A DNA stretch of 53,314 nucleotides, from assembly GCA_023382675.1 (NCBI GenBank), contig JAHDWN010000024.1:1-53314 (forward strand). The letters run 5' to 3'. The position numbers and the translations under genes are program-made. Of the stretch, positions 1 to 53,314 are shown piece after piece; positions within the stretch are counted from its first letter, which is position 1; the number at the start of each line of letters is the position of its first letter. The notes under the pieces were generated by a model. That model was not told the origin of the DNA. It did not search any database and saw only the letters and a program-made list of their open reading frames with translations. Origin of the DNA: Anaerolineae bacterium (GTDB taxonomy: Bacteria > Chloroflexota > Anaerolineae > Aggregatilineales > Phototrophicaceae).

Positions 1-462
1 GCAGGCGCGTTTACGCTGGCGCTCGCTGAGCTGATCGGCCCGGAGGCGACGATCTATTCCGTTGACCGGGATCGCCGGGCGCTCACTGAACAGCAGCGAA
101 CCATGCACGACCGTTACCCCACAGTGAATGTTCACTATCTGAACGCCGATTTCGCCCGCCCACTCGACCTGCCAACGCTTGACGGCCTGGTGATGGCAAA
201 TTCGCTGCACTTCCACCGGCACAAAGAGCCGATCCTGCAACAGGTGCGCGATTACCTCAGGCCGGGTGGCCGCTTGCTGTTGGTCGAATACAACACCGAC
301 CGCGGCAACACCTGGGTGCCCTACCCGCTCGCCTACACCACCTGGGAGACGCTGGCGCGCCAGAGTGGCTTCATCGATACGCGCAAGCTGACGGCCAGGC
401 CAAGCCGCTTCCTGGGCGAGATTTACAGCGCGCTGAGTGTTCGCCCCACAGACTCTGCTTGA
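1..462 (+). CDS. SAM-dependent methyltransferase (C-terminal part, gene starts before the window)
   Basis: The frame is open from the first base, so only the 3' part (153 codons plus stop) is present. The first residues read GAFTLALAELIGPEATIYSV followed by D, which fits the glycine-rich motif I and acidic post-I strand of class I (Rossmann) SAM methyltransferases. Later LDGLVMANSLHF resembles motif IV and LRPGGRLLLVEYNTD resembles the strand after the typical 'LKPGG' motif. The substrate cannot be named. An internal ATG at 103 is not the real start because the conserved motif lies upstream of it. The gene ends 130 bases before the next start, and a separate transcription unit is possible. 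Confidence 0.75.
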   Translation, partial: AGAFTLALAELIGPEATIYSVDRDRRALTEQQRTMHDRYPTVNVHYLNADFARPLDLPTLDGLVMANSLHFHRHKEPILQQVRDYLRPGGRLLLVEYNTDRGNTWVPYPLAYTTWETLARQSGFIDTRKLTARPSRFLGEIYSALSVRPTDSA

Positions 463-592
463 TCGGTTTCTGAATCGAGATCCTGCTGATCCAGGCTGCC
501 CGAAAGTGGTAGTATTAGCGCTGGGGCAGCGCGTCGTTTCACCCCGGGCAACCCGCCATCTGTATCCATTCATATCAGCCAAGGAGTCGTCC

Positions 593-2425
593 GTGACTTT
601 TGCGCAGATCTACGTCGTGATCGTGCTCGTGATCCCGCTGGCGCTCGTCTTCATGAACCGGCTGCGCGAAGATGTCGCCGCCCTGCTGATGGCAGTCGCG
701 CTGGGCGTGGCGCAGTTCCTGGGGCTGGGCGTGCTGGGACCGCCGAACACCCCGGACGCGGCAGGCAACGCCCTGACCGGTTTCGGCACGCCGGAAGTCA
801 TCACGCTGATAGCGCTCTTCATCGTGACGACGTGCCTGGACAAATACGGCGCGACGCGCTGGATCGCGGGCAGGCTGCTGGCGATTGGCGGCAAATCCGA
901 GCGCCGCTTGATCGCGCTGTTCGCGCTGACAGCGGCGATCCTCTCGCTGTTCATGAATACACTGGCAGCGGGCGCGCTGCTGCTGCCGAGCGCGCTCGAC
1001 GCCTGCCGCCGCACCGGCATCAAGCCGAGCAAGCTGCTGATCCCCATCGCCTATGGCACGATGCTCGGCGGCGCGGCCACCTACCTGACGACAGCCAACA
1101 TCGTCGTCAGCGGTCTGCTGCCCCTGGCAAACCCGCCGCAGCAGCCGCTTGGCGTGCTCGATTTCACCCCGACCGGCGGCCTGGTCGCCATCGCCGGGCT
1201 GATCTTCCTGGCGCTGTTCGGCAAATACTTCCTGCCGGATCGCGAGCCGCCCTACTTCGAAGCCCTGCCGAGCAGCGACCAATTGAGCAAAGCCTACAAC
1301 CTGCAAGAACGCCTGTGGGAGGCGACCGTCCTGGCCGACTCGGCGCTGATTGACCGGGCGATCAACGAGACGCAGATCGGTGAAAGCCTGGGGTTGGCCG
1401 TCCTCGGCATCCGCCACAAGAAGCGCATCATCCCGGCCTATGATGTCGCCTACCGTATTCAAGGGGGCGACGTGCTGCTGATCGTCGGGCGTGAGGAGCG
1501 CGTCGTGCAGTTGGCGGCGTCCGGCCTGAGTGTGCAGCCAGCCACCTCGAACACGTCCGTCGAAGCGCCGGACGCGATCTTCGCCGAGGTGATCGTGCCG
1601 CCGCGCTCGATCATCGAAGGCAAGACGCTGCGCGACCTGGCCTTCCGCTCGCACTATGGCTTCACCGCTATCGCCCTCTGGCGTGACCAGCGCAGCTACC
1701 GCACTGATGTCGGCACGTTCCCGCTGCAGCCCGGCGACACGCTGCTGCTGATGGGGCCGAAGGAGAAGCTCCCCACGCTCAATAATCAGCACGATTTCGT
1801 GGTCATGGAAACCACGAGCAACAACGGCGGCCTCGATACGCGCAAAGTCGCGCTGACGCTGGCAATCGGCATCAGCGCGCTCGTCGCCATGTTCGCCGGT
1901 GTCCCGGCGGAACTCGCCATGATCGCCGGCGCGATGGTCATCCTGCTGACCGGCCTGATGAAGCCGGAGGAGGCTTACGGCGCGGTCAAGTGGCGGGCGA
2001 TCTTCCTGATCGCCGGGACGATCTCGGTCAGCGTGGCGATGGTGCAGACGAATCTGGCGCAGTTGATCGGCGATGCCGTCGTCGGCTACGTCACACCATT
2101 CGGCGCGCTGGGGCTGGTCGCGGGCGCGTATCTGCTCAGCGCCGTGCTGACGCAGGTCATGGGCGGGCAGATCTCGCCGCTGGTCGTCGCGCCGATCACG
2201 ATCAGCGCGGCCATCCGCCTCGGCGTCAACCCGCAGGCCATCGCCGTGACGACCGCCATCGCCGGGTCGATCTCGTTCATCACGCCGCTGTCGCACCCGG
2301 TCAATATCCTGATGATCGCGCCCGCCAACTACAAGTTCAGCGATTTCGTCAAAAGCGGCTGGCTGCTGACGATCATCTGCTTCATTGCGCTGATGATCGC
2401 CGTGCCGCTGTTCTGGAAGCTGTGA
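593..2425 (+). CDS. SLC13-type permease with two TrkA-C (RCK_C) domains
   Basis: This 610-residue membrane protein begins at GTG 593, with AAGGAG at 581-586 placed 6 bases ahead. The open frame reaches back to 437, but that start has no ribosome site. Hydrophobic helices fill residues ~1-225. A soluble middle section (~230-425) holds two RCK_C-like modules, each ending in a 'GDxLLxxG' pattern (GGDVLLIVG and PGDTLLLMG). A second helical bundle runs from ~430 to the end. This helices-two TrkA_C-helices plan is typical of the SLC13/DASS or CitT-like family of anion symporters (sulfate, dicarboxylates, and so on). The substrate is not evident. Sulfate or molybdate would suit the neighbourhood, but that is only context. 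Confidence 0.8.
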   Translation: MTFAQIYVVIVLVIPLALVFMNRLREDVAALLMAVALGVAQFLGLGVLGPPNTPDAAGNALTGFGTPEVITLIALFIVTTCLDKYGATRWIAGRLLAIGGKSERRLIALFALTAAILSLFMNTLAAGALLLPSALDACRRTGIKPSKLLIPIAYGTMLGGAATYLTTANIVVSGLLPLANPPQQPLGVLDFTPTGGLVAIAGLIFLALFGKYFLPDREPPYFEALPSSDQLSKAYNLQERLWEATVLADSALIDRAINETQIGESLGLAVLGIRHKKRIIPAYDVAYRIQGGDVLLIVGREERVVQLAASGLSVQPATSNTSVEAPDAIFAEVIVPPRSIIEGKTLRDLAFRSHYGFTAIALWRDQRSYRTDVGTFPLQPGDTLLLMGPKEKLPTLNNQHDFVVMETTSNNGGLDTRKVALTLAIGISALVAMFAGVPAELAMIAGAMVILLTGLMKPEEAYGAVKWRAIFLIAGTISVSVAMVQTNLAQLIGDAVVGYVTPFGALGLVAGAYLLSAVLTQVMGGQISPLVVAPITISAAIRLGVNPQAIAVTTAIAGSISFITPLSHPVNILMIAPANYKFSDFVKSGWLLTIICFIALMIAVPLFWKL

Positions 2426-2437
2426 GGGCGGAAAAGC

Positions 2438-2513
2438 AAATTAGTAGATTAGCCAACAGCCGACAGCCGATGGCTAAAGGCCGACAGCCAGCGGCCAATA
2501 CCCAACCCCGCCG
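2438..2513 (+). repeat. degenerate heptad-period repeat in front of fdhF
   Basis: From about 2455 the sequence reads in consecutive 7-base units: agccaac, agccgac, agccgat, ggctaaa, ggccgac, agccagc, ggccaat, acccaac. It is preceded by a stretch, gcaaattagtagatt, that recurs near 9287. The unit and leader recur at 9176-9388 and, partly inverted, at 38276-38476. It lies between the permease stop and the fdhF ribosome site. Function unknown. Confidence 0.75.
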
Positions 2514-2561
2514 AAATGCGCTAGAATGCGCGCCCCTGGAAGGCTGTGGAGGAATTGCGTC

Positions 2562-4727
2562 ATGCCCACACGACTCACACCGGAAAGCGTCGTGCGCACA
2601 ACCTGCCCGTACTGCGGCGTCGGCTGCCAGATGAATCTGCACATCCGCGACGGCCTGATCTACCGCGTGAGCGCGCCGTTTGACAGCGCGCCCAACTACG
2701 GCAACCTGTGTGTCAAAGGTCGCTTCGGCACGGATTTCACGACCCACCCCGGCCGGCTGAAAACGCCGTTGATCCGCACGGGCGAGCGCGGGAGTGGCGA
2801 GTTCCGCGAGGCGACCTGGGATGAAGCCATGGCGCTGGTCAGTGAGCGTTTGGCGGAGCTTGTGCGCACACACGGCGGCGACAGCATCGCGGCCTATGCC
2901 TGCGCCAAGGCGACCAACGAAGACAACTACCTGCTGCAAAAATGGCTGCGCGCCGTCATCAAGACCAACAACATCGATCACTGCGCGCGCCTGTGCCACG
3001 CGGGCAGCGTCACCGGCTTGCAGCTTGCCATCGGCTCCAGCGCCATGAGCAACAGCATCGCCGAGATGGAGCATCTCGACACCTTCATCGTCACCGGCAG
3101 CAACACGACCGAGACGCATCCGGTCATCAGCCTGTTCCTCAAACGGGCGGTGCGCGAGAACGGCGCGAAGCTGATCGTGATCGACCCGCGCCAGATCGAG
3201 CTGACGGACTTCGCGACGCTCTGGCTGCGGCAGAAGCCGGGCACGGATGTCGCCGTCTACCAGGCGATGGCGCACGTGATCGTCACTGAGCGGCTCTTCG
3301 ACCCGGCGTTCATCGCCGGGCGCACCGAAGGCTTCGACGCCTACGTCGAATCACTGGAGACGTTCACGCCGGAATGGGCGGAGCGCGTGAGCGGCGTCCC
3401 GGCGGAGGACATCCGCGCGGCCGCACGCATGTACGCGAATGCCGGAAGCGCTGCCATCTACTGGGGCATGGGCATCAGCCAGAGCACCCACGGCACCGAT
3501 AACGCCCTGTCGCTGACCAACCTGGCGCTGATGACCGGCCACGTCGGCAGGCCGGGCACCGGGCTGAACCCCCTGCGCGGGCAGAACAACGTCCAGGGCT
3601 GCTCGGACAGCGGCGGCCTGCCCAACGTCTACACTGCCTACCAACGGGTCGATGAGCCGGAGACACGCGCCCGCTTCGAAACCGCCTGGCACACGGCGCT
3701 GCCGCCCGAACCCGGCCTGACCGTGACCGAGATCGTCGATGGCGCGCTGCTCGGCTCGATCAAGGCGCTGATCGTCATGGGCGAGAACCCGCTCATGAGC
3801 GAGCCGAACCTGGCGCACGCCCAGCACGCGCTCGAACATCTCGACCTGCTCGTCGCCATCGACATCTTCATCAACGAGACGGGCCGCTTCGCCGATGTGA
3901 TCCTGCCGTCGGCCAGTTTCGCGGAGAAGGACGGCACCTTCACCAACAGCGACCGCCGCGTCCAACGTGTCCGCCAGGCGCTGCCGCCGCCCGGCGAGGC
4001 GCGCGCCGATTGGGCGATCGTCTGCGATCTGGCGCGGCGCATGGAAACACTGCTCGGCTTCGAACAGAGCGCCGGTTTCAACTATGCAGACGCCGAGGCC
4101 ATCTGGGAGGAGATGCGCGCTGTCACGCCGGATTTCTACGGCATCACTTACGAACGGATCGAGCGCGAAGGCGGCGTTCATTGGCCGTGCCCAGCGCTCG
4201 ATCACCCCGGCACGCCGTATCTGTTCGAGCACGACTTCCCGCGCGGGCGCGGCAAGTTCTGGGCGCTCGAATATGGCACGGACAGCGAATTACCCGACGC
4301 CGACTACCCGTATCATCTGACGACCGGGCGTGTGCTCTTTCACTGGCATGGCGGGACGATGACGCGGCGCTCGCATCTGGAAGACGCCTTCCCGGAGCCG
4401 ATCCTGGAACTGCACCCGGACGATGCCCACAGCCTCGGCCTGATCTCCGGCGATTGGGTCGAGGTCACTTCGCGGCGCGGCAGCGTCGTCTGCCGGGCGC
4501 TCGTCACCGGGCGCTCACCGGCGGGCACGGTCTTCCTGCCGTTCCATTTCGTCGAGGCGGCAGCCAACCTGCTGACGCTCGATAAGATCGACCCGCGCGC
4601 CAAGATCCCGGACTTCAAGATGGCGGCGGTGCGCCTGCGCAAGGTCGATGCGCCGCCGGACGCGCGCGACGCCGCGCCGCTCGCCGAGCAGGGCGCGATC
4701 AAAGATCCAGTCAGATTTGTGCATTGA
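2562..4727 (+). CDS. fdhF: formate dehydrogenase catalytic (alpha) subunit, Cys type
   Basis: A 721-residue molybdopterin (bis-MGD) oxidoreductase. ATG 2562 follows GGAGGAA (2548-2554) by 7 bases. The N-terminal [4Fe-4S] site is C15-x2-C18-x3-C22-x27-C50. The metal ligand position, in IDHCARLCHAGSVTG, is Cys145 encoded by TGC, where E. coli FdhF has selenocysteine. Downstream, the MGD-binding blocks (MTGHVGRPGTGLNPLRGQNN; MGENPLMSEPN; SFAEKDGTFTNSDRR) and a C-terminal dinucleotide-binding domain (FHWHGGTMTRR) are all present. It lacks the long NuoG-like N-terminal Fe-S extension of FdsA; that module is a separate gene at 7643. The role is formate + NAD+ to CO2 + NADH (reversible), with electrons passing to the NuoEF-like diaphorase subunit. 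The mobA gene follows after 7 bases. Confidence 0.93.
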   Translation: MPTRLTPESVVRTTCPYCGVGCQMNLHIRDGLIYRVSAPFDSAPNYGNLCVKGRFGTDFTTHPGRLKTPLIRTGERGSGEFREATWDEAMALVSERLAELVRTHGGDSIAAYACAKATNEDNYLLQKWLRAVIKTNNIDHCARLCHAGSVTGLQLAIGSSAMSNSIAEMEHLDTFIVTGSNTTETHPVISLFLKRAVRENGAKLIVIDPRQIELTDFATLWLRQKPGTDVAVYQAMAHVIVTERLFDPAFIAGRTEGFDAYVESLETFTPEWAERVSGVPAEDIRAAARMYANAGSAAIYWGMGISQSTHGTDNALSLTNLALMTGHVGRPGTGLNPLRGQNNVQGCSDSGGLPNVYTAYQRVDEPETRARFETAWHTALPPEPGLTVTEIVDGALLGSIKALIVMGENPLMSEPNLAHAQHALEHLDLLVAIDIFINETGRFADVILPSASFAEKDGTFTNSDRRVQRVRQALPPPGEARADWAIVCDLARRMETLLGFEQSAGFNYADAEAIWEEMRAVTPDFYGITYERIEREGGVHWPCPALDHPGTPYLFEHDFPRGRGKFWALEYGTDSELPDADYPYHLTTGRVLFHWHGGTMTRRSHLEDAFPEPILELHPDDAHSLGLISGDWVEVTSRRGSVVCRALVTGRSPAGTVFLPFHFVEAAANLLTLDKIDPRAKIPDFKMAAVRLRKVDAPPDARDAAPLAEQGAIKDPVRFVH

Positions 4728-4734
4728 GCGCCCA

Positions 4735-5346
4735 ATGACCACCCCGTTCAGCGTCGCCATCAGCGCCGGTGGCAAGAGCACGCGCATGGGCACCGACAAG
4801 GCCTTTGTCGATCTCAATGGCAAGCCTGTGATCGAGCACTTGCTGGCGCGTGTGCGTGACCTCGGCCAGGCGGAGACGATCCTGATCGCCAACCGCCAGG
4901 AGGCCTACGCGCATCTCGGCCTGCCGATCTTCCCCGACGCGCTGGCAGACACAGGCTCGCTCGGCGGCATCTACACGGCGATCCTGCACAGCCAACAGCC
5001 GTACACGCTGGTGCTGGCCTGTGACATGCCCTTCGCCAATCCGGATCTGCTGCGGTACTTGCTCAATCTGCGCACAGGCGATCAGTTCGATGTGATTGTG
5101 CCGCGTGTGGATGGCTTCCCGGAGGGCCTGCACGCCGTCTACAGCAAGGCCTGCCTGCCGCCGATCCGCCGCCGCCTCGACGCCAATCAGCTCAAGGTGA
5201 TCGGCTTCTATGCCGACGTGCGTGTGCGCTATCTGGATGAGAAAGACTGGCAGCCATTCGACCCGGACGGAATCTCGTTTTACAATGTGAACACGCCGGA
5301 ACAGCTTGCGGCGGCGCGGCGGCTGGCGCAGGAGCGCCAGGAATAG
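4735..5346 (+). CDS. mobA: molybdenum cofactor guanylyltransferase MobA
   Basis: A 203-residue NTP-transferase-fold protein that attaches GMP to molybdopterin, making the MGD form needed by the formate dehydrogenase encoded just upstream. ATG 4735 lies 7 bases after the fdhF stop, so the two are probably co-translated. The signature loop ISAGGKSTRMGTDKAF matches the MobA consensus (GGxSxRMGxDKA). LACDMPFANPDLL is the second conserved Mg/GTP site, and GSLGGIYTA follows the usual 'GPLAGI' pattern. The length is normal (about 190-210 residues in the family). A longer frame starting inside fdhF at 4648 has no support. Confidence 0.9.
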   Translation: MTTPFSVAISAGGKSTRMGTDKAFVDLNGKPVIEHLLARVRDLGQAETILIANRQEAYAHLGLPIFPDALADTGSLGGIYTAILHSQQPYTLVLACDMPFANPDLLRYLLNLRTGDQFDVIVPRVDGFPEGLHAVYSKACLPPIRRRLDANQLKVIGFYADVRVRYLDEKDWQPFDPDGISFYNVNTPEQLAAARRLAQERQE

Positions 5347-5462
5347 CGCATAGAAAATACGGTTTTGCGGCAACCGACTTCATCACGAGATTTAGCGGGA
5401 TAACCGGGGCAAAGAGCTTAAGGAGAAGACAGTGCAACTCGACTTGAAGCGCTCTTGTGCTC

Positions 5463-5590
5463 GCCGGACGTTAAAACGCCCGGCTAAGAGATCATCAAGC
5501 GCGCTAAAGGCGCTCTGTCATCGCTTCTGGTCTTTCCTAGCCCCTTCAGTGGGCTTGATTAGCCTTAGCCGTTCGGCTTCAGCCAACGGC
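5463..5590. repeat. block of four successive hairpins between mobA and the nuoEF-like gene
   Basis: Four inverted repeats follow one another: 5463-5470/5477-5484 (gccggacg with loop ttaaaa and one mismatch), 5498-5502/5510-5514 (agcgc/gcgct), 5539-5543/5551-5555 (agccc/gggct) and 5568-5573/5585-5590 (gccgtt/aacggc with an inner ggc/gcc stem). Three loops carry ctaaag or ttcag cores, as in dispersed tandem-hairpin repeats seen in many bacterial intergenic regions. It could instead be a structured 5' leader. The whole gap 5347-5648 holds nothing else. Confidence 0.65.
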
Positions 5591-5648
5591 GACACAAGAC
5601 GAATCCGCTGCCAGCGATACACCTCTGAATTTATTGGGATATTTCTGC

Positions 5649-7316
5649 ATGTTTGATCCCGCGTTCGAATCCATCATTACTCGCTACGAGGGGCGGCGGC
5701 GTGACGCTTTGCTGCCGCTGCTCTGGGAGGTGCAGACGGCGTTCGGCCACGTCGCGCCGGAGGCGGTGCGCGCGATCTCGCACACGCTGCGCGTGCCCGA
5801 AGCCGACATCTACGGCGTGATCAGCTTCTACACACTCTTTTACGACCAGCCGACCGCCGAGACGATCGTGCGCATCTGCGCCGACCCATCGTGCGCGCTC
5901 GCCGGGGCGGACGAGGTGCTCGATGCCCTGCGCGCGCGTGGCGGTGATGCGCTGGCCGTCGAACGCTGCACCTGCATCGGCCTGTGCGACCACGCGCCTG
6001 CCGCACTCGTCAGCCGACGAGGCACAGGCGAGAGCGCCCACGCGCCCGCCAGCGATCTCGACGCGCTGCTCAATGGCGGCACTGAGCCAGCCGTATCTCA
6101 CGTCGGCGGCACGGCGCGCGTGCTGCTCGATGGCCTGGCGCCGGGGCGCGCGCAAACGCTGGCCGAGTATGGCAACTACGCGGCGCTGCGCCATGCGCTC
6201 GACTCATCGCCGGAGGCCGTCATCGCGCAGATCCAGGCATCCGGCCTGATCGGGCGCGGCGGCGCGGCCTTTCCGACCGGCGTCAAGTGGGACAGCGCGC
6301 GCAAGGCGGACTCGACGCCGCGCTACGTCGTCTGCAACGCCGACGAGAGCGAGCCGGGGACGTTCAAAGACCGGGTTCTGCTCGAAGGTCGCCCGCACCT
6401 GCTGCTCGAAGGCATTGCCCTCTGCGGCTATGCCATCGGCGCGCAGCAAGGCTACCTGTTCGTGCGCGGCGAGTACCCGGAAGCTGCGCGCATCCTGCAG
6501 ACCGCCATCGACGAGGCCTACGCCGCCGGGCTGCTCGGTCAGGACATCTTGGGCAGCGGCCTCAGCTTCGACATCGAACTGCGGCGCGGCGCAGGCGCGT
6601 ACATCTGCGGCGAAGAGACGGCGCTGTTCGAGGCCATCGAAGGCGCACGTGGGATGCCCCGCATCAAGCCGCCCTTCCCGACGACGCACGGCCTGTTCGG
6701 GCAGCCGACGGTCATCAACAACGTCGAGACGCTCTGCAACGTGCCCGGCATCGTCCGCCGCGGCGCGGACTGGTATCGCCAGTGGGGCACGGACAAGAGC
6801 GCCGGGACGAAGCTGGTCGCCGTCAGTGGGCACGTGCGCCAGCCGGGCGTCTACGAGATTGCGCCTGGGCTGACCATGCGCACGCTGCTGGATGAACACT
6901 GCGGCGGCATCAGCGGGGAATTGCAGGCAGTGCTCATGGGCGGCGCGGCGGGCACGTTCCTGACGCCGGACGAGATCGACGTGCGCCTGACCTACGAAGA
7001 CCTGCGTGACATCGGCAGCACATTCGGCTCCGGCGCGATTATGGTCTTCAACGAGACGGTCGGTCTGCGCGACGTGCTGCGGCGGCTGGCGCATTTCTTC
7101 CGCCACGAAAGCTGTGGCAAGTGCTTTCCGTGCCAACTGGGGACACAGCGCCAACTCGAAATCCTCGACCGCAGCGCGCCGCTAATCGGCGACCGCCTGC
7201 GGCTGGTTGACATCGGCCAGACGATGACGGAAGCCTCGCTCTGCGGATTGGGGCAAACGGCGGCGATGGCAATTTTGAGCGCGCTGGCGAAATGGGATTA
7301 TCTGTATGCGGATTGA
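5649..7316 (+). CDS. NuoE-NuoF fusion, diaphorase (beta) subunit of NAD-dependent formate dehydrogenase
   Basis: This 555-residue protein joins two complex I-like modules. Residues ~1-150 are NuoE/thioredoxin-like with the [2Fe-2S] ligands C-x4-C (CADPSC) and C-x3-C (CIGLC). The rest is NuoF-like, with NADH/FMN segments GRGGAAFPTGVKW, NADESEPGTFKDR and RGAGAYICGEETAL, an SLBB region (SGHVRQPGVYE), and the C-terminal [4Fe-4S] site SCGKCFPCQLG. Fusion of this kind is known in FdsB and related NAD-linked formate dehydrogenases and hydrogenases. It would exchange electrons between NAD(H) and the Fe-S chain leading to FdhF. ATG 5649 is preferred; a TTG five codons upstream is also open. No strong ribosome site is visible. 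Confidence 0.9.
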   Translation: MFDPAFESIITRYEGRRRDALLPLLWEVQTAFGHVAPEAVRAISHTLRVPEADIYGVISFYTLFYDQPTAETIVRICADPSCALAGADEVLDALRARGGDALAVERCTCIGLCDHAPAALVSRRGTGESAHAPASDLDALLNGGTEPAVSHVGGTARVLLDGLAPGRAQTLAEYGNYAALRHALDSSPEAVIAQIQASGLIGRGGAAFPTGVKWDSARKADSTPRYVVCNADESEPGTFKDRVLLEGRPHLLLEGIALCGYAIGAQQGYLFVRGEYPEAARILQTAIDEAYAAGLLGQDILGSGLSFDIELRRGAGAYICGEETALFEAIEGARGMPRIKPPFPTTHGLFGQPTVINNVETLCNVPGIVRRGADWYRQWGTDKSAGTKLVAVSGHVRQPGVYEIAPGLTMRTLLDEHCGGISGELQAVLMGGAAGTFLTPDEIDVRLTYEDLRDIGSTFGSGAIMVFNETVGLRDVLRRLAHFFRHESCGKCFPCQLGTQRQLEILDRSAPLIGDRLRLVDIGQTMTEASLCGLGQTAAMAILSALAKWDYLYAD

Positions 7317-7526
7317 TGATACGACTCGACAGGGGGACACGTTCGCCCAGGAAATCGCGGCGGCCGCGCCGTTACCTCCGGTGACTTCGTTTGCGCGTCC
7401 CGACGTCGCCACGTTATACGCCGTCCGCCGATTTTGCGCACGGTTTGTTGCCCGGACGCCAAAAATGGCATCCCTAAGAATCTCGCCGCGTCGCACAATG
7501 CCCGCCGTGCGCCAAACGCCCGCTGT

Positions 7527-7620
7527 ACCCAGAACCCAGAACTCAGAACCTAGAACCCCATCTGAGCACCGAGCACTGAGCACCCACATTCCTCATTACG
7601 CATTGCTCATCACCCATCCC
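7527..7620 (+). repeat. heptad-period degenerate repeat upstream of the HoxU-like gene
   Basis: Consecutive 7-base units run with almost no phase slip: acccaga, acccaga, actcaga, acctaga, accccat, ctgagca, ccgagca, ctgagca, cccacat, tcctcat, tacgcat, tgctcat, cacccat. The sequence family differs from the agccgac units at 2438, but the period is identical. It fills the second half of the 326-base gap 7317-7642. The first half shows no other feature. Confidence 0.7.
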
Positions 7621-7642
7621 TGCTCCCTAGAAAGCGACACCC

Positions 7643-8356
7643 ATGGATGAACACCCGCAAGTCACCCTGACCATCGACGGCGAAGAGATCAGCGTGCCAG
7701 CCGGGACGACGATCCTGGAGGCCGCACGACAGCTCGGCAAAGATGTGCCCGTCATTTGCTACCACGAGGCAACGACGCCGAACGGCGTATGCCGCCTGTG
7801 CGTGGTCGATGTCAACCGCGGGCGCGTGCTGCAACCGGCGTGCGTCGCGCCCTGCCCGGCGGGCGCGCAGATCGAGACGCGCAGCGAGCGCGTCGAACGC
7901 AGCCGCCGGACGATCCTCGAAATGCTCAACGCCGCTGTCGATCTCGAACAAGCGCCGGAGATCCTGGCGCTGATGGCGGAGTATCAGGCCGACGCCGACC
8001 GCTTCCCCGATGCCGAACGGCGCACGCAGCCGCTCCACGACGACAACCCGTTCTACGTGCGCGATTACAACCAGTGCGTGCTCTGCTGGCGCTGCGTCCA
8101 GGTGTGCGCGGAGGACGCGCAGTACACCTTCGCCCTGACGCTGGCGGAGCGCGGTTACGACACGCGCGTCTCGACCAGCTTCGACATCGGCATGACCGAG
8201 TCGCCCTGTGTCTTTTGCGGCCAGTGCATCGGCGTCTGCCCGACCGGCGCGCTCAAACCGAAGATCGAGTTCGGGCTGGAGCAGGGCTGGAGCGCCGACG
8301 AGCTGCGCCAGCGCACCCGACGCTCACGCCGCGCCCGACTGGAGGAAGACACATGA
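7643..8356 (+). CDS. HoxU/NuoG-N-terminal-like Fe-S subunit of the formate dehydrogenase
   Basis: A 237-residue electron-transfer protein. Residues ~1-80 are a plant-type [2Fe-2S] ferredoxin domain ([20 protein letters not shown], with a further Cys in QPACVAPC). Then a NuoG-type His/Cys [4Fe-4S] region is followed by two ferredoxin motifs, [11 protein letters not shown] and [14 protein letters not shown]. In FdsA this module is the N-terminus of the catalytic subunit; here it is a free subunit as in HoxU. It most likely bridges the NuoEF-like diaphorase and FdhF. Its stop overlaps the fdhD start (ATGA at 8353-8356), showing a common transcript. Confidence 0.88.
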
Positions 8357-9174
8357 GCGAAAGTGAAACGATACGCGGCGCACTCCCCTACACCTACTGG
8401 ACGGTCGAAGGCGAGCGCGTCGAGATCACCCGCGGCGGCATCATCGAAGAATCGGCCGTCACGATCTACGTCAACGGGCTGGAGCTGGCGACGGTCATGT
8501 GCAGCCCGCTCGATCAGGAAGAACTGGCGCTCGGCTTCCTGTTCAACGAGGGCGTGATCGACTCGATGGCTGAGATCGGGCTGGTCAAGTCGAACGTGCG
8601 CGGCACGCTGGTGGATGTGCTGCTGTTGCGCGGCGATTTCGATCTGCCCCGGCGCATGATCCTGACCTCCGGCTGCGGCGGCGGCATCACGCTCCAGGAT
8701 TTGACCGAGACGTACCCACCGCTGGCGTCCTCGTTCACGACGCGCCCGGCGATCATCCTGGAGCGGATGCACGATCTGCACGGCGAGGCACAGCTCTACA
8801 ACCACGTGCGCGGCGTGCATGCCGCCGTTCTGGCGGACGAGACGGGCGTCCTCGTCAGCGCGGAGGATGTCGGGCGGCATAACGCCGTCGACAAGATCGC
8901 CGGGAAAGCGCTGCGTGCGGACATCGACACGCGCGACAAAATCATCCTGACCAGCGGGCGCATCAGCTCGGAGATGCTCGGCAAGGCGCGGCGCATGGGC
9001 GTGCCGCTCGTCGCCAGCCGCACCGCGCCGACCAGCCGGGCTGTAAATCTGGCGCAGGCGTGGCAGATCTGCATCGTCGGCTACGTGCGCAACGGCAGCC
9101 TGCGCGCCTACACTCAGCCGCAGCGCCTGGGCCTGCCGCAGATCGCGACGCGCTCAAACGAAGACGAAACGTGA
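8353..9174 (+). CDS. fdhD: formate dehydrogenase accessory sulfurtransferase FdhD
   Basis: A 273-residue protein needed to make active formate dehydrogenase; the E. coli protein passes sulfur from IscS to the Mo-bisPGD cofactor. ATG 8353 overlaps the previous stop by 4 bases. Conserved FdhD blocks are [44 protein letters not shown] and [11 protein letters not shown]. The segment that in E. coli carries a C-x2-C pair reads [11 protein letters not shown] here, so only Cys108 remains. The length and the rest of the fold signature are ordinary. The position after the FDH subunits supports the role. Confidence 0.9.
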
Positions 9175-9175
9175 G

Positions 9176-9388
9176 CAAACTAGCGAATTAGCCAGAAGCC
9201 AATACTCAACTGCCAACATTCAAGACCGCAAAGTCCCCTTTCCGAAATCAGAGAGGGCATTTAGAGGTGAGGTGAAATGGCCGGAAGCAAATTAGTCGAT
9301 TAGCGAATTACACATCAGCTAAAAGCCGACAGCCGATAGCCGAATGCCAATAGCCAACCGCCAATACCCAAAGACCAACAGCCAGGCA
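9176..9388 (+). repeat. composite repeat: two heptad arrays flanking a short palindromic core, upstream of moeA
   Basis: Left part (9176-9225): units such as agccaga, agccaat, actcaac, tgccaac. Middle (9227-9262): gcaaagtcccctttccgaaa and then tcagagagggcattt. Right part (9286-9388): a gcaaattagtcgattagcga leader, then agctaaa, agccgac, agccgat, agccgaa, tgccaat, agccaac, cgccaat, acccaaa. The same three-part arrangement occurs around 38276-38476 with the core inverted. It ends at the moeA start, so it forms the moeA 5' region. Confidence 0.7.
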
Positions 9389-9394
9389 ATGACC

Positions 9395-10639
9395 ATGAGC
9401 AGGACACCGGAATTCTTCAACGTGCAGCCGGTGAGGGCGGCGCTGGAGGCGCTGTTCGCCCAGTGGACACCACAGCCACGCCGCGAGATGCGCGATCCAC
9501 GCGCGGCGCTCGGCTGTGTGCTCGCCACGGAACTGCGCTCGCCCATCGACCTGCCGGAGTTCGCGCGCAGCACCGTCGATGGCTATGCCGTGCGCGCGGC
9601 GGATACCTTCGGCGCGTCGCAGTCCCTGCCAGCCTATCTGGCGTGCGTCGGCAGCGTCGCCATGGGCGAGCGCGCGGCGGTCACGGTCGGCACGGCGCAG
9701 GCGGCGGAGATCCACACCGGCGGGATGCTGCCGCCCGGCGCGGACGCCGTCATTATGATCGAGCGCACACAGACGATCGGCGAAGATGAACTCGAAGTGC
9801 TGCACCCGGTCGCGCCCGGCGAGAATGTCATCCAGATCGGCGAGGACGTGGCGCGCGGCGCGACGATCCTGCCCGCCGGGCACAGGCTGCGCCCACAGGA
9901 CATCGGCGGGCTGCTGGCGGTCGGCCTCACCGCGATCGCGGTCGCTGCCCCGCCGCGCATCGGCATCCTGAGTTGCGGCGACGAACTCGTCGCGCCGGAG
10001 GAGACGACTGCGCCAGGGCAGATCCGCGACATCAACGCGCACACGCTGGCGGCGCTGGTGACGCAGGCGGGCGGCGAGGCTGTGCTGCTCGGCATCGCCC
10101 GCGACACGTTCGACGATTACCTGGCGCGGGCGCGCGCCGCTTTCGCGGCGGTCGATCTGCTGGTGATGACGGCAGGCAGCTCGGTTTCGACGCGCGACTG
10201 GACACGTGCGGTCATCGACGCGCTCGGCGCGCCGGGCGTGCTCCAGCATGGGCTGGCCGTCAAGCCGGGCAAGCCGACGCTGATTGGGCTGGCGGCGGGC
10301 AAGCCGGTCATCGGCCTGCCGGGCAATCCGGTGTCGGCGCTGCTCGTCGCCCGCCAGATCGTCACGCCGCTGATCCAGCGGCTGCTCGGCGCAGCGCCGT
10401 GCCCGCGCATGAGCATCCAGGCGACGCTGGCAGCCAGCATTCCGTCTGCAACCGGGCGCGAGGACAGCGTGCCCGTATGCCTGAGCGAGCGCGACGGCGT
10501 GCTCATGGCCGAGCCGATCTTCGGCAAGTCGAATCTGATCTTTACGTTGATGCGCGCCGACGGGCTGGTGCGTGTGCCGCTCAACAGCAACGGCCTGCCC
10601 GCCGGAACGTTAGTCGAGGTGAATCCGTTCGATGCGTGA
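9395..10639 (+). CDS. moeA: molybdopterin molybdenumtransferase MoeA (first copy)
   Basis: A 414-residue MoeA that inserts molybdate into adenylated molybdopterin. The conserved segments are STVDGYAVRAADT (N-terminal substrate motif), LPPGADAVIMIERTQ, PPRIGILSCGDELV, a TAGSSVSTRDWTR stretch in the MogA-like domain and KPVIGLPGNPVSALLV. ATG 9395 is taken because AGG at 9384-9386 is then 8 bases away. ATG 9389 is an alternative two codons upstream, and the frame is open further back through repeat DNA. The gene shares 8 bases (10632-10639) with a second MoeA-like gene. Confidence 0.9.
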   Translation: MSRTPEFFNVQPVRAALEALFAQWTPQPRREMRDPRAALGCVLATELRSPIDLPEFARSTVDGYAVRAADTFGASQSLPAYLACVGSVAMGERAAVTVGTAQAAEIHTGGMLPPGADAVIMIERTQTIGEDELEVLHPVAPGENVIQIGEDVARGATILPAGHRLRPQDIGGLLAVGLTAIAVAAPPRIGILSCGDELVAPEETTAPGQIRDINAHTLAALVTQAGGEAVLLGIARDTFDDYLARARAAFAAVDLLVMTAGSSVSTRDWTRAVIDALGAPGVLQHGLAVKPGKPTLIGLAAGKPVIGLPGNPVSALLVARQIVTPLIQRLLGAAPCPRMSIQATLAASIPSATGREDSVPVCLSERDGVLMAEPIFGKSNLIFTLMRADGLVRVPLNSNGLPAGTLVEVNPFDA

Positions 10640-12542
10640 CATATACCTGGAAGACATCCCGCTGGACGAGGCGCGCGCGCGGCTGCTGAACGCAGCCAAC
10701 CCACAGCCGCTGCCCGGCGAAAGCGTCCCCCTGAGCGAGGCGTTGGGGCGCGTGACCGCCGAGCCGATCTTCGCGGCGATCTCGTCGCCGCACTATCATT
10801 CGTCAGCCATGGATGGCTATGCCGTGCAGGCACAGGCCACGACCGGCGCGACCGAGACCCGCCCGCTGCGGCTGGCGCTCGGCACGCAGGCGCAGCCGGT
10901 CAACACCGGTGATCCGCTGCCCGCCGGGACGAATGCCGTCATCATGATCGAAGATGTGCAGCAGGTCGCTGACGACGCCATCGAAATCCGCGCGCCGGTC
11001 GTGCCTTACCAGCACGTGCGGCTGATGGGCGAGGACATGGTCGCGACCGAGCTTGTCTTGCCTGCCAATCACCGGATTCGCCCGGTCGATCTCGGCGCAA
11101 TGGCGGGCTGCGGTCACGCCCAGGCCAGCGTCCGCCGCCGCCCGCGCGTGATCATCATCCCGACCGGCAGCGAACTGATCGCACCAACCGAGCGCCCCGC
11201 ACCGGGGCAGATCGTCGAGTACAACAGCCTGATGCTGCGCGCGCAGGTGATCGAGAGCGGCGGCGCGGCGGACGTGACGGCCATCGTCCCCGACGACCGC
11301 GACCGCCTGCGCACGGCCATCCAGGCAGCACTGGCCGAGCAGCCGGATCTGCTGCTGGTGCTGTCCGGCTCGTCGGCGGGCAGCCGCGATTTCACCGCCT
11401 CGATTGTGCGCGAATTGGGTGAACTGCTGGTGCATGGCGTGGCCGTACGCCCTGGCCACCCGGTCATCATTGGCGCAATCGGCAGCGTGCCATTGATCGG
11501 CGTGCCCGGCTACCCGGTGAGCGCGGCGCTGACCGGCGAGTTGTTCGTGCAGCCGCTGCTGGCACGCTGGCTCGGCCTCGATGCCACGGTCGAAGATCAA
11601 CCGCGCACGCAGGCGATCACGACCCGCAAGCTGACCTCGCCCACCGGAGACGACGATTTCGTGCGCGTGACGCTGGCGCGCGTCGGCGAGCGGCTGCTGG
11701 CGGCCCCGCTCAATCGCGGCGCAGGCGTGATCACATCGCTGGTGCGCGCGGATGGCCTGGCGCTGATCCTGCGCTTCAGCGAGGGCGTCGATGCCGGGCA
11801 AGCAGTCGAGGTGCGGCTCTACCACTCGCTGCGCACGATCGAGCGCACGGTCGCCGTCGTCGGCAGTCACGACCCGATGATCGATCTGCTGGCGCAGTTC
11901 CTGGCCGTGCGCTATCCCGGCGACCGGCTGACCTCGGCGGGCGTCGGCTCGGTTGGCGGGCTGGTCGCGCTGCGCCGTCAGGAGGCGCACATCGCCGGGT
12001 CGCACCTGCTCGACACCGAAACAGGCGAGTACAACTTCTCCTACGTCGCGAAGTATCTACCGGGCATCGCCGTGCGCCTGATCACCTTCGCGCATCGCGA
12101 GCAGGGCTTTTATGTCCAGCCGGGTAACCCGCACGGCGTGCATAACTTCGGCGATCTGCCGCGGGTGCGCTTCGTCAACCGGCAGCGTGGGGCAGGCACG
12201 CGCGTCCTGCTCGACTACGAACTCGGCCAGCGCGGCATCGCGCCGGAGAGCATCGCCGGCTACGAACGCGAGGAGAACACCCATCTGGCGGTGGCGGCGG
12301 CTGTCGCCTCCGGCATGGCCGACTGCGGCATGGGCGTCCGCAGCGGCGCGCTGGCGCTCGGCCTGGAATTTGTCGCGATCGGCTGGGAGCGGTACGATCT
12401 GGTCATCCCGCACGCGCATCTCGATCACCCCGGCGTGCAGCACGTGATCGCCCTGCTGGATGACGCCGAATTCCGCGCCGCGCTCGGCGCACAGCCCGGC
12501 TACGATACGCGCGAGACGGGCACGATCCAATTGGACACGTAG
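10632..12542 (+). CDS. MoeA-like protein fused to a C-terminal periplasmic-binding-protein-like domain
   Basis: A 636-residue protein. Residues ~1-400 are a full MoeA (SSAMDGYAVQAQA, LPAGTNAVIMIED, RPRVIIIPTGSELI, LSGSSAGSRDFT, PLIGVPGYPVSAALTG). Residues ~410-630 form a PBP/LysR-substrate-like domain: VVGSHDPMIDLLAQFLA, then GSVGGLVALRRQEAHIAGSH, FVNRQRGAGTRVLLDYEL and ASGMADCGMGVRSGA. Such fusions are known in archaea and anaerobic bacteria; the second domain resembles molybdate/tungstate-type binding folds. Its role (metal choice, or sensing) is inference. It overlaps moeA, so the two are made together, which suggests complementary functions, perhaps for different cofactor metals. Confidence 0.88.
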   Translation: MRDIYLEDIPLDEARARLLNAANPQPLPGESVPLSEALGRVTAEPIFAAISSPHYHSSAMDGYAVQAQATTGATETRPLRLALGTQAQPVNTGDPLPAGTNAVIMIEDVQQVADDAIEIRAPVVPYQHVRLMGEDMVATELVLPANHRIRPVDLGAMAGCGHAQASVRRRPRVIIIPTGSELIAPTERPAPGQIVEYNSLMLRAQVIESGGAADVTAIVPDDRDRLRTAIQAALAEQPDLLLVLSGSSAGSRDFTASIVRELGELLVHGVAVRPGHPVIIGAIGSVPLIGVPGYPVSAALTGELFVQPLLARWLGLDATVEDQPRTQAITTRKLTSPTGDDDFVRVTLARVGERLLAAPLNRGAGVITSLVRADGLALILRFSEGVDAGQAVEVRLYHSLRTIERTVAVVGSHDPMIDLLAQFLAVRYPGDRLTSAGVGSVGGLVALRRQEAHIAGSHLLDTETGEYNFSYVAKYLPGIAVRLITFAHREQGFYVQPGNPHGVHNFGDLPRVRFVNRQRGAGTRVLLDYELGQRGIAPESIAGYEREENTHLAVAAAVASGMADCGMGVRSGALALGLEFVAIGWERYDLVIPHAHLDHPGVQHVIALLDDAEFRAALGAQPGYDTRETGTIQLDT

Positions 12543-12589
12543 GCCGGGTTGGATGCGGAATGATCTTTATTCAGATGTGCCGCCTCTGG

Positions 12590-12694
12590 CCCTCATCCCC
12601 CGGCCCCTTCTCCCGAACGCTACGCTGGGAGAAGGGGAGCAAGTCCCTCGCCTAGCCGCACAGCGGCGGTCGGGAGAGGGATTTAGGGTGAGGG
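12590..12694. repeat. MITE-like stem-loop repeat (CCCTCATCCCC ... GGGTGAGGG family), copy 1
   Basis: The core starts with ccctcatccccc and ends with tttagggtgaggg. It contains an 11-bp inverted repeat (ccccttctccc/gggagaagggg) around a 12-base loop, and a second weaker hairpin (ccgc/gcgg). It is nearly identical to the core at 21810-21925. It occupies the gap between the MoeA-fusion gene and the DDN-like gene. Repeats of this style occur in many bacterial genomes. Confidence 0.8.
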
Positions 12695-12772
12695 AAAACA
12701 GGCCGCCGCCAGCGCGTCATGTTTGTGACTCCTTCTGTCTGAGCACGGAGACGCTACCAGTAAGGACTACCC

Positions 12773-13258
12773 ATGACCGAAAAGACACTCGTCACCCAGC
12801 CGCCGAGCGGATGGCTGCGCTTAGCGCTGCGCCTGCCGCTGGTGCTCTACCGGCTCAGGCTCGGCTGGCTGCTCGGCGAGCGCTTCCTGCGCCTGTATCA
12901 CGTCGGGCGCAAGACCGGCCAGGTGCGCGAGACGGTCGTCGAAGTCGTCCACCACGACCAACTGGGCAATATCTACTATATCGTCTCCGGCTGGGGATAT
13001 AAGGCGCAGTGGTATCAAAACCTGATGGCGATGCCGGACGTGGTCATCCAGGTCAGCAGCCGCCGTTGGGAGGTGACGGCGGAAACGCTGCCCCCGGAAC
13101 TGGGCGCGGACATCCTGATCAAATATCGCACCCAGCATCCACGCGCGGCGGGCGAACTGAGCCGCGTGATGGGCATCAACATCGCCCGCACCTCGCCGAC
13201 CGGGTTGATCGACATCGTGCGCGAGTCACTGCCGGTGATCGCGCTGCGTCCGCGTTAG
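12773..13258 (+). CDS. DDN-like (deazaflavin F420H2-dependent) nitroreductase family protein
   Basis: A 161-residue protein with an AAGGA ribosome site just before ATG 12773. It matches the F420H2-dependent reductase (Ddn/DUF385) family: YHVGRKTGQVRETVVEVV near residues 42-59, IYYIVSGWGYKAQWYQNLMA in the middle, and IQVSSRRWEVTAETL. These proteins form a split beta-barrel that binds coenzyme F420 and reduces quinones or nitro compounds. If functional, it implies that the cell makes or takes up F420. A hydrophobic N-terminal stretch (LRLALRLPLVLYRLRLGWLL) suggests membrane association. Its stop lies one base from the converging thioredoxin gene. Confidence 0.8.
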   Translation: MTEKTLVTQPPSGWLRLALRLPLVLYRLRLGWLLGERFLRLYHVGRKTGQVRETVVEVVHHDQLGNIYYIVSGWGYKAQWYQNLMAMPDVVIQVSSRRWEVTAETLPPELGADILIKYRTQHPRAAGELSRVMGINIARTSPTGLIDIVRESLPVIALRPR

Positions 13259-13259
13259 C

Positions 13260-13673
13260 TCACCTTCTCCATCGCCGTCTCGATCTGCGGCGCAGCACGG
13301 CGAGCGAGGCCACCCCACGGTTAACGTACTGCGGTCGCAGCTGCCCATCGAGCACGAACGTCGTCGGCGCGGAGAACACCCCCCAGCGATCCGACGCCGC
13401 CGTGTCTTCTGCCGCATTGACGCGGACGACGCGCAGTCGCTGGCCGAGCAGCGTCTCCAGCTCCGCCAGCACCGGCTGCTGCTGAGTCTTGCATGGGACG
13501 CAGAACGGCGTCGAGAAATAGACAATCGTCGGCGTGCCCTGGGCGACATCCGCCAGCAGCGGATCGACGGGCGCACGTGTCGCCAGCCGCCGCAGCGTCC
13601 AGCGGTTGTAGAGCACCCAGGCGGCGATCATGACGGCGGCGAAGACAATGACGATGAGTGCGCGTTCGAGCAT
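13260..13673 (-). CDS. membrane-anchored thioredoxin-like protein
   Basis: A 137-residue protein starting at ATG 13673, with AGGAAG 7 bases ahead. One transmembrane helix (ALIVIVFAAVMIAAWVLYNR) is followed by an extracytoplasmic thioredoxin fold with the active site FSTPFCVPCKTQ (C58, C61) and the cis-Pro loop SAPTTFVLDG. The likely role is thiol-disulfide exchange outside the membrane. It pairs with the DUF4395 membrane gene upstream (13823-14284), as in actinobacterial thiX-type operons. The C-terminus reads as an arginine run (RRRSRRRWRR). One base shift near 13287 would instead give QIETAMEKVS and a stop at 13255, which looks more native. Confidence 0.8.
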   Translation of the reverse strand: MLERALIVIVFAAVMIAAWVLYNRWTLRRLATRAPVDPLLADVAQGTPTIVYFSTPFCVPCKTQQQPVLAELETLLGQRLRVVRVNAAEDTAASDRWGVFSAPTTFVLDGQLRPQYVNRGVASLAVLRRRSRRRWRR

Positions 13674-13718
13674 GATCGATCTTCCTTGTTGCAATCTCAG
13701 CCTACTACGTTTGAATGA

Positions 13719-13787
13719 GTCCCCTCCCTTTCATCCCCTCCCCATCGCGATGGGGAGGGGACGAACCGCAGGTTCAGGGGTGGGGAT
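13719..13787. repeat. GC-rich palindromic repeat (ccccTCCCCATCG/CGATGGGGAgggg), copy 1
   Basis: A perfect 26-bp palindrome at 13735-13760 (ccccTCCCCATCG and its complement) is flanked by cccctccc and by a caggttcaggggtgggg tail. A second copy lies at 39215-39286. It lies in the gap between the DUF4395 and thioredoxin genes, which are otherwise a candidate operon, so it could affect their shared transcript. Confidence 0.75.
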
Positions 13788-13822
13788 GAAGAAACGCTTA
13801 AGCCATTGCCCCTAAATCTGCA

Positions 13823-14284
13823 CTAGGACCGGGCGACGGGCGCGTGAACGAAACCGGGGACGCCAAGGCGGTGCAGTTGGTAGTACATCAGGCAGCCGAC
13901 GCAGACCCCGGCGAACAGGTTGAGCGCCGCCAGCGCGACGACCAACCAGCTCAAGCCCCAGCCGAGCGTGCTTGACCCGGCAGCGAAGGCCAGCGTCGCC
14001 ACCAGCAGCACCAGCCCGCCGACCAACTGCGCGAACAGGTGCGGCTCTGGATGATCCAGCTTGACATCCGGGCGGACGATGCCCGCCGGTTTGAGCACGT
14101 GCTGGTAGATGCGCTTGAACAAACCTGCCTGCGGGAACAGCGTCCCGACCAGCATAACGGCGGCGACGAACATCACCAGCGCCGGCGCATTGAGCACGAA
14201 GCCGAGTACCAGCAGGCCGATAATGAAGGCCTGGTTGGTGCGCAGTGCGCTGTGATCGACACGTCTTTCGGTTGTATCAGCCAT
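13823..14284 (-). CDS. DUF4395 membrane protein
   Basis: A 153-residue integral membrane protein with about four helices (IIGLLVLGFVLNAPALVMFV, VAAVMLVGTLFP, LVGGLVLLVATLAFAAG, LSWLVVALAALNLFAGV). The family signs are VDHSALRTNQAF near the N-terminus and GVCVGCLMYYQLHRLGV, a cysteine pair, near the C-terminus. An AGGAGA ribosome site precedes ATG 14284. DUF4395 genes are commonly paired with thioredoxin-like and thiosulfate sulfurtransferase genes. The function is uncertain, with thiol or sulfur handling at the membrane a reasonable inference. The gene is preceded by a Cys-rich leader ORF and terminator (see 14375-14508). Confidence 0.82.
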   Translation of the reverse strand: MADTTERRVDHSALRTNQAFIIGLLVLGFVLNAPALVMFVAAVMLVGTLFPQAGLFKRIYQHVLKPAGIVRPDVKLDHPEPHLFAQLVGGLVLLVATLAFAAGSSTLGWGLSWLVVALAALNLFAGVCVGCLMYYQLHRLGVPGFVHAPVARS

Positions 14285-14374
14285 GGTCTTTGCTCTCCTG
14301 AGATAGTTCTGCGTGCCTGCTTTGTAGTTCGCGCCGGGCTGATTGCCGCCAGCCCAGCGCCTGCGATCAGCAAC

Positions 14375-14401
14375 AAAAAAGCCCCGGTGGTATGCCGGGG
14401 C
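14375..14401 (-). terminator. intrinsic terminator (attenuator) ahead of DUF4395-thioredoxin
   Basis: Read on the minus strand, gccccgg (14401-14395), a 7-base loop and ccggggc (14387-14381) form a perfect 7-bp GC stem followed by six U (14380-14375). It lies between the Cys-rich leader ORF stop (14428) and the DUF4395 start (14284), so it must be read through for the operon to be expressed. The RNA bases complementary to 14382-14391 can instead pair with leader-ORF bases at 14449-14463. Confidence 0.9.
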
Positions 14402-14427
14402 TTCGTGCTGACATGCCTATCTGGCTG

Positions 14428-14508
14428 TTAGCAACACAAATCCGAGCGACCACCTGCCGGGGGTGCTTTGCGCATACAACACATACACATGGCAAAGCGC
14501 GGATTCAT
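14428..14508 (-). CDS. Cys-rich leader peptide (26 residues), putative attenuator uORF
   Basis: The small ORF starts at ATG 14508 with an AAGGTGA ribosome site 4-5 bases upstream. The peptide begins MNPRFAMCMCCMRKA, continues PPAGGRS and ends DLCC: five Cys in 26 residues, three of them clustered at positions 8, 10 and 11 and two at the very end. An in-frame ATG at 14535 is an alternative start with a weaker site. A short translated ORF with clustered codons for one amino acid, followed at once by an intrinsic terminator, is the classic form of a transcription attenuator, here for cysteine. In mycobacteria, polycysteine short ORFs are reported upstream of DUF4395/thiX operons, the same downstream genes. 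Confidence 0.75.
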   Translation of the reverse strand: MNPRFAMCMCCMRKAPPAGGRSDLCC

Positions 14509-14553
14509 GTTGTCACCTTGTGTGACGGATACCATTCCATCAAGACGCCGCAG

Positions 14554-14581
14554 ATTATAAAGGCCGATGCGCATCTGTCAA
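14554..14581 (-). promoter_or_regulatory. consensus sigma-70 promoter of the Cys leader-DUF4395 unit
   Basis: On the minus strand TTGACA (14581-14576) and TATAAT (14559-14554) are perfect hexamers separated by 16 bases. The expected transcript start is near 14546-14547, about 38 bases before the leader ATG at 14508. The promoter lies just past the stop of the DUF4058 gene (14595), which is on the same strand, so the leader and operon have their own transcription start. Confidence 0.82.
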
Positions 14582-14594
14582 ATTTTGCTGCGAA

Positions 14595-15581
14595 TCAATT
14601 TCCGCTCACAAGCACAGCCAGTCGCCGCAGCGCCTCATCCAGATCCAGATGCTCGTATTCGCCGATCTGGATCGTCGCCGTATCGGGATCGACGCCGCGC
14701 GCGACCGCCTCGCACACAGCCAGCATCCGGCGGGCAATCCGCGCCTGATCGAATGGGCTGTAGTGATCGAAATTCAGCGGGAAGCGGGCATAATCGACGC
14801 TGCGCCCGTACAGACTCTCCTCGAACGTCTTGCGATAGGGCACATCCAGGTCGAAGTCGAGGCTGTCCTCGCCGCTCAGGGGGATATTGACCCTGGGCAG
14901 CGGATCATCGACGTGAAACGGGATTACGTCGCCCCAACCGGACTCCAGCGCCGGACGTGGATCGATGACGACCACGCGGTAAGGATGCGGGCGCAGCGCC
15001 AGTTTCGTGCTTTGCAGCCCGCGATAATTGGGCAGCGCCGCCAACGTCGGCGGGGTTTCGTGCAGGTAGTCCAGTTCGACAAACACGATCCCGGCGTGCA
15101 AGACATCCATACGCTTGGCGTGGTAGACCTCGGCGTCATCGCCGATCTTGTTGCTCGGCGATAGCAGTTCTATCCAGGCGACGGGCGTGCCGCGCGCAGC
15201 CTGATCTGGTCGCAGGCGATAAATGGCAAGCGCGCGGAAAGGGGTTTCGCTCACTGGATCTTCCGCCAACAATTCCATCGCCGGATAACGAAAGGCGCCT
15301 GACTTCAGCGACTGGACGGTCGCAGGGGCAGGATCAGGCTGGGTATCGTAGACCAGCACGTCTGCGCGCGGATTCCGGGCAGAGCCTTCAATGCGCCGGA
15401 TTTGCAGCGAGTCTTCAATCTCGGCGTCGTAACCGATTGGCAGCAGTTGGGCGCGCAGCGTCTTGTAGAGATCGCTGATCTGGTTGGTGTGGAAGCCGCT
15501 CCAGCCGCTTTCCGCCTGCCACAGGCTGTGCAAATGCGCGTTGATACCGCGATACAGATTGTGGATCGAATGGATCGGCAT
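14595..15581 (-). CDS. DUF4058 family protein
   Basis: A 328-residue soluble protein of the DUF4058 family, common in cyanobacteria and Chloroflexota. Typical traits are the N-terminal HSLWQAESGWSGFHTNQIS region, the central TPVAWIELLSPSNKIGDD (a pattern recalling nuclease-fold Uma2-like proteins), KRMDVLHAGIVFVELDYLHE and a C-terminal YRKTFEESLYGRSVDY. The function is unknown in the family, and relation to the PD-(D/E)xK fold is only suggested by the E-LxSPSNK pattern. Neighbours on both sides do not indicate a pathway. The gene is probably monocistronic, given the promoter and terminator around it. Confidence 0.75.
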   Translation of the reverse strand: MPIHSIHNLYRGINAHLHSLWQAESGWSGFHTNQISDLYKTLRAQLLPIGYDAEIEDSLQIRRIEGSARNPRADVLVYDTQPDPAPATVQSLKSGAFRYPAMELLAEDPVSETPFRALAIYRLRPDQAARGTPVAWIELLSPSNKIGDDAEVYHAKRMDVLHAGIVFVELDYLHETPPTLAALPNYRGLQSTKLALRPHPYRVVVIDPRPALESGWGDVIPFHVDDPLPRVNIPLSGEDSLDFDLDVPYRKTFEESLYGRSVDYARFPLNFDHYSPFDQARIARRMLAVCEAVARGVDPDTATIQIGEYEHLDLDEALRRLAVLVSGN

Positions 15582-15754
15582 CGTTCGTTGACTCGATTTT
15601 TCTTGATTATAGCGCGAATTGCGTTGTCACTTGCCCGCCCGCTCGATGAGATCAGCCTGGATCACCACACGACCAAAACGACATAGAGCGAAAATACTGT
15701 ACGCTATAGGCGCGAGCAGTCTTCAGAAGCAAAGCAGCAGAGAGGAAGAGATCC

Positions 15755-16126
15755 ATGAAACTCGGAGCATTTTCGGTCAGCCTGAGTGTCAAAGATTTGA
15801 ATGCATCGAAAGCTTTTTATGAGAAGCTGGGGTTTAGCGTTTTTGGCGGGGATGCCGCCCACAATTACCTCATCATGAAGAATGGCGATCACCTCATCGG
15901 CTTGTTTCAGGGCATGTTCGAGGGCAACATCCTGACCTTCAATCCCGGTTGGGATCAAGACGCTCAGAAGCTCGACTCGTTCACCGACGTGCGCGAGCTG
16001 CAAAAGGCGCTCAAAGCCAAAGGGATCGCCTTCCAGACCGAGGCTGACGAGACCACCAGCGGCCCCGCCAGCTTTGTCATTGTTGATCCTGACGGCAACG
16101 CCATCCTGGTCGATCAGCACGTTTGA
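15755..16126 (+). CDS. VOC (glyoxalase/bleomycin-resistance fold) protein
   Basis: A 123-residue single-module VOC protein. AGGAAGAG lies before ATG 15755. The fold pattern is clear: [23 protein letters not shown] at the start, [18 protein letters not shown] in the middle, and [18 protein letters not shown] at the end, as in glyoxalase I-type domains. Metal-ligand positions are not certain: the final strand has D-Q-H rather than the usual E. The substrate is unknown. It converges on the ABC exporter genes with 22 bases between stops. Confidence 0.8.
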
Positions 16127-16148
16127 GTGTTCGCGCTGGTGGCGTGGC

Positions 16149-16985
16149 TCACAGCCGCGCCATCAGTTCGCCACGGTGGAAAGTGCGCGCGCCATACACA
16201 ATTAGCGCGACCGTGATCGCCCACAGAATCGCGCCGACCACGAACGCCACCAGTGGACTGAAGTAGACGACGCCGCCCAACTGCCCGAAGAGCAGCAGCA
16301 GCACCGGGACGACGACCACGCCGCCAAGCTGGTACGCCTCCTGGAATGTGCTCACCCGCGACGAGACGAGCACCATCGCGCCCAGGCCGATGCCTGCCGC
16401 CGCTGGTGTCACCCACAATATGAGCAGCAGCCAGGCGAGATCGAAGACGAACACCCCGCCCATGAGCGACCACGTCGTCAGCGTGACGATCAGCGCGAAG
16501 GCGATGTAGCCGATCCAGCCGACTCCGACTCCCGCCAGCCACGGGCTGATCAGCTTGGCAACATACAACTCGCGGTCGGTCGTCGGCGTGTAGATCAGCG
16601 CTTCGAGTGTCTTGCGTTCCTTCTCTCCGGCGAAACTGTCCGCTGCGATCACGTTGGCGACCATCGTCGGCAGCAGCAGGTACATCGCCGGGAAGTACAG
16701 GTTGAAGACCACGTAGGTGATGCGCTGGACTTCGCTGTCGTACTGCTGCAAGCGGTCGTTAATCGTCCCCGGCAGGTTATCGAAGAAAGCACCCGTTTCG
16801 CGCCGGAAGTCGGTGATGGCCGGTGAGGACGGGTCGGTGTTCGCCAGCAGCAGTCCACCCACTGCCGGAATGATCACCAGCAGGATGAGCGGCACCATGA
16901 TCAGCGGGATGAGCACCGCCTTGCTTTGCAGCACAACTTTGAGATCTTTGCGCACTATCGCGCGTATCGCCCGCCCGTTCATCAT
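16149..16985 (-). CDS. ABC-2 type transporter permease
   Basis: A 278-residue permease starting at ATG 16985, whose first codons overlap the ATPase stop (ATGA). About six helices are visible: VLIPLIMVPLILLVIIPAVG near the N-terminus, then after a large loop (residues ~45-95) VFNLYFPAMYLLLPTMVANVI, VGWIGYIAFALIVTLTTWSL, FDLAWLLLILWVTPAAAGIG, LGGVVVVPVLLLLFGQLGGV and AFVVGAILWAITVALIV. FAGEKERKTLEALIYTPTTDREL is the characteristic ABC2/NatB cytoplasmic motif. With the partner ATPase it would form a NatAB-like exporter (ions, lipids or drugs; not resolvable). Confidence 0.87.
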   Translation of the reverse strand: MMNGRAIRAIVRKDLKVVLQSKAVLIPLIMVPLILLVIIPAVGGLLLANTDPSSPAITDFRRETGAFFDNLPGTINDRLQQYDSEVQRITYVVFNLYFPAMYLLLPTMVANVIAADSFAGEKERKTLEALIYTPTTDRELYVAKLISPWLAGVGVGWIGYIAFALIVTLTTWSLMGGVFVFDLAWLLLILWVTPAAAGIGLGAMVLVSSRVSTFQEAYQLGGVVVVPVLLLLFGQLGGVVYFSPLVAFVVGAILWAITVALIVYGARTFHRGELMARL

Positions 16986-17926
16986 GCCTGTCCTTTGCGC
17001 CGGTGCAGCGCCATGTAGATGTCTTCGAGGGAGGTCTGCTGCGGGATGACAGCGTAGACACGCACGTGCGCCGCCTGCAACGCCGCCAGCAGATCGGGCA
17101 CGGCTTCGCGGTCGTTGACGGTCAGTGTCAGTTCCGCGTCGGTCGTCTCGACCGCGCTGACCGCCGCCAGCGGTATGACAGCGGCGCGCGCTGTCTCGAC
17201 CTGATCGGGCGCGATCTCCAGCGTGAAGCGCATGTCCGCGCCGATGGTGTGCGCCAGTTCGCGCGGCGTGCCGACGGCGACCATCTGCCCCTGCTCCATG
17301 ACGGCGACACGATGACACAACCGCTGCGCCTCGACCAGATTATGCGTACACAGAAAGACCGTGCGCCCTTCTTCGCGGCTGACGTGCAGGATCATGTCGT
17401 GGACTTCCTGCGTCGCCACCGGGTCCAGCCCGGCCGTCGGCTCGTCCAGGAAGAGCAGATCCGGCTGGTGCAGGAACGCCCGCGCCAGCGCCAACCGCTG
17501 CTTCATGCCCTTGCTGTAGCCGCCGACTTTCTCGCGCCCGCGCTCCGCCAGGCCGAAGGTCTCCAGAATCCCATTGACGCGCCCGTTCACCTCGCCCGTC
17601 GGCACAGCGTAGAGATCGGCGTAGATGGTCAGGTTATCGACAGCGCTCAGCCGCTCGTCCAGCGACGGCGTTTCCGTCAGGACGCCGGTGCGCGCCCGCA
17701 GCTTCGGGCCATCTGCCGCCGGATCGAGACCGAGCACGCGGATGTCGCCGCCGTCCGCCCCGAGCACGCCGTTGAGCAGGCGCACGGTCGTCGTCTTGCC
17801 CGCGCCGTTGTGCCCCAGGAAGCCAAAGATTTCGCCCGTCTCGACCGTCAGCGAGAGGTGATCGACCGCCGTCGTCGCCCCGAAGCGCCGGGTCAAACCC
17901 TGCGTTTGGATCGCCTGTGATGTCAT
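16982..17926 (-). CDS. ABC-2 transporter ATP-binding protein
   Basis: A 314-residue ATPase. ATG 17926 is chosen because GGAGAAG lies 9 bases upstream; the frame is open further to 18007 without a site. Walker A is GHNGAGKTT (residues 38-46), the ABC signature YSKGMKQR (137-144) and Walker B LLFLDEP (157-163), followed by the H-loop in LCTHNLVEA. A C-terminal ~80-residue DUF4162-like regulatory tail is present. The 4-base overlap with the permease gene indicates a two-gene operon. It powers the exporter; the substrate is unknown. Confidence 0.88.
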   Translation of the reverse strand: MTSQAIQTQGLTRRFGATTAVDHLSLTVETGEIFGFLGHNGAGKTTTVRLLNGVLGADGGDIRVLGLDPAADGPKLRARTGVLTETPSLDERLSAVDNLTIYADLYAVPTGEVNGRVNGILETFGLAERGREKVGGYSKGMKQRLALARAFLHQPDLLFLDEPTAGLDPVATQEVHDMILHVSREEGRTVFLCTHNLVEAQRLCHRVAVMEQGQMVAVGTPRELAHTIGADMRFTLEIAPDQVETARAAVIPLAAVSAVETTDAELTLTVNDREAVPDLLAALQAAHVRVYAVIPQQTSLEDIYMALHRRKGQA

Positions 17927-18060
17927 CGTTTCGCACTTCTCCAATCCAGAGAGCACGCACAAATCGCCGTGAGAAATGCGGCTATTATCGTCCTGAATGC
18001 GGCGCAAGTCGATGACGTTTGAGGCGATCTGGGCAGAATGCCAAAGCGCCCAGGTACATT

Positions 18061-19293
18061 TCAGAGTGTTGCCAGCGCCTGCGCGAAATCCGCCAGCAGA
18101 TCGGCGGTGTCTTCGATGCCGGTCGAGAAGCGCACAAGATTATCCGGCACGCCCTGCGCCAGCCGCTCCTCAGGCGTGAGATCGTAGTGGCTCATGAGCG
18201 CGGGCTGCTGGATCAGGCTCTCGACGCCGCCCAGGCTCGGCGCGATGTAGGGGATGCGCAGCCGGTCGATGAAGGCGCTCGTACGCGCCCGATCACCGCG
18301 CACCGTGAAGGTGACGACGCCGCCGAAGCCCTGCATCTGCGCCCGCGCGACGGCGTGATCCGGGTGCGACTCCAGCCCTGGATACCAGACGCGCTCGATG
18401 GCCAGGTGCGCTTCGAGATAGCGCGCCAACGCCAGCGCCGACTCGTTCTGCTGTTTGATGCGCACGCCGAGCGTCTTCAGCCCGCGGTCGAGCAGATAGG
18501 CCGCGCCCGGATCGACAATGCCGCCGAGCAAGCCGCGGCTCTCACGCAGCGCAGCCATGCGATCCGCGCGCCCGATGATGACGCCCGCCAGCAGGTCGTT
18601 GTGCCCGGCGAGGAACTTGGTCGCGCTGTGCATGACGAAGTCGATGCCGAAGTCGAGCGGACGCTGATTGACCGGCGTCGCGAACGTGCTGTCAACGAAC
18701 GTGCGCACGCGCTGGCGCTTGCCGATCTCCGCCAGCCGCGCCAGATCGACCACGCGCCCGTAAGGATTGGTCGGGCTTTCGGAAATGATCAGGCGCGTCT
18801 GCTTGGGGATGATGGCGGCTTCGAGCGCGCCGTAATCGCCCATCGGCACGACGGTCGTCTCGACGCCATAACGCTTGAGGAAGCCGAGGCAGAATTCGTG
18901 CGTGTGGCGGTAGATGTCGTCGCCGATGATGACGTGCGCGCCCGGCGCGAGCATCGTCAGCAGCGCCGAGCTGACCGCCGACATGCCGGAGGGATAGAGC
19001 ACAGCTGCCTCGCCACCATCGAGCGCGGCCAGCTTCGCCTCGACCTGCGCGACCGTCGGGTTGCCATAGCGCCCGTACTCCTCGCGGGCAGCGCCGCCGC
19101 GATACTTCTGCGCCATGTAGCTCGCCACGTCGTCTGAATCGCGGAAGGTGAAGGTGGCGGATTGCAGGATCGGCGTCGCCAGCGCGTGGTACGGTTCGTC
19201 GCGGCGTGTGCCGTCGCCGTGGACAGCCGTCGTGCCTGCGCCGCGCGTCGTGCGTTCGGCGTCGGTCGCTTTGCCATTGGATGTGCTGGTCAT
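18061..19293 (-). CDS. PLP-dependent trans-sulfuration enzyme (cystathionine gamma-synthase/lyase or methionine gamma-lyase family)
   Basis: A 410-residue Cys/Met-metabolism enzyme. The PLP lysine is K226 in HSATKFLAGHNDLLAG; other family blocks are EYGRYGNPTVAQVEAKLAAL, YPSGMSAVSSAL, SESPTNPYGRVVDL and SLGGVESLIQQPALMSHYDL. Such enzymes interconvert homocysteine, cystathionine and cysteine, or degrade methionine. The specific reaction cannot be set from sequence alone. The start is uncertain: ATG 19293 fits the family length, and ATG 19332 is also open; neither has a clear ribosome site. It is the third sulfur-related locus in this part of the window. Confidence 0.85.
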   Translation of the reverse strand: MTSTSNGKATDAERTTRGAGTTAVHGDGTRRDEPYHALATPILQSATFTFRDSDDVASYMAQKYRGGAAREEYGRYGNPTVAQVEAKLAALDGGEAAVLYPSGMSAVSSALLTMLAPGAHVIIGDDIYRHTHEFCLGFLKRYGVETTVVPMGDYGALEAAIIPKQTRLIISESPTNPYGRVVDLARLAEIGKRQRVRTFVDSTFATPVNQRPLDFGIDFVMHSATKFLAGHNDLLAGVIIGRADRMAALRESRGLLGGIVDPGAAYLLDRGLKTLGVRIKQQNESALALARYLEAHLAIERVWYPGLESHPDHAVARAQMQGFGGVVTFTVRGDRARTSAFIDRLRIPYIAPSLGGVESLIQQPALMSHYDLTPEERLAQGVPDNLVRFSTGIEDTADLLADFAQALATL

Positions 19294-19611
19294 GGGGTTA
19301 CTCGTGCGGGTTAGGCCGTCGTCAGGGCGCATACACTAACGTGGAACGGCGGGAGATGCAAAGAGTCCATCGCCAGGCCTCGGAACACAAGTTGCAACTG
19401 CGCCCGTGTCCGTTTACAGTATGCGGCGGGAGATAGTCCAAGCGAATGGGCACGCGGCGACGACGGCGGTATCCGCGACTCCACACCCCCACGGTTGAAG
19501 ACATGCAGACAGGGCTGCGGAGCTTTCTGCGTCCGTTTCGGGATGCCAGCATGCACGTTCTGCATGGCACGCTTTTGATAATTATGTTTTCACCCAAATA
19601 AGGAGCGTCAT
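19294..19611. other. non-coding gap with a possible transposase remnant
   Basis: There is no intact gene. On the plus strand, 19440-19599 reads RRYPRLHTPTVEDMQTGLRS, then FLRPFR, before diverging. This resembles the C-terminal region of some IS transposases (a 'GLRxFLRPFRG' pattern) and then loses similarity. This is a weak, memory-based match. The remainder holds the upstream region of the PLP gene (-) and the AAGGAG ribosome site for the acylase (+). Confidence 0.3.
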
Positions 19612-21711
19612 ATGAAACCGTTTAGATTCCTTCTTATCTTACTCGCCCTGACTGTGCTTGGCCTCCCGGCGCTGGCACAATCAGACGGTTCGCCCGAGAT
19701 CCTATGGGATACCTGGGGCGTGCCGCATATCTATGCCGATAACAACGAAGACTTGTTTTATGCCTTTGGTTGGGCGCAAATGCACAACCACGCCGATCTG
19801 ATCCTTCAGCTCTATGGGCGTTCGCGCGGAGAGGCCGCCGCCTATTGGGGACAGGATCTTGTCGAGTCCGATGTCATTATGCACACGGTCGGTGTGCCAG
19901 AACTGGCACAGACACAGTATGAGGCTCAGACCGACGAGTTCAAGTCGTATCTTGATGCGTTTGTGGCGGGCATGAATGCCTATGCCGAAGCCAACCCGGA
20001 TGTCATCGGCGATGGTGTGCAAATGGTGCTGCCCGTGCGCAATACGGACCCGCTCGCGCTCGCCATCAACGACATCGACGTTACGTTTGTGGGCGGCGCA
20101 GCCATTGGCTTGTCGCAAGCCTGGAGCGCCGGGCAGTTGGGATCGAATGCATGGGCCATCGCGCCAGAGAAATCCGCGAGCGGCAATGCCCTGCTGATCG
20201 AAAATCCGCACCTGCCCTGGAGCGATCTGTTTACGTGGTTCGAGGCGCATCTGGTCGCGCCGGACGTCAACCTGTATGGCGCGACGCTGGTCGGCCTGCC
20301 GGGCATCGAGATCGGCTTCAACGAACACCTGGGTTGGACGCATACCGTCAATACGTATGACGGCTTTGATCTGTATGAACTGACGCTGACCGAGAGCGGC
20401 GGCTACAGGCTGGATGGCGAGGAGCAAGCGTTGGAGGTGCGGGAGCAGACGATTGACATCCTGCAGGCGGATGGCAGTCTTGCACCATACAGCTTCCCGG
20501 TGGTGAAATCCATGCACGGGCCAGTGATTGCCCAGAACGAGGGTGGGCAGGCGCTCGCACTGCGCATCGCCTCCGACCAGACGACCCACATGATGGAACA
20601 GTGGTGGCGGATGGGCACAGCCACCAACCTCGAACAATTCGAGGCGGCGATGGACTGGCTGCAAATCCCCATGTTCAACACGGTCTACGCCGACGTGGAC
20701 GGCAACATCTACTACCTGGACAACGCGATCATCCCGAAACATGAGTCGGGCGATTACGCCGGCTGGCAGGGCATTCAGCTAGGCGACGATTCCAGCCTCA
20801 TCTGGAATGAATACCACACCTACGACGAACTGCCGAAGGTGATCAACCCTGAGACCGGCTTCGTCCAGAATGCCAACGAACCGCCCTGGACATCGACCAA
20901 TCCCCCGGCGATCGATTTCGCCGACTATCCGCCCTATTTCGCGCCGCAGAGCTTCTATGAGACCGGCCATATCTTCCGCCCGCAGGTGTCGTCACAGACC
21001 GCGTTCGAGGATGACTCGATCACGTTTGAAGAACTGCTGGCCTACAAACACAACACGCACGTCGAAGCGACTGATCACGTGCTGGATGATTTGATCGCGG
21101 CGGCGAGCGCATCCGAAACTGAACTGGCACAGCAGGCAGCCGACGTGCTGGCAGCCTGGGATCGCGCGACCAACGCCGACAGCCAGGGCGCGCTGTTGTT
21201 CATCAACTGGTTTGAACAGTACGCCGGGCAGACCGGGTTTGATCTGTTTGCCACGCCGTTCGACATCAGTGAACCCTACAGCACACCCGCCGGGTTGAGT
21301 GATCCTGACGACGCGGTCACGGCCCTGGTCGCCGTCGCCGAACAGGTGCAGGCAGCGTATGGCGCGCTGGACGTGCCCTATGGTGACGTAATGCGCCTGC
21401 GCGTCGGTGAATATGATCTCCCCGGCAACGGCGGCAGCGATCCAAGCGGCGTTTTCCGCGCGGCGTGGTATGCGCCTGCGGGCGATGGCACCTACCAGAT
21501 CGCGGGCGGCGACTCGTGGGTCGCGGTGATCGAGTTCGCCGACCCGATTCGCGCGCGGGTGCTGGTCGGCCAGGGGAATGCGACGCAGCCCGGCTCGCCC
21601 CACGTCGGCGATCAGGTCGAATTGTTCGCCAACCAGGAGTTGCGCGAACCCTGGCTGACTCGCGAAGCGGTCGAAGCCAATCTTGAAATGACGGAAACAT
21701 TGAGGCGTTAG
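19612..21711 (+). CDS. secreted penicillin acylase family (peptidase S45) amidohydrolase
   Basis: A 699-residue Ntn-hydrolase precursor. AAGGAG precedes ATG 19612. A signal peptide (FRFLLILLALTVLGLPALA, cut near AQ) implies export. The alpha chain begins PEILWDTWGVPHIYADNNED. The autocatalytic G177-S178 junction lies in LGSNAWAIAP, so Ser178 would become the nucleophilic N-terminus of the beta chain. HLGWTHTVNTYDGFDLYEL and SMHGPVIA are further conserved blocks. Family members hydrolyse penicillins, acyl-homoserine lactones (PvdQ/QuiP) or other acylated amines. The real substrate here is unknown, and quorum-signal or lipopeptide degradation are options. Codon use is somewhat less GC-rich at the 5' end. 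Confidence 0.88.
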   Translation: MKPFRFLLILLALTVLGLPALAQSDGSPEILWDTWGVPHIYADNNEDLFYAFGWAQMHNHADLILQLYGRSRGEAAAYWGQDLVESDVIMHTVGVPELAQTQYEAQTDEFKSYLDAFVAGMNAYAEANPDVIGDGVQMVLPVRNTDPLALAINDIDVTFVGGAAIGLSQAWSAGQLGSNAWAIAPEKSASGNALLIENPHLPWSDLFTWFEAHLVAPDVNLYGATLVGLPGIEIGFNEHLGWTHTVNTYDGFDLYELTLTESGGYRLDGEEQALEVREQTIDILQADGSLAPYSFPVVKSMHGPVIAQNEGGQALALRIASDQTTHMMEQWWRMGTATNLEQFEAAMDWLQIPMFNTVYADVDGNIYYLDNAIIPKHESGDYAGWQGIQLGDDSSLIWNEYHTYDELPKVINPETGFVQNANEPPWTSTNPPAIDFADYPPYFAPQSFYETGHIFRPQVSSQTAFEDDSITFEELLAYKHNTHVEATDHVLDDLIAAASASETELAQQAADVLAAWDRATNADSQGALLFINWFEQYAGQTGFDLFATPFDISEPYSTPAGLSDPDDAVTALVAVAEQVQAAYGALDVPYGDVMRLRVGEYDLPGNGGSDPSGVFRAAWYAPAGDGTYQIAGGDSWVAVIEFADPIRARVLVGQGNATQPGSPHVGDQVELFANQELREPWLTREAVEANLEMTETLRR

Positions 21712-21780
21712 CATTCTCGGATACATCATCGTAGGGGAAGGATCTCAAACCTTCCCCTCTCGATCATGACTGCAGGGCTA

Positions 21781-21951
21781 TTGCAAAGTCCTGAAGGACT
21801 GCGCGTTAGCCCTCATCCCCCAGCCCCTTCTCCCGAACGCTGCGCTGGGAGAAGGGGAGAAAACGACTTTCAAGTCCCTCTCCTAGCCGCGAAGCGGCGG
21901 TCGGGAGAGGGATATAGGGTGAGGGCAAGCTGCAACATACCGACTTTGCAA
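21781..21951. mobile_element. 171-bp MITE-like element with perfect 10-bp inverted ends
   Basis: ttgcaaagtc at 21781-21790 and gactttgcaa at 21942-21951 are exact inverted repeats. Between them lies the CCCTCATCCCC...GGGTGAGGG core (21810-21925), nearly identical to 12590-12694, with an 11-bp stem (ccccttctccc/gggagaagggg) and a second hairpin around agccgcgaagcggc. There is no coding capacity. The core at 12590 lacks these outer ends. No clear target-site duplication is seen. Confidence 0.7.
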
Positions 21952-22055
21952 CACCCCCAATCATGACTGACGAACATTGGCCCGGCAGGCCGAACGTAGG
22001 CTATGCTCTTGCGCTCACCGGCTCGCAACCGCAGCACAGCTTCGATAGGGATCTC

Positions 22056-22670
22056 ATGTTGAATCCAGAGTTTCTGCTGACCTCGCTGATTGTCGTGCTT
22101 GTCCCCGGCACCGGCGCGGTCTACACGATCACGACCGGCCTCACGCTCCAATGGCGCGCCAGCCTGGTCGCCGCGTTTGGCTGCACGCTCGGCATCGTGC
22201 CGCACATCATGGCGAGCATCCTGGGCCTGTCCGCCATCCTGAATATGAGTGCGCAGGTCTTCTCTGTGTTGAAGCTGGCGGGCGCGGCCTATCTGCTCTA
22301 CCTGGCGTGGCAGATGTGGCGCGAAGCGGGCACGCTTGAACTCGACAAGCCGATCACCGAGACCAGCGCCAGGCAAATCATCACGCGCGGGATCACGATC
22401 AACCTGCTCAACCCCAAGCTGACGATCTTCTTCTTCACCTTTCTGCCGCCCTTCACCTCCCAAAATGCGTCATCGCCGACGCTGGAACTGATCCTGCTCA
22501 GCGCCGTGTTTATGGCCATGACATTGATCGTGTTCGCGGGCTATGGCATCCTGGCGAGCGGCGTCCGAGCGTATCTAATGAGCGGCTCCAAAGCCGTCAA
22601 ACGCCTCCAGCGCACCTTTGCGCTCATCCTGGCCGGGTTTGCCATCGAGCTGGCGCTGAGCGAGAAGTAA
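22056..22670 (+). CDS. LysE/RhtB family amino-acid exporter
   Basis: A 204-residue membrane protein with six predicted helices. ATG 22056 follows AGGG at about 22047-22050; the frame is open back to 21963 inside the repeat but without support. The N-terminus LTSLIVVLVPGTGAVYTITT is the LysE-family signature ('P G P ...'). Also typical are LKLAGAAYLLYLAWQMWR, ITINLLNPKLTIFFFTFLPP and the C-terminal FALILAGFAIELALSEK. These proteins export amino acids or homoserine/threonine derivatives. Its position 3' of the acylase is suggestive of amine/lactone products but is separated from it by the MITE-like repeat. Confidence 0.85.
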   Translation: MLNPEFLLTSLIVVLVPGTGAVYTITTGLTLQWRASLVAAFGCTLGIVPHIMASILGLSAILNMSAQVFSVLKLAGAAYLLYLAWQMWREAGTLELDKPITETSARQIITRGITINLLNPKLTIFFFTFLPPFTSQNASSPTLELILLSAVFMAMTLIVFAGYGILASGVRAYLMSGSKAVKRLQRTFALILAGFAIELALSEK

Positions 22671-22679
22671 GCGATTGCG

Positions 22680-22844
22680 CTAGGAGCGCGCGGGTTCTTC
22701 CTTTGTCACGCACAATACAAGGTGATCCTCATCCGCTTTGCCTTCCATCCCGACATCGACAGCCATGACGCCGTTGTAGCCTCGTTGTCGCAGCGCATCC
22801 GCAACGACACGATTCATGTGTTCGTCAAAGTAGAAACCGATCAC
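22680..22844 (-). pseudogene. DUF5615 (PIN-like) toxin, truncated
   Basis: GTG 22844 overlaps the stop of the DUF433 gene (GTGA). The 54-residue product reads IGFYFDEHMNRVVADALRQR, then GYNGVMAVDVGMEGKADEDH and LVLCVTKEE, matching the first half of DUF5615 proteins: the acidic DEH, 'ALRxRGY', and 'G..D..HL..A'. A stop at 22680-22682 removes the usual second half ('...GRVLVTHDxDF', total about 110 residues). It is therefore probably inactive. It has no separate ribosome site and depends on coupling to the antitoxin gene. Confidence 0.65.
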
Positions 22845-23146
22845 GACTGACCCGGCATTTTGCCGCCATATTTGCGGTGCATCTCGTCGGATTCGGCAGC
22901 GTCGGCGGCGTCCTGCGCGTCAATCACCTCTTTGTGTTCGCGATAGTAAAGCAGCGCCGCGAGTACCTGCTCCTCTGAGAGCGTGAAATCGTAGGCAAGC
23001 TCCGCAATTGAAAGCTGGCGCTCACGTTCTGCCACGGCGATGAAGGCGACCGGCAGGCGACGCCCGCGTACATTCGCGCGTCCATCGCGCACTTCGATGT
23101 ACTTGCTCAGATCAATCGTTTGTGGCGTTGCGGTGCTCATACCCAT
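22841..23146 (-). CDS. DUF433 antitoxin-like protein
   Basis: A 101-residue protein with AGGAAT just before ATG 23146. The core is IDLSKYIEVRDGRANVRGRR, then LPVAFIAVAERERQLSIAEL and YDFTLSEEQVLAALLYYREH, the usual DUF433 winged-helix pattern (here with LPV in place of 'TRIPV'). DUF433 genes normally precede DUF5615 toxin genes; here the toxin frame overlaps the stop but is truncated. The remaining function could be autoregulation or simple persistence. A charged C-terminal tail (DAADAAESDEMHRKYGG) follows the domain. Confidence 0.75.
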   Translation of the reverse strand: MGMSTATPQTIDLSKYIEVRDGRANVRGRRLPVAFIAVAERERQLSIAELAYDFTLSEEQVLAALLYYREHKEVIDAQDAADAAESDEMHRKYGGKMPGQS

Positions 23147-23362
23147 ATTCCTGTCGTGCTCTGGCTCGATTGTAGCACGAGTTGCGTCCGCGCCCGTGAC
23201 TTCGACCCCGCCAACTAGTGAGATGAGGGTTGAGCCTGCATCCGTTGTAATCGCGCGGCGGTGAGGCCAAACTAAACATGGAGCACCAGACCAAGACGCA
23301 CCTGTGCGGAATATCCAGATGTTCCTCGAGAGATTTATATTCTGGTATTTTGCCCCTTATGC

Positions 23363-23788
23363 CTATGAAATCGCTTGAATCAGCAGTATCAATTCATCTC
23401 TAGACGTTTCTGTCGTCAACCGATGAATCAAGTCAAGATTAGCGTCGAATAGGTACAAAACGACATCGTTTGGAACATATTCTCGGTGCCAGAGAATGTA
23501 GTCCAAGGCATTGTCAAAATAGTTGATACCAAAAGAGACAGTTCTTCTATCACTCTGAAGTCCTCCTAGAAGGCCCAGTGAATGCTCTTCATTCAATTCC
23601 CATTCAAGTACATATGTTCCGCCAGGAGGCGTGACTACTTTGGCAGACTTCCATTTTTGACGTATTGCACTGCTATACAATTCAACGTCTATTAGATAAT
23701 CCGATTTACTTACATCTTCAGGTGGTCTTAATGTACTTATGAAGAGTTCACTCACTGAATCCTCCTCAATAGAATCTTGAGTGTCCAT
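23363..23788 (-). CDS. hypothetical protein in an AT-rich patch
   Basis: A 141-residue acidic soluble protein of unknown family. The N-terminal half carries YLIDVELYSSAIRQKWKSAK and the centre TPPGGTYVLEWELNEEHSLG, then FGINYFDNALDYILWHREYV and a C-terminal LTTETSRDELILLIQAIS. The base composition is clearly lower in GC than its neighbours, and codon use is A/T-ending, which suggests recent acquisition. The shape (small, acidic, single gene) is like immunity or phage-related proteins, but there is no motif to prove it. Start ATG 23788 has no strong ribosome site. Confidence 0.6.
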   Translation of the reverse strand: MDTQDSIEEDSVSELFISTLRPPEDVSKSDYLIDVELYSSAIRQKWKSAKVVTPPGGTYVLEWELNEEHSLGLLGGLQSDRRTVSFGINYFDNALDYILWHREYVPNDVVLYLFDANLDLIHRLTTETSRDELILLIQAIS

Positions 23789-24084
23789 TCACTCCTATTG
23801 TAGACTCCTATGCTCACAAACGCTCTTCAAAATAGTCTCGAGAATATCAAGAGTCAGTACGAATCTCTAATTCATGAACTTGTTGGTGCAAGTTGGCTGC
23901 TCCCCAATAACGTCTAATTTGATTATCGGTGTCGAGCAAAGATGTGCACAATATGCGCACGGCGCTTGAGACCATCCTGGACAATCTGCAAGACCCGGAT
24001 ACATGAGGATTGTGACATCACACATTTGATGTCCCTCAACCCGCCCGTTGCAATCGCGGCGCATCCGTGTTACCTTGTGCCGCC
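23789..24084. other. AT-rich gap upstream of the JAMM leader
   Basis: No supported gene. A 35-codon ORF on the plus strand at 23810-23917 (begins MLTNALQNSLENIKSQYE) and a 17-codon tail near 23953 (MRTALETILDNLQDPDT) look like coding remnants, but neither has a ribosome site. The composition matches the AT-rich gene 23363-23788, so this may be the edge of an acquired segment. Confidence 0.3.
24048..24076 (+). promoter_or_regulatory. possible promoter of the Cys leader-JAMM unit
   Basis: TTGCAA (24048-24053) and TACCTT (24071-24076) are separated by 17 bases. The expected transcript start near 24083-24085 would coincide with the leader ATG at 24085, allowing leaderless translation. The -10 match is only moderate. 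Confidence 0.35.
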
Positions 24085-24192
24085 ATGCGCCGAGAGACAC
24101 ACTTCCCGACCCCTTTTGCCGTTCCCATGTGCTGTATGGGCATGTGTTACCCGCGCATTCACCAGGGACGTGTCGCGCAGGGGCTGCGCTAG
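24085..24192 (+). CDS. Cys-rich leader peptide ahead of the JAMM/sulfur-carrier genes
   Basis: A short ORF of 35 codons from ATG 24085, or 21 codons from the in-frame ATG 24127. The Cys-dense part reads MCCMGMCYPRIHQGRVAQGL, with Cys at positions 2, 3 and 7 of the short form; it ends at TAG 24190-24192. An intrinsic terminator follows 26 bases later and then the sulfur-metabolism operon. The arrangement mirrors the leader at 14428-14508, with alternating Met and Cys codons. There is no ribosome site for either start, but the 24085 start could be leaderless. Bases 24162-24170, six codons after the last Cys, can pair with the terminator loop. Confidence 0.6.
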   Translation: MRRETHFPTPFAVPMCCMGMCYPRIHQGRVAQGLR

Positions 24193-24218
24193 CCCCGTCT
24201 GCTGCTCAAGCGCAGATC

Positions 24219-24246
24219 AAGCCAACCCGTCCCGGTTGGCTTTTTT
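24219..24246 (+). terminator. intrinsic terminator (attenuator) ahead of the JAMM gene
   Basis: gccaacc (24221-24227), loop cgtccc, ggttggc (24234-24240) form a 7-bp stem, extended by AA/TT, followed by six T (24241-24246). It lies upstream of the JAMM start at 24271 and after the Cys-rich leader. No other plus-strand gene ends here, so it acts on the leader transcript. Its loop and proximal 3' arm (24228-24235) are complementary to leader bases 24162-24170 with one bulge. Confidence 0.88.
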
Positions 24247-24270
24247 GTTGAGTAGAGGAACACACCGGGC

Positions 24271-24702
24271 ATGAACATCGAGCTTTTGCGGACGCTGCAA
24301 GCGCGCATCTTCGACCAGTTGGAAGCGGGCTACCCGAACGAGGCGGGCGGCTTCCTGCTCGGCAAACTGCGCGGTGACACCGTCATCATCGACGACGTGG
24401 TGCCGATCGAGAACGTCTTCGCGGCGGAGGAGCAGCATCACCGTTACACCATGACGCCGCAGGACTGGATGCGCCTGGAAGACGAGGCCGAGGCGCGCGG
24501 CCTGGCGCTCGTCGGCTACTACCACAGCCACCCGGATTCGCCCGCTTTCCCGTCGGAATTCGACCGCGACCGGGCGATGCCGAACTTCGCCTACTTGATT
24601 ACGTCGGTCATGCGTGGCCGCGCGACCGAGATGCGCGGCTGGCGGCTGGTCACAGACCATTCGCGTTTCGAGAGTGAACCTATCCTGCTCCGTGAGTTCT
24701 GA
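24271..24702 (+). CDS. JAMM/Mov34 (M67) metallopeptidase, Mec-like
   Basis: A 143-residue zinc peptidase. The JAMM motif is complete: E24, then H85-S-H87, S95 and D98 in YYHSHPDSPAFPSEFD. AGAGGAA lies about 10 bases before ATG 24271. In Mycobacterium the homolog Mec removes cysteine from the sulfur carrier CysO; others cleave ubiquitin-like proteins. The next gene, 15 bases downstream, encodes a ThiS/MoaD-ThiF-rhodanese fusion whose carrier GG is internal. So this peptidase may release cysteine from the loaded carrier, cut the fusion after GG, or both. The leader/attenuator upstream suggests that its expression responds to cysteine supply. Confidence 0.88.
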   Translation: MNIELLRTLQARIFDQLEAGYPNEAGGFLLGKLRGDTVIIDDVVPIENVFAAEEQHHRYTMTPQDWMRLEDEAEARGLALVGYYHSHPDSPAFPSEFDRDRAMPNFAYLITSVMRGRATEMRGWRLVTDHSRFESEPILLREF

Positions 24703-24717
24703 TCCCAAGGAGACTCC

Positions 24718-26232
24718 ATGCCCACGATCAAAATCCCGACCCCGCTGCGCGCCTTCACCGGCAACCAGTCGCTCGTCACCGTCAGCGGCGCGACCGTCGG
24801 CGACGCGCTGGCCGATCTGGTCACGCAGCACCCGGTGCTCAAGCAGCAGCTTTACGACGATGACACCCTGCGCACGTTCGTCAACATTTTCGTCGGCGAC
24901 GAGGACATGCGCTTCCTCGACGGCGTTGACACCGAGATTGACGCCAACACGCAGATGCGCATCGTCCCGACCATCGCCGGGGGGCACGACGGCGCGGCGC
25001 TGGTCGAGGCCGCGGGCGAGCTGACCAACGACGAGATCCGCCGCTACAGCCGTCACCTGATCATGCCGGAGGTCGGCGTGGACGGCCAGCGCCGCCTCAA
25101 GAATGCCAGCGTCCTGCTGATCGGCACGGGCGGCCTCGGCAGCCCGCTCGCGCTCTATCTGGCGGCGGCGGGCATCGGGCGCATCGGGCTGGTCGATTAT
25201 GATGTGGTGGACGATTCGAATCTTCAGCGCCAGGTCATCCACGGCCAGGCCAGCGTCGGCACGCTCAAAGTGGACAGCGCCGAGGCGCGCATGAAGGACA
25301 TCAACCCGCACTTGCAGGTCGATAAATACAACGTGCCGCTGACCTCGGAGAACGCCATCGAACTGATGACGCCCTACGACGTGATCATTGATGGGACGGA
25401 TAACTTCCCGACCCGCTATCTCGTCAACGATGCCTGCGTCAAGCTCGGCAAGCCGAATGTCTACGGCAGCATCTTCCGCTTCGAGGGCCAGTTGAGCGTC
25501 TTCTATGCCAAGGAAGGCCCGTGCTACCGCTGCATGTTCCCGACACCCCCGCCGCCCGGCCTCGTGCCGAGCTGCGCGGAAGGCGGCGTACTCGGCATCC
25601 TGCCCGGCACGATTGGCACGCTGCAAGCGACCGAGGCGATCAAGCTCATCCTCGGCATCGGCGAGCCGATGATCGGCAAGATGCTGCTCTACGACGCGCT
25701 CGAAATGAGCTTCACCACGCTCAAGGTGCGCAAGAATCCCAACTGCCCCGTGTGCAGCCTCCCGGCGGATCAGGTCGAACTGATCGACTACGAGCAGTTC
25801 TGTGGGATGCCGGCGCACGATCACAGCCTGTACGTATCCAGCAGCAGCGGCAACGGCGCGGCCACCGTCGCCGAGATGAGCGTTCACGAACTAAAGGGAC
25901 GCTACGATGCCGGGCAGCGCGTCGTCGCGGTTGATGTACGCGAGCCGCACGAGTGGGACATCTGCGTGCTGCCGGATGTGCTGCGCATCACCAAGGGTCA
26001 GATCGAGGCGGCCAAGAACGACGTGCTCAGCGGGCGCAGCCGCCGCGAAGATACCGTGCTGGCGAACATCCCGACTGAGGGCGAGGTCGTCTTCATCTGC
26101 CGCAGCGGCGTCCGCAGCGCCCACGCCATCGGCTTCCTGCGCGAGATCGGCTACGGCAACCGGCTGTTCAATCTCACCGGCGGGATGCTCGCCTGGGCGG
26201 GTGAGATCGATCCGTCCGTTCCGACGTACTAG
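24718..26232 (+). CDS. ThiS/MoaD-ThiF/MoeB-rhodanese fusion (sulfur carrier, its activating enzyme and sulfurtransferase)
   Basis: A 504-residue three-domain protein with AAGGAG before ATG 24718. Residues 1-89 are a ubiquitin-like sulfur carrier ending IVPTIAGG (G88-G89). Residues ~100-365 are an E1-like adenylation domain: GTGGLGSP (136-143), zinc pairs CYRC (269/272) and CPVC (343/346), and Cys286 in PSCAEGG. Residues ~385-504 are a rhodanese domain with active Cys461 in ICRSGVRS. The pathway is carrier adenylation, thiocarboxylation by rhodanese sulfur, and use in cysteine (CysO-like), thiamin or molybdopterin synthesis. The carrier GG is internal, so proteolysis is required before adenylation; the adjacent JAMM peptidase is the obvious candidate. 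Confidence 0.9.
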   Translation: MPTIKIPTPLRAFTGNQSLVTVSGATVGDALADLVTQHPVLKQQLYDDDTLRTFVNIFVGDEDMRFLDGVDTEIDANTQMRIVPTIAGGHDGAALVEAAGELTNDEIRRYSRHLIMPEVGVDGQRRLKNASVLLIGTGGLGSPLALYLAAAGIGRIGLVDYDVVDDSNLQRQVIHGQASVGTLKVDSAEARMKDINPHLQVDKYNVPLTSENAIELMTPYDVIIDGTDNFPTRYLVNDACVKLGKPNVYGSIFRFEGQLSVFYAKEGPCYRCMFPTPPPPGLVPSCAEGGVLGILPGTIGTLQATEAIKLILGIGEPMIGKMLLYDALEMSFTTLKVRKNPNCPVCSLPADQVELIDYEQFCGMPAHDHSLYVSSSSGNGAATVAEMSVHELKGRYDAGQRVVAVDVREPHEWDICVLPDVLRITKGQIEAAKNDVLSGRSRREDTVLANIPTEGEVVFICRSGVRSAHAIGFLREIGYGNRLFNLTGGMLAWAGEIDPSVPTY

Positions 26233-26273
26233 TCGATCTGTGTTCGGCTAAACCATCGACGGAGAAACCAGCC

Positions 26274-26777
26274 ATGACCTCGATCCAGCAAGACATGGAG
26301 GAGTTTCAGCGTCAACTCAGCACAGGCGCTGTCACCAGAGCCTATAGAGCGCTGCTCGCCTACATGCTGGATCTGCGCACGCACTTCGAGAAAAACCACC
26401 CAGATTTCGGCGTATCCGGTCTCTATCAGGGCTACATGGATATGACGTACTTCGCCATCTTCCCACCAGCACTCAAGCAGCGCGACTTGAAGATCGCCAT
26501 TGTCTTCAACTACGAGACGTTTCGTTTCGAAGTCTGGCTCTCACCAAGAAACAGGAACGTTCATCGACAGTATTGGGAGCTTTTCAAGGACAGTCACTGG
26601 CCCGCATACCGGGTTGTCCCGCCCGCCAAAGAGGCTGACTCGATGGTTGAATGCGACCTCGCCAACGATGTTGACTTCAGCGATCTGGAGGCGTTGACTT
26701 CAACCATCGAAACCGGCACGCTTGCGTTCATCGCCGCCATGGAACGATTCTTGTCGGAACATCAGGGCACACCCTGA
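26274..26777 (+). CDS. DUF7000-like protein
   Basis: A 167-residue soluble protein with GGAG 10 bases before ATG 26274. The conserved body is AYRALLAYMLDLRTHFEKNH, then SGLYQGYMDMTYFAIFPPAL, KQRDLKIAIVFNYETFRFEV, WELFKDSHWPAYRVVPP and DFSDLEALTSTIETGTLAFI. From memory this matches small proteins annotated DUF7000, of unknown function, found in anaerobes and Firmicutes. No catalytic motif is apparent. It follows the sulfur-carrier operon after 41 bases but has no evident functional link. Confidence 0.65.
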   Translation: MTSIQQDMEEFQRQLSTGAVTRAYRALLAYMLDLRTHFEKNHPDFGVSGLYQGYMDMTYFAIFPPALKQRDLKIAIVFNYETFRFEVWLSPRNRNVHRQYWELFKDSHWPAYRVVPPAKEADSMVECDLANDVDFSDLEALTSTIETGTLAFIAAMERFLSEHQGTP

Positions 26778-26905
26778 CCTGGCGCGTGCATGTCAGACAC
26801 CCGGAGCCGATGCCGCATAACGCCGGACGAAACGCCGCGCAGAAAACTGATCACGGCTTCCGAGCGTATCTTAGGTTGTACTGTTAGCGCGAAAGGCCAA
26901 CGACC

Positions 26906-27910
26906 ATGACCCGATCACGCACGTCCTCGCTGATGACCGGCATCTTGATCGCCCTTGCACTAGCGCTCACGTCGCTCGCTGTCGCCCAGGCACAATCGCC
27001 TTATGGCATCACCGAGTTCCCCGTGCCGCCGGGCACGCGCCCGCACGATGTCGCGCCCGCGCCGGATGGCACCGTCTGGTACACCGGCCAGCGCAGCGGC
27101 GAGATGGGGCGGCTCGACCCGGAGACGGGCGCCATCACGCGCATCCCGCTCGGCCAGGGTTCCGCGCCGCATGGTGTCATCGTCGGGCCCGATGGCGCGG
27201 CCTGGGTGACGGACGGCGGCCTGAACGCCATCGTTCGCATCGATGCGGAGACGGAGCAAGTGGACGTCTTCCCGCTGTCCGCCGACACCGGCTACACCAA
27301 TCTGAACACCGCTGCCTTCGACGGTGACGGCGTCCTCTGGTTCACGGGACAGTCCGGCATCTACGGGCGGCTCAACCCGGAGAGCGGCGATCTGCAAGTC
27401 TTCGACGCACCGCGCGGGCGCGGGCCGTATGGCATCACGAGCACCCCGGACGGCGAGATCTACTACGCGTCGCTGGCGGGCAGCTACATCGCCCACATCG
27501 ACCGCGACACCGGCGAAGCGACCGTGATCGAGCCGCCGACGCCTAACCAGGGCGCACGCCGCATCTGGTCGGACTCGCAGGGCCGGCTGTGGGTGAGCGA
27601 GTGGGACGGCGGACAACTCGGCCTCTATGTTCCAGAGACAGGCGAATGGACGGAGTGGCACGTGCCGGGGAGCAGCCCGCTGCCGTATGCGGTTTACGTC
27701 GATGCGCTGGACATCGTCTGGCTGAGCGATTTCGACGCCAACGCCATCTGGCGCTTCGACCCGGCGACGGAGGCGTTCACGCCGTTCACCCTGCCGAGCA
27801 ACGGCGCGCACGTGCGCCAGCTTCTGGGGCGTCCAGGCGAAGTCTGGGGCGCAGAGTCAGGCACAGATAAGCTCGTCCGCATCACGTACCCCACAGAACC
27901 GGTGAACTGA
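26906..27910 (+). CDS. secreted virginiamycin B lyase-like beta-propeller (Vgb/SMP-30-type)
   Basis: A 334-residue protein with an N-terminal signal peptide (SLMTGILIALALALTSLAVA, cut near QAQ). About six propeller blades follow, each with a 'P.G..P.gi...pDG..W.t....g.i.r.d..tg' pattern, for example APDGTVWYTGQRSGEMGRLD, GPDGAAWVTDGGLNAIVRID and TPDGEIYYASLAGSYIAHID. These mark the virginiamycin B lyase/streptogramin lyase-like family, but most members are not antibiotic-resistance enzymes. The catalytic His and Glu of true Vgb are not evident. It probably binds or hydrolyses a ligand in the periplasm or outside; the function is unassigned. AAAGG lies before ATG 26906. Confidence 0.8.
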   Translation: MTRSRTSSLMTGILIALALALTSLAVAQAQSPYGITEFPVPPGTRPHDVAPAPDGTVWYTGQRSGEMGRLDPETGAITRIPLGQGSAPHGVIVGPDGAAWVTDGGLNAIVRIDAETEQVDVFPLSADTGYTNLNTAAFDGDGVLWFTGQSGIYGRLNPESGDLQVFDAPRGRGPYGITSTPDGEIYYASLAGSYIAHIDRDTGEATVIEPPTPNQGARRIWSDSQGRLWVSEWDGGQLGLYVPETGEWTEWHVPGSSPLPYAVYVDALDIVWLSDFDANAIWRFDPATEAFTPFTLPSNGAHVRQLLGRPGEVWGAESGTDKLVRITYPTEPVN

Positions 27911-27969
27911 CGTATCGCCATCCACAACGGTGGACACCACCGCCAATTATCCGCTACCGTCATACTATG

Positions 27970-28434
27970 TTACGCCGGTACAGCTTTCGTCATCCGCCTC
28001 GACCGCCCATGCGGGCACATCACGACGACGCCCAGGTCGTTCACGTGACGTACAATCTCGGTGATGCGCCCGAAGTCAAGTGGTTTGGCGACACAACACG
28101 TGATGGACGATAAATCATCCAAAGTCGCCTCCTCACCCTCGAAGCCGGTCAGGAGCACAATCGGGATCTCGCGCAGGCAAGCATCACGCCGGATGTCGTC
28201 CCATACTCCATCCAGATAGAATTGATAGAGTGGGAAGCTGCACAAGATGATGTCCGGGCGCGCGGCGTTGGCATAAACACCCTCGTGGCGCAAATAGGCG
28301 AGCGTGTCGTCGGCATTTGCGATGATGTTCAGGGCGTTGGCAAGTTTGTATTCCTTGAAGAACTCCTGCGTCAGCCGGACATCACCAGGATGATCGTCGA
28401 TCATCAAGAACTCAATGGCTTTGAATTCATACAT
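27970..28434 (-). CDS. receiver-domain protein lacking the phospho-acceptor Asp
   Basis: A 154-residue single-domain CheY/Rcp1-like receiver. AGGAGA lies 6-7 bases before ATG 28434. The acidic pair D13-D14 (FLMIDDHPGDVRLTQEFF), the switch Thr97 (VLLTGFEG) and Lys118 (VAKPLDF) are present. The strand that normally ends in the phosphorylated Asp ('DLILLDLNLP') is DIILCSFPLY, putting Ser66 at the acceptor position. It is therefore probably a pseudo-receiver used for protein contacts. The C-terminus has a short basic extension (GRSRRMTKAV). There is no kinase next to it; the histidine kinases are 12 kb away. Confidence 0.8.
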   Translation of the reverse strand: MYEFKAIEFLMIDDHPGDVRLTQEFFKEYKLANALNIIANADDTLAYLRHEGVYANAARPDIILCSFPLYQFYLDGVWDDIRRDACLREIPIVLLTGFEGEEATLDDLSSITCCVAKPLDFGRITEIVRHVNDLGVVVMCPHGRSRRMTKAVPA

Positions 28435-28891
28435 GTGTCTGGTCTCCTGCCAAATGGCTATGACCTGGTTGAAACGGGGGAGACCCGATATTTGCCAGAC
28501 AGTCAGGTCGGCGATGGTGAATACACCCTGTCATCGTGATCGCCAGCAAAAGCCACTCTCGAAGTGCTTTCTACTCAGCGCGCAGTCTTCATACAGAATT
28601 TTCGCCTGGAAGGGGAAACGCGAAGCGGAATACAATGAATACCCGCTCCAGAGGTAATTTGTACATCTCTACTGCCGGTTATGATAGAGCAGAACATTGG
28701 CCTTCGCAACAAAACAATAGTCCTCGTGACCAGAAAAAGGGTCAGTTGGCCTATTTTTCATCTATGTCAAGCTGTTATCGGCTTCGAGACGCCCAGGAAG
28801 ACGCAATCCAGCAGCAAAAGAGGTGATCTTCATCACAGGCGCACTGAAGAGGCAGTGTTATCGTTGTGCCGTTTTGCAAAGGAACAGCCCA
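28435..28891. other. gap without a supported gene
   Basis: This lower-GC stretch holds the divergent upstream regions of the receiver gene (-) and the small ORF at 28892 (+). A 7-bp inverted repeat (ggtctcc near 28441 and ggagacc near 28478) lies just upstream of the receiver ribosome site. Longer frames here (28536, 28681) have no ribosome sites and non-protein-like composition. Nothing else is recognised. Confidence 0.4.
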
Positions 28892-29005
28892 ATGAAATCC
28901 CGATGGTCGCTTGGTTGTGGTCTGCTTGCAGCCGTGATCTATGTGGGCCCGGCCATCCTCGGCGGGGCGCAGGCCGGCGAGCGGCTGATACCAACAGGGC
29001 TGTGA
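28892..29005 (+). CDS. small membrane protein candidate (37 residues)
   Basis: ATG 28892 has an AAAGGAAC ribosome site (28878-28885) at ideal spacing. The product begins MKSRWSLGCGLLAAVIYVGP and then AILGGAQAGERLIPTGL, with one N-terminal transmembrane segment and a positive start. The next gene begins 18 bases later with its own ribosome site, so they probably share a transcript. It may be a true small protein or a leader for the hydrolase gene. No homolog is recalled. Confidence 0.4.
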   Translation: MKSRWSLGCGLLAAVIYVGPAILGGAQAGERLIPTGL

Positions 29006-29023
29006 GCTAAGGAGACAAGATCG

Positions 29024-29950
29024 GTGACTAAGGATTCACAACCTCAATTGCGGCAACGCACGTCAAACAGAAGGCTGGTGCGGCTCCTGATCAGCGCGCT
29101 GATCATCATCATCGCTCTTTTCCTGATCGTGACATTCATCGTTGTTCCAGTTGGCTTTGGCATCGCCGCGACGACCATGGCACGCGCGTCGGTCGGAGCA
29201 CCGCCGGAGAGTTTCGAGAACGTCAGTCTGACCACGGCCGATGGTGATCGGCTGGCGGCCTGGTACGCACCGCCGCAGAACGGCGCAGTCATTGTGCTCG
29301 CGCACGGAGCGAGCGGATCGCGCGAGGCGGTCCGCGCTTACGCCGAGATGCTCGCGCGTCATGACTTCGGCGTGCTCGCTTTCGATCAGCGCGGGCATGG
29401 CGAGAGCGAAGGCCAGACCAATCTCTACGGTTGGGAAGGTACGGGGGATGTCAGCGCCGCCGTGGCTTTTCTCGCCGGGCAAAACGATGTCGAGGCCATC
29501 GGTGGGCTGGGGCTGTCCCTGGGCGGCGAAATCCTGCTCGGCGCAGCCTCCGCCAATCCGGCGCTGACAGCCATCGTCAGCGAAGGCGCGTCTCACCGCT
29601 CGATGGCGGAGTTTCGCGCCATTCCATCGCACGCGAACCCGGTCGTCGGTTTGCAGCCCTTGATCGGCTACGCGGTCGTCGGCCTGATCACGGGGGATGC
29701 GCCGCCGCTGCCAATCGCCGACTCGATCAAGGCGACAGCGTCGACACGCTTCCTTCTCATAGCCGCCCAGGACGTGACCGACGAGGAGGAATTCAACCGC
29801 GTGTATGCGGACTCCGCGCCCGGACGCGCCGAGGTCTGGATTGTCCCGGACGGCGGTCACATCGGCGGGTTCACGCATTATTCTGAGGAATACGAGCGGC
29901 GCGCCGTCGATTTCCTCACCGTGACGCTGCTGGGCGGCGCTTCAGGTTGA
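29024..29950 (+). CDS. membrane-anchored alpha/beta hydrolase
   Basis: A 308-residue protein starting at GTG 29024, with AAGGAG (29009-29014) 9 bases ahead. One N-terminal anchor helix (LLISALIIIIALFLIVTFIV) precedes a serine-hydrolase domain: oxyanion strand VIVLAHGASGSRE, FDQRGHGESEG, nucleophile elbow GLGLSLGGEI (Ser in G-L-S-L-G), and the final His in VPDGGHIGG. It resembles the S33/YjfP-BEM46 group. The substrate is unknown; esterase or peptidase activity facing outside is plausible. No operon partner is visible apart from the small ORF upstream. Confidence 0.83.
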   Translation: MTKDSQPQLRQRTSNRRLVRLLISALIIIIALFLIVTFIVVPVGFGIAATTMARASVGAPPESFENVSLTTADGDRLAAWYAPPQNGAVIVLAHGASGSREAVRAYAEMLARHDFGVLAFDQRGHGESEGQTNLYGWEGTGDVSAAVAFLAGQNDVEAIGGLGLSLGGEILLGAASANPALTAIVSEGASHRSMAEFRAIPSHANPVVGLQPLIGYAVVGLITGDAPPLPIADSIKATASTRFLLIAAQDVTDEEEFNRVYADSAPGRAEVWIVPDGGHIGGFTHYSEEYERRAVDFLTVTLLGGASG

Positions 29951-30388
29951 GCGCCGTAATGCCTCGGCACGCAAAGCCAGCAGGCGCCGGATGTCCTCGG
30001 CGTCGGCTGCCGACTCGACGGGAATAAACAGCCAGCGCCCTTCAGGATAGGGGGTGGCGCGTGCGATGGCTTGCGCGACACGCTCTCCCAGGTTCATGGC
30101 CTGCGCCTGTTCGATGGCGTCCGGAGGCAGGATGATCTGGACGGTGAAACCACCCTCGGTTGGGTAGAGCGCGGTCAGCAGCCGGCCCTTGCTGCGAAAG
30201 CGCAGTGCCCAGCCGTAGTTCTTGCCGTACATGAACTTGATATCCGCTTGCGTGCGGTAGTGTTCACGAATGAAGGCGGTTAGCGCTTCCCATTCAGACA
30301 ACAATGAGCCGACCGCCGCCAGGATCTCGGCTTCGGTCGGCTGATCCTGTTTGTCCGCGAATGACCCGATGCTCATGAGCGTTTGCAT
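29942..30388 (-). CDS. DUF3788 family protein
   Basis: A 148-residue soluble protein that fits DUF3788: FADKQDQPTEAEILAAVGSL at the start, KFMYGKNYGWALRFRSKGRL with the conserved GK.YGWalRF block, LLTALYPTEGGFTVQIIL and GRWLFIPVESAADAEDIRRL at the end. The family is related to proteins that bind or measure small ligands (YdeI/DUF1801-like folds are suggested), but no activity is known. It converges on the hydrolase with a 9-base overlap of stops. ATG 30388 is the only sensible start. Confidence 0.75.
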   Translation of the reverse strand: MQTLMSIGSFADKQDQPTEAEILAAVGSLLSEWEALTAFIREHYRTQADIKFMYGKNYGWALRFRSKGRLLTALYPTEGGFTVQIILPPDAIEQAQAMNLGERVAQAIARATPYPEGRWLFIPVESAADAEDIRRLLALRAEALRRST

Positions 30389-30448
30389 AGTACGATCCAG
30401 TGCGGCGCATACTCAATACGCTCTGGGCGGTAGATACGTTCTTACGCC

Positions 30449-30904
30449 CTACACCGCCAGGCTGATCAGGCGGACGCGCATCTGATTCAGGCGCTTGCCC
30501 ATGATCTGCGCCAGTTGCCGCATGATCACCAGCCCTTGCTCCGGGTGCGCCGCCACATAGTCGCGCAGCTTGGCCCCATCCAGAATCGCCACGCGCACCC
30601 GGCTGGTCGCGGCGGCGCTCGCCTTGTAGATGTACGGCTCGACCAGTGCCGACCAGCCGACGAGTTCCCCGGCGACGAGCGTCTCGATCTCGATCTGTTT
30701 CTCGCCCTTCGCATCCAGGTTCATCAGCAAATCGACGCTGCCTTCCAGCAGCACATAGATTTCGTCGGCGGCGTCGCCTTCCTCGAACAACAGCGTATCG
30801 GCTTCGAACGTCGCCTCGCTGCCAAACTGCGCCAGCTCGGTAAAAGCCTGCGCTGGCAGCCCGGCAAAGATCGAAAACCGCCGCAGAATCTCAGGGGATA
30901 ACAC
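30449..30904 (-). CDS. cyclic-nucleotide-binding domain protein without a DNA-binding domain
   Basis: A 151-residue protein starting at GTG 30904 with GGGAGG about 5 bases upstream. It is a single CRP-type cNMP-binding fold: FEADTLLFEEGDAADEIYVL, LEGSVDLLM and the phosphate-cassette region VAGELVGWSALVEPYIYKAS, which lacks the usual RxA (cAMP) signature. The long C-helix (GLVIMRQLAQIMGKRLNQMR) ends without any helix-turn-helix. It follows the hydrogenase maturation protease by 21 bases, so it is probably the last gene of the hdr-mvh operon. It may be a dimeric regulator or subunit for the redox complex; this is inference. Confidence 0.8.
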   Translation of the reverse strand: MLSPEILRRFSIFAGLPAQAFTELAQFGSEATFEADTLLFEEGDAADEIYVLLEGSVDLLMNLDAKGEKQIEIETLVAGELVGWSALVEPYIYKASAAATSRVRVAILDGAKLRDYVAAHPEQGLVIMRQLAQIMGKRLNQMRVRLISLAV

Positions 30905-30925
30905 AGCAGCCTCCCTGTTACGTCG

Positions 30926-31399
30926 TTATGTCACGGGCACGCGCAGCAGATCCAACACCGCCTCGCACGCCAGCGGAATCGCCTCCAGCACCGGCGGCGA
31001 CGGCTGCTCGCAAAAATCGAGCACATCGTACGCGGTGATAGCGACGATCTGAATGTCGGCGTCCTCCGGCAGATGCGCACCGAGCGCGCGCCCGATACGC
31101 AGTGCCGTCGGCAGGTCAGCATCGTGGGTGCTGCGCGTGTTCAAGGTCTCTGGCATGTCGCGCGCATCGAAGACCAGGACTTCGCCCCGACGATCGGCCG
31201 GTGCCCACAGCGCGTCGATCAGGATAACGCGGTCGTAATCGACCATCGTTTCCATCAGCCGCAAGCCGCCGACCGAAAGCTCGACCACATCGACCGGAAC
31301 ATCCGGCGGCAGCATCTCGCGCAGCGCACGCACTGCGTAGATGCCAACGCCGTCATCCGTCAGGATCGGGTTGCCCAGGCCAATCACCAAAGTCTTCAT
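30926..31399 (-). CDS. [NiFe]-hydrogenase maturation endopeptidase (HyaD/HycI family)
   Basis: A 157-residue M52 peptidase that trims the C-terminus of the hydrogenase large subunit after nickel insertion. ATG 31399 has AGGACAGG upstream. The family start MKTLVIGLGNPILTDDGVGI is clear; the first acidic Ni contact falls in the DDG segment, then VILIDALWAP gives the second Asp. A His in STHDADLP is likely the third. The gene follows mvhA, whose encoded tail after DPCFSCATH is the expected target, with a start 21 bases inside the mvhA 3' end region. Other maturation genes (hypA-F) are not in the window. Confidence 0.88.
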   Translation of the reverse strand: MKTLVIGLGNPILTDDGVGIYAVRALREMLPPDVPVDVVELSVGGLRLMETMVDYDRVILIDALWAPADRRGEVLVFDARDMPETLNTRSTHDADLPTALRIGRALGAHLPEDADIQIVAITAYDVLDFCEQPSPPVLEAIPLACEAVLDLLRVPVT

Positions 31400-31419
31400 G
31401 CGCCTGTCCTGACTTGCAC

Positions 31420-32895
31420 TCAGGTCGGAGTGCAATACTGCGAACGATGATCGACAATCTCGCCGTGTGCGTCGCGCACAACCAGTTCGAGCGGCATCTG
31501 CCCCGGCAGTGAGTGCGTGGCGCAGCTAAAACACGGGTCGTAGCTGCGGAACGCCATCTCGACCATGTTCAGAATGGCATCGTTGACCACGCCGTCGTGG
31601 ATCAGCGCGTTGGCCGCTTTCTTGATCGTGTACGTGATCGGCGCGAAGTTGTTGGTCGTCCCGACGATCAGGTTGACCTTCGTCAGGATGCCGTTCTCGT
31701 CCGTTTCGTAGTGATGCGTCAGCGTTCCGCGCGGCGCTTCCACCGAGCCGATGCCGACGGTCGGCTTCTCGGTCGGGATCGTGCGCACGTTCGGGCTGGT
31801 GATCTCTGGATCAGTGACCAGCTCGACCATCCGCTCCGCCGCGTACACCAGTTCGACCAGGCGCGCCCAATGCGTCGCCAGTGTGTGATGCACCGGCCTG
31901 CCGCCCAACGTCTTGTAGAACTCCTCATAGGCTTCCTGCGCTTTGGGCGTCGCCATGCCGTCCGCCGCGTTCAGGCGGCTGAGCGGCGTGCAGGCATACA
32001 TGCCTGAGTCCTTGCCGTCCACCAGACCTTTCCAGCCGACGCCTTTCAGGTACGGATACTTCAGGTAGCTGTAGGGTTCGACACGCTCGGCAATGTGTTT
32101 GATGTAATCACGCGGGTCATATTTGACGAACTCGTTGCCGTCCGGATCGACCACGCGGATCATGCCGTCGTAGAAGTTGACTTTGTTCTGCGCGTCCACC
32201 GTGCCCATGTAGTAGGTATGCTGCGTGTAGACATCGCCGACGATCAAATCGACATAAGCCTGATTTTGCAGCACGATGTCGCGGAAGACCTGGAGCGACC
32301 ACAGGCCGAACTCCACATTCTCGCGCGCCACCTCTTCGATGAACTTGCGCTCCTCTTCGTTGATCGCCTTGCTCATCCCGCCCGGCAGCCCGGCGACCGG
32401 ATGGATCGCCCGCCCGCCGATGATCTTGATCACTTCGTGGTTCTTCTTACGTGTGTTGATCACACGCAGGCCGGCTTCCGTGCCAACTTTCGCCACCACG
32501 CCCAGGATGTTGCGTTCGCCGGCGGGCGCGTCTGGCCCGACGACGAAATCCGGCCCACCGAGCGCGTAGAAGTGCGTCGTGTGGTCAGTGCAATAGAAGG
32601 CGCTGTAAAAGAGCTCGCGCAGTTTCTTGGCTGCCGAGGGCGGATCGACCTTGTACAGGTCGTCGAGCGCCTTGCTCGCCGCCATGTGATGCGCCTCCGG
32701 GCAGACGCCGCAGATGCGGTTGGTGATGCGGGGCATCTCCTCTGCCGGGCGGCCCAGGCAAAAGACCTCGAAGCCGCGCAGTTCCGGGATCTGGAAATAC
32801 GTGTTGGCGACATTGCCAGCATCGTCGAGGAAGACCTCGATCTTGCCGTGACCCTCCAGCCGTGTGATCGGGTCAATCGTGATTCGTTGTTTCAT
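31420..32895 (-). CDS. mvhA: [NiFe]-hydrogenase large subunit, Mvh type (group 3c)
   Basis: A 491-residue catalytic subunit. L1 motif RICGVCPEAHH (C62, C65) and L2 motif DPCFSCATH (residues 453-461) supply the four Ni-Fe cysteines. The 30 residues after His461 form the peptide removed at maturation. The N-terminal ITIDPITRLEGHGKIEVFLD and LPGGMSKAINEEERKFIEE are typical of F420-non-reducing (Mvh) and related hydrogenases. ATG 32895 is used; a GTG one codon earlier is possible. It would oxidise H2 and deliver electrons through MvhG and MvhD to HdrA. Gene order mvhD-mvhG-mvhA follows hdrCBA. Confidence 0.92.
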   Translation of the reverse strand: MKQRITIDPITRLEGHGKIEVFLDDAGNVANTYFQIPELRGFEVFCLGRPAEEMPRITNRICGVCPEAHHMAASKALDDLYKVDPPSAAKKLRELFYSAFYCTDHTTHFYALGGPDFVVGPDAPAGERNILGVVAKVGTEAGLRVINTRKKNHEVIKIIGGRAIHPVAGLPGGMSKAINEEERKFIEEVARENVEFGLWSLQVFRDIVLQNQAYVDLIVGDVYTQHTYYMGTVDAQNKVNFYDGMIRVVDPDGNEFVKYDPRDYIKHIAERVEPYSYLKYPYLKGVGWKGLVDGKDSGMYACTPLSRLNAADGMATPKAQEAYEEFYKTLGGRPVHHTLATHWARLVELVYAAERMVELVTDPEITSPNVRTIPTEKPTVGIGSVEAPRGTLTHHYETDENGILTKVNLIVGTTNNFAPITYTIKKAANALIHDGVVNDAILNMVEMAFRSYDPCFSCATHSLPGQMPLELVVRDAHGEIVDHRSQYCTPT

Positions 32896-32905
32896 CACAG
32901 CCCCC

Positions 32906-33934
32906 TCAGGTCTTCAGCTTCGGGTCGAGGTGCGGCACTTCTTCCAGCGGCTGCGCCCGGCGGTCGCCGTTTTCGCGCACCAGCGCCGTCCGTCGGAGCA
33001 TCGAGTGCGCCAGGCCGAACCGGTAGAAGTAACCGGCGGGGTCGGGCAGCGTATCCAGAACGGCGTCGATCTCCTCCGGCGTCTTGGCGTCGATGACCGA
33101 GCCGATAGCGCTGATCATGCGCGCGCCGCCATCGACCACATCGACGTTCGGGCCATAACAGCCACGGCAGCCCATGTTGACCGATGGACACAACGCCCCA
33201 CAACCCGCACGGGTAGCGATCCCCATGCACAGCAGCCCTTGATCGAGCAGGCACTTGTTGGGATCAGGGATGATCTCTTGCGGGCGGTAAAAGCGCTTGA
33301 TCTTCTTTTCCTCGCGCTCGCGTGGGCACTCGTCACACACGGTCACGTCCATACCGATGACCGAGCCGGGCGGCGGCAGTTGGCCGCTCATAATCGCTTC
33401 GACCGCCGCCTGAGTCCACTTGGCCTCTGGCGGGCAGCCCGGCAGGTAATAATCGACCGGCACGACCTGATCGAGCGTCTTGACGGTGTCCCAGTACGCC
33501 GGCAGCGTCAGTGTGCCTTCCGGCACGGTGGTCTGTGGCTGCGGCTCGACACCCTCTGGATTATCGACGGTCGGCGCATCGTGGTAGATGTACTGCATCA
33601 TATGCTTGCGGTCGGCGAAGTTCGCCAGGCCGGGGATGCAGCCTTCCATCGCGCAGCTTCCATATGCGACCAGCACCTTGCTCTTCTTGCGCAGGAGATG
33701 CGCCATCTCGGCGTTCTCCTCGGTGCGAATCGCCCCGTTGAAGAGCGTCACGTCGATTTCGCCGTCCGCCATCGCCGCGACATCGGCTTTCTTGAAGTCG
33801 AGCACGCACGGCCAGAAGACGAGATCGAACGCGGCGGCGACATCCAGGATCTTTTCGTGGATCGCCAGGATCGCGATTTCGCAGCCGCCGCACGAAGACG
33901 CCCAGTAGACTGCCAGTTTCGGTTTCGCGCTCAT
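32906..33934 (-). CDS. mvhG: [NiFe]-hydrogenase small subunit, Mvh type
   Basis: A 342-residue electron-transfer subunit. The proximal cluster site is SSCGGCE (C15, C18) with further ligands in YGSCAMEGC and LPGCPPE. The second half holds Cys-rich segments for medial and distal clusters (DECPRERE; CLLDQGLLCMG; GCGALCPSVNMGCRGCYGP). No Tat signal is present, so the enzyme is cytoplasmic, as expected for group 3c. ATG 33934 overlaps the mvhD stop (ATGA), and the next gene starts 10 bases after its end. Slightly longer than methanogen MvhG because of a charged C-terminus. Confidence 0.92.
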   Translation of the reverse strand: MSAKPKLAVYWASSCGGCEIAILAIHEKILDVAAAFDLVFWPCVLDFKKADVAAMADGEIDVTLFNGAIRTEENAEMAHLLRKKSKVLVAYGSCAMEGCIPGLANFADRKHMMQYIYHDAPTVDNPEGVEPQPQTTVPEGTLTLPAYWDTVKTLDQVVPVDYYLPGCPPEAKWTQAAVEAIMSGQLPPPGSVIGMDVTVCDECPREREEKKIKRFYRPQEIIPDPNKCLLDQGLLCMGIATRAGCGALCPSVNMGCRGCYGPNVDVVDGGARMISAIGSVIDAKTPEEIDAVLDTLPDPAGYFYRFGLAHSMLRRTALVRENGDRRAQPLEEVPHLDPKLKT

Positions 33935-34416
33935 AACGGCACTCCCTCTTCTTGGTGCGGCGCAGTCTCTTCGAGATTGTCGCGCCATTGCATCGGGCCG
34001 AGCCGGGCCACCTTCTCCGTCATCTCTTTGACAGTCTCGGTGAAGATGCCGCCCTGCGCGGCGGATGCCCAGGCAAGCTGCACCCGATCCGGATGGACGC
34101 CCAACTGCGCCAGCGTGCGCTGAAGCAGCGCGATCCGGCGCATGGCTTTGTAGTTGCCCTCCTCGTAGTGGCACTGGCCGGGATGGCAGCCCATCACCAG
34201 CACGCCGTCCGCGCCTTCACGCAGCGCCTTGACGACGAAGGTCGGGTCGAGGCGGCCCGTACACATGATGCGAATATCGCGCAGAGTCGCCGGGTAGCCG
34301 AAGCGGCTCGTGCCCGCGAGATCTGCCGCGCGATACGAACACCAGTTGCACAGGAAGCCAATGATCACGGGTGCGCGGTCGCCCCATGCAGGATTGAATT
34401 GACTATAGTCGGCCAT
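33931..34416 (-). CDS. mvhD: methyl-viologen-reducing hydrogenase delta subunit (MvhD)
   Basis: A 161-residue [2Fe-2S] protein that links the hydrogenase to HdrA. ATG 34416 has GGGAGG about 10 bases upstream. The MvhD signature is FLCNWCSYRAADLAGTSRF, followed by RIMCTGRLDPTFVVKALREG and VMGCHPGQCHYEEGNYKA: five conserved Cys for the cluster. The frame starting at 34440 includes eight extra codons without a site. Its position between hdrA and mvhG is the standard arrangement for the MvhADG-HdrABC electron-bifurcating complex. Confidence 0.92.
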   Translation of the reverse strand: MADYSQFNPAWGDRAPVIIGFLCNWCSYRAADLAGTSRFGYPATLRDIRIMCTGRLDPTFVVKALREGADGVLVMGCHPGQCHYEEGNYKAMRRIALLQRTLAQLGVHPDRVQLAWASAAQGGIFTETVKEMTEKVARLGPMQWRDNLEETAPHQEEGVPL

Positions 34417-34436
34417 TATGCTTCTGCCTCCCGTGC

Positions 34437-36458
34437 TCACGCAGGTTCCATCTCGACGACGCGCACCTTCTCATTCGGCGAGCGCACGTCGTAGAGCAGG
34501 CCTTCGATTTGCGACATGATCGAGTCGTAGGTGTAGTGCTGCCCCGTGATCACCTGGCTTGGGCAGGCGGCGACACACGTGCCGCAGCCTTTGCACTGCG
34601 CCGGGTTGACACGGCTGACGCCCTTTTCGGCGATGAAATCAATCGCGTTGTAGGGGCACAGGTTGTTGCAGATGCGGCAGCCAGAGCAGCGATCTTCGTC
34701 GATCTGCGCCCGCACCGGCTCGATCTGAACTTCGCCCTTGCCGATCAAACCGAGGACACGCGCAGCGGTCGCCTCACCCTGCGAAACGCTCGCCGGGATG
34801 TCTTTCGGCCCCTGGCACGTGCCGGCAATGAAGATACCTTCGGTCATCGTCGCCACGGGATCGAGCTTGGGATGCCGCTCCGTGAAGAAGCCTGCATCCG
34901 AGCAGCCGATGCCGAAGCGATGGGCGACTTCGCTGGCGTCGGCGCGCGGCTCCATAGCGACCATCAGGATCACCATGTCCACCGGCACACGGCGCTGCTT
35001 GCCGATCAGCGTGTCTTCCGCCTGGACGATCAGCTTGCCCTCTTCGCCGGGCAGCCGGGCGGCATCAGTGACTTCCGCCGCACGCCCGCGAATGAAGTGT
35101 GTACCTTCTTCCAGCAAACGGGTGTAGAACAACTCGTAATCTTTGAACGCGGTGCGCATGTCGATATAGAAGTTGTAGACCTGCGCGTTCGTCTTTTCTT
35201 TGACCAGGTGCGCGAACTTGAGCGCGGCCATGCAGCAGGTCGCCGAACAATAGACGTTCGTGTTCTTGTCGCGACTGCCGACACAGTGGATGATGGCAAC
35301 AGTTTCCGGCGCAGTCACGCCGTCACGCAGCACGACCTTGCCGTCAGTCGGCCCGGAGGCGTTCGTCATCCGCTCAAATTCCATGCTCGTGAAGACGTTC
35401 GCCAACCGCCCATAACCATAGGCCGGGATGCGGCGCGCGTCGAACACGTCGTAGCCGGTCGCCAGCACGATATTGCCGACGTTGACGACGACGACTTCGT
35501 CTTCCTGGTCGAACTTGATCGCGCCGGTCGGGCAGAACTTCTCGCACGCCTTGCAGCGCCCATTCTTGAAGTAGATGCACGATTCGGTGTCGATCACCGG
35601 GTACTTGGGCACAGCCTGCGGGAATGGCCGGTAGACGGCTGTCCGGTAGCCCAGCCCTGACTCGTAGACATCATCGATGACCTTGGCCGGGCAGCGTTCC
35701 CAGCAGTCACCGCAGCCGGTGCAGAGCGTGGTGTCGATCTTGCGCGCCCGCTTGCGGATGCGCACCGTGAAATTGCCGACGTAGCCATCGACCTGCTCGA
35801 CTTCGCTGTAGGTCAGCAGCTCGATATTCGGGCTGTTGCCCACGTCGAACATCTTCGGCGTCAGGATGCAGGCGGCGCAGTCCAGCGTCGGGAACGTCTT
35901 ATCGAACTGGGCCATGTGCCCGCCGATGCTCGGTTCGCGCTCGACCAGCAGCACCTTGTAGCCCGCGCCAGCGATCTCCAGCGCCGCGTTGATGCCCGCG
36001 ATGCCGCCACCGACAACCAGTGTCGTCTTGTTGATCGGCGCGCGGAACGGCTCGAGCGGCGCTAGCTCCAATGACCGGCGCACCGCCCCGCTGATGATGG
36101 CCTTGGCCTTTTCGGTCGCGGCGGGCTTGTCGTCCTGATGCACCCAGCTTGCGTGTTCGCGGATGTTCGCCATCTCGAACAGATACGGGTTCATCCCCGC
36201 GCGCTGGCACGCACCACGGAAGGTCGGCTCGTGCATGTGTGGCGAACACGCCGCCACGACCACGCGCGTCAGCCCTTCTTTCTTGATGTCTTCCTCGACC
36301 ATCTCCTGGCCGAGGCTGGAGCACATGAACTTGTAATCCTTGGCGACGGCAACGTTGGGCAACTGTCCCGCCCATTCGGACACCTCTTCGACATTGACCG
36401 TACCGGCAATGTTGTGCCCGCAGTGGCAAACGTAGACGCCAACTTTCTCTTCGCTCAT
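34437..36458 (-). CDS. hdrA: heterodisulfide reductase-like subunit A (flavin bifurcating)
   Basis: A 673-residue iron-sulfur flavoprotein. The N-terminal domain has VYVCHCGHNIAGTVNVEEV; the FAD dinucleotide site is TTLVVGGGIAGINAALEIA (~145-165) with LVEREPSIGGHMAQFDKTF. LDCAACILTPKM is the conserved HdrA Cys site. Fe-S sites are CTGCGDCWERCP, CKACEKFCPTG, and C-terminal CSGCRICNNLCPYNAI and CKGCGTCVAACPS. It would accept hydride-derived electron pairs from H2 via MvhD and split them, one to ferredoxin and one to the HdrBC branch. AAGGAGCG precedes ATG 36458, which overlaps the hdrB stop by 4 bases. Confidence 0.93.
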   Translation of the reverse strand: MSEEKVGVYVCHCGHNIAGTVNVEEVSEWAGQLPNVAVAKDYKFMCSSLGQEMVEEDIKKEGLTRVVVAACSPHMHEPTFRGACQRAGMNPYLFEMANIREHASWVHQDDKPAATEKAKAIISGAVRRSLELAPLEPFRAPINKTTLVVGGGIAGINAALEIAGAGYKVLLVEREPSIGGHMAQFDKTFPTLDCAACILTPKMFDVGNSPNIELLTYSEVEQVDGYVGNFTVRIRKRARKIDTTLCTGCGDCWERCPAKVIDDVYESGLGYRTAVYRPFPQAVPKYPVIDTESCIYFKNGRCKACEKFCPTGAIKFDQEDEVVVVNVGNIVLATGYDVFDARRIPAYGYGRLANVFTSMEFERMTNASGPTDGKVVLRDGVTAPETVAIIHCVGSRDKNTNVYCSATCCMAALKFAHLVKEKTNAQVYNFYIDMRTAFKDYELFYTRLLEEGTHFIRGRAAEVTDAARLPGEEGKLIVQAEDTLIGKQRRVPVDMVILMVAMEPRADASEVAHRFGIGCSDAGFFTERHPKLDPVATMTEGIFIAGTCQGPKDIPASVSQGEATAARVLGLIGKGEVQIEPVRAQIDEDRCSGCRICNNLCPYNAIDFIAEKGVSRVNPAQCKGCGTCVAACPSQVITGQHYTYDSIMSQIEGLLYDVRSPNEKVRVVEMEPA

Positions 36459-37435
36459 GATTCGCTCCTTCCGCCCCCGTTCAGAGCCGGCATCGGCAGC
36501 GCCTGTTTATCTTTGCGTTTCGGGCGTTCGCGCTCCTCAGGCTCCTCGCGCCCGATTTGCGCGAGCGCGCGATCGGCAGACACAACTTCACTGCCGAAGC
36601 CGAGTTCCTGCGGCGTCATGCCGAAGGCGATGCCCATCAACTGCGTGAAATACAGGATGGGGATATTGAAATCTGTACCGAACGTGCGGTTGACCTGGCC
36701 CTGATAGACGTCCAGGTTGAGCTGGCACATCGGGCACAGCGTGACGATGGCATCCGCGCCGTAATCGGCGGCGTTTTTGAGGATGCGCCGGATCAGCTCG
36801 TAGGCGACCGCCTCGCTGATCTGGGTCATATGGCCGCCGCAGCAGTGCGTCTTCATCGGGAAATCGATGACCGTCGCACCGAGCGTCGTCATCAATTTGT
36901 CCAGATGCGTCGGGTACTCGGTGTTGTAGCCCGTGTCCGGGCGCACGATCAGGCAGCCGTAATACGGCGCGACGCGCATCCCTTGCAGCGAGCGCGTGAC
37001 TTCTGCGCCGATCTTCTCGTAGCCGACATCCTGAACGACGATGTCGAGCAGATGGCGAACACGCAGCGAACCGGCGTTGTAGTGCAGGTTGCCCGCCGCC
37101 AGCGCCTGATTGACCTGCTGATTGAGCTTCTTGTACTTCGCCATGTAGTCGTTGGTCTTGCGCAGGTTGAGGTAGCAGGCGCTGCACGGCGCGACCAGTT
37201 CCGGCGCGCCGCCGGTTTGCGCAGCCAGCGCCAGGTTACGGGCGACCAGGCTGTAGGCAGGCAGGGCATTGATGCTGAAGAATTCCGTCGCGCCGCAGCA
37301 GTTCCAATCATCAATTTCGTTGAAGGTGAGATTGAGCCGTTCGGCGACCCGCTTGGTTGAGATGTCGTAGGCGTGGGCTGATGCTTGCAGCGAGCAGCCG
37401 GGATAGTAAACATAGGCGCCGTTGCTTGCGGTCAC
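36455..37435 (-). CDS. hdrB: heterodisulfide reductase-like subunit B
   Basis: A 326-residue protein with two CCG domains that ligate the unusual noncubane [4Fe-4S] clusters reducing disulfides in methanogens. CCG 1: YYPGCSLQ ... DDWNCCGATEF ... APCSACYLN. CCG 2: PYYGCLIV ... KTHCCGGHM ... TLCPMCQLN. Both are complete. It starts at GTG 37435, which overlaps the hdrC stop (GTGA), with GGAGGTG upstream. A charged tail of about 30 residues (REEPEERERPKRKDKQ...) after the second domain is longer than usual. In a bacterium without CoM-S-S-CoB the physiological acceptor is unknown. Confidence 0.92.
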   Translation of the reverse strand: MTASNGAYVYYPGCSLQASAHAYDISTKRVAERLNLTFNEIDDWNCCGATEFFSINALPAYSLVARNLALAAQTGGAPELVAPCSACYLNLRKTNDYMAKYKKLNQQVNQALAAGNLHYNAGSLRVRHLLDIVVQDVGYEKIGAEVTRSLQGMRVAPYYGCLIVRPDTGYNTEYPTHLDKLMTTLGATVIDFPMKTHCCGGHMTQISEAVAYELIRRILKNAADYGADAIVTLCPMCQLNLDVYQGQVNRTFGTDFNIPILYFTQLMGIAFGMTPQELGFGSEVVSADRALAQIGREEPEERERPKRKDKQALPMPALNGGGRSES

Positions 37436-38007
37436 GGAGCACCTCCATGCTGCGCCGCGAGCCGCTTGGCCTCGTTCAGGATCGCCGTGAGCTGCGGCAT
37501 GTTGCGAATGCGGTCGGGTGTGGTGTTCAGGCGGCCCCGGCGCAGCATGTCGAAGCCCAGCCCGCCCTTACTCAGGGTTTTGAGCGGGTGATGCGTCAAC
37601 TGGAACCGGGTCGCAAGGCCAAACTCGAAGCTGCGCCCATACTGCTCGATGTAACCGACGAAGCTGCCTGAGAAATCAGCGTGGGCCTCTTTGTGATATT
37701 TACCGGCGGCAATGGCTTTTTGTTTGAGGGTATACATCAGGTCGGTGATCGGGATTGCCTGGGGGCAGCGGACGGTGCAGTAATAACACGACACGCAATA
37801 CCAGGGCGTATTGCTTTCGAGCACTGCTTCGTCCATGTCTGCCATCAGCATTGCGAACAACCGGCGCGGGGTCGCGTCCATGTCCGCTCCCGATGGGCAC
37901 GAGCCGCCGCACGTGCCACACTGGAGACAGGTCATGAGAACATCGCCCCCTGGCGTTTCTGCCATGATTTGCTCGTATAACCCTGGCTTTCGTGAGGTGT
38001 AGAGCAT
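37432..38007 (-). CDS. hdrC: heterodisulfide reductase-like subunit C
   Basis: A 191-residue ferredoxin-type subunit that carries electrons from HdrA to HdrB. AAGGAGGT (38012-38019), a full anti-SD match, precedes ATG 38007. Two [4Fe-4S] motifs are CLQCGTCGGSCPSG and CVSCYYCTVRCPQAIP, followed by an alpha-helical region (DLMYTLKQKAIAAGKYHKEA) typical of HdrC. It is the first gene of the co-directional block hdrC-hdrB-hdrA-mvhD-mvhG-mvhA-protease-cNMP protein, joined mostly by 4-base overlaps. The gap upstream has an inverted repeat and a CRP-type palindrome. Confidence 0.92.
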   Translation of the reverse strand: MLYTSRKPGLYEQIMAETPGGDVLMTCLQCGTCGGSCPSGADMDATPRRLFAMLMADMDEAVLESNTPWYCVSCYYCTVRCPQAIPITDLMYTLKQKAIAAGKYHKEAHADFSGSFVGYIEQYGRSFEFGLATRFQLTHHPLKTLSKGGLGFDMLRRGRLNTTPDRIRNMPQLTAILNEAKRLAAQHGGAP

Positions 38008-38076
38008 GGCGACCTCCTTCGAATTTGGCGATGTCAATCACCGCCAATGCGGGCGCAACGAAGCGAGGCAGCGTGG

Positions 38077-38133
38077 AGATTGTTTGTTCTTAGAGGCAAC
38101 GACGACAGGTACTATTTAGAACGCAAACAATCT
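38077..38133. promoter_or_regulatory. long inverted repeat in the hdr operon 5' region
   Basis: agattgtttgttct (38077-38090) and agaacgcaaacaatct (38118-38133) are inverted copies that differ only by a CG insertion, separated by 27 bases. It lies 70-126 bases before the hdrC start, so it could form an RNA hairpin in the leader or be a protein-binding site. The surrounding gap 38008-38489 contains no gene. Confidence 0.6.
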
Positions 38134-38244
38134 AAACCGACTACGTTTGAACAAAACGTCCTCTGCCTCTAGTCTCAGTATATGCCAACCGCATGTTCAG
38201 CCTCAGTCGAAACAATCACGAATATTCCGTTACATTCGTCATGG

Positions 38245-38264
38245 ATTGTGAAATTTATCACAAT
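38245..38264. promoter_or_regulatory. CRP/FNR-family type palindrome
   Basis: attgtgaaatttatcacaat is a perfect inverted repeat with TGTGA-N6-TCACA at 38247-38262, matching the consensus core for CRP-family regulators. It lies between the hdr operon (-, starts 38007) and the flavodoxin gene (+, starts 38490). A TATAAT hexamer on the plus strand (38264-38269) begins at its last base. The regulator is not in the window: the operon's own cNMP-binding protein has no DNA-binding domain. Confidence 0.65.
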
Positions 38265-38275
38265 ATAATTTGAGG

Positions 38276-38476
38276 TGAATGGCTGTCGGCTAATTCGCTA
38301 ATATGCTAATGCGCTGCTTCACGTCAGCGCGAAAGCCCCTCTCAGAAATCAGAGAGGGGACTTTGCGGGCACGTTTGGCGGCCGGCTAATGCATTCACCG
38401 CGATTCTGTGAATTTGCCAAAGGTCAATATACCCAACAGCCAACGAGCTAAAGGCTATGGGCTAACGGCTCAATCC
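38276..38476. repeat. composite heptad repeat, second copy, with inverted core
   Basis: Left arm 38280-38322 is the reverse complement of the leader-plus-heptad type (ggctgtcggctaattcgcta). The middle is a hairpin, cccctctc/gagagggg at 38337-38360, whose reverse complement (gcaaagtcccctctctgatt) matches 9227-9262. The right arm (38426-38476) has forward units: acccaac, agccaac, gagctaa, aggctat, gggctaa, cggctca. It ends just before the flavodoxin ribosome site. Confidence 0.65.
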
Positions 38477-38489
38477 AAGGAGCGCCAGC

Positions 38490-38999
38490 ATGAGCAGCAA
38501 CATCCTGATCGTGTACGCATCGACCCAGGGCGGGACGGCGGAGGTCGCGGCAGTCATCGGCGACACGTTGCGCAGCGAGGCCGTTGCCGTCACCATCGCC
38601 GAGGCCGCCAGCGCACCCGCGCCGGACGACTACAGCGCCGTCATCATCGGCAGCCCGATCTATTCCGGCGATCCGCTGCCAGCGGTCGTCGCCTACGTCA
38701 AGGCGCATACGCCCGCGCTGCGGGAACGGCCAACCGCCCTGTTCGCCCTGGCGCTGCGCCTGCGCGACGGCCAGGACGACACGCGGCAGTCAGTGCTCGG
38801 CACGCTTGAGCAGTTGCACATCGCCCTTAAGCCTGTCACCATCGGCCTGTTCGCGGGCGCGCTCTGGTACGATAAGCTCGGCGCGATTGCCCGGCTGCAG
38901 GCGCAGACCAAGGGCCTGCCCGAAGGCGACTTCCGCGATTGGGACGCGATCCGCGCCTGGGCGGATGAGGCGCGCAGGGTGCTCCTGCCTGACGCGTGA
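38490..38999 (+). CDS. flavodoxin-domain protein (first copy)
   Basis: A 169-residue flavodoxin fold. AAGGAG lies 9 bases before ATG 38490. The FMN phosphate loop is VYASTQGGTAEVA (close to T-x-T/G-x-T). Later YSAVIIGSPIYSGDPLPAVV gives the aromatic isoalloxazine contact region and TIGLFAGALWYDKLG the third loop. The pattern is like menaquinone-dependent protoporphyrinogen oxidase (HemG)/flavodoxin_5 proteins. The function is unknown; it could be an electron carrier for the adjacent Hdr-Mvh complex, but it is divergently transcribed. A paralog is at 42640-43191. Confidence 0.82.
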   Translation: MSSNILIVYASTQGGTAEVAAVIGDTLRSEAVAVTIAEAASAPAPDDYSAVIIGSPIYSGDPLPAVVAYVKAHTPALRERPTALFALALRLRDGQDDTRQSVLGTLEQLHIALKPVTIGLFAGALWYDKLGAIARLQAQTKGLPEGDFRDWDAIRAWADEARRVLLPDA

Positions 39000-39297
39000 A
39001 ACGTGCAGCGCGTTCGCGCGGGCATATGTGTCTGTCGGAGGATGCTGCTCAAATGGGGAAAATGAAATGAGCGCCGTGCCCACCGGCCCGTTCACGGAGA
39101 AACGAGCAGGATAACTTGGCAAGTGGGCGGCGCATCACTCGTATCATATTCCCAAAAAAGTCACAAAAGTGAGGAGAAGTATCACTTTTTGGGGGTGACG
39201 TTTGGCGCTGATTCCATCCCCACCCCGTCGCGCTGCGCGCGACTCCCCTCCCCAATTGCGATGGGGAGGGGCTGAGGGAGGGGATTTATTTTCTCCC
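39000..39297. repeat. gap with a second copy of the GC-rich palindromic repeat
   Basis: 39215-39286 carries ccatccccaccccgtcgcgc and ccccTCCCCA(attgcga)TGGGGAgggg, the same family as 13719-13787. A separate inverted repeat, cccaaaaaagt (39151-39161) and actttttggg (39184-39193), lies upstream with a 22-base spacer. No coding sequence is supported. Confidence 0.7.
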
Positions 39298-39837
39298 CTA
39301 GCCTTCCATCGACGACATCTGCATGTCGGCAATGATGTGGTCGAGCAGGAACTGCTGCACGTCCGCACGCAAAGCGGTACAGGCCACATCTTCACCGGAC
39401 ACGTCGCCCGCGGGCAGATCGGTGTACATGGCGAAGTCAGGTGCTTCCATGCCGATGCCGGTCAGGAACGCGCTGATGGTGTCCTGCGCCGTCATGCCCA
39501 TCATCTCGTCACCCTGCATCATCTCATCGCCGGACATGTCGCCTTCCATGCTCGCCATGCGCATCAGAATCTCGTTGACCAGCGGCGTGTACTGGCCGTA
39601 GTCGATTTCGGTCATCATCTCGCCGGAGCTTTCGCCCATCGCCTTCATGTTCGTCAGATAGCTGTAATCGTGCTCGGCCACGAGCAGCAGCGTGACGAGC
39701 GTCGAGTCGCAGGCCACCGCCATCGAGTCCTGCGCCTGCGCGACCAGCGCGTGCACCGGCGCGAACGTGACCGAGGCCAGCGCCACCAACCCGGCGAAGG
39801 CTGCCCGCAGCGAACTCCACTTGATCTTCGATACCAT
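39298..39837 (-). CDS. secreted Met/Asp-rich protein, unknown family
   Basis: A 179-residue protein with a signal peptide (SLRAAFAGLVALASVTFAPVHALVAQA). GGGAGG lies before ATG 39837. The mature part is very rich in Met, Asp, Glu and Gly: MKAMGESSGEMMTEIDYGQY and MASMEGDMSGDEMMQGDEMM, followed by GMTAQDTISAF and two Cys (ACDS and VACTAL). Met-x2-Met-like spacing is seen in copper-binding extracytoplasmic proteins, but no known motif is complete. It is predicted to be periplasmic or extracellular. It stands alone, with no operon partner. Confidence 0.65.
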   Translation of the reverse strand: MVSKIKWSSLRAAFAGLVALASVTFAPVHALVAQAQDSMAVACDSTLVTLLLVAEHDYSYLTNMKAMGESSGEMMTEIDYGQYTPLVNEILMRMASMEGDMSGDEMMQGDEMMGMTAQDTISAFLTGIGMEAPDFAMYTDLPAGDVSGEDVACTALRADVQQFLLDHIIADMQMSSMEG

Positions 39838-40052
39838 GATAAAACCTCCCTTTACCCTTAGAAAGCGGAGAGCATCGGCTCCCCAGCCCCCATGAAAACC
39901 CGGCCAGATTACGTCACGATTACAGACAGGCCGAAGTCACCGGGTGTTGAGTCTCGGTCGCGTTCAACATCCGTGCTGCCGACCGAGCCAAAAGGAGAAT
40001 AGTGATGATTATTTGGGAAGCGCCACAGCGCTGCGCGAACTGCGCGCCGGCT

Positions 40053-41468
40053 TTATGGCTGTGAGAGGTCTGTCTGCAAGCGAGAAGTCACCGGCAGTCT
40101 GACGGTAAAGGTCGTGCCGACGCCCAGCTCACTTTCACAGGCAATCACGCCCCGGTGAAGATCGACGCTCTCCTTCACGATGGCGGTGCCCAGCCCTGTG
40201 CCGCCGATGTCGCCGGTATTCCGGGCGCGATAGAACGGTTCGTAGAGATAGGGCAGGCTTTCCGCCGGTATGCCGATCCCCTGATCGCTCACGCGGAACA
40301 CCACATCTCCCTGCTCCAAACAGACATCCAGGCGCACATCCCCGCCGTCCGGCGAGTACTTGATGGCATTCGACAGCAGATTGGACAGAATGTGCTGTAA
40401 GAGCTTTGCGTCAAGCGCCACCAACCTGAGATCACCTGTGTGGGTGAGGCAAAAGTTGTGCTTGCCTCTGTCAATCACTTGCATACGCTCTATCGCCGTC
40501 TCGCAGAAAATGACCACATCGAGTGGCGACGGGTTGAATTCGAGTCTGCCGGATTGCGCTATATTGACGAGCAGAACATCATCGAGCAGATCGACCATGT
40601 ATTCTGTCTGGGACAGAATATCGCGCATATGCTGATCTTGACGATCAGGTGCGATGCGGTCGCGATACCGGTGCATGAGTTCGGCAGACGCATAAATGAC
40701 CGACAGCGGTGTGCGAAATTCGTGCGATACCACCGATATGAAGCGCTCTTTGAGTTGGAGCAGCTCCTTCTCCTTTTCGAGATCCGTCCGCAGGATCGCC
40801 GCCGCCTGCATTTCTTGCTGGGCACGTCTGCGCTCAGTCACGTCGATGACCGAACCGATATAGCCCTGGAAGACTCCATCCTCCGACCAGCGCGGCGTGC
40901 CCGTGGCAATCACCCAGCGCTGCGCGTTATCGATGGGCGAATGGAGTTGGTATTCGACCTGGAAATATTCCCGCGTTTTGATGTTATCCAGGAAGCTGAC
41001 TCTTACATGCTCGCGGTCTTCAGGGTGCAAAGCATCGAGCCAGGCCTGGCCCAGGCTGTTGGCCTCGTGTTGTCCGGTGAAGTGGTACCATCCGCGGCTC
41101 AGGAATGTCACCTGGTCGGTGGAGTCTGTGGTCCAGATCAAGGCGGGTGCGGTATCGGCCAGGTTGCGGAAGCGGTGTTCGCTTTCGCGCAGCGCGGCCT
41201 CGATCTTCTTGCGTTCGACAATATCTTCCTGCAAAGCGCGCTCGGCACGATCACGTTTCCGCAATTCCACCCGCAGCAATAGAAACAGCGCCAGCGAAGT
41301 CACGAGCACGTAGCCCAGCCCCTTATAGACACTGACAACCGCCAGCATGGATGGATTCGCTGCAAAGATGAGCGCCATCGCGCTATCCGAGAGGACGATC
41401 CACAGGGCTGCGATGATGCCGTATGCCAGGCTGATACGAACGTCGAAGCGTCCCAGAAACGCGCGCAT
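40053..41468 (-). CDS. membrane histidine kinase with one PAS domain
   Basis: A 471-residue sensor kinase. ATG 41468 is used; a GTG nine bases upstream is open. Two N-terminal helices (ISLAYGIIAALWIVLSDSAM and YKGLGYVLVTSLALFLLLRV) flank a very short outer loop, so sensing is probably in or under the membrane. A PAS_3-type domain (~100-215: HRFRNLADTAPALIWTTDST ... RWVIATGTPRWSEDG) leads to the HisKA helix SHEFRTPLSVIYASAELMHR and a complete HATPase (N box NLLSNAIKYSPDGG, G1 DQGIGIP, F YEPFYRA, G2 GTGLGTAIVKE). No response regulator is adjacent. Confidence 0.88.
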   Translation of the reverse strand: MRAFLGRFDVRISLAYGIIAALWIVLSDSAMALIFAANPSMLAVVSVYKGLGYVLVTSLALFLLLRVELRKRDRAERALQEDIVERKKIEAALRESEHRFRNLADTAPALIWTTDSTDQVTFLSRGWYHFTGQHEANSLGQAWLDALHPEDREHVRVSFLDNIKTREYFQVEYQLHSPIDNAQRWVIATGTPRWSEDGVFQGYIGSVIDVTERRRAQQEMQAAAILRTDLEKEKELLQLKERFISVVSHEFRTPLSVIYASAELMHRYRDRIAPDRQDQHMRDILSQTEYMVDLLDDVLLVNIAQSGRLEFNPSPLDVVIFCETAIERMQVIDRGKHNFCLTHTGDLRLVALDAKLLQHILSNLLSNAIKYSPDGGDVRLDVCLEQGDVVFRVSDQGIGIPAESLPYLYEPFYRARNTGDIGGTGLGTAIVKESVDLHRGVIACESELGVGTTFTVRLPVTSRLQTDLSQP

Positions 41469-41853
41469 GAGTCGCACCCGAAAAATAGACTTTCGCTGTC
41501 ATAGGTCATAATAGCTTAAAAAGCCCACCATAAACATTATCGTGTTCTATAACAAATTTGATATGGTGTTAAGCACAGCGGCGCTGCCGGGCGACCACGG
41601 AAACACACTGGTAGGTCGCTAGCGCGCGATGACCGCGTGCGTGCAGCAGATCATGTTCAGCAGCCCGGATGAGCCGGGCGAGTGAGAGTAGCGCGCGACC
41701 GGCTAGCCTGCGCGAGCACCATCGGCAGCTGGCATGGAGTGATGCCTGTCAAGACATTTCGCCAGGGTGGCCTAAGTGTTTGCGTTCAAGGTTCTGCAAC
41801 GAACGAGATGTTACCATCGAAAGGCAGTCGTTCGCAGCGACGTGCGACCACGC
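41469..41853. other. gap with no supported gene
   Basis: The first 110 bases are AT-rich and probably hold the promoter of the PAS kinase (-). The rest is GC-rich with a small hairpin (cccgg/ccggg near 41666-41680). Open frames here (41669, 41682) have no ribosome site and overlap the PIN gene on the other strand. No tRNA or known RNA was recognised. Confidence 0.4.
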
Positions 41854-42240
41854 TTACCAGTGCCGCTGGACTCCGTATGCGTCAAATATCTCATCTTTGC
41901 CAATGATCGGCAGATTCTCGCTCTGAGACTGGGCAATGATCAGGCGGTCGAATGGGTCACGGTGGTGGAAAGGTAGCATCGCAACGATGCCCGTGTGTTC
42001 GATCTTGATATTCAAGAGACGGATGGTGTTCTTGCGCAATTGGTCGTCGAAGAAATCAGTGAACGGCGCTGGCACGACCAATCGCCCCAGGCTGAACTTG
42101 ATCGCCATTTCCCATAAACTGGCAACACTCAAATAGATGAGGGAATCCGCATCCTCTATCGTGGCTCTCGCAGCCGCACTCAAGGATGGATCGTCTTTGA
42201 TAAACCACAGAAAGGTGTGCGTATCGAGCAGATAGCTCAT
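41854..42240 (-). CDS. PIN-domain toxin (VapC-like)
   Basis: A 128-residue PIN ribonuclease. The first Asp is in YLLDTHTFLWFI, then a conserved Glu in ASLWEMAIKFSLGRL, and the second acidic cluster HHRDPFDRLIIAQSQ; the C-terminal DEIFDAYGV completes the family pattern ('D..f..Y.v'). It would cleave RNA when free of its antitoxin. The start ATG 42240 overlaps the antitoxin stop (ATGA). The pair sits between the signalling genes and the second flavodoxin. Confidence 0.87.
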   Translation of the reverse strand: MSYLLDTHTFLWFIKDDPSLSAAARATIEDADSLIYLSVASLWEMAIKFSLGRLVVPAPFTDFFDDQLRKNTIRLLNIKIEHTGIVAMLPFHHRDPFDRLIIAQSQSENLPIIGKDEIFDAYGVQRHW

Positions 42241-42464
42241 TCACTGTACTCATCGAAATCCGGCAGAGGCGCGTCGAAGTCCGGCGTCATCTTGATTTGA
42301 CCACGTGCGCTGCCGGCTTTGCGCGGTTGACGGGTTGCCTCGACCGGCACAAGTTGGACTGCCTGGTCGTTTTCATCCAGAATCAGCACCGTCTTCCCGT
42401 GCTGAGCATCGTCAATCAACTTCTGCAGATGATCCTGCGCGTCACGCACAGAGTAACGTTCCAT
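42237..42464 (-). CDS. Phd/YefM-like antitoxin
   Basis: A 75-residue antitoxin. MERYSVRDAQDHLQKLIDDA, HGKTVLILDENDQAVQLVPV is the usual Phd/DUF2281-like DNA-binding N-terminus, and the acidic tail DFDAPLPDFDEYSE is the toxin-binding segment. It is encoded immediately ahead of the PIN toxin with a 4-base overlap, the normal order in VapBC-type modules. ATG 42464 is the only likely start. Confidence 0.83.
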   Translation of the reverse strand: MERYSVRDAQDHLQKLIDDAQHGKTVLILDENDQAVQLVPVEATRQPRKAGSARGQIKMTPDFDAPLPDFDEYSE

Positions 42465-42639
42465 CGCAATTTCGTATCTCTCGGTCTATCTCGAACGTGT
42501 GCTCGAATCGTAAGCCAATCTCCGAAAGTTTTCAACCGCTCGCGAGCAAGAGAAGATATTTGCGGCGCATCATCCCGCCCTGATCAATAAGAAAAGATAC
42601 TGCTTGCCTTCGCTCGCGCACCAGCAGCCTGCCGCCGGG

Positions 42640-43191
42640 TTACTCAGTGTGTTTGGCCTGCTCGAACGTCGGCTTCAGCTCCAGCGTCCTGGCGATCTGG
42701 TGCGTCCAGTTGGCAATCTCTTGCCAGTCGCGGTAATCGTGGTTGATGTGCTTGGACGACTCGGTGCCGTCGTAATTGGATGCCAGCAGCCAGCGCTCGT
42801 TCCAATCAATCTCGTCCACGTCCAGCTTGCCAGCGAAGACGCCGATGTTGTCGATGCCGAGCTTATCGAGCGTCGGTTGGTGGACGTAGTATTCCAGGCT
42901 GTGCTGCAAGCCATCCGCTTCCAGCACACGAATGCAGGTGATGAACATATGCGTCGGGTGGCTTTTGAGCGCGTCGGCGCAGCGTTCCAGAAACAGCGAC
43001 ATCTCTTGCAGCCACATGCCCGCGTGAATGGCCGAGCCGATCACAAATAAGTCGTAGTTCGAACAATCCTGCACGTCATTAAGCGCAGATACGGTCACAT
43101 TCGATTCGTAGGCGCGCAGCAGCCGACCGATGAACTCGGCCACTTCTGCGGTAGATCCGTGGACACTGGCGTAACCGACCAGGATATTCAT
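42640..43191 (-). CDS. flavodoxin-domain protein (second copy)
   Basis: A 183-residue HemG/flavodoxin_5-type protein. GGGAGG precedes ATG 43191. The FMN loop is GYASVHGSTAEVAEFIGRLL, followed by YDLFVIGSAIHAGMWLQEMS and NIGVFAGKLDVDEIDW. It is only distantly similar to the flavodoxin at 38490 and longer at the C-terminus. Proteins of this group use menaquinone or act as thiol-type flavin switches; the partner here is unknown. The gap to the antitoxin is 175 bases. Confidence 0.83.
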   Translation of the reverse strand: MNILVGYASVHGSTAEVAEFIGRLLRAYESNVTVSALNDVQDCSNYDLFVIGSAIHAGMWLQEMSLFLERCADALKSHPTHMFITCIRVLEADGLQHSLEYYVHQPTLDKLGIDNIGVFAGKLDVDEIDWNERWLLASNYDGTESSKHINHDYRDWQEIANWTHQIARTLELKPTFEQAKHTE

Positions 43192-43279
43192 GTTGAACGC
43201 GCCCTCCCGCCGGGGTTTTCGATGAGTCTGTGAGGTGGATTATAGCAGTGCGTTGGCCTTGCCGCTATCGCACCGCATG

Positions 43280-44725
43280 TCACCCACGGGCGCGCACCTC
43301 GACCATTGGCAGCGTCAGCGTGAAGGTCGTCCCCTGCCCGATCGCGCTGTCGACGGCGATGGTGCCGCTGTGAGCGCGCACCGCCTGCCGCGCAATCGCC
43401 AGCCCCAGCCCCGTGCCGGGGACAGTCTCGACGTTGCGCCCACGGTGAAACGGCTCGAACAGCCGCGCCATATCTTCTTCGGTGATGCCGATGCCCCGAT
43501 CCTGGATCGTGATGATCGCCTGGTTGCCGTTATGACCGTTGCTGGTCAGGGTGAAGCGCACCGTGCTCCCCTCCGGCGAGTACTTGATCGCGTTCGAGAG
43601 CAGGTTCGTCAACGCCTGGCGCAGCAGCTTGCGGTCGATGGGCGCGCGCATCACCGCCCGATCGCATTCGAATTCGACCTTGTGCGTCTTGAAGTAGTTG
43701 ATCTGGAACTGCTCGACAATATCGCGGCAGTAGGTGATCAGGTCGATGATCTCCGGCATGAACTCGGCCTCGGCGGAGTCGCCCCGGCTGACGGTCATCA
43801 CGTCGCTCAGGATGTCCGTCAGATGTTCGGTCTGTGTACGGATGCTGTCCAGATATTGCAGGCGTTCTTCCTCGGTCGCCTTGTCGCCATACTGGCGCAG
43901 CATGTCGTGCGCCAGCCGGATGAGCGAAAGCGGCGTGCGCAGCTCGTGCGACATCATCGTCAGGAAGCGGTCTTTGAGGACGCGCAGCTCGCGCTCCTTC
44001 TCCAGCGCCACGCTGATGCGCTCGCGTTCGATGCGCTCCGCCTCCAGGTACATGCGGTCGGTGATGTCGTGGAGCACGCCAATGAAGTGCGTCAGCTGCC
44101 GACTGCCTGCGTCCCGGATCGGCGTCAGACGCACCTCCGCCCAATACATCGCGCCATCCGCCCGCTCACACTCGATCACAGCCGTGCACGGCGCGCCATC
44201 GATCAGCGCCTGATCGAGTGCCTGATTCTGCGCATCGTCGGGGTTGCAGTGCCAGAGGAAGCGGCAGTCCTGCGCCAGTAGTTCAGCTTCGGTATAGGCG
44301 GTGATCGTCGCCATCGCCGGGTTGGCGTAGATGATCGGTCGTGCCTCACCGCGAACGCCGGTGATAAAAATGCCGCTGCCGCTGGCTTCGATCAGCCGGT
44401 TGCGCAGGGCGATGTCCGCCTGCGCCTGCCGCCGCTCGGTGATGTCACGCAGGCTGGCGAGGTAGGCGCGCCCGTCGATCCAGTCGATTTCCACGACGCG
44501 AATCTCCACGGCAATCGTGTTCCCATCGGGGCGCGGCAAATCGATCTCGACGGTTTCGCCGGTACCGAGCGGAAAGGCGACAAATTCGCCGACCAGCGCC
44601 ATTGGTGGTTTATCGAACAGGGCCGCCGCCGCCAGATTCACGAACCGGATCACGCCATCCTCATCGATGACGACGATACCATCCGCATTGCGGTTGATGA
44701 TGGTGAGAAGCGTTTCGGTTAGCAT
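43280..44725 (-). CDS. PAS-PAS/LOV-like histidine kinase, soluble
   Basis: A 481-residue cytosolic kinase. PAS 1 is at ~10-97. The second PAS (~108-224) looks like a LOV domain: ASGSGIFITGVRGEARPIIY, ANPAMATITAYTEAELLAQD, CRFLW and HFIGVLHDITDR. It keeps the LOV Cys (C154), but residues that normally hold FMN are changed (D153 for Asn, W158 for Gln, A196 for Asn, L218 for Gln). HisKA has H260 (MMSHELRTPLSLIRLAHDML). The HATPase motifs are complete (NLLSNAIKYSPEGS, DRGIGITEED, GTGLGLAIARQ). There is no adjacent regulator. Confidence 0.88.
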   Translation of the reverse strand: MLTETLLTIINRNADGIVVIDEDGVIRFVNLAAAALFDKPPMALVGEFVAFPLGTGETVEIDLPRPDGNTIAVEIRVVEIDWIDGRAYLASLRDITERRQAQADIALRNRLIEASGSGIFITGVRGEARPIIYANPAMATITAYTEAELLAQDCRFLWHCNPDDAQNQALDQALIDGAPCTAVIECERADGAMYWAEVRLTPIRDAGSRQLTHFIGVLHDITDRMYLEAERIERERISVALEKERELRVLKDRFLTMMSHELRTPLSLIRLAHDMLRQYGDKATEEERLQYLDSIRTQTEHLTDILSDVMTVSRGDSAEAEFMPEIIDLITYCRDIVEQFQINYFKTHKVEFECDRAVMRAPIDRKLLRQALTNLLSNAIKYSPEGSTVRFTLTSNGHNGNQAIITIQDRGIGITEEDMARLFEPFHRGRNVETVPGTGLGLAIARQAVRAHSGTIAVDSAIGQGTTFTLTLPMVEVRARG

Positions 44726-44819
44726 AGCGGAGTATTATACGCGAGCGAATCGTGGCAAACATTAATGGCGGTTGTGTATTACGTTGGAATGAGGCGCCCA
44801 TGTGAGCGCGCCATCGCTA

Positions 44820-46631
44820 CTAATGCGCGGCACCGTTTGGCATCATGGACGCAGTCTGCACGTCGGGACGTGAAACCAGCGGCAGTGTCACGCGGAAAGT
44901 CGTGCCCTTGTCCTCCGCACTGGTAAAATCAATCGTGCCGCCGTGCAAATCGAGCGCCTGCTTGACGATCATCAAACCCAGCCCGGACCCAGGCACGTCG
45001 CCAACGTTGGCGGCACGATAGAAAGCATCGAAGAGCCGCGCCTGATCGCGCTTGGGGATGCCGATGCCCTGATCACGAACGCTCAGCTTTAGAGTTTCAC
45101 CGTCGATGTCCAGCATCACACTCACAGGCATTTCCTGCGGCGAATACTTGAGCGCGTTACTGACCAGATTGCGCACAACCAGCCGCAGCAGCTTCTTATC
45201 CAGCATGGCCTGGACAGAGGTAGATGTCTGGGGATATAGGTATTGGACCCGCTCCGCGATCTGGGTGTCCTCACACAACTCGTCAATCAGTTGGTGGATG
45301 GTGTCAGCCGCCGACAGCGTCTCCGGGCTGAAATCGAGCTTGCCGTTTTGCAGCCGCTCCAGCGACAACACATCGTCGATCAAAGCGTTCATGATCGCGA
45401 TCTGGGACACGATGGTGTCGAACTTGGCCGCCAGCGCTTCCGCATCCATGCGCTCTCGATAGCGCTGCACCATCTCCGTTGCCGTCTGAATGATGCTCAT
45501 TGGCGTGCGGAACTCGTGCGAGACAATCGAAACGAAGCGCGCCCGCAGCGCGTTCAATTCCTTTTCGGCATCCAGCGCCGCCCGCAATTTGGCTTCGCTT
45601 TCTTTGCGCCGGGTGATGTCACGGATGACGACAACACGCCCGATAATCTTTTTGCCGTCGTCACGCAGCGGGGAGGTGCGCAGTTCCAGATAGTACGTGC
45701 GCCCATCACGGCTCGTTACCAACTCGCCGGTGGCCGTCTTCTCAATCGCTTCCGAGTATGCGACCAGCTGGCTGAGTTCATGCAGCACCGCGTCGTAGGT
45801 CTCACCAATGAGAGTTGTCTTGTCGCGCCCGATGATTTTTTCCGCAGCCGGGTTCAATGCAACGACTTTTTGCTGCGAATCGAGGACGATCATCCCGTCG
45901 GCCATGCTCTCGGTCACAATATTGCGTGCAATCGGCGCAAGGTCGATCAGTTGGTAGCTGAAGAGATGCCGGGCGACGGCGATGCCCGATATGCCCATGG
46001 CGAACGGTATCAGATCCAGGGGAGTTGACCCTGCCACGATCAAGAAACTGACCAGGCCTGGGAAAATGATGGCGCCCAGGAGAATCGAGAGCGACCGGCG
46101 ATGGAGTTGGAACGCGGCGCGCAGATGGCGCAGCATCATCAGACAGATGACGCCGAACAGGGTATATGCAAAGGCGATGTGAATCCAGGCCCACACACCG
46201 CGCGTTTCCGCTATCACCTGGATCTCACCGACGTTGACCAGCCTGAGATCAGTCCACATCAGACCAAGACGGGCGTTCGTCAACACAAGAATGAGCGTGA
46301 CCGCCGGAATGACGTAGATCAGCCGGCGCCGCCGTCCGGCCGTCATCCAGCCGCTGTAGTTGACGTAAGCCAAGACAAACAACAACCCGGCGACCGGCAG
46401 CGCGACCATCCCGATATATTTGAGATAAAAGGCGGCGATTTTCAACTGCGGTAGCGGAACGGCGATCTCGACCGCATACAGAACCGTCCACTGAAAGACG
46501 GATAGCGCCAACAAAATCATAGGACGCGCTATGTCACCAAGTACCCGAAGCTGATACTGAGCGTAGAGTGCCACGTAGGCCCACAACGCGGCAGATATAC
46601 CGAGTAAGAACATGGCGAAGCTAAGTGACAT
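44820..46631 (-). CDS. 7TM histidine kinase with PAS domain (paralog A)
   Basis: A 603-residue kinase. Residues 1-225 hold seven membrane helices (HisKA_7TM type), for example AMFLLGISAALWAYVALYAQ, LPVAGLLFVLAYVNYSGWM and LIYVIPAVTLILVLTNARLG. A PAS follows (ESMADGMIVLDSQQKVVALN, ~235-345), then HisKA with H372 (FVSIVSHEFRTPMSIIQTAT) and the HATPase (NLVSNALKYSPQEM, DQGIGIPKRD, GSGLGLMIVKQ). It is closely similar over its full length to the next gene upstream (46778-48547), evidence of tandem duplication. The sensed signal is unknown. Confidence 0.9.
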   Translation of the reverse strand: MSLSFAMFLLGISAALWAYVALYAQYQLRVLGDIARPMILLALSVFQWTVLYAVEIAVPLPQLKIAAFYLKYIGMVALPVAGLLFVLAYVNYSGWMTAGRRRRLIYVIPAVTLILVLTNARLGLMWTDLRLVNVGEIQVIAETRGVWAWIHIAFAYTLFGVICLMMLRHLRAAFQLHRRSLSILLGAIIFPGLVSFLIVAGSTPLDLIPFAMGISGIAVARHLFSYQLIDLAPIARNIVTESMADGMIVLDSQQKVVALNPAAEKIIGRDKTTLIGETYDAVLHELSQLVAYSEAIEKTATGELVTSRDGRTYYLELRTSPLRDDGKKIIGRVVVIRDITRRKESEAKLRAALDAEKELNALRARFVSIVSHEFRTPMSIIQTATEMVQRYRERMDAEALAAKFDTIVSQIAIMNALIDDVLSLERLQNGKLDFSPETLSAADTIHQLIDELCEDTQIAERVQYLYPQTSTSVQAMLDKKLLRLVVRNLVSNALKYSPQEMPVSVMLDIDGETLKLSVRDQGIGIPKRDQARLFDAFYRAANVGDVPGSGLGLMIVKQALDLHGGTIDFTSAEDKGTTFRVTLPLVSRPDVQTASMMPNGAAH

Positions 46632-46777
46632 GGCCGATCCCGACGTGTTCCTGGTTGCCTGTAATAATAGCCATCCATATCTTAGTGCAAGAACTACCTA
46701 CGTAACCCAAAAGAACTGCGCGCCTGTACCGATATTTTTCAAGATTCACATATTCGACGGATGAATCTATGGAGGCC

Positions 46778-48547
46778 TCACTCATCCTCGACCGGCGACG
46801 CTAGTGGCAGTGACACCGAGAACGTCGTCCCGCGTCCCGCATGACTGATGAAACTGATCTTGCCGCCGTGCAAGTCAAGCGCCTGCTTGACAATCATCAA
46901 CCCCAGGCCAGAGCCAGGCAAGTCACCAACATTGGCCGCGCGATAAAATGCGTCGAACAGACGCGTTTGATCTTTTTCCGGGATGCCGATGCCCTGATCG
47001 GTGACGTGAATCAGCAAGGTTGAATCCATCATCTCGAGCGCCACTGTGACCGGCAGTTTCGGCGGCGAATACTTGAGCGCATTGCTGACCAGATTGCGCA
47101 CGACCAGCCGCAGCAGTTTCTTGTCGATAGGCAGTTCGATGTCCGTCTCAGGCGCGTTGAATATGATCCGCTCGGCAATTTCGGCATCATACTCCAACTC
47201 ATCAACCAACTGGCGCACGGTCTTAGTGGCCGGCAGTCGCTCCGGGTGGTAGCTCAGCTGCCCATTTTGCAACCGCTCCAATGACAGCACATCATCGATC
47301 AACGCATTCATGATCGCGATTTGCAATTTAATCGTGCTGAATTTCGCCTCAAGCGCGCTGGCGTCCATCCGGTCGCGATAATGCTGCACCATCTCTGTCG
47401 CCGTCTGTATAATGCTCATCGGCGTGCGGAACTCGTGCGAGACGATGGAGACGAAGCGCGCCCGCAGCGCATTCAGTTCTTTTTCGGCGATCAGCGCCGC
47501 CCGCAGCCTGGTTTCGTTTTCTTTGCGCAAGGTGATGTCACGAATGATCACCACCCGCCCCACGATTTGTTTTGTGTCATCGAACAGCGGCGACGCCCGC
47601 AGCTCCAGGTAGAGAGTCTTGCCGTCACGCGATGTCGCCACTTCGCCCGATGGACGGTTGTCGATGGCCTGCAAAGAGGGCAAGGATTGATGCAAATCGA
47701 AGAGCAGCGCGTCGTAACTTCTGCCAACCAGGTCTGATGATTCGACGCCAAAGATCCTCTGCGCAGCCGGATTCGCCGAGAAGACCTTCCCATTCGCGTC
47801 CAGGACGAGCATGCCATCGCCCATGTTCTCCGTGACGATATTCCGGGCAAGCGGCGCCAGATCGATCAACCGGTAGCTGAACAGATTCCACGAGACAATC
47901 ATGCCCGTGATCGTCAGGGCAAATGGTGTCAAATCAAACAGGGTCAGGTGGAAAGCAGCAAGCACAGTCGTGACGAACGGAAACACAAGCGCCATCAGCA
48001 GCATCATGTGCTGGCGGCCAAACAGACCGACTGCGTTGCGCAAATACTGGAACAGAAATAGCAGAGCGATAAAGATGATGATGTAGGCATAGACGACATA
48101 CACCCAACCCCACGGCCCCAATGTTTCCTGCACAGCCACCAGTTCGCCAAAGCTGACGAGTTTGAGGTCCGACCACATCAGATGATGGAAAGGATTGGTG
48201 ACAGCCATGACAAGCGTGATCGCAGGCAGGGCAAGCAGTAGGTACAGGCGGCGTCTGGTCAGCCAGTCGTTCTTATTGACGTAAAAGAGTACAAACAGCA
48301 GCCCGGTGACGGACGCGCCGAGCATTCCGATGTACTTGAGGTCGTGCGCGGCGAATTTCAATTCAGGAACCGGAATCGCCATCTCGACAGCATTGAATGT
48401 CGCCCACTCGACCACAAAGAGGGACAACAGCATGACAGGCTGCGCCACGTTGCCCAGGATACGCTTCTGGTACTGGGCATAAAACGCGACAAACGTCCAT
48501 AAGGCCACCGAATGACCCAGGACGTACATGGCAAAACTTAGCGGCAT
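46778..48547 (-). CDS. 7TM histidine kinase with PAS domain (paralog B)
   Basis: A 589-residue kinase. ATG 48547 aligns with the start of paralog A (MPLSFAMYVLG versus MSLSFAMFLLG); a frame open to 48643 adds an unlikely 32 residues. Seven helices (1-225), PAS (ENMGDGMLVLDANGKVFSAN), HisKA H371 (SHEFRTPMSIIQTATEMVQH) and HATPase (NLVSNALKYSPPKL, DQGIGIPEKD, GSGLGLMIVKQ) occur in the same order as paralog A. The helix and PAS regions differ more than the kinase core, as expected when the sensed ligands diverge after duplication. A promoter candidate lies at 48587-48615. Confidence 0.9.
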   Translation of the reverse strand: MPLSFAMYVLGHSVALWTFVAFYAQYQKRILGNVAQPVMLLSLFVVEWATFNAVEMAIPVPELKFAAHDLKYIGMLGASVTGLLFVLFYVNKNDWLTRRRLYLLLALPAITLVMAVTNPFHHLMWSDLKLVSFGELVAVQETLGPWGWVYVVYAYIIIFIALLFLFQYLRNAVGLFGRQHMMLLMALVFPFVTTVLAAFHLTLFDLTPFALTITGMIVSWNLFSYRLIDLAPLARNIVTENMGDGMLVLDANGKVFSANPAAQRIFGVESSDLVGRSYDALLFDLHQSLPSLQAIDNRPSGEVATSRDGKTLYLELRASPLFDDTKQIVGRVVIIRDITLRKENETRLRAALIAEKELNALRARFVSIVSHEFRTPMSIIQTATEMVQHYRDRMDASALEAKFSTIKLQIAIMNALIDDVLSLERLQNGQLSYHPERLPATKTVRQLVDELEYDAEIAERIIFNAPETDIELPIDKKLLRLVVRNLVSNALKYSPPKLPVTVALEMMDSTLLIHVTDQGIGIPEKDQTRLFDAFYRAANVGDLPGSGLGLMIVKQALDLHGGKISFISHAGRGTTFSVSLPLASPVEDE

Positions 48548-48875
48548 GACTGATTCCGGGGCATGAGCACCCCAACACAAGTTCTTATTACAACTATAAC
48601 CCTTGGATATGGCAAGTCCCATTGAGAAGCCTGGGACAAACAAGATATTCTACAAGATTACGGCATATCACGTGAATGTCAGCAGCTTGCCCTGGCCGAC
48701 CCTGCGACCGACCAATTGATCTTGTCGTGTATTACGCGCCTATGATGCCTCGTTGTGCTATGAAACTGGCTATCGACGCACCTGTCCTTCACCCATCTCC
48801 GCCGATTTGTCGCATTCCCGCCAGATTCTTGGATAATAGAACGCAGAATCAAGACATTTGGCGAGATCCTTAATC
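48548..48875. other. gap between kinase B (-) and glgB (+)
   Basis: Apart from the kinase promoter candidate (48587-48615) nothing is recognised. No ORF with a ribosome site is present. Confidence 0.4.
48587..48615 (-). promoter_or_regulatory. promoter candidate for kinase B
   Basis: On the minus strand TTGCCA (48615-48610) and TGTAAT (48592-48587) are separated by exactly 17 bases, each with one mismatch to the sigma-70 consensus. The expected transcript start is near 48580, about 33 bases before ATG 48547. Confidence 0.5.
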
Positions 48876-51065
48876 ATGACTATTGTCGTTCATCCAGATG
48901 CGCTCGTCTCCCTCATCAACGGCGACCACGGCGCTCCTTATGACATCCTTGGACCGCACCAAATCAGCGAGAAGGAAGTGTCGATCCGCACCTTCCGCCC
49001 CTGGGCGCGTGAAGTCTCGCTCGTTCTGTCGAAAGGCAAACCGAAGCCGATGCAGCGGCTGCACGACGAAGGCTTTTTTGAGATCACCCTCCCCGGCAAG
49101 ATCGACGATCTCAAATATCACTTCGAGGCCATCACCGACGAGGGCCAGAAAGAGACCTATCACGATCCCTATGCCTTCCCGCCACAGCTGACCGAATATG
49201 ATCTGTATCTGCTCGGTGAAGGCAAACACCTCTACAGCTACGAAAAGCTGGGCGCGCACATCCGCGAAATCGACGGCGTGACCGGCACGCTCTTCGCTGT
49301 CTGGGCGCCGAATGCCTACCGGGTCAGCGTCGTCGGCGATTTCAACCGCTGGGATTCGCGCGTGAACGCCATGTCGATGCAAGGCCAGGGCTTCTGGGAG
49401 ATTTTCATTCCAGGCATCGGCGAAGGCGCGATTTATCGTTACGATATCCGTTCGCGCAACCTCGGCTACCGCGCCGAAAAGAGCGATCCCTACGGTTTCT
49501 ACAGCGAAGTACGCCCGAGGAATGCCAGCATCGTCACCGATCTCAGCCAGCATGAATGGGGCGACGCGGACTGGATGGAACAGCGCGCCCACACCAACCT
49601 GCTGCAACGCCCGGTCAGCCTCTACGAGCTGCACCTCGGCTCCTGGCGGCGCACCGCCGAAAACGAATGGATGAACTACCGCGATCTGGCGCACTGGCTG
49701 GCGAATTACTGCGTCGATATGGGCTACACCCACATCGAGCTAATGCCCGTCGCCGAGCATCCTTTTGACGCCTCCTGGGGCTACCAGGTCACAGGCTACT
49801 ACGCGCCGACCAGCCGTTATGGCAGCCCGACCGACTTCAAGTATTTCGTCGATTACCTGCACCAGCACGGCATCGGCATCATCCTCGATTGGGTGCCGGC
49901 GCACTTCCCCAAAGATGGTCACGCCCTCGGCTATTTCGATGGCACCCATCTCTACGAGCACGCCGATCCACGCCAGGGTGAGCACCCGGATTGGGGCACG
50001 TACATCTTTAATTACGGGCGCAACGAAGTCCGCAACTTCCTGATTTCGAACGCGCTCTTCTGGCTCAATGAGTATCACATCGACGGCCTGCGCGTGGATG
50101 CGGTCGCCTCGATGATCTACCTGGATTATTCGCGCAAGGATGGCGAATGGGTGCCCAACGAGCACGGCGGCAACGAAAACCTCGCCGCCATCGCTTTTAT
50201 GCGCGAACTCAACGAGATCGTCCACCGCGAAGCGCCCGGCGCGGTCACCGTCGCCGAAGAATCGACCGCCTGGGCGATGGTCTCGCGCCCGACCTACGTC
50301 GGCGGCCTTGGCTTCACCTTCAAGTGGAACATGGGCTGGATGCACGACACGCTCGAATACTTCCACAAAGACCCGATCTACCGCCGCTACCATCACGGCA
50401 CGCTGACGTTTTCGATGATCTACGCCTTCAACGAGAACTTCGTGCTGGCGCTCTCGCACGACGAAGTCGTCCACGGCAAAGGTTCGCTGCTGGACAAGAT
50501 GCCCGGCGACATCTGGCAGAAATTCGCCAACCTGCGCCTGCTCTTCGCCTACCAATACACCCACCCCGGCAAGAAGCTCAACTTCATGGGCCAGGAGTTC
50601 GCCCAGTGGCAGGAATGGCGCATGGCGACCAGCATCGACTGGCATCTGCTCGATTACCCTATGCACCAGGGTGTCCAGCGGCTCGTGCGCGACCTGAACA
50701 AGCTCCTGCGCGAGCAGCCGCCGCTCTACGAGCACGACTTCGACCCGCACGGTTTCCGCTGGATTGACGCCAATGACGGCGACAGCAGCGTCCTCAGCTA
50801 CATTCGCTTCGCCGACGATCCCAAAGACTTCCTGGTCGTGGTCGCTAATTTCACGCCGGTGCCGCGCCAGGGCTACACCATTGGCGTGCCGGAGGCGGGT
50901 TTCTACGCCGAGTTGCTCAACAGCGACGCCGATGTCTACGGCGGCAGCAATCTGGGCAACAGCGGCGGCGTGCAGACGGAAGCCGCGCCGCATCACGGCT
51001 ACGATCAGAGCCTGCGTGTGACGATCCCGCCGCTGGGGCTGCTGGTCTTCAAGCGGCAGGCGTGA
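48876..51065 (+). CDS. glgB: 1,4-alpha-glucan branching enzyme
   Basis: A 729-residue GH13 enzyme that makes alpha-1,6 branches in glycogen. ATG 48876 fits the family start ([20 protein letters not shown]). Two N-terminal CBM48-like modules ([34 protein letters not shown]) precede the TIM barrel with DWVPAHFP, catalytic nucleophile D408 ([10 protein letters not shown]), acid/base E461 (VAEEST) and [12 protein letters not shown]. The C-terminal beta domain ends [11 protein letters not shown]. Length and domain order are normal for bacterial GlgB. No ribosome site of note (GAG only). It stands alone here; other glycogen genes are not in the window. Confidence 0.95.
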
Positions 51066-51215
51066 TCGCGATACCATGCAGTCTGAACCGACGGCGCTCA
51101 CCCCGCATCCCCGCCTATCGACGCGGTTGCCCAGCTCGATTGAACCGATAACGCGTTGGGGATGTGGTGCGTGCAGCGAATGGCAAGCGCGTCTTTAAGG
51201 ACAGGGGGATGAAAC

Positions 51216-53314
51216 ATGTTTCAACACGAGCCATTCGATTCAGTCACGCCGCTCGCCCAGGTGATGCACAAACTGCCGGTCTGCATCCTGATGGCGCTGC
51301 CGGATTACGTCACTCGTAATCCGAATGCGCCAATCTTCGACCTGACCAGCTCCATCAGCCACATCCTGCATTCGACGAATTGGGCAGGCACGCGGCACAT
51401 CTTCCAACCGCATTACTGGGCACCTGATTGGCCGGATACGCGCCTGGCCGCGCTGCCCCGCCCGGCTCACAACGAGCCGCCCAGCCCGGACATCGTTGGC
51501 AGGATCGGCGACTTCCCACCTGTTTTTACCCGCACGTTCGCGATCACACACTTCACGGGCCTGCTGGCGAGCAGCACGCACCTGGATCTGGGCGCAGGCC
51601 AGGTCCTGTCTGCGGATAAGCTGACGGATGCGCTGGAAGCACTCCAGACGCGCCTGTTCATCCTCCAGGTGCTGCCATCGGAATCGTTCCAGCGCGCGAA
51701 AAACCTGGCCGCAATGCTCGTCCGCCGAGGCATCCCGGCAGTGCTGGTCGTCCAGACGGACAATCAGATCGATCTCAACCAGTTCTTCTTGCAGATGTAC
51801 TTCAATCTCGCCCACGATCTGCCGCTGGTCGATATGGTGGGATATACGGACATCAACTCCCTGAACAGCGTCCAGGCCTATCTCGCGACCTGCGCCAACG
51901 CCGCCGAAGTGCTGAACCTGCGCGAATACCGCGCCGATATGCGCGCGCGCCTCCTCAACAGCCTGGACACGCTGCGCCCTCTGCAAGACAAGTTGCGCCC
52001 GATGTATGACGAACTCACCGACCGTGGCAGGCACACAACGGAAGCAGTCGAAGGTCTGTTTGGGGAGACAGATAGAGGCCTGAGCAGGGCCACAGCGGAC
52101 GCAGAGCGCGCATTGAATGACCTGGCGCGTATTCCCGAACGCTGGAATCATGAGAGCGAAGGCATTGTCCCCCTGTCACAGGTGGAGCAGCAAGCGCAGA
52201 TGGCCGAAGTCCAGGTCGGCGACCTGATAGCGCAATATCACTCGCTCCGGCGGCGCGCCGAGGACGAATTGCTCGGCGGCTCTGGCACATCAACCCGACG
52301 CAGCGCGGCACGCCCCGCGCCATCCGCACCGCCGCGCATGGCAGACGAGCCGCCTCAACCCAGGCAGCGCGGCGGTCATGCCGGTGCGATCCCAGACAGC
52401 GCGCCGCGCGCAGAAGCACCACCGGAACCTGAGGATGGCTGGTTGGGCGGCGACCGGGACGAGCCACCGCTGCCAGCCGCGCCGCTGCCAGGCGAGGCGA
52501 GCGAAGAGTCGCTGGACACCGGCTACGCGGAAGCAAACAACGACGATTCATGGCTCGACAGGGAAGACGCGCCAGCGAACGACCTTTTTGACGAGCTTTT
52601 CTCAGATGAAGACGAAGAAGCTGCCGCAGACGATATGTTTGATGAGCTTTTCGGCGAGGAGGATGAGGAGACCGCCCGGCATCCCGCAGCCGCCCCACTG
52701 GACGACCTGCGAGAAACAATCTTCCATGACGACGGCGGCGAGGAGGAAATGGCAGCCGGCGAAGCAGAACCGGAACAGCCGGAGGAACGCCTGCTCAATG
52801 CCAGCTTCGCCGAAGCTGACGGCGCAGACCAGCCTGCCGACACGGCGCTCACGGCAGGCGGCGCATACGACCTGCTGGTGGACGTTGGCCCCCGGCGCGA
52901 AGACACGCTCGTGACGTTCACACCGCAGGCCTTCTTCCCATTCAAGGCGCTCGATCCTGAGCTTGACGGCTACCTGATCGATGTCGTCTTTGTCAGCGAC
53001 GACTTCACACCGGCGACGGTTACGACGCAGATGTGGGTGCCCCGGCTGTCGGGGACGAGCCGCCCCATCGTCGATGGCAAACTCCAATCGCCGGGGCCGG
53101 TGGCGCTGCGCCTGACTGCCCCCGCGGCCGATCCGGAAGCAGCAGACGGCATCCGCCGTGCCTATGGCCGCCTCAACCTCTACTACGAGAACAACCTGCT
53201 GCAATCGGCGCTCGTCAATGCCGCCGTCTCGGCGCAGCCTGGCGCAGCCCTGGCAGAAGATGCGCGCCTCCGCGTTGACGTGGATTTTGTGCTGACGGCG
53301 ACCTACGCCGAGTT
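51216..53314 (+). CDS. CHAT-like (degenerate) protein with an acidic linker and a TCAD-like C-terminal domain (runs off the window)
   Basis: The frame from ATG 51216 is open to the end (699 codons so far). Residues ~105-210 resemble a CHAT/caspase-type domain (AITHFTGLLAS ... LDLGAGQVLSADKLTDALEA ... LVRRGIPAVLVVQTDNQID), but the catalytic 'GHG' His and the 'NAC' Cys are replaced (TGLL; LQVLPSES). A coil-rich part is followed by a low-complexity acidic stretch (~450-475) with two copies of FDELF-S/G-DED-type units, and then from ~548 YDLLVDVGPRREDTLVTFTP ... LYYENNLLQSALVNAAV. The last part recalls ternary-complex-associated domains found with CHAT proteins (name from memory). GGGGGA lies before the start. 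A role in a multi-protein conflict system is inference. Confidence 0.6.
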   Translation, partial: MFQHEPFDSVTPLAQVMHKLPVCILMALPDYVTRNPNAPIFDLTSSISHILHSTNWAGTRHIFQPHYWAPDWPDTRLAALPRPAHNEPPSPDIVGRIGDFPPVFTRTFAITHFTGLLASSTHLDLGAGQVLSADKLTDALEALQTRLFILQVLPSESFQRAKNLAAMLVRRGIPAVLVVQTDNQIDLNQFFLQMYFNLAHDLPLVDMVGYTDINSLNSVQAYLATCANAAEVLNLREYRADMRARLLNSLDTLRPLQDKLRPMYDELTDRGRHTTEAVEGLFGETDRGLSRATADAERALNDLARIPERWNHESEGIVPLSQVEQQAQMAEVQVGDLIAQYHSLRRRAEDELLGGSGTSTRRSAARPAPSAPPRMADEPPQPRQRGGHAGAIPDSAPRAEAPPEPEDGWLGGDRDEPPLPAAPLPGEASEESLDTGYAEANNDDSWLDREDAPANDLFDELFSDEDEEAAADDMFDELFGEEDEETARHPAAAPLDDLRETIFHDDGGEEEMAAGEAEPEQPEERLLNASFAEADGADQPADTALTAGGAYDLLVDVGPRREDTLVTFTPQAFFPFKALDPELDGYLIDVVFVSDDFTPATVTTQMWVPRLSGTSRPIVDGKLQSPGPVALRLTAPAADPEAADGIRRAYGRLNLYYENNLLQSALVNAAVSAQPGAALAEDARLRVDVDFVLTATYAE

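Follow-up and report, generated by a model that had tools for sequence, protein, structure and literature searches.

Attenuators of the trp, his and ilv operons combine a leader peptide containing regulatory codons with a terminator and an antiterminator that are mutually exclusive. Leaderless short ORFs encoding polycysteine were reportedly described in mycobacteria by Canestrari et al. in 2020, and such ORFs occur in several copies per mycobacterial genome. As far as the available portions of the cited publications go, the mycobacterial ORFs have been described as translation attenuators (PMC9031893, PMC13236596); leader peptides with Cys runs have been predicted upstream of cys operons in Actinobacteria, where no conserved terminator hairpins were found and the authors suggest a role of Rho (Seliverstov et al. 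2005, PMC1262725); and the uORFC-8-2 motif, reported before cysS in Rhodobacterales only, is a predicted ribosome-mediated Cys attenuator in which two tandem Cys codons of the uORF are followed by an intrinsic terminator (PMC8632094).

The DNA analysed here (the window) is a 53,314-nucleotide stretch from an Anaerolineae bacterium of the phylum Chloroflexota. It carries two leaders upstream of sulfur genes. On the computed parts, conservation, covariation and fold switch, we infer ribosome stalling, sensing of Cys (and Met) and read-through, and each leader is very probably a ribosome-mediated transcription attenuator. Like the mycobacterial ORFs, these leaders are short ORFs with a Cys run before cysteine genes, look leaderless in most cases and occur in several copies per genome. 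Unlike what is available of the mycobacterial accounts, they have intrinsic terminators, a covarying antiterminator and Met codons, and belong to another phylum. With uORFC-8-2 they share Cys codons in a uORF, an intrinsic terminator and predicted ribosome-mediated attenuation, but they precede DUF4395 or JAMM genes in Chloroflexota rather than cysS in Rhodobacterales, and the available part of the uORFC-8-2 account mentions neither Met codons nor sulfur-carrier operons (PMC8632094). The Actinobacterial leaders, as summarized, share the Cys-run peptides and differ in being without conserved terminators (PMC1262725). In contrast to the trp, his and ilv attenuators, Cys is joined here by Met codons, and the antiterminator segment, which pairs with the hairpin apex, tends to sit between the codon cluster and the stop codon.

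Given the Actinobacterial, mycobacterial and uORFC-8-2 precedents, the principle is already known. In the open-access literature searched, which leaves out most subscription papers, no account of a Chloroflexota Cys or Met leader was found; as far as it shows, the novelty lies in the joint occurrence of this taxon, these targets, a leaderless-looking start and mixed Cys/Met codons. A preliminary description of one of the two leaders had held that an independent transcription-attenuation version in Chloroflexota would be new. A Cys leader with an intrinsic terminator has a predicted precedent in uORFC-8-2, as that motif is outlined (PMC8632094). The prediction extends amino-acid attenuation to Chloroflexota, and with 91 JAMM and four DUF4395 leaders, and covariation examined on 78, it provides a large comparative set for cysteine transcription attenuation.

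Two leaders in the window

The first leader (copy 1) occupies 14375-14581 of the minus strand, upstream of genes for a DUF4395 protein (13823-14284; PF14340, 1.8e-31) and a thioredoxin-like protein (13260-13673; PF00085, 1e-7), both on the same strand. To our knowledge, no function has been assigned to DUF4395. Promoter 1 (14554-14581) agrees with the consensus at 12 of 12 positions, with TTGACA at 14581-14576, a 16-nt spacer and TATAAT at 14559-14554. Both boxes and the spacing are kept in two relatives (G031 and G032), and 13000-15600 contains two promoter-like sites in all, this one included (mean in shuffles, 0.7). An SD-like AAGGTG (14514-14519) stands 5 nt ahead of leader ORF 1 (14428-14508; ATG at 14508, TAA ending at 14428), whose 26 codons specify MNPRFAMCMCCMRKAPPAGGRSDLCC, with Cys at codons 8, 10, 11, 25 and 26. 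Promoter and ORF are thus exactly as first described. Codons 7-12 (14473-14490) read Met-Cys-Met-Cys-Cys-Met; the emphasis originally placed on Cys overlooked the Met codons. Leader ORF 1 has no Pfam match.

The intrinsic terminator (14375-14404) consists of a stem (14404-14378), a 7-nt loop and U6. It lies where it had been placed, with seven GC pairs and the U6 run, but its stem of 9-10 pairs is slightly longer than was first given, and the hairpin ends about 94 nt ahead of the DUF4395 ATG. The antiterminator segment CCCCCGGCAGGUGGU (14449-14463), recognized by pairing, a swap test and folding, can pair with the terminator loop and 3' arm through GGUGGU (14454-14449) with ACCACC (14391-14386) and CCCC (14463-14460) with GGGG (14385-14382). 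This proposed register was confirmed in the sequence and, when forced, folds at -37.2 kcal/mol. At its C-terminus (13260-13330, minus strand), the thioredoxin-like ORF passes into an Arg-rich tail suggestive of a frameshift or an assembly error.

A structured leader and a terminator ahead of Cys/Met genes could also represent a metabolite riboswitch or a T-box in which the ORF is accidental, and the copy 1 leader RNA does fold more stably than its shuffles (z -3.8; 0/200). Nevertheless, Rfam covariance models at gathering scores gave no match in the window and, in five related loci, none except one tRNA, and the conserved feature is the in-frame codon content, which makes such an element extremely improbable. 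The pattern TGYATGTGYTGY occurs at six places in the genome, including copy 1, and misses copy 2; none of the other five places is a Cys-rich ORF followed by a terminator.

The second leader (copy 2; 24048-24246) lies on the plus strand, about 10 kb from copy 1. Promoter 2 (24048-24076), recognized by eye, reads TTGCAA, 16 nt, TTACCT with an upstream TG and fits the family pattern TTGC / TGnTAnnnT. Leader ORF 2 (24085-24192), encoding MRRETHFPTPFAVPMCCMGMCYPRIHQGRVAQGLR, appears nearly leaderless judged by the promoter position. Its regulatory codons, Met-Cys-Cys-Met-Gly-Met-Cys (24127-24147), are followed by antiterminator segment 2 (24161-24178), whose core GGGACG (24165-24170) pairs with CGUCCC (24228-24233), and by intrinsic terminator 2 (24219-24246). 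Downstream, also on the plus strand, are a JAMM (Prok-JAB-like) protease gene (24271-24702; 62% identity to the JAMM of locus L033, which matches PF14464; A1, 1.1e-65) and a ThiS-ThiF-rhodanese fusion gene (24718-26232). Since copy 1 precedes DUF4395-thioredoxin and copy 2 precedes JAMM, the parts of the operon are apart here, each with its own switch. The genome G031 likewise carries both a DUF4395 and a JAMM leader. Two copies per genome would place sulfur-carrier and thiol-redox genes in a small regulon directed by ribosomes.

Several other genes of the window were noted by eye. One at 18061-19332 (minus strand) resembles a PLP enzyme of Cys/Met metabolism, and the Cys-cluster scan found no leader with a terminator ahead of it. 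Two neighbouring long ORFs at 9344-12542 (plus strand) resemble MoeA-type molybdopterin genes, and genes at 30926-34174 (minus strand) resemble the large and small subunits of a NiFe hydrogenase and a maturation protease.

Leaders of sulfur-carrier operons in related genomes

The attenuator first proposed for DUF4395-thioredoxin corresponds to copy 1, but such a leader is not peculiar to that gene pair: the common target is JAMM-ThiS-(MetY-MetX)-(DUF4395-Trx)-ThiF, and the window itself holds a second copy. The earlier reading is largely right, but copy 1 exemplifies a system that extends further. In 68 loci (488,796 bases), a search for Cys-cluster ORFs followed by a terminator no more than 60 nt away returned 22 cases. 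The first ORF picked downstream of 14 of 23 leaders belongs to one aligned family, whose first member matches Prok-JAB (JAMM protease). Across 60 loci, surveyed with one query per gene and some of them cut by contig ends, the gene order is JAMM-[rhodanese]-[MetY-MetX]-ThiS-[GNAT]-[DUF4395-Trx]-ThiF, with the bracketed genes variable. This JAMM-ThiS-MetY/MetX operon resembles the CysO/Mec+ cysteine route together with thiocarboxylate-based homocysteine synthesis. The operons are composed of sulfur-carrier, Cys and Met genes, and two hallmarks of an attenuator are found: codons for the product amino acid are clustered in the leader ORF, and an intrinsic terminator lies between the leader and the first gene.

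JAMM genes were detected in 122 of 154 genomes of the order (E <= 1e-30), with readable upstream sequence for 120, of which one (G011) has just 82 nt. A strict automatic scan recovered a leader and terminator before 74/120, with the reading frame wrong for at least G004, G014, G018 and G046. A relaxed scan (ATG start, at least two Cys in 10 codons, terminator at most 70 nt past the stop) recovered them before 91/120, with at least three Cys in 77 of these. For two sister-related cases (G046 and G047), the relaxed-scan ORF differs from the one common to a sister genome; both were kept among the 91, and their geometry was taken from the shared ORF. By family, leaders precede 81/90 JAMM genes in the window's own family (f1), 6/8 in f5 and 4/5 in f3. 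The 12 of these 103 loci in which no leader was detected, some through detection limits or short sequence, include four (G009, G061, G072, G090) where a Cys-rich ORF is visible but fails one criterion, as well as G011 with its 82 nt. The control families f2 (0/10), f4 (0/1), f6 (0/4) and f61 (0/2) gave a total of 0/17 JAMM leaders, and JAMM may be operon-internal there. From the JAMM matches across the class, 40 loci were taken, five of which fell inside the order; the remaining 35, outside it, showed no leader, JAMM possibly not being the first gene there.

Could promoter, Cys-rich ORF and terminator have come together by chance? Shuffle tests for single leaders are weak, which leaves some room for this idea. 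Against it stand the same ORF-terminator search in controls, which returned 1, 0, 0, 0 and 0 cases in five dinucleotide shuffles and none in the reversed sequence vs 22 in the real loci, the 91/120 JAMM leaders, and the preference for the own terminator in swaps and the fold switch (both below). Chance has a negligible probability.

DUF4395 is present in 51 of 98 genomes of the window's family. A scan of GTDB contigs yielded 21 DUF4395 loci, the closest from an Anaerolineae bacterium (83%); 19 of the 21 are titled Chloroflexi/Chloroflexota, Anaerolineae, Anaerolineales, Aggregatilineales or Thermoflexales, and two Acidimicrobiia. According to the preliminary description, mycobacterial polycysteine ORFs reportedly precede the same gene family; of the 14 in a PF14340 control, the four genomes named with a match include no mycobacterium. 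Many other genomes have DUF4395 inside a longer operon with the leader at the operon head. Where DUF4395 is the first gene (G031, G032, G008), the layout of copy 1 recurs and each leader has its terminator, a recurrence that the preliminary description had proposed to look for. The encoded peptides are MNPRFAMCMCCMRKAPPTGGRTDLCCL (G031), MSQRHAIAICMCCCLYNQTAGGCTLRCG (G032) and MFALIASRPLSISNACCCMCCHLDSPWSGAA (G008). Cys-Met-Cys-Cys of copy 1 is kept in the first two, and G008 has CCCMCC. The G008 leader has little sequence in common with the window, and still CCCTGGagTGGG past its Cys cluster complements CCCACCAGGG in its terminator. Absence of conserved Cys codons or of the alternate pairing had been named as grounds for abandoning the model; in relatives the cluster is kept and the segment complements its own terminator though both change. 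Shared control would tie DUF4395 to the sulfur-carrier regulon. At L070:5728-6441, ThiS and DUF4395 are fused in a single reading frame, a hint that DUF4395 may work with a sulfur carrier.

These peptides also bear on the proposal that the ORF encodes a working small Cys/Met-rich protein, binding metal or thiols, next to an incidental terminator. A peptide of this kind beside thiol genes would be plausible. However, by eye the peptides of different genera are hardly alike save for Cys and Met, the part past the Cys cluster tracks RNA complementarity, and the leader 1 product, as noted, resembles no Pfam family, so that a functional protein is very improbable.

Alternative pairing, folding and geometry of the leader RNA

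Pairing was examined in 78 leaders, comprising the 74 JAMM leaders of the strict scan, the few wrong frames included, and the four DUF4395 copies. The RNA between the Cys cluster and the terminator prefers its own terminator (RNAduplex mean -24.0 vs -20.9 kcal/mol; 0/20,000 permutations). Similarly, the local complementarity score is 1928.5 vs 1714 +/- 30 for swaps within groups (three genera as groups, the remainder pooled; 0/20,000), and the paired portion of the hairpin is centred on its apex. Tested singly against shuffles of the segment, 21/78 leaders reach p<=0.05 and 13/78 p<=0.01; the window copies do not (copy 1, p = 0.105; copy 2, p = 0.215). A mutually exclusive antiterminator is thus kept by covariation in the set as a whole, with a weak signal for single leaders. 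Since the pairing of copy 1 alone is non-significant, its support comes from the family and from the fold switch.

Folded with and without a ribosome footprint, copy 1 displays the predicted switch. The terminator forms in the full leader and also when a ribosome occupies the stop codon. Placing the ribosome on Cys 8, 10 or 11 yields, as the minimum-energy structure, an antiterminator in which both terminator arms are taken up (-42.9, -39.5 and -39.5 kcal/mol, respectively), and placing it on Cys 25 or 26, the second Cys pair (14431-14436, minus strand), yields the terminator. A head-tail helix joins the start-codon region and the ORF end in the copy 1 fold. Copy 2 likewise folds into the terminator, whether the full leader is free or a ribosome sits at its stop, and the antiterminator (-36.8 kcal/mol) appears with the ribosome on Cys 21 only, the terminator staying with Cys 16 or 17. 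With the ribosome at the last Cys of the cluster, shuffled segments abolished the terminator in 0/40 cases for each window copy.

The fold set comprised 93 leaders: 89 JAMM leaders (G046 and G047 excluded) and the four DUF4395 copies. The terminator keeps at least half of its stem pairs in 88/93 full leaders and in 92/93 with the ribosome at the stop. It is lost on stalling in 17/93 vs 3.2 expected (maximum of 20,000 simulations, 11), and the whole switch is seen in 15/93. At equilibrium it survives stalling in 76/93, including the DUF4395 copies of G031, G032 and G008, so that most members, these copies included, need co-transcriptional timing. When transcription has reached one third of the 3' arm, half or more of the arm and loop is covered by the antiterminator in 86/93 vs 49.4 expected (maximum 68); this nascent antiterminator forms without any ribosome in 65/93.

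The gap from stop codon to terminator has a median of 33 nt (5-95%, 23-46; minimum 14; n=91), and that from the last Cys codon to the antiterminator segment a median of 14 nt (IQR 10-19.5; n=78); the segment mostly sits between the Cys cluster and the stop codon. Judged from the footprint size, the terminator would stay accessible in nearly all leaders once the ribosome has reached the stop, and a stall at the last Cys would keep the segment accessible in many. For copy 1 it had been supposed that a ribosome reaching the end covers the segment. Its footprint would reach back to about 14444 only, so that 14463-14449 would not be covered; more likely, the segment has already been passed or is held by leader pairing, and the terminator is clear.

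Alignment of 89 leaders on the ATG shows peaks of TTGC at -36 to -33, TG at -16/-15, TA at -13/-12, T at -8 and C at -1. TAnnnT ends 5-9 nt ahead of an in-frame ATG before the cluster in 82/91 leaders vs 12.0 expected from upstream-shifted positions. With the usual promoter spacing, transcripts of most leaders would start on the AUG or no more than a few bases away from it; copy 1, with its ordinary SD site, is an exception to this leaderless-looking majority. Resemblance of such Cys-run ORFs to the mycobacterial ones, as far as these are described in the available account (PMC9031893), favours translation attenuation, in which stalling would expose the ribosome-binding site of the following gene and the hairpin would not act as a terminator. 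Yet a run of four or more T, which was a search criterion, follows the hairpins of the curated set, and their stems end 19-72 nt ahead of the gene start (about 94 nt in copy 1), which fits termination better; translation attenuation appears improbable.

With layout and RNA pairing kept in many relatives, the leader very likely switches sulfur genes on when cysteine is short. In the transcription attenuator proposed, RNA polymerase would start just ahead of the short ORF, with a ribosome following it. When Cys-tRNA (and perhaps, in many relatives, Met-tRNA) is charged, the ribosome would pass the Cys/Met codons, with the segment either passed as well or sequestered by pairing within the leader; the terminator would then fold, and transcription would end ahead of DUF4395-thioredoxin in copy 1 and of JAMM-ThiS-ThiF-rhodanese in copy 2. 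Under a shortage of charged Cys-tRNA, the ribosome would stall on the cluster, and the segment starting some 10-20 nt downstream would stay free to pair with the loop and upper arms at the apex of the terminator hairpin, allowing the polymerase to read through.

Methionine codons in the leaders

Inside the Cys clusters of 47 leaders, Met accounts for 80/198 non-Cys residues vs 2/74 in the 27 leaders of one genus (g22 without G062) and 26/874 residues after the clusters, counts that include the wrong strict-scan frames. Some leaders are mostly Met, for example MMCMSCMPMMMGMC in G012. Association with MetY was examined in 56 of the 60 operons, four (G001, G011, G020, G356) having been left out because they had no leader or no ThiS. 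Two or more Met in a 14-codon Cys window were found in 24/27 operons with MetY vs 15/29 without it (Mann-Whitney on leader Met counts, 1.4e-5; with g22 left out, 15/19, p 0.0026), statistics that ignore relatedness. Exceptions occur in both directions: G039, G051 and G054 have MetY and one Met, and G035, G056, G221 and G396 lack MetY and have 4-5 Met. That Met is a mere by-product of the sequence was considered; the MetY link, relatedness again ignored, argues against this.

Because Met codons crowd the Cys runs outside one genus, most of all before MetY operons, many leaders may sense Met as well as Cys, which is about an even bet. This raises a case for a leader peptide that senses methionine besides cysteine. 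The fuller proposal of a dual sulfur-amino-acid attenuator falls slightly short of an even chance: a single ribosome would monitor the two charged tRNAs and thereby control thiocarboxylate-based Cys/Met operons, Met codons being fewer where the operon has no Met branch. This might be the first known case of methionine sensing by a ribosome-mediated attenuator, and it would have originated independently of the mycobacterial system, in transcripts that are largely leaderless. Leader sequences can mark Cys/Met-responsive operons in uncultured genomes. As regards codon choice, Cys codons in leaders of the relaxed set are mainly TGT (256 TGT vs 133 TGC); four long ORFs of the window prefer TGC (1 TGT, 10 TGC, a small sample).
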